Part shown: piece after piece, positions 1 to 17,141 of the stretch
Position numbering within the stretch: position 1 is the stretch's first letter
Layout of the letters: each line of letters starts with the position of its first letter
Assembly (NCBI GenBank): GCA_024230695.1
Contig: JAAERC010001099.1
Span: 1 to 17,141, forward strand
Direction of reading: 5' to 3'
Source of the DNA: Candidatus Zixiibacteriota bacterium
Lineage (GTDB): Bacteria; Zixibacteria; MSB-5A5; GN15; PGXB01
Length of the DNA: 17,141 nt
Program-made: the position numbers and the translations under genes
The notes under the pieces: generated by a model
The model's database searches: none
Told to the model about the DNA's origin: nothing
What the model saw: only the letters and a program-made list of their open reading frames with translations

Positions 1-249
1 AACAACATTCTCATTTTCCACTTGCTGCAAAAATTCAGTGTATGTTATCTCTGCAAAATCTTGTGATGATGAGTTATAAACACTATAGGCAAAAATTGAT
101 ATTAGAATAATAACAACCCAAAACCCAAGAGATTTAACGGGGCCTTTCCAACTGAAAGAATCTTTTCCGTCTGGAGAACCTTTGCTCCCCTTGTCTCGTT
201 GACCCGGACGGTTCATCGAGAATTTATTTTTGTCTTTATCTGCGCTCAA
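1..249 (-). CDS. ftsH: ATP-dependent zinc metalloprotease FtsH, N-terminal part (runs off the window)
   Basis: This is the first 83 codons of FtsH, the membrane-anchored AAA+ protease that degrades misfolded membrane proteins and, in many diderms, LpxC. Only the N-terminus is present: a polar, basic cytoplasmic leader of about 35 residues, one transmembrane segment (roughly residues 40-57, GFWVVIILISIFAYSVY), and the start of the periplasmic domain with the characteristic ITYTEFLQQVENENV stretch. The ATPase and zinc-protease domains lie outside the window. I chose a TTG start at 249 because AGGAG (262-258) sits 8 bases upstream; an in-frame ATG 11 codons later is the alternative. It follows hpt by 59 bases in the tilS-hpt-ftsH order known from many bacteria, which is the strongest support for the call. 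Confidence 0.88.
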   Translation of the reverse strand, partial: MSADKDKNKFSMNRPGQRDKGSKGSPDGKDSFSWKGPVKSLGFWVVIILISIFAYSVYNSSSQDFAEITYTEFLQQVENENVV

Positions 250-308
250 TACTAAAACTCCTATTTGTTTTAATATAAGAGATTATCGGCCAAAGTTGCC
301 AAAATATT

Positions 309-869
309 TTAATCGTTGTTATTTAATACTCTGCCAATGAACGGAAGGTTCCGATATTTTTGACCCTGATCAAGCCCGAAACCAATAACAAAGTAATCTT
401 CGGCCTCAAAACCAATATATTTGATCTCAACAGGCATTTTGCGGCATTTGGGCTTATTAAGCAGGGAGACCATCTCAACTGAGGCTGGATCCTCAAGTCT
501 GACCTGTTTCATTATTTCCACGGCAGTATGACCTGAATCTACAACTCCTTCAACGAGAAGAACATGACGGCCTGTTAATGAGATTTTCGGCCCGCTGCTC
601 AAGACCACATCTTTGTCAGGTTCAACACCGCCATTGTAGCTGGAGGCGTTTACAAACTCAAGTTCGATAGGGACAGATATTTCTCTGATCAAATCGGCAA
701 AAAACAGAATACAACCCTTGAGAACACCGATTAATACCGGGTCTTTTTCTTTGTAATCCTGGGATATTTGATTTCCCAGTTCCTTTATCCGCTCAGCTAT
801 TTTATCCTGGGAATAAATTAGCTCAAATTTGCGGGTATCGGTCAGCGTTTTTTCTTCTGATGAGTTCAA
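309..869 (-). CDS. hpt: Hypoxanthine(-guanine) phosphoribosyltransferase, with an altered active-site motif
   Basis: Purine salvage enzyme joining hypoxanthine or guanine to PRPP to give IMP or GMP; cytoplasmic. At 186 residues it has normal family length. Visible landmarks are VLIGVLKG (45-52), the flexible-loop SSY (76-78), the PRPP-binding motif LLVEGVVDSGHT (104-115) and the C-terminal GFGLDQGQKYRNLPFIG segment. The PRPP motif normally reads V-E-D-x-x-D-T/S-G. Here the second acid is glycine (G108), while E107 and the presumed general base D111 remain. The start is TTG at 869 with AAGGTG 7 bases upstream. It lies inside the end of tilS (47-base overlap), so translation is probably coupled. 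No later start would keep the conserved LIYSQDKI region. Activity should be treated as probable, not certain. Confidence 0.9.
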   Translation of the reverse strand: MNSSEEKTLTDTRKFELIYSQDKIAERIKELGNQISQDYKEKDPVLIGVLKGCILFFADLIREISVPIELEFVNASSYNGGVEPDKDVVLSSGPKISLTGRHVLLVEGVVDSGHTAVEIMKQVRLEDPASVEMVSLLNKPKCRKMPVEIKYIGFEAEDYFVIGFGLDQGQKYRNLPFIGRVLNNND

Positions 870-2241
870 TTTCTAACACCTTTTTTGTTTTATTATTTAT
901 TTTAACCCGGTCAGTTATTTCATATCCAACCAACCAAACAATTCCTTTTTTATCCCTGACAACAGCTATTTCATCCCTGGTCTGCCGGAGACACTTTTTA
1001 TCAGTAAGATAATCTCCGACTTTTTTTGTTCCACCTAATCCCAGCGGCCTGAATTTGTCTCCCGGTTTAATGCCATTGATTTCCAAAGGCAGACTAACTC
1101 TATCATAATCGATATTGATCTTCCAGCCGCCTTTTTGTCTAACTTTTTTGGCCTTATCGTCCGACTTATTTTCGATTAAACAGGTTTTTACCGCCGTTTT
1201 AATATCAGGCAGTTCAATCGTCCCTGGAATCGTTAAATTTTGTTTCCCTAAGTTTACCTTTTTCCCTGAAAGTATAAGATTGTCTCGGTCCTTGATAACC
1301 CTCAGGTTCTTACCCAAATTTACCGCTTTTTGACGACCATTTATCAAATCATTTATCCGTTCGATCTGATTAAAACTGCCGCCTCCCGGATGTTTAAATA
1401 GTTTTTCAAGAAGCAGTTTAATTATCCGCCGTCTAATTGCTGTATCATATACGGAAATCTTTTTCAAATCAACAATTATTTTCCCGCCGGACGTAATAGT
1501 ACACAGTTTTTTCGCCTCTTTTTGAGCAAGATTTTTCAGGAAATAATCTTCATCGGCAAGAATTTGACTGAATTTATTTATAGACCCTTTTATTTTTTTG
1601 CCAAAATGTTTTTCAATTACCGGGATGACCTTGTTCCTGATATAGTTACGGCTAAAATCTGACTCAAGATTTGATTTATCAATTACAAATTTGATGTTAT
1701 TATTTTTAAGAAAAGCGACGATGTCGCCTTTTGGGATATTGTAAAGCGGACGGATATATAATCCAGAAATCGGCTTGATCGGGTTCAAACCACCCGGGCC
1801 GGTTCCTCGAAACAGCCGAAACAGGATAGTTTCGATTGTGTCATCAAGATGATGTCCCACCGCGATCTTATTGCAATCATTATCTATGGCGATTTTTTGA
1901 AGGACATTTTTGCGGAAATTCCTTCCCGCTTCTTCGAGAGAAAGTTTTTGCTCTTTGGCATATTTAGGAATATTAGCCTCAACGACAATAAACGGGATAT
2001 TAAGTTTATTACAAAATTCATGACAGAATTTTATTTCTTTTTTAACATCTTTTGGCCGGATATAATGATTGATATAACAGGCGGTTATTTCTGTTTTGAA
2101 TTCTTTTTTTAATTTATAAAGAGAATACAGCAAAGCGGTCGAATCCGGCCCGCCTGAAAAAGATACTAATATCTTATCACCTGCGGAGACCATCTGCTTT
2201 TGAGCGATATTTTCTTTTATCTGTTTGAGCATATCTGTCAT
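823..2241 (-). CDS. tilS: tRNA(Ile)-lysidine synthase TilS
   Basis: Converts cytidine 34 of tRNA-Ile(CAU) to lysidine using ATP and lysine, so that the tRNA reads AUA and is charged with isoleucine. The N-terminal N-type ATP pyrophosphatase domain shows the PP-loop SGGPDS at residues 29-34 and the HHLDDTIETILFRLFRGTG segment. The C-terminal substrate-binding domain carries GDKFRPLGLGGTKKVGDYL and the ending WLVGYEITDRVKI, both typical of TilS. The reading frame is open to 2325, but the 28 extra residues are hydrophobic and unlike TilS, so I start at the ATG at 2241 (472 residues, a usual length). No Shine-Dalgarno is visible; see the promoter entry at 2250-2277. First gene of tilS-hpt-ftsH; its 3' end overlaps hpt. 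Confidence 0.93.
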   Translation of the reverse strand: MTDMLKQIKENIAQKQMVSAGDKILVSFSGGPDSTALLYSLYKLKKEFKTEITACYINHYIRPKDVKKEIKFCHEFCNKLNIPFIVVEANIPKYAKEQKLSLEEAGRNFRKNVLQKIAIDNDCNKIAVGHHLDDTIETILFRLFRGTGPGGLNPIKPISGLYIRPLYNIPKGDIVAFLKNNNIKFVIDKSNLESDFSRNYIRNKVIPVIEKHFGKKIKGSINKFSQILADEDYFLKNLAQKEAKKLCTITSGGKIIVDLKKISVYDTAIRRRIIKLLLEKLFKHPGGGSFNQIERINDLINGRQKAVNLGKNLRVIKDRDNLILSGKKVNLGKQNLTIPGTIELPDIKTAVKTCLIENKSDDKAKKVRQKGGWKINIDYDRVSLPLEINGIKPGDKFRPLGLGGTKKVGDYLTDKKCLRQTRDEIAVVRDKKGIVWLVGYEITDRVKINNKTKKVLEIELIRRKNADRYPQI

Positions 2242-2249
2242 AATTATTA

Positions 2250-2277
2250 AATATACAAATTGAAATAAAATTATAAA
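2250..2277 (-). promoter_or_regulatory. Possible promoter for tilS-hpt-ftsH
   Basis: On the minus strand TTTATA (2277-2272) and TATATT (2255-2250) are separated by 16 bases. The -10 ends 8 bases before the tilS ATG, so the mRNA would begin almost at the start codon. A second -10-like TATAAT (2275-2270) would give a leader of about 22 bases but has no -35 partner. The region is AT-rich, so chance matches are likely. Confidence 0.35.
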
Positions 2278-2312
2278 GAGAAAAGAATAATGAATTTTAA
2301 ACAATATTGTCT

Positions 2313-2342
2313 TTGACAAATACAACCTTAATACGTTATATT
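2313..2342 (+). promoter_or_regulatory. Sigma-70-type promoter for the 2367 lipoprotein gene
   Basis: A perfect TTGACA (2313-2318) is followed 18 bases later by TATATT (2337-2342); TTATAT one base earlier would give 17-base spacing. Transcription would start near 2349. A strong purine-rich ribosome binding site, GGTGGGG (2355-2361), stands 5 bases before the ATG at 2367. It is divergent from the tilS start. Confidence 0.65.
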
Positions 2343-2366
2343 AGTATATAATTTGGTGGGGTCAAA

Positions 2367-2921
2367 ATGAGATATTGCAGGCATATATTAACTTTATTAT
2401 TAGTCGGATTCATTGTAGTTTTCGCTGGTTTTGGTTGCGAAAGAGATGAAATAATTGTCGAACCGACTTGTGGCGGTAATTACCTGTGGGTGGAAGAATA
2501 CACCGGATTAAAAATGCCTGAACCGGCAATCATTGTTGATTCAGGATATCTTCCGGGCAAAATGGCGAATGTTAAATCTGTGAGTGACGATGATCCGATT
2601 CAAATGAAATCAATTTTGATTATGGATATGTTCCGTTTAATATTTCAGGTTAATATATACCGTAATGATACAACTCTGGTAAATCAATATAAAGGTCATT
2701 GTATGCTTAATGGCGATACTATTCAATTTAATATTGGAGATACAATTATTCAGGACTATGGTATTGAGATTTATAATTCCGATTCAATTTTCATTTATGA
2801 TTTCAATTGGCCCGATTCGAATGGGGTTACATTCATAAATATCCCTCATGATTACATTTTATGGTGGGAATTTGCTCTCAAAACCGAAGGCGTTTTTATT
2901 CGACAGGAAATTAAAGAGTGA
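2367..2921 (+). CDS. Small secreted protein, probable lipoprotein, unknown function
   Basis: A 184-residue protein that I do not recognise. It begins with a basic N-terminus (MRYCRH) and a hydrophobic stretch (residues 8-22) ending in AGFGC, so Cys24 may be lipidated. The residue at -3 is glycine rather than the usual Leu/Val/Ile, so the lipobox is weak. The mature part is acidic, aromatic-rich and looks β-rich, with repeated D-T/S-I-x-F units (GDTIQF, GDTIIQ, SDSIFIY) like small lipocalin-type β-barrels. Well-formed promoter and ribosome binding site upstream. Its TGA stop overlaps the ATG of the next gene by one base, so the two are probably translated as a pair. They also share a G-x-x-x-x-x-D-T-I-x-F element, hinting at a common fold. 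Confidence 0.75.
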   Translation: MRYCRHILTLLLVGFIVVFAGFGCERDEIIVEPTCGGNYLWVEEYTGLKMPEPAIIVDSGYLPGKMANVKSVSDDDPIQMKSILIMDMFRLIFQVNIYRNDTTLVNQYKGHCMLNGDTIQFNIGDTIIQDYGIEIYNSDSIFIYDFNWPDSNGVTFINIPHDYILWWEFALKTEGVFIRQEIKE

Positions 2922-3468
2922 TGATACTACCAGAATTATCTATTAAACATCTATTTTTTTTATCGGAATAACTATTTTCCTATTATTAGGCCTTACTTCC
3001 AATCTTTTTGGCGAACCGTTTGATAAACAGCTTGAAGGCACTTGGGGAGTTCCATATTTAATATGGCCTTTGTTTGGGCCTTCTGGACATATTTCCGACT
3101 CTTCGGATGCAAAAACTGACACCTCATATTTAGAATTTGACGCCGGACGTTTTAATGTGGAATGGAATAATTCTGAGCACTCCGGTAAATATGAAATATC
3201 TGACGATACAATAATATTTCATGTTGATAAATGCTGCAAAAAAAAGCAAGCCCGAGATACCCTGGTTTGTTCAGATTATGATTTACTTCAGAAAATGATA
3301 TTCATTTATCATTGTGTAGATTATTTAACATTATCGACACCGGCTTATATTGACACTTCCGATTGTTCCGAGGCAATTCAAGATCGCTGTTTTCTCTGGG
3401 GGAACAAATCTCTGTTCGGTAATCGCAAAACCTATCACAGAATACATGACTCAATACCCAATAAATAA
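2921..3468 (+). CDS. Small exported protein, unknown function, frameshifted in a T8 run
   Basis: The ATG at 2921 overlaps the previous stop (TGATG). It reads MILPELSIKHLFF and then hits a stop at 2969. From 2947 the other frame is open to 3468 but has no good start of its own. If the run of eight T at 2954-2961 had nine, the two frames would join into one signal peptide (hydrophobic core FFFIGITIFLLLGL) followed by a mature domain starting near EPFDKQLEGTWG. So the gene is either a recent one-base deletion, a sequencing or assembly error in a homopolymer, or rescued by transcriptional slippage on the T run. A bare TTG start at 3070 would lose the signal peptide. The mature part has several cysteines (CCKKK, and single Cys later) and a GKYEISDDTIIF element like the upstream protein. 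Function unknown. Confidence 0.6.
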
Positions 3469-3492
3469 TAATTGCCATTTCAAACATTCTCA

Positions 3493-3521
3493 TTGACTCA
3501 AACCAAACGCTTCTCTATATT
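3493..3521 (+). promoter_or_regulatory. Sigma-70-type promoter for purL
   Basis: TTGACT (3493-3498) and TATATT (3516-3521) are separated by exactly 17 bases, each one mismatch from consensus. The expected transcription start is near 3528. That leaves only about 8 bases before the upstream ATG (3536) but about 20 before the ATG at 3548, which is preceded by GGAGG (3538-3542). The layout therefore favours 3548 as the purL start. Confidence 0.7.
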
Positions 3522-3547
3522 CGTATTCTTAACAGATGGAGGAGCCG

Positions 3548-5782
3548 ATGGAACGGACAAAAGAGCCAAAAGTTACTGCTGAAATAGTTAAAGATCACGG
3601 AATAAACGAAGAAGAATATCAGAAAATAATAGAGATTTTAGGGCGTGAACCGAATTTCACCGAACTTGGAATATTTTCGGTGATGTGGTCAGAACACTGC
3701 TCATACAAAAATTCAATCGCACTACTCAAAACGCTTCCGCGCGAGGGTGAAAACCTGTTAACCGGAGCCGGTGAGGAAAACGCCGGAGCGGTTGATATCG
3801 GCGACGGGCTCGCCTGCGTTTTCAAGATCGAATCGCATAATCATCCTTCGGCGCTGGAACCGTATCAAGGTGCGGCCACCGGAGTCGGCGGTATTCTACG
3901 TGATATTTTCACGATGGGTGCCCGGCCGATTGCTTCGCTTGACTCACTGCGGTTCGGCTCTCCAGAAAACCCCCGTGTTCGTTATCTCGTTGATGGTGTC
4001 GTGCGCGGTATTGGCGACTATGGCAATTCATTTGGTGTTCCGACAGTGGCCGGGGAGACCTATTTTGATGAAGCCTACACCGGCAATCCACTTATTAATG
4101 CAATGGCGGTAGGTATCGCAAAAACCGATGGAATGATATCGGCAACAATCGAAGGTGTCGGCAATCCGGTGATGATCGTCGGTTCCAAAACCGGACGGGA
4201 CGGAATCCACGGGGCAACTTTTGCCTCTGAGGAGTTAACAAAAGAATCTGAGGAAAAACGTTCAGCGGTTCAAATTGGCGATCCATTCACAGAAAAATTA
4301 TTGTTAGAAGCCACTCTTGAGATCATAGAAAAAGATTTAATCATAGGCATTCAGGATATGGGTGCCGCCGGAATCACATGCTCATCAGCCGAGATGTCGG
4401 CGCGTGGTGAATCTGGCGTTACTATTGATATAGATAAAGTTCCGGTTCGGGAAGATGGCATGACACCATACGAGATACTGCTTTCCGAATCGCAGGAACG
4501 GATGCTGGTTTGTGTTAAAAAGGGCAAGGAAGATGCTGTCCGTGAAGTTTTTGATAAATGGGAACTCAATTCGACTATAATCGGCATGACCAATGATTCT
4601 AGAATTTTCAAAGTATGTCTCAATGGTGAGACGGTCTCTGAGATTCCCTCTGATGTTTTAGCTCTGGGTGGAAGCACCCCGGTTTATCATCGCGAAACAA
4701 AAAAACCTGCATATATCGACGAACTGGCGAAATTCGACCTGAACGATTATCCACTCGATAGAAATTGGAACGAAGATTTACTTACAATGCTGGCCGCACC
4801 AAATATCTGTGATAAATCATGGGTACATGATCAGTACGATTCTCAAGTGCGAACTGCTACGATTGTCGAGCCTGGTTCTGATGCCGCTGTCCTTAGGGTT
4901 CGTAAAACCGATAAGGCGTTGGCGATGGCCACCGACTGCAATGGTCGTTACTGTTATCTCAATCCGCGTGTCGGTGCCCAGCAGGCAGTCTCCGAATCGG
5001 CTCGAAATGTCACCTGCTCGGGGGCACGTCCGGTCGCAATCACGAACTGTCTGAATTTTGGCAATCCGTATAAACCGGAAATATATTATGGTTTCTCTGA
5101 AGCGATAGCAGGGATGGGCGAGGCCTGCCGGATGTTTAACACTCCGGTAACCGGAGGAAATGTCAGCTTTTATAATCAGGATAAAGATCGAGCAGTTTTC
5201 CCAACTCCTACAATTGGGATGCTTGGTATTGTTGATGATATCAAACATATCACGACGCAGTGGTTCAAGGATGACGGTGATTTAGTATATCTAATCGGCG
5301 AAAACAAAGAAGAATTGGGCGCCTCAGAATATATTCATACTATGTTTAATAAAAACACCGGTCCGGTTCCGGAACTTGATTTACATTTCGAAAAATCTGT
5401 TCAGGATACTGTTTATATAGCAATAAAATCAGGAATAATCAAATCGGCTCATGACTGCGCCGATGGCGGTCTGGCTGTAACATTGGCCGAATGCTGTATC
5501 ACCAATAAAGAAGAGGCAATCGGAGCGCAGATTCATATCGATGAAGAGCTTCGTGCCGATTGTTTACTGTTTGGTGAGACACAATCAAGAATTATTGTTT
5601 CAGTTGACAAAAACGATGGTGAAAAATTAGTCGAACTGTGTATTAAAAATAGTATTCCGATCTCGGCGATTGGCAAAGTCGGCGGGGATAAGCTTTCGAT
5701 AAATGATATTGTGAATCTTCCATTATCTGATATGGTCCCGGCCTTTTACGACAGTCTTGGCAAACTTATGGCCAAAGCCTGA
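3548..5782 (+). CDS. purL: Phosphoribosylformylglycinamidine synthase subunit PurL (small type)
   Basis: Catalyses the ATP-dependent conversion of FGAR to FGAM in de novo purine synthesis, normally with PurQ (glutaminase) and PurS, neither of which is in the window. At about 744 residues it is the small, bacillary-type PurL. Visible motifs are [10 protein letters not shown] (residues 47-56, conserved His in EHCS), [24 protein letters not shown] (ATP/metal site), the [15 protein letters not shown] segment, and in the second half GGNVSFYNQ and [14 protein letters not shown], matching the duplicated AIRS-like halves. Two in-frame starts exist: 3536, and 3548, which I prefer because GGAGG lies 5 bases upstream of it and because of the promoter position. 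It stands alone, with its own promoter and a downstream hairpin. Confidence 0.96.
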
Positions 5783-5788
5783 TTTGGC

Positions 5789-5814
5789 AGGTCGAAACCC
5801 TCCGGTTTCGACTT
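5789..5814 (+). terminator. Hairpin after purL, possible terminator or dispersed repeat
   Basis: A perfect 9-bp stem (5791-5799 with 5804-5812) and a CTCC loop, extendable by two pairs, begins 8 bases after the purL stop. The downstream sequence (TTCCATTTATAATT) has few T in a row, so it is not an ideal intrinsic terminator. It resembles the hairpin at 15421-15444 in its GTC...AACCCT...GAC plan, so it could be a dispersed palindromic repeat that also stops transcription. Confidence 0.55.
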
Positions 5815-5854
5815 CCATTTATAATTAATTAAGTTATTGATATCCCTACATAAA

Positions 5855-5860
5855 TATAAT
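5855..5860 (+). promoter_or_regulatory. Consensus -10 hexamer close to the 5872 start
   Basis: TATAAT at 5855-5860 ends 11 bases before the ATG at 5872, giving a leader of about 5 bases and no room for a Shine-Dalgarno. No convincing -35 is found at 16-18 bases (a TTGATA at 5837-5842 is too close). The site is AT-rich, so this is a weak call. Confidence 0.35.
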
Positions 5861-5871
5861 ATCTTAATTAC

Positions 5872-6858
5872 ATGGACTTTCGATACAAACCTGTAATTTT
5901 TCTATTATTCATCATTTACGTTCTTAGTGGATGCGGTACCACACATCATTTCCTACCCTCCAGACCATTAGATAATGAAGATTGGATGATTTCCCTTTCC
6001 TGGCATTATGATTTAAATGGATTGGGCGCTAATATTGTGCCTGACGTAAATGGTTATATTGGGATAGGCAAAAATTATAATTTTGGTTTCGGGGCTCAAT
6101 TTCCGCTATTTATAAGCCATGCATCAATAGTAAAATATATGGATATTGAAAATGATAATAATAATAACTGGGCTATTTATGCACATATGAATGAGATATT
6201 TGGGGCAAATAATAATCCCGCGTTTGAGATTGGTGGGATGCGTAATTGGGGAAAAGCCTCAATCTCACAAAATATTTCTTTTGGAATTGGATTTGGTCAG
6301 CAACAGGCATGGGCTGTTGATAAAAATGCCAAGCGATTATCCTGGGTTGTTCTTCCAACTCTTAAATATAGAATAACTGGCTCTGACGTCGGATTATCGT
6401 TAATACATCACAATGGGCAAACAAAAAGTGCTGTGTTGAGTTCCCTTCCAGATATATTAAAAAGGAATGACACACTTTATATTATTAAATCCGGCAATTT
6501 GGATTCAATTTCAACAGATACAATTATAAGGGCGGGGTTTATTGAAAAAATAACCTTTTTTGAAAAGGGCGGAAAATCAATTGTTTTCAATACTAGTGGC
6601 TGGTGTCCTGATTGCTTTTATATGCATATGGAAGCATTACAAAATTGGCTCGGTGGTGATTATATGGCGGGCTACTTTAATGGGAATTGGAATAGCATTG
6701 CCGTTATCAATTTAAATAAATTCAAGAGTGATTGGGAAAAAGGCAAGGAAATAATTATTACTCGTTATCCAGAACAATTAGTAAATAGGGTTAAAAAGTT
6801 AAACAGCCTTACAAATGATTATTCTTTTGGATTTGGAGTTTTCGGTTATCCGAAATAA
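5872..6858 (+). CDS. Probable lipoprotein of unknown function
   Basis: A 328-residue protein that I cannot place. The N-terminus is a typical lipoprotein signal: MDFRYK, a hydrophobic core (residues 7-18) and the lipobox LSGC with lipidated Cys21. The mature chain is rich in Gly, Asn and aromatic residues with alternating patterns (GYIGIGKNYNFGFGAQF, SFGIGFGQQQAW), as in outer-membrane or periplasmic β-sheet proteins. A CPDC (Cys-x-x-Cys) pair sits near residue 245. No Shine-Dalgarno is visible. It is more AT- and Asn-rich than purL, as are the 2367 and 2921 genes. Its stop codon directly abuts the stop of the convergent membrane-protein gene. Outer-membrane location is inferred, not shown. 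Confidence 0.72.
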   Translation: MDFRYKPVIFLLFIIYVLSGCGTTHHFLPSRPLDNEDWMISLSWHYDLNGLGANIVPDVNGYIGIGKNYNFGFGAQFPLFISHASIVKYMDIENDNNNNWAIYAHMNEIFGANNNPAFEIGGMRNWGKASISQNISFGIGFGQQQAWAVDKNAKRLSWVVLPTLKYRITGSDVGLSLIHHNGQTKSAVLSSLPDILKRNDTLYIIKSGNLDSISTDTIIRAGFIEKITFFEKGGKSIVFNTSGWCPDCFYMHMEALQNWLGGDYMAGYFNGNWNSIAVINLNKFKSDWEKGKEIIITRYPEQLVNRVKKLNSLTNDYSFGFGVFGYPK

Positions 6859-7506
6859 CTAAAAGATCTGTCTGATTGATTCGCCCCAGTCATAGACAAG
6901 AAACTGAACGCGACCTATAAGAAGCGAGATACGACCCATTACGGTGTATCCAAAATGTGCTCCGAATGAAATCATAATAAACCAGATTCCGACTTTGGCC
7001 GTGACACCCAAAAATCCGGTATGTTCTTTCGAGAAATAAAAATATATCAATGTCGAGATAACACCGATGACAATAATCAAGGCCAGAAGTATTGCGGCAA
7101 AGCCATTACTTGGATCAAGTGAGACCATTGTTGATTTTACTTGAGGTATAATCCGGCCATGCAATGATTCAATCAGGAAAATTCCGGCCGTACTGCCCAT
7201 ATAAAAGGCGAGTGAAGCTCGGCTGATCCAGGACCATTTTGGGATCATTCGGGCAAACATCAACGCACCCAAAAATCCCGGGAAAAGCAACCACCATTCG
7301 CCATTATCGAACATCGGATTAACTAATTGTTGGATAATTACTGTCTGCCAGATAAGTCCGACATAATACCCCGCCGAAAGCCCGGCAAAAATATGCTCAG
7401 ACATCTTATAGAACCTGTTATCCTTATACATAAAGGAAAACAATGATAAAATCAGGTAGGCTCTCAGCCAGATCTGAAAATGTTCTATGAAACTAAAACT
7501 ATCCAT
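6859..7506 (-). CDS. Multi-pass membrane protein of unknown function (fourth gene of the membrane operon)
   Basis: A 215-residue integral membrane protein with about six hydrophobic segments (near residues 12-27, 38-59, 72-88, 94-114, 134-159 and 171-190). Distinctive stretches are EHIFAGLSAGYYVGLIWQ after the first segment, a Trp/Gly-rich segment (EWWLLFPGFLGALMFARMIP), and a C-terminal GYTVMGRISLLIGRVQFLV followed by an amphipathic tail. No catalytic motif is evident. Its ATG is 3 bases after the stop of the gene upstream, so it is the last gene of a tight four-gene unit. I recall similar uncharacterised proteins beside DUF6754-type genes in other bacteria, but cannot confirm this here. It could be a channel or scaffold subunit; that is inference. 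Confidence 0.8.
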   Translation of the reverse strand: MDSFSFIEHFQIWLRAYLILSLFSFMYKDNRFYKMSEHIFAGLSAGYYVGLIWQTVIIQQLVNPMFDNGEWWLLFPGFLGALMFARMIPKWSWISRASLAFYMGSTAGIFLIESLHGRIIPQVKSTMVSLDPSNGFAAILLALIIVIGVISTLIYFYFSKEHTGFLGVTAKVGIWFIMISFGAHFGYTVMGRISLLIGRVQFLVYDWGESIRQIF

Positions 7507-7509
7507 TTT

Positions 7510-8343
7510 TTATTCGGTTGCTTTCTTATTTTTTCTTGATAGGAAAAATCCGACATTTCCAAGGATAACCATAAATATTATCAGAAAATGTGCCATCGAT
7601 TGTGCATCCATACCAATAGTTGCCGAACCTGGCGCACCGACCATTTTTTCATATTCAGCGGCACCTTTCATCCCGCCCAATAATCCAGTCATCTGGCCAG
7701 CCTCAATAAAAGCATACATTTTTGGTGCCATCACCGCCGTCACCCCGGAACCAACCCGGATATTATATTGAGCATTAACAATTGATATCCAGTAATCAAC
7801 TGTGGCATTGTCGGCTACACAATAAATAAATGTTATATCATCATAATTTTTTACTTCATTCATCAATGGCAATTCAGAAAGAGGTGTACCGGTAAAATCA
7901 GTCGGGAAAATAGTTCCAATAGAATCGGCCATGCCATGCATCACGGCCAGATAATTAGCCTTATAGCCAAGGTTGACATAATCAATACCATACACTTTGC
8001 CAAACTCTTCGGCAATCTCACGGGTAACTCTTTCGGCGATTGTAGGGCCACCAAGCGGAATGTTGGACAGCGTGACAATTTTCATATCCTTACGCCACAT
8101 ATGTCGAAGCGCCGCAATTGACATAGGTTCAGTCTCAGCCAGAGCTGAAGCATAATAATCAAAAGTAAGCATGATAACAGAGCCGTCTGGAATTTCCTCA
8201 ACGGCATTATATAACTGCTCAGCTTCTGGGGAAAGCTCAATCGGGAATTTTACGACAAAAATAGTCGGGACAAGAATTGATATAAACATCAAAAGATATA
8301 TCCAGCGACGATCTAAGGCATTCATTTTTTCCCAGATATTCAT
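7510..8343 (-). CDS. Membrane-anchored protein with an extracytoplasmic α/β domain, unknown function (third gene of the membrane operon)
   Basis: A 277-residue protein: one N-terminal transmembrane segment (about 14-32) after a basic start, a soluble α/β domain (about 38-240), and one C-terminal transmembrane segment (about 248-268) followed by RKNKK. By the positive-inside rule both ends are cytoplasmic and the domain faces the periplasm. The domain contains DGSVIMLTFDYYASALAE, a strand-helix pattern around KIVTLSNIPLGGP, and near its end TGLLGGMKGAAEYE (LLGGMKG at 221-227). A near-identical LLGGLKG occurs in the first gene of the operon. Start at 8343, 3 bases after the preceding stop; an in-frame ATG six codons later follows a GGGA and is an alternative. 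No recognised enzyme motif. Confidence 0.8.
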   Translation of the reverse strand: MNIWEKMNALDRRWIYLLMFISILVPTIFVVKFPIELSPEAEQLYNAVEEIPDGSVIMLTFDYYASALAETEPMSIAALRHMWRKDMKIVTLSNIPLGGPTIAERVTREIAEEFGKVYGIDYVNLGYKANYLAVMHGMADSIGTIFPTDFTGTPLSELPLMNEVKNYDDITFIYCVADNATVDYWISIVNAQYNIRVGSGVTAVMAPKMYAFIEAGQMTGLLGGMKGAAEYEKMVGAPGSATIGMDAQSMAHFLIIFMVILGNVGFFLSRKNKKATE

Positions 8344-8346
8344 TCT

Positions 8347-9054
8347 TTATTTACCCATATAAGTTCGTTCGATACCAAGAATAATCCGCAGTGACATCGA
8401 GGCCGCACCAAGGGCCGCTCCGATGATAATACCACGCTGAACCGCGACATTAAAGCCGCCCATCACATAACTATTTATATATCCGGGCAGATCGCCGTCG
8501 ATCCATAGCAAAAATGCTTCACCCATCGGAACCCGCCAGAGCATCACAATAATTGCTGTCAAAAGAAGTAATGTTGCTTCAGCGTTACGAGCCCTAAAGG
8601 CGCGATATGCCGCCGAGGCAATATAAAAAGCGAGCATCGCAAACATCGTTTCCATCATTGGGGCATCAATATAATTAAACAGCCAGTCGTAAATCGAATT
8701 TGAGCCGGTGCCCAAAAGAGGTATCCAGCTTTCGGGGAAGATGCTATAAAAAATCGAACCACCGATAGATTCTTTGGTGACTGGCATCATCGCCGGGATA
8801 GCCATAGCAAAAACCGAGACAATTGTCATTAATTTATAGATCCAGTCCTCGCTTTTACGCTGAACGGCCCGGGCGTTTACCCTGACGATTGAAACCACAC
8901 CAAGAACCAAGGCAAATCCACCAACAATAGTCATCCACTGTAAAATAACTTCCTTAGCATCACCAATAAATACTCTTTCAGGATTGATAAAAAAGCTGAT
9001 AATCAGCAGAATGCCAGCGACAAAGGCAACTATAATCGGGACTGTTGTTCGCAT
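8347..9054 (-). CDS. Multi-pass membrane protein of unknown function (second gene of the membrane operon)
   Basis: A 235-residue protein with about six hydrophobic segments: roughly 4-22, 38-57, 72-90, 134-153, 160-177 and 205-227. A longer loop between the third and fourth contains aromatic and Gly residues (SIFPESWIPLLGTGSNSIYDW). Basic clusters (RVNARAVQRKSEDW, RAFRARNAE) mark cytoplasmic loops. I see no transporter signature, nucleotide-binding site or metal motif. The start is an ATG 6 bases after the stop of the upstream gene, with no clear Shine-Dalgarno, so translation is probably coupled. Its place between two anchored proteins suggests a membrane-embedded core for a complex; this is inference from context. 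Confidence 0.8.
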   Translation of the reverse strand: MRTTVPIIVAFVAGILLIISFFINPERVFIGDAKEVILQWMTIVGGFALVLGVVSIVRVNARAVQRKSEDWIYKLMTIVSVFAMAIPAMMPVTKESIGGSIFYSIFPESWIPLLGTGSNSIYDWLFNYIDAPMMETMFAMLAFYIASAAYRAFRARNAEATLLLLTAIIVMLWRVPMGEAFLLWIDGDLPGYINSYVMGGFNVAVQRGIIIGAALGAASMSLRIILGIERTYMGK

Positions 9055-9060
9055 TAGATT

Positions 9061-9939
9061 TTATGGCACATCAAACAGGTTGATATACCATTCTCCCACT
9101 CCAAATGTTGCCAGTAATGTACCAATTAATATAGAAATAATAATAACAACCTTAACAAAATCCTGACCCTTAAGACCGCCGAGTAAAAGAGGTTCATGAC
9201 TCAGATAACTTGAGGCGGCATAAAGCTCCTCGCCCATTAATGTGAAATCACAGGCGGCGATAAAAAACGGTAACTGTTCCGGTCGGGCCGTTCCGGCGAT
9301 CTGAATCGCTCCAGAGGCATTACCGGTTTCGGCCAACAATAATGACTCGGCAAAAAATCCGCCCATATATATATTAGCGGCAGGCCGTTCACGCATCATC
9401 ATACCATTAACCGTTGCCGTAAAAGCAAACTGCTCTCCGGCTACATAACGCACCGTATCCTGATCGTATGAGTCAATTTTACCCATCTCAGCATAGGCAC
9501 CCTCAACAACTTCCTGCGATGCCGCCAAAACCATCGGATACCGAACTGGGACACGAAGTGGCGTATCATACTGAGCGGTAACTCGGGCCACCCGACCCAA
9601 AATAGCTATTCCGGCGATTGTTTCGATATCGTCAACATCGGCAATCCCGGGTATAAAAAGCACCGGCTTACCCATCTCGGTAGCTCGGCCAACCGCATCC
9701 TCAACCGCATCGACACCGGCGATTTTACGGATAAATAACTTTTTGCCACCTTTGGCCCATTTGGTGTATAATAAAACTGCGCCTGAAAAAACGAATAATA
9801 AAACTAGTACAGTTGTTCTTTGCGTAATAAAAATCGAATCGCCAAAATCCTGGGCAAATGCCTGAGAATTTATAATTAGCGACATCGTTATTGTGAGGAG
9901 AATAACGGGTAATTTTCGAATTGCTTTTAATTTATTCAC
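9061..9939 (-). CDS. DUF6754-like membrane protein (first gene of the four-gene membrane operon)
   Basis: A 292-residue protein with a signal-like N-terminus (basic MNKLKAIRKL, hydrophobic core, AFA-Q cleavage-like site near residue 29), a transmembrane segment (about 41-60) followed by KWAKGGKK, a soluble domain (about 66-255), and a C-terminal transmembrane segment (about 263-283). Charge distribution puts the domain in the cytoplasm. The domain opens with IRKIAGVDAVEDAVGRATEM and contains PVLFIPGIADVDD and, at 252-258, LLGGLKG. From memory this resembles Pfam DUF6754, whose function is unknown; a profile search is needed to confirm. The start is GTG at 9939 with no Shine-Dalgarno and with its own promoter. 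Gaps to the three following genes are 6, 3 and 3 bases, indicating one operon. Confidence 0.8.
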   Translation of the reverse strand: MNKLKAIRKLPVILLTITMSLIINSQAFAQDFGDSIFITQRTTVLVLLFVFSGAVLLYTKWAKGGKKLFIRKIAGVDAVEDAVGRATEMGKPVLFIPGIADVDDIETIAGIAILGRVARVTAQYDTPLRVPVRYPMVLAASQEVVEGAYAEMGKIDSYDQDTVRYVAGEQFAFTATVNGMMMRERPAANIYMGGFFAESLLLAETGNASGAIQIAGTARPEQLPFFIAACDFTLMGEELYAASSYLSHEPLLLGGLKGQDFVKVVIIISILIGTLLATFGVGEWYINLFDVP

Positions 9940-9946
9940 GGCACTA

Positions 9947-9974
9947 AAGATAACTATTTATATCCTATTGTCAA
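9947..9974 (-). promoter_or_regulatory. Promoter of the four-gene membrane operon
   Basis: On the minus strand a perfect TTGACA (9974-9969) is followed after 16 bases by TATCTT (9952-9947). The -10 ends 7 bases before the GTG at 9939, so transcription would start at or one base before the start codon, giving a leaderless mRNA. It separates the operon from panC, whose stop lies 109 bases upstream. Confidence 0.55.
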
Positions 9975-10048
9975 CTCTTTTGAATTAAGACGAATTAGGC
10001 GGAATAACGTTCAAGCATAATATTGAATAAATTGAAAAGGGTCGTTTA

Positions 10049-10903
10049 CTACATTTTCATATTATCAATCAATCTAACTCCATGTAATTTAACAGCGAGA
10101 GAACAAATTGTATTTTTATTAATATTCTTAACAACTTTAAGTGTCTCAAAATCGGTAAAAGCGATATAATCAATTTGTGCCGTTGGGCAGATTTTTTTGA
10201 TGACCTTTTTCATTACTGCCCGAAGTTTGGTTGAATCCGTGATTTTATCATTTCTGATTAATTGTTTGGCCGTTTTTAATGCCTGACACAAGCAAACCGC
10301 TTCTTTACGCTGATTAGCATCAAAATACTTGTTTCGCGATGACATCGCCAACCCATCTTTTTCCCGAACTGTTGATCCAATAATCATCTTGATAGGATAA
10401 TCCAGATCACTTACCATTTTTTTTAGTACTGCCGCCTGCTGGTAATCTTTCTGACCAAAAACGGCAACATCAGGACGGATAATATTAAACAACTTCGCAA
10501 CAACTGTCGTCACACCACGAAAATGCGTCGGCCGTGATTTCCCCTCTAATACTTGCGTGATTTTTTCACAATTGACATATGTTTCATATCCATCGGGATA
10601 AATAGAATCTCGCTTTGGAATAAAAACTATATCACCACCAGCTTGTTTGATTTTGTTTATATCACCTTTTTCATCGCGTGGATATTTTGACAGATCTTCA
10701 TTAGGCCCAAATTGCGTCGGATTCACAAAAATTGTAACAACAACTTTATCGCTATGCTTCTTTGCCTTTTTTATTAACGACAGATGCCCCTCGTGAAGGA
10801 ATCCCATTGTCGGAACAAGCCCAATAGTTTTTTTTTGTGCTAAAAGCCGCGATGCGGTCTGCATTTTTTTTATCGAACGAATTATTTCTATTTTTTTCCC
10901 CAT
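10049..10903 (-). CDS. panC: Pantothenate synthetase (pantoate–β-alanine ligase)
   Basis: Joins pantoate and β-alanine using ATP, via a pantoyl-adenylate, to give pantothenate for coenzyme A; cytoplasmic. The 284 residues cover the full family length. Motifs seen are PTMGFLHEGHL (31-41, HIGH-type nucleotide site), FVNPTQFGPNEDLSKYPR, HFRGVTTVVAKLFN, FGQKDYQQ and MSSRNKY (KMSKS-equivalent loop). The start at 10903 is one base after the lpxH stop, so the two are co-transcribed. panB and panD are not in the window. The protein is Lys-rich in its C-terminal dimerisation half, where sequence normally diverges. Confidence 0.96.
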   Translation of the reverse strand: MGKKIEIIRSIKKMQTASRLLAQKKTIGLVPTMGFLHEGHLSLIKKAKKHSDKVVVTIFVNPTQFGPNEDLSKYPRDEKGDINKIKQAGGDIVFIPKRDSIYPDGYETYVNCEKITQVLEGKSRPTHFRGVTTVVAKLFNIIRPDVAVFGQKDYQQAAVLKKMVSDLDYPIKMIIGSTVREKDGLAMSSRNKYFDANQRKEAVCLCQALKTAKQLIRNDKITDSTKLRAVMKKVIKKICPTAQIDYIAFTDFETLKVVKNINKNTICSLAVKLHGVRLIDNMKM

Positions 10904-10904
10904 T

Positions 10905-11621
10905 TTATAAATACTCGAGCGTCAATTCACCATTATCAAGTTTACCATAGCTGAAATTTCTCATCATATCGCCGGTGTTAATATATATTCCGCAGCCATA
11001 TTCAAATCTTTGCGGGTAATGAGTATGACCGATTAAAACAGCATCATATCCCATTTTTAGTTTTTCTTGAGCATATATTTCATAATCTTTGGCAAATTTA
11101 TTTATACTACCTTCGGAGTGAAGTGCCGATGATCTTGAAACAAATTTGGCGAATGGTATTCCAATATCACACGGGATTTTCTGATACAACCAAATATTAA
11201 TTTTATTGCGCAGGATTCTTCTTAATATTCGATACTTCCAGTCGCCGGGGGAAAGGCCATCACCATGAATCATAAACAATCGCCGATTGTTTTCCGTTAT
11301 CTCGTAAAAATCTTTATGAATTATAAGGCCGACTTCTTTTTCCAAAAAATCACCGAGCCAGAAATCATGGTTACCGGAGATATAATGAACCTCGATCCCA
11401 CTTTCAATCATCGCCGCCAGCTTGAACACAACCTGCAAATGTTCTTTTGGGATAGCATGTTTATACTCAAACCAAAAATCAAAGAGATCGCCTAAAATAT
11501 AAACCTTTGTGGCGTCAGCCCGTATCAAATCAAAAAGAGAAAAAAGTTTTTCCAACTTGATTTTTTCCGACTTTTTATCGGTTGCGCCAAGATGAACATC
11601 TGAAAAAAAATAAATTGCCAT
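10905..11621 (-). CDS. lpxH: UDP-2,3-diacylglucosamine diphosphatase LpxH (calcineurin-like phosphoesterase)
   Basis: Hydrolyses UDP-2,3-diacylglucosamine to lipid X and UMP in lipid A synthesis, at the inner face of the inner membrane. All metallophosphoesterase motifs are present: SDVHLG (7-12), GDLFDFW (44-50), GNHD (83-86), HGDG (119-122) and GHTH (198-201). The length (238 residues) and the FDFWFEY stretch after the second motif fit LpxH rather than a generic phosphatase, though paralogs of this family exist in FCB bacteria. The start is an ATG with no Shine-Dalgarno but with a near-consensus promoter whose -10 is 8 bases upstream. First gene of the lpxH-panC unit. It implies a lipid A-bearing outer membrane. 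Confidence 0.88.
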   Translation of the reverse strand: MAIYFFSDVHLGATDKKSEKIKLEKLFSLFDLIRADATKVYILGDLFDFWFEYKHAIPKEHLQVVFKLAAMIESGIEVHYISGNHDFWLGDFLEKEVGLIIHKDFYEITENNRRLFMIHGDGLSPGDWKYRILRRILRNKINIWLYQKIPCDIGIPFAKFVSRSSALHSEGSINKFAKDYEIYAQEKLKMGYDAVLIGHTHYPQRFEYGCGIYINTGDMMRNFSYGKLDNGELTLEYL

Positions 11622-11629
11622 AATGAGAA

Positions 11630-11658
11630 ATTATAACATAATCCGACCCAATTGTAAA
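11630..11658 (-). promoter_or_regulatory. Promoter of lpxH-panC, predicted leaderless
   Basis: On the minus strand TTTACA (11658-11653) and a perfect TATAAT (11635-11630) are spaced by 17 bases. The -10 ends 8 bases before the lpxH ATG, so the transcript should begin 0-3 bases before it. No Shine-Dalgarno could fit. It is divergent from the gene starting at 11761. Confidence 0.65.
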
Positions 11659-11717
11659 TTGATTATACCAATTGTATAAAATTATCATTTTCAATGAATT
11701 ATCTTCAAGAAAACTCT

Positions 11718-11745
11718 TTTACCTAATATATTTTTATTATATATA
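11718..11745 (+). promoter_or_regulatory. Possible promoter for the nucleotidyltransferase-metK-ahcY run
   Basis: TTTACC (11718-11723) and TATATA (11740-11745) with a 16-base spacer lie upstream of the ATG at 11761. The stretch from 11725 to 11746 is almost pure A/T, so several -10-like words overlap and the exact site is unclear. The leader would be about 9 bases. Confidence 0.3.
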
Positions 11746-11760
11746 TACCTCTGGATAAAA

Positions 11761-12744
11761 ATGGATTTTAAAATGCCAAATGATTTAAAAATAATTATTC
11801 CAGCGGCCGGAATCGGAAAACGATTGCAGCCGCATACATTAACGACTCCCAAACCGCTTTTGCCAGTGGCTGGGAAATCAATGTTAGCACATATTCTGGA
11901 CCCGCTGGTGGAACTTGATCCGGCCGAAGTGGTTCTTGTTGTTGGCCATCTTGGAGATCAAATCGTTGATTATGTTGAGGAAAACTACTCATTCAAATCA
12001 ACTTTTATTAAACAGGAGAAACTCCTTGGTTTGGGGTATGCGGTCAATCTTGCCATGCAGGTGATATCGCCGGGACCGGTTCTTATAATATTAAGTGATA
12101 CTATCGCCAAAATCGATTATAAACAGTTTATTAATTCGGGTGAAAATGTTATCGCACTTAAAGAGGTGGATGATCCCCGTAGATTTGGAATTGCAATCAC
12201 ACAGAATGGTAAAATTGTTGAGTTTGAGGAAAAACCACCGCAACCAAGATCAAATCTGGCCATAATCGGGCTATATTATATTGATGATTCTAACCAGTTA
12301 AAAAAACATGCTGAAAATATTATTAAAATTGATAAGCGTACAAGTGGAGAAATTCAATTAACAGATATCCTGGATTCAATGCTTTCAAACGGCAACGACT
12401 TTAAGCCGTATGTTGTTGATAACTGGTATGATTGTGGAAAAATTGAAACGATACTAAATACAAATAGATTATTGCTAAGAGAAATAAATCAAAAAGTAGA
12501 TATTGAAGGGTCAAAAATTATTGAACCGGTTTCAATTGATAGAACAGCCGTTATAAAAAACTCAACCATTGGGCCGAACGTCTCAATTTCGGCGTTTGCC
12601 ACGATCAGCAATTCCGAAATAAACGATTCAATAATTAGTAATAACGCGGTTATTGAAAATTGTTCTCTTGAGAAATCAATAATAGGCGAAGCAGCGACAA
12701 TTAAGGGAAAAAATGGTTCCCTAAATGTTGCCCGAACAGAATAA
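11761..12744 (+). CDS. Sugar-1-phosphate nucleotidyltransferase with a left-handed β-helix tail
   Basis: Transfers a nucleotidyl group to a sugar-1-phosphate, making an activated sugar for cell-surface glycans. The N-terminal Rossmann-like domain (about 8-240) opens with PAAGIGKRLQPHTLTTPKPLLPVAGK, the G-x-G-x-R signature and substrate lysine of the RmlA/GalU/GlmU group. LSDTI (about 111-115) supplies the metal-binding Asp, followed by FEEKPPQP and WYDCGKIETILNTNR. The last 80 or so residues show hexapeptide-like repeats (SKIIEPVSI, TAVIKNSTIG, SEINDSII, AVIENCSLEKSIIG) of a short β-helix. This is the long, two-domain type, so dTDP-glucose or UDP-GlcNAc-type products are both possible. Start 11761 or 11773. 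It precedes metK by 31 bases. Confidence 0.85.
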   Translation: MDFKMPNDLKIIIPAAGIGKRLQPHTLTTPKPLLPVAGKSMLAHILDPLVELDPAEVVLVVGHLGDQIVDYVEENYSFKSTFIKQEKLLGLGYAVNLAMQVISPGPVLIILSDTIAKIDYKQFINSGENVIALKEVDDPRRFGIAITQNGKIVEFEEKPPQPRSNLAIIGLYYIDDSNQLKKHAENIIKIDKRTSGEIQLTDILDSMLSNGNDFKPYVVDNWYDCGKIETILNTNRLLLREINQKVDIEGSKIIEPVSIDRTAVIKNSTIGPNVSISAFATISNSEINDSIISNNAVIENCSLEKSIIGEAATIKGKNGSLNVARTE

Positions 12745-12775
12745 AAAAAATAATTTAGAGATATTGGGGGAATAA

Positions 12776-15207
<2,432 letters not shown>

Positions 15208-15248
15208 TTTTGATTTGAATTTTGTTCATAAGAACTACTTCATTTTAT

Positions 15249-15282
15249 AAAGGTCAGGAGTCCTGCGCTACTGACCTTTTTT
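15249..15282 (+). terminator. Intrinsic terminator of the metK-ahcY unit
   Basis: A 9-bp perfect stem (15249-15257 with 15271-15279, AAAGGTCAG/CTGACCTTT) with a 13-base loop runs into six T (15277-15282). It lies about 40 bases after the ahcY stop. Read on the minus strand the T tract is poor, so it acts mainly on plus-strand transcripts. Confidence 0.75.
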
Positions 15283-15292
15283 ATCTGTACCC

Positions 15293-15360
15293 AACATCAT
15301 TCCCGCACCATCCAACGTCATTCCCGCGAATGTCCAGGATACGCCTTGCGTACGGGAATC
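15293..15360. repeat. Palindromic repeat with ATTCCCG...CGGGAAT ends
   Basis: CATTCCCGC occurs twice in direct orientation (15299-15307 and 15319-15327). The second copy pairs with CGGGAAT at 15353-15359 (7-bp outer stem), enclosing a small inner hairpin TACGC-CTT-GCGTA (15340-15352). This is the widespread ATTCCC...GGGAAT style of intergenic repeat; I cannot name a specific family. Confidence 0.55.
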
Positions 15361-15420
15361 CAGATTTGTTTTTTTTATCTTGTGCTGTTAGGTCGCCGCA
15401 CCCGACACCCAATCCCCGCG

Positions 15421-15444
15421 CCGTCAGGAACCCTTTCCTGACGG
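15421..15444. repeat. Perfect 10-bp hairpin
   Basis: CCGTCAGGAA (15421-15430) pairs fully with TTCCTGACGG (15435-15444) around a CCCT loop. No T run follows, so it is not a typical terminator. Its plan resembles the hairpin after purL (5789-5814). Confidence 0.6.
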
Positions 15445-15469
15445 AATGAATTGATTGACAGTAGTCTAG

Positions 15470-15507
15470 GTAGGGCAGAACCCAAGCGGAGCGACGCGGT
15501 TCTGCCA
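15470..15507 (+). repeat. REP-like element, GTAG plus hairpin
   Basis: GTAG (15470-15473) stands at the 5' foot of a perfect 9-bp stem, GGCAGAACC (15474-15482) with GGTTCTGCC (15498-15506), and a 15-base loop. A GTAG tetranucleotide next to a palindrome is the hallmark of REP elements mobilised by RAYT transposases. A diverged inverted copy lies at 15531-15583. Confidence 0.6.
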
Positions 15508-15530
15508 ATTGTATTGCATTTTGAATAGAG

Positions 15531-15583
15531 TGACAGAACCACTTCGTCCCACCATAAATGTTGGGTCTCGGGTTTTACCCTAC
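15531..15583 (-). repeat. Diverged, inverted second REP-like element
   Basis: Read on the minus strand it begins GTAGGG-T-A-A-AACCC (from 15583) and ends GGTTCTGTCA (15540-15531), matching the ends of the 15470 element with a few substitutions and a longer loop. The stem is imperfect (one mismatch plus G-T pairs). The two elements face each other across 23 bases, the layout of a REPIN. Confidence 0.5.
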
Positions 15584-15678
15584 AAAACTAAAAAACACTT
15601 TCCCCACCGAACCAATGTTATTTCAAGTTCTTTCTCTTGTGTATATGGATTATTATAGAAAATAGGAATCAGATTACA

Positions 15679-15716
15679 TTGCAGACAAGGACGTCTGCCG
15701 CGCACGGCATCTGCAA
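15679..15716. repeat. Nested inverted repeat
   Basis: TTGCAGA (15679-15685) pairs with TCTGCAA (15710-15716), enclosing a second hairpin TGCCG-CGCA-CGGCA (15696-15709). A competing stem GCAGAC/GTCTGC uses 15681-15686 and 15693-15698. No T run follows. Confidence 0.5.
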
Positions 15717-15859
15717 GGCGAAAAAACACAAAAACGGGAAAGCAAACCCATTTAGTTGTAACAATATGAAAGGTATAGTATTATAGGGAAATATTAATGT
15801 AATTTTGCGATGTCGGTACAAAATTTAGTAGTAAAACTGTAATTGAAATATGCATTGAG

Positions 15860-15896
15860 ATTGCCGCGTCGTCCGCAATAGCGGACTTTTCGCAAT
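15860..15896. repeat. Nested inverted repeat, ATTGC...GCAAT type
   Basis: ATTGC (15860-15864) pairs with GCAAT (15892-15896) around an inner stem GTCCGC-AATA-GCGGAC (15871-15886). This resembles the common intergenic repeat that reads GAGATTGC...GCAATGACA in many bacteria. It lies between the lptG stop and the other repeats. Confidence 0.5.
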
Positions 15897-15903
15897 GACA
15901 TAT

Positions 15904-15920
15904 AAGACATGTAATGTCTT
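15904..15920 (-). terminator. Small hairpin at the lptG stop codon
   Basis: AAGACAT (15904-15910) and ATGTCTT (15914-15920) form a 7-bp stem with a 3-base loop that overlaps the lptG stop. The following bases on the minus strand (ATATGTCATTG) are not T-rich, so termination is doubtful. Confidence 0.3.
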
Positions 15921-16995
15921 ACTTTCGGGCGCGGAGCATTATCACGGCACCTATAAAAAGAAAGATGCCGTTTATTAGCCAAGCCGCAATATCGGGATGA
16001 AGTTTTTCTCCATACCCAAGCGACTGAACTATTTTGAAACTGACAAAATAAACCATCGCGATCCCCGATCCGACCGCAAATGATATTGCGATCCCTCCTC
16101 GTTTCGGATTCGAGGCCAATGGGACGCAAATCAAAATAACAATAAACGAGGCAAACGGATATGACAGTTTAAATTTAAGATCGACCAGTTCCCGGCGGTA
16201 TGGTGCACCAGTTCGTTTCATAACGTCGATATAATACTCCAACTCGTCATACCCCATATCCTCAGGTTTCCCGAGAGGTTTTTCAAAGTCGGACGGTTTA
16301 TCTTTTATGTAAGCGGCGCTTAGGGTATCAAAGGTTTCAAATGTTTCGGTCGAATCACTAAAATATCGCCGAACGCCATTATAGAGCATCCAGTTGCGTG
16401 AGGTATATTTTATTTTGTCGGCTGTAATCAGTTCGGCCAGTTTGTCGTTTTCGGAGCGGTAGATCTTAATAATGACACCTTCTTTTTTAGGGACACTATA
16501 GCCCTGAATAAGAAAGAAGAGATCTTTGTTGACCTGTCGGTAAATATTATTAATCGATGATTTTAGTTTTTTGGAGCGTTTTTTTATGGTGTACTCTTTC
16601 ATCTCAACCCGTTTTTTATTACCGGGCGGATAAACATACTCATTGTAATAAATATGCATGATACTAAGGAAAAATGTGAAAAACAGAATCGGTGCCGCTA
16701 TCCGATACAACGAAATGCCCCCGGCTTTCATTGCGAGGATCTCATTTTGGCGGGCCAATATTCCTATCGATGTCAGTGCCGCGAGGAGAACAAAAACCGG
16801 AAGGAACGATTTGACGATCCAGCCGGCAAAATAAACATAATAAATCATGATGTCGCCGAGAGGAACTTCATGGTCAATAAAATGCCGCAACTCCTCGACC
16901 ATATTTATCGCGATGATCAAAACACCGAATCCAAGCGATATCAGTATCAGGATCGAAATAAAATTAGTAAGAATATATCGGTCGAGTGTTTTCAT
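15919..16995 (-). CDS. lptG: LPS export ABC transporter permease LptG
   Basis: One of the two permease subunits that, with LptF and the ATPase LptB, extract lipopolysaccharide from the inner membrane and push it along the LptC-A-D bridge. The 358-residue protein has the family layout: three transmembrane segments at the N-terminus (about 8-30, 55-78, 98-120), a periplasmic β-jellyroll domain (about 125-265), and three at the C-terminus. Typical stretches are LDRYILTNF, the LARQNEILAMKAGGISLYRI coupling region, and SYPFASFIVILICVPLA. The frame is open back to 17100, but the extra 35 residues overlap lptF and are not LptG-like, so I start at the ATG at 16995, 8 bases after the lptF stop and preceded by AAGAGA. 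LptF rather than LptG is less likely, since the preceding gene has the LptF-type tail. Confidence 0.87.
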   Translation of the reverse strand: MKTLDRYILTNFISILILISLGFGVLIIAINMVEELRHFIDHEVPLGDIMIYYVYFAGWIVKSFLPVFVLLAALTSIGILARQNEILAMKAGGISLYRIAAPILFFTFFLSIMHIYYNEYVYPPGNKKRVEMKEYTIKKRSKKLKSSINNIYRQVNKDLFFLIQGYSVPKKEGVIIKIYRSENDKLAELITADKIKYTSRNWMLYNGVRRYFSDSTETFETFDTLSAAYIKDKPSDFEKPLGKPEDMGYDELEYYIDVMKRTGAPYRRELVDLKFKLSYPFASFIVILICVPLASNPKRGGIAISFAVGSGIAMVYFVSFKIVQSLGYGEKLHPDIAAWLINGIFLFIGAVIMLRARK

Positions 16996-17003
16996 GATTC
17001 TCT

Positions 17004-17141
17004 TTATAATTTCCTGAAAAATGAGAACAACGGTTTTTCTGTTATAACTTTTATCAATAAATATAATCCGATTCCACCAATTAAGATATTGGCGGTCCAC
17101 ATCCCCCAGAACGGGTCAACCATCCCGCGATCAGAGAGGTC
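17004..17141 (-). CDS. lptF: C-terminal end of LPS export permease LptF (start outside the window)
   Basis: The last 45 codons of a gene entering from the right edge. The translation ends in DPFWGMWTANILIGGIGLYL and a short basic tail (FSFFRKL). This matches the final transmembrane helix of LptF/YjgP proteins, which usually contains W-x-x-N-x-x-x-x-x-x-G-x-Y-L. Its TAA (17006-17004) is 8 bases before the lptG ATG, giving the standard lptF-lptG order. The call rests on this short tail plus position, so it is less certain than lptG. Confidence 0.72.
   Translation of the reverse strand, partial: DLSDRGMVDPFWGMWTANILIGGIGLYLLIKVITEKPLFSFFRKL

Follow-up and report, generated by a model that had tools for sequence, protein, structure and literature searches.

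A conserved four-gene membrane protein cassette of Zixibacteria and its possible link to a MutL-like ATPase

What kind of system is encoded by a compact row of membrane protein genes that carries no recognizable functional signature? The row lies in a stretch of 17,141 nucleotides from Candidatus Zixiibacteriota bacterium, hereafter the window, and the original prediction had read it as an operon for a complex which is embedded in the membrane and has soluble modules on both faces. All four genes are on the minus strand. Gene A (9939-9061) starts with GTG and codes for a DUF6754 protein of 292 amino acids, B (9054-8347, 235 amino acids) and D (7506-6859, 215 amino acids) code for multi-pass membrane proteins, and C (8343-7510, 277 amino acids) for a domain enclosed by two transmembrane helices. 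The genes are co-directional and separated by only 6, 3 and 3 bases; the open reading frame coordinates agree with the predicted row, and other genomes have the identical order. With the nearest relative (locus L001) as reference, all four genes are under strong purifying selection (dN/dS of 0.063 for A, 0.090 for B, 0.059 for C and 0.050 for D).

The row had also been credited with a promoter of its own, a claim which is less secure. A motif scan gives a candidate promoter for the cassette, TTGACA-16-TATCTT (10/12, minus strand, 9974-9947), which stops 7 bases short of the GTG of gene A. The scan gives 15 sites of this kind, with 9.8 +/- 3.2 expected from shuffled sequences, and a co-directional gene (10903-10049), which by eye we take to be panC, ends upstream of the cassette with a gap of 109 bases.

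Protein A is a full-length member of the family DUF6754, the name which the original prediction had given for it. Residues 34-280 (start codon not counted) align to positions 4-250 of the 257 positions of PF20539 with 388.3 bits (E = 1.7e-116), far above the gathering cut-off of 27. The Pfam entry is without function, and B, C, D and the ATPase partners described below are outside its scope. According to hydropathy and charge A consists of a signal-like helix, a transmembrane helix, a domain of 201 residues and a further transmembrane helix. The domain starts with a Lys/Arg-rich segment and is therefore probably cytoplasmic. The predicted model (pLDDT 88.3, pTM 0.80) has a Rossmann-like domain (residues 70-248, 9196..9732 on the minus strand) between the membrane helices. 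Among 54 aligned sequences 43 columns are invariant, 38 of them inside this domain, and according to model and alignment numerous invariant residues are located in loops following predicted strands. It is in the loops after the strands that Rossmann folds bind ligands. In the PDB sequence search the A profile matches the FnIII domain of titin (E = 2.3e-14). The FnIII domain is found in A proteins of the tandem cassettes, in the N-terminal part ahead of the first transmembrane helix, which agrees with a periplasmic N-terminal segment of A. Only 15 residues separate the first two helices in the protein from the window, which thus has no FnIII domain. A tblastn search with A against plasmid and phage records gave no match at E<=1e-5.

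Protein C has a similarly simple layout, that is, a transmembrane helix, a domain of 216 residues (34-249, 7597..8244 on the minus strand) and a second transmembrane helix, with Lys/Arg at both termini. The charge at the termini suggests that the domain is periplasmic. Hydropathy and charge concur on the opposite placement of the two soluble domains as predicted, the one encoded within 9061-9939 in the cytoplasm and the one within 7510-8343 in the periplasm. The model of C (pLDDT 94.1, pTM 0.88) is again a Rossmann-like domain flanked by membrane helices. Of 4492 candidates for C, 3435 are homologues at E<=0.001. Both A and C have conserved pockets, which suggests that they bind a ligand. Against this reading, A does not have the Gly-rich loop that follows strand 1 in dinucleotide-binding folds of the classical kind, and its conserved residues could instead be contacts between subunits. 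The loop distinguishes both proteins from the classical NAD(P)-binding Rossmann enzymes, the sequence at this place being PGIADVDDIET in A and DYYASALAET in C.

For B and D six membrane helices each had been predicted. Six are plausible from the alignments, but a simple hydropathy cut yields 5 peaks in B and 4 in D. B, C and D do not reach the cut-off of any family in Pfam or NCBIfam, B and D also not that of the known transporter families. An old duplication of a pair of soluble and membrane protein was considered and rejected, as profile comparison of A with C and of B with D gave probabilities of 0.5% and 1.6%. A role in anti-phage defence is not supported either, PADLOC having returned a single chance-level match (C, E = 0.086).

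That the four genes are neighbors by chance without functional relation is a reading which we regard as practically negligible; nothing beyond the missing annotation speaks for it, and as to co-inheritance it is already refuted. We inspected 109 copies of A from four phyla, the window included, all of which have 3 kb or more of room. In 98 of these B, C and D follow directly on the same strand and in the same order. The exceptions are four solitary A genes, all from Fermentibacterota, five copies with only B after A, one copy which closes an array (L102) and one which is the leading member of a duplicated A pair (L091). Trees were then compared for 69 Zixibacteria cassettes typed by their A protein (67 rows for A, 69 for B, 69 for C and 66 for D). 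Each of the four trees requires 4 label changes, the minimum for five labels, whereas shuffled labels require 33-35 changes on average and none of 200 shuffles was as low as 4. The T2 clade is weakly supported in the trees of B and D (90/49 and 79/92). Swapping of subunits between these cassettes is not seen in the trees. The predicted co-occurrence of the four genes is thus confirmed by neighborhood and by tree congruence. Co-conservation, trees, topology and the two predicted models agree best with a membrane complex that has soluble modules on both sides. Physical assembly of the four proteins into one complex is probable.

DUF6754 is present in all 98 sampled genomes of the Zixibacteria phylum, 52 of which have five copies, in 42 of 42 genomes of Fermentibacterota, 3 of 3 of Mcinerneyibacteriota and 129 of 151 of Armatimonadota; the 14 control genomes have none. 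The cassettes fall into five paralogous types, some of which are arranged in tandem with three copies. The window carries the dispersed type 4 paralogue, which forms a clade of its own (8 rows, SH-aLRT 99); its A, B, C and D are all on the type 4 side of the starred branch in the four trees. Beside type 5 cassettes we noticed by eye genes for a sugar ABC transporter, an ABC-2 exporter and a D-alanyl-D-alanine carboxypeptidase, with no clear lead.

A possible partner emerges from the gene order s1-s2-MutL-c0-A-B-C-D. This cluster of eight genes with the cassette last is found in three phyla, that is, in Zixibacteria (L058+L057), Fermentibacterota (L059, L098) and Armatimonadota (L092, L093, L094). 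In a further locus of Fermentibacterota (L097) the cassette is followed by a MutL-c0 fusion of 916 amino acids, whose c0 part scores 58 bits with the c0 profile (i-Evalue 3.7e-20 in a one-sequence database). The MutL-like protein of L092 matches Pfam MutL (PF13941) with E = 4.2e-126. DCGSTTTKAIL and DIGGATTDVFS, which we take to be phosphate motifs of ASKHA ATPases, are constant in 7 of 7 aligned sequences. In 151 genomes of Armatimonadota the MutL-like gene (E<1e-20) and DUF6754 occur together in 127, DUF6754 only in 2, the MutL-like gene only in 8 and neither in 14 (Fisher p = 1.7e-12, a value that does not correct for phylogeny). MutL-like proteins are above the cut-off in 94 of 98 genomes of the Zixibacteria phylum and in 38 of 42 of Fermentibacterota. 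Adjacency is rarer, as only 4 of 20 regions of Armatimonadota (L090, L092, L093, L094) have the MutL-like gene beside the cassette. Among 20 MutL-like loci of Armatimonadota away from A-B-C-D, of which 5 are in genomes that lack a DUF6754 match, c0 is present in 7 and the next commonest family, an ABC ATP-binding protein, in 4, which gives no functional lead. From gene order, the fusion and co-occurrence we infer that the ATPase, c0, s1 and s2 are partners of the cassette family and might be in physical contact with it.

Comparison with known systems did not lead to a transporter or sensory complex to which the four genes belong, as neither a family nor a convincing sequence match was found. 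PDB sequence searches with A, C and the profiles of the four subunits gave nothing convincing beyond FnIII. Foldseek did not find a match at E<=0.001 for either predicted model (best E of 5.9e-3 and 2.0e-3, 6-12% identity). Sir2, transhydrogenase dIII and CODH epsilon, which we take to be DHS-like Rossmann folds, may share the arrangement but not the family, and the domains of A and C are tethered by transmembrane helices. RCK domains of the K+ channels GsuK and MthK differ in that B and D do not match a channel family and in that the domain of C is probably periplasmic. In the fusion protein of L097, c0 narrowly passes the cut-off of RnfC_N (26.2 bits, cut-off 25.6, E = 8.2e-6) and is below that of NQRA_N (22.9, cut-off 25), and c0 of L090 is weaker with RnfC_N (E = 0.031). 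By eye no Rnf or Nqr subunits were noticed in the loci examined.

We suggest that A-B-C-D is an inner-membrane complex linked to an ASKHA ATPase, with two domains which would sense or move a small ligand, and give this proposal about an even chance. B and D would form the multi-pass membrane core, with one Rossmann-like domain (A) reaching into the cytoplasm and another (C) into the periplasm. The partners of the cassette family would be the MutL-like ATPase, the barrel-sandwich protein c0 and the small proteins s1 and s2. The ATPase could, via c0, assemble or energize A-B-C-D; a small ligand might then be bound by the complex in pockets that are conserved in A and in C, and this ligand, or a signal of its presence, would go across the membrane.

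The same partners could instead belong to a platform for envelope assembly or of a cytoskeleton-like kind, on whose cytoplasmic face the ATPase would dock via s2 and c0 and which would organize the envelope and move no ligand. The docking would resemble that of FtsA and PilM on their membrane partners. The MutL-like protein matches both Pfam MutL and Hydantoinase_A, which belong to the ASKHA group; s1 is a membrane protein, and one of four tested has a weak match to bPH_6 below the cut-off (E = 0.0076). That DUF6754 is present throughout the sampled genomes of two larger phyla, and that A of the tandem type has FnIII domains, would also fit. The pockets conserved in A and in C, however, suggest ligand binding, and the MutL-like profile has no match among PDB sequences at E<=1 and hence no sequence link to FtsA, PilM or GspL. 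We consider such a platform unlikely. Very improbable is a role as accessory of a B12-dependent mutase, in which the MutL-like protein would be a glutamate mutase reactivase and A-B-C-D would serve cobalamin metabolism. PF13941 bears the name MutL, and among the NCBIfam models GlmL and an ornithine protein related to it come nearest. The partner ATPase shares the MutL domain with this family, but at about 600 amino acids it is unlike GlmL, occurs in genomes without glutamate mutase and is below the cut-offs (L092 protein: 226.3 against 475 for NF040745 and 175.1 against 204.05 for TIGR01319). Glutamate mutase epsilon chain (PF06368) is present in just 5 of the 98 genomes of the Zixibacteria phylum, far fewer than have the MutL-like protein. 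On these data for glutamate mutase we do not support the accessory role.

The type 4 cassette of the window could also have drifted to a separate job, for example that of a sensor or channel which works alone and needs no ATPase. Type 4 is a clade of its own and A of the window lacks FnIII; a profile search of the window found no MutL-like or c0 gene alongside, and none of 12 type 4 and type 5 loci, the window included, has a MutL-like gene beside the cassette. Yet the four genes and the invariant columns are common to the ATPase-linked types, and the genome of the nearest relative (G001) encodes one MutL-like protein. We hold a separate job to be rather doubtful. Under the ATPase-linked proposal, the cassette of the window would be served, if at all, by a MutL-like ATPase encoded elsewhere.

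A literature search on DUF6754, PF20539/PF13941, GlmL/MutL and Zixibacteria membrane complexes brought up no paper on A-B-C-D among the listings and opening parts of abstracts. It is possible, and slightly less probable than the proposal itself, that we are dealing with an undescribed ATP-driven inner-membrane machine of an ASKHA ATPase, a barrel-sandwich adaptor and four subunits, with ligand-binding Rossmann-like domains on both sides and paralogous copies, three of them in tandem, in phyla of mostly uncultured bacteria. Its phylum-wide presence as DUF6754, the unit of four genes and the 43 invariant residues of A suggest that the cassette is likely needed by the host cells. Should the link to the ATPase prove real, an ATPase with actin/Hsp70 fold would be coupled to a membrane complex in a new way, and the eight-gene cluster makes partners, topology and phenotype testable.

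Gene A (9939-9061, minus strand) encodes a protein with the DUF6754 domain (PF20539, E = 1.7e-116), which is the family named for the first protein in the original prediction. It is followed on the same strand by the genes B (9054-8347), C (8343-7510) and D (7506-6859) with intergenic gaps of only 6, 3 and 3 bases, and the operon layout proposed from the sequence is thus borne out. None of B, C and D matches a family above the cut-offs of Pfam and NCBIfam. The nearest relative, L001, is a metagenome-assembled Candidatus Zixiibacteriota genome whose proteins are 84-91% identical to those of the window. Against this reference dN/dS is 0.05-0.09 in A, B, C and D alike, and we therefore regard all four as real genes under selection. 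The operon had also been credited with its own promoter. This promoter is no more than a candidate: it is a consensus match of a type that arises in shuffled sequence as well, and the upstream gene (panC by eye) runs co-directionally with A.

A gene for a lipoprotein-like protein of 328 aa (by eye; 5872-6858), without a match to any Pfam family, converges on D with directly adjacent stops, and the same convergent pair is present in L001. Elsewhere in the window, the counterpart in L001 of a 132-aa open reading frame (3070-3468) is called at 190 aa, and the two may have different starts or reading frames.

When the four proteins of the window were searched as single sequences against 45 genome loci, the order A-B-C-D appeared wherever the locus permits; the exceptions are a broken cassette in L026 and an A gene standing alone in each of L040, L041 and L042. 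In 34 of these loci a second cassette, whole or partial, lies in tandem downstream. In a profile search of 104 loci and the window, 109 A copies had 3 kb or more of downstream sequence, and in 98 of these cases B, C and D come next; the loci share ancestry and were partly picked from matches to A. The 11 exceptions comprise five copies followed by B only (L026, L052, L055, L085, L103), four solo genes of Fermentibacterota (L041, L042, L097, L099), one A at the end of an array (L102) and one that is the first of a doubled A (L091). Three of the five B-only cases trace to the Zixibacteria chromosomes G004 and G005, where the array is broken within a B gene and the remainder is found elsewhere (L008, L026, L052, L055); judging from the coordinates, either the chromosomes are genuinely rearranged here or the assembly is at fault. 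In L091 (Armatimonadota, 6446-8268) a doubled A precedes B-C-D. The solo DUF6754 genes of Fermentibacterota, which lack B, C and D, are located at 12987-14165 (L040), 7581-8783 (L041), 2208-3386 (L042), 12635-13945 (L097) and 12669-13847 (L099). Those of L040-L042 adjoin glycosyltransferase and acetyltransferase genes, and an acetyltransferase (by eye) lies downstream of that in L097.

Genomes of the Zixibacteria phylum carry one to six DUF6754 copies, with five matches in 52 of the 98 sampled genomes, which may be incomplete. Five matches each were found on the chromosomes G004, G005 and G006, in the last as a tandem of three plus two separate copies. Loci L005-L035 contain two or three cassettes in a tandem row (for example L028, 3880-15193), some clipped by the locus ends. 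Each of the three array positions corresponds to its own paralogue type in the tree, and their A proteins carry FnIII domains ahead of the first transmembrane helix (the profile matches titin FnIII, E = 2.3e-14). In a tree of 155 A sequences the window's A falls into a clade of eight genes, type 4 (SH-aLRT 99), next to L001; four type 5 genes form another clade (support 100). Typing of 69 complete Zixibacteria cassettes by the best match of A to five exemplars gave 24, 26, 7, 8 and 4 cassettes for T1 to T5. Separate trees of A (67 rows), B (69), C (69) and D (66) each need four label changes, the minimum for five labels, compared with means of 33-35 after shuffling. T1 alone accounts for two changes in every tree, and support for T2 is weak in the B and D trees. 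We therefore conclude that the cassette is inherited as a unit; there is no sign of subunit swapping between types in the four trees of these 69 cassettes. Such inheritance is what an obligate complex would be predicted to show.

DUF6754 is present in 98/98 sampled genomes of the Zixibacteria phylum, 129/151 of Armatimonadota, 42/42 of Fermentibacterota and 3/3 of Mcinerneyibacteriota, phylum names which we assume for these sets. The survey covered these four phyla and 14 control genomes, none of which has the domain. Plasmid and phage records yielded no relatives by tblastn. In the protein database, 3435 of 4492 candidates are relatives of C, and 4112 of 8000 candidates scored are relatives of an Armatimonadota A. 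One entry, P0230, is a DUF6754 protein of 405 aa which additionally carries PF13240 and PF13248, presumably zinc ribbons.

Other cassettes are accompanied by recurring partner genes: a MutL-like ATPase of about 600 aa, c0 of about 375 aa, part of which is a barrel-sandwich, the membrane protein s1 (about 140-160 aa; of four tested, one has a weak match to bPH_6) and s2 (about 85-150 aa), which matches no family. A motif like PAxFFLExxKPLxF recurs in s2 proteins without a Pfam family (L079, 6134-6454; L092, 3858-4181). A role for s2 as a membrane-associated adaptor is conceivable. The eight-gene cluster s1-s2-MutL-c0-A-B-C-D is found in the Zixibacteria genome G003 (L058 and L057, three cassettes), in Fermentibacterota (L059, L098) and in Armatimonadota (L092, L093, L094), and in L090 the order is s1-s2-A-B-C-D-MutL-c0. 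In all 20 Armatimonadota regions examined s1 and s2 precede A on the strand of the cassette; the MutL-like gene adjoins the cassette in only four. In 11 Zixibacteria array loci (L005, L010, L011, L014, L017, L021, L028, L030, L031, L033, L052) MutL, c0 and c2, by eye a signal-peptide protein with a C-terminal transmembrane helix, are divergent from the first A. In L097 (Fermentibacterota) the gene directly after A-B-C-D (6725-9472) encodes a protein of 916 aa in which the MutL-like ATPase is fused to a c0-like barrel-sandwich protein. Further MutL matches in Fermentibacterota lie within open frames of about 920-980 aa.

Going through the match lists by hand, we found a MutL-like match within about 6 kb of a DUF6754 match in at least 38/98 genomes of the Zixibacteria phylum, 18/151 of Armatimonadota and 21/42 of Fermentibacterota. 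Both genes are present in 127 Armatimonadota genomes, DUF6754 only in 2, MutL-like only in 8 and neither in 14, where MutL matches with E > 1e-20 (three genomes) were scored as absent; the Fisher p of 1.7e-12 is too small given the kinship and incompleteness of the genomes. A role of the MutL-like protein as the chaperone of glutamate mutase appears very unlikely: the one protein tested scores below the GlmL cut-offs, and glutamate mutase is above cut-off in only 5 of the 98 genomes of the Zixibacteria phylum, compared with 94 for the MutL-like protein.

The DUF6754 family is already known, solely as a domain of unknown function. In the open-access literature, outside which most subscription journals lie, we found no description of the four-gene unit, the paralogue system or the eight-gene cluster. 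We rate the system as new in kind; the predicted membrane proteins B and D could prove to have a known membrane fold.

Our reading of the family builds on the four-gene unit, on the topology from charge and model and on the genomic link to the ATPase and c0. Very probably A, B, C and D are a four-subunit complex, and a functional link of the cassette family to the MutL-like ATPase appears likely. For the window's type 4 cassette this link is weaker because the MutL-like gene is absent beside it, and any specific biochemical step of the system is proposed only tentatively, with well under even confidence. We suggest that A-B-C-D would assemble into one complex on which the MutL-like ATPase and c0 may act, that its conserved pockets may bind a small ligand, and that the output would be transport or signalling across the membrane.
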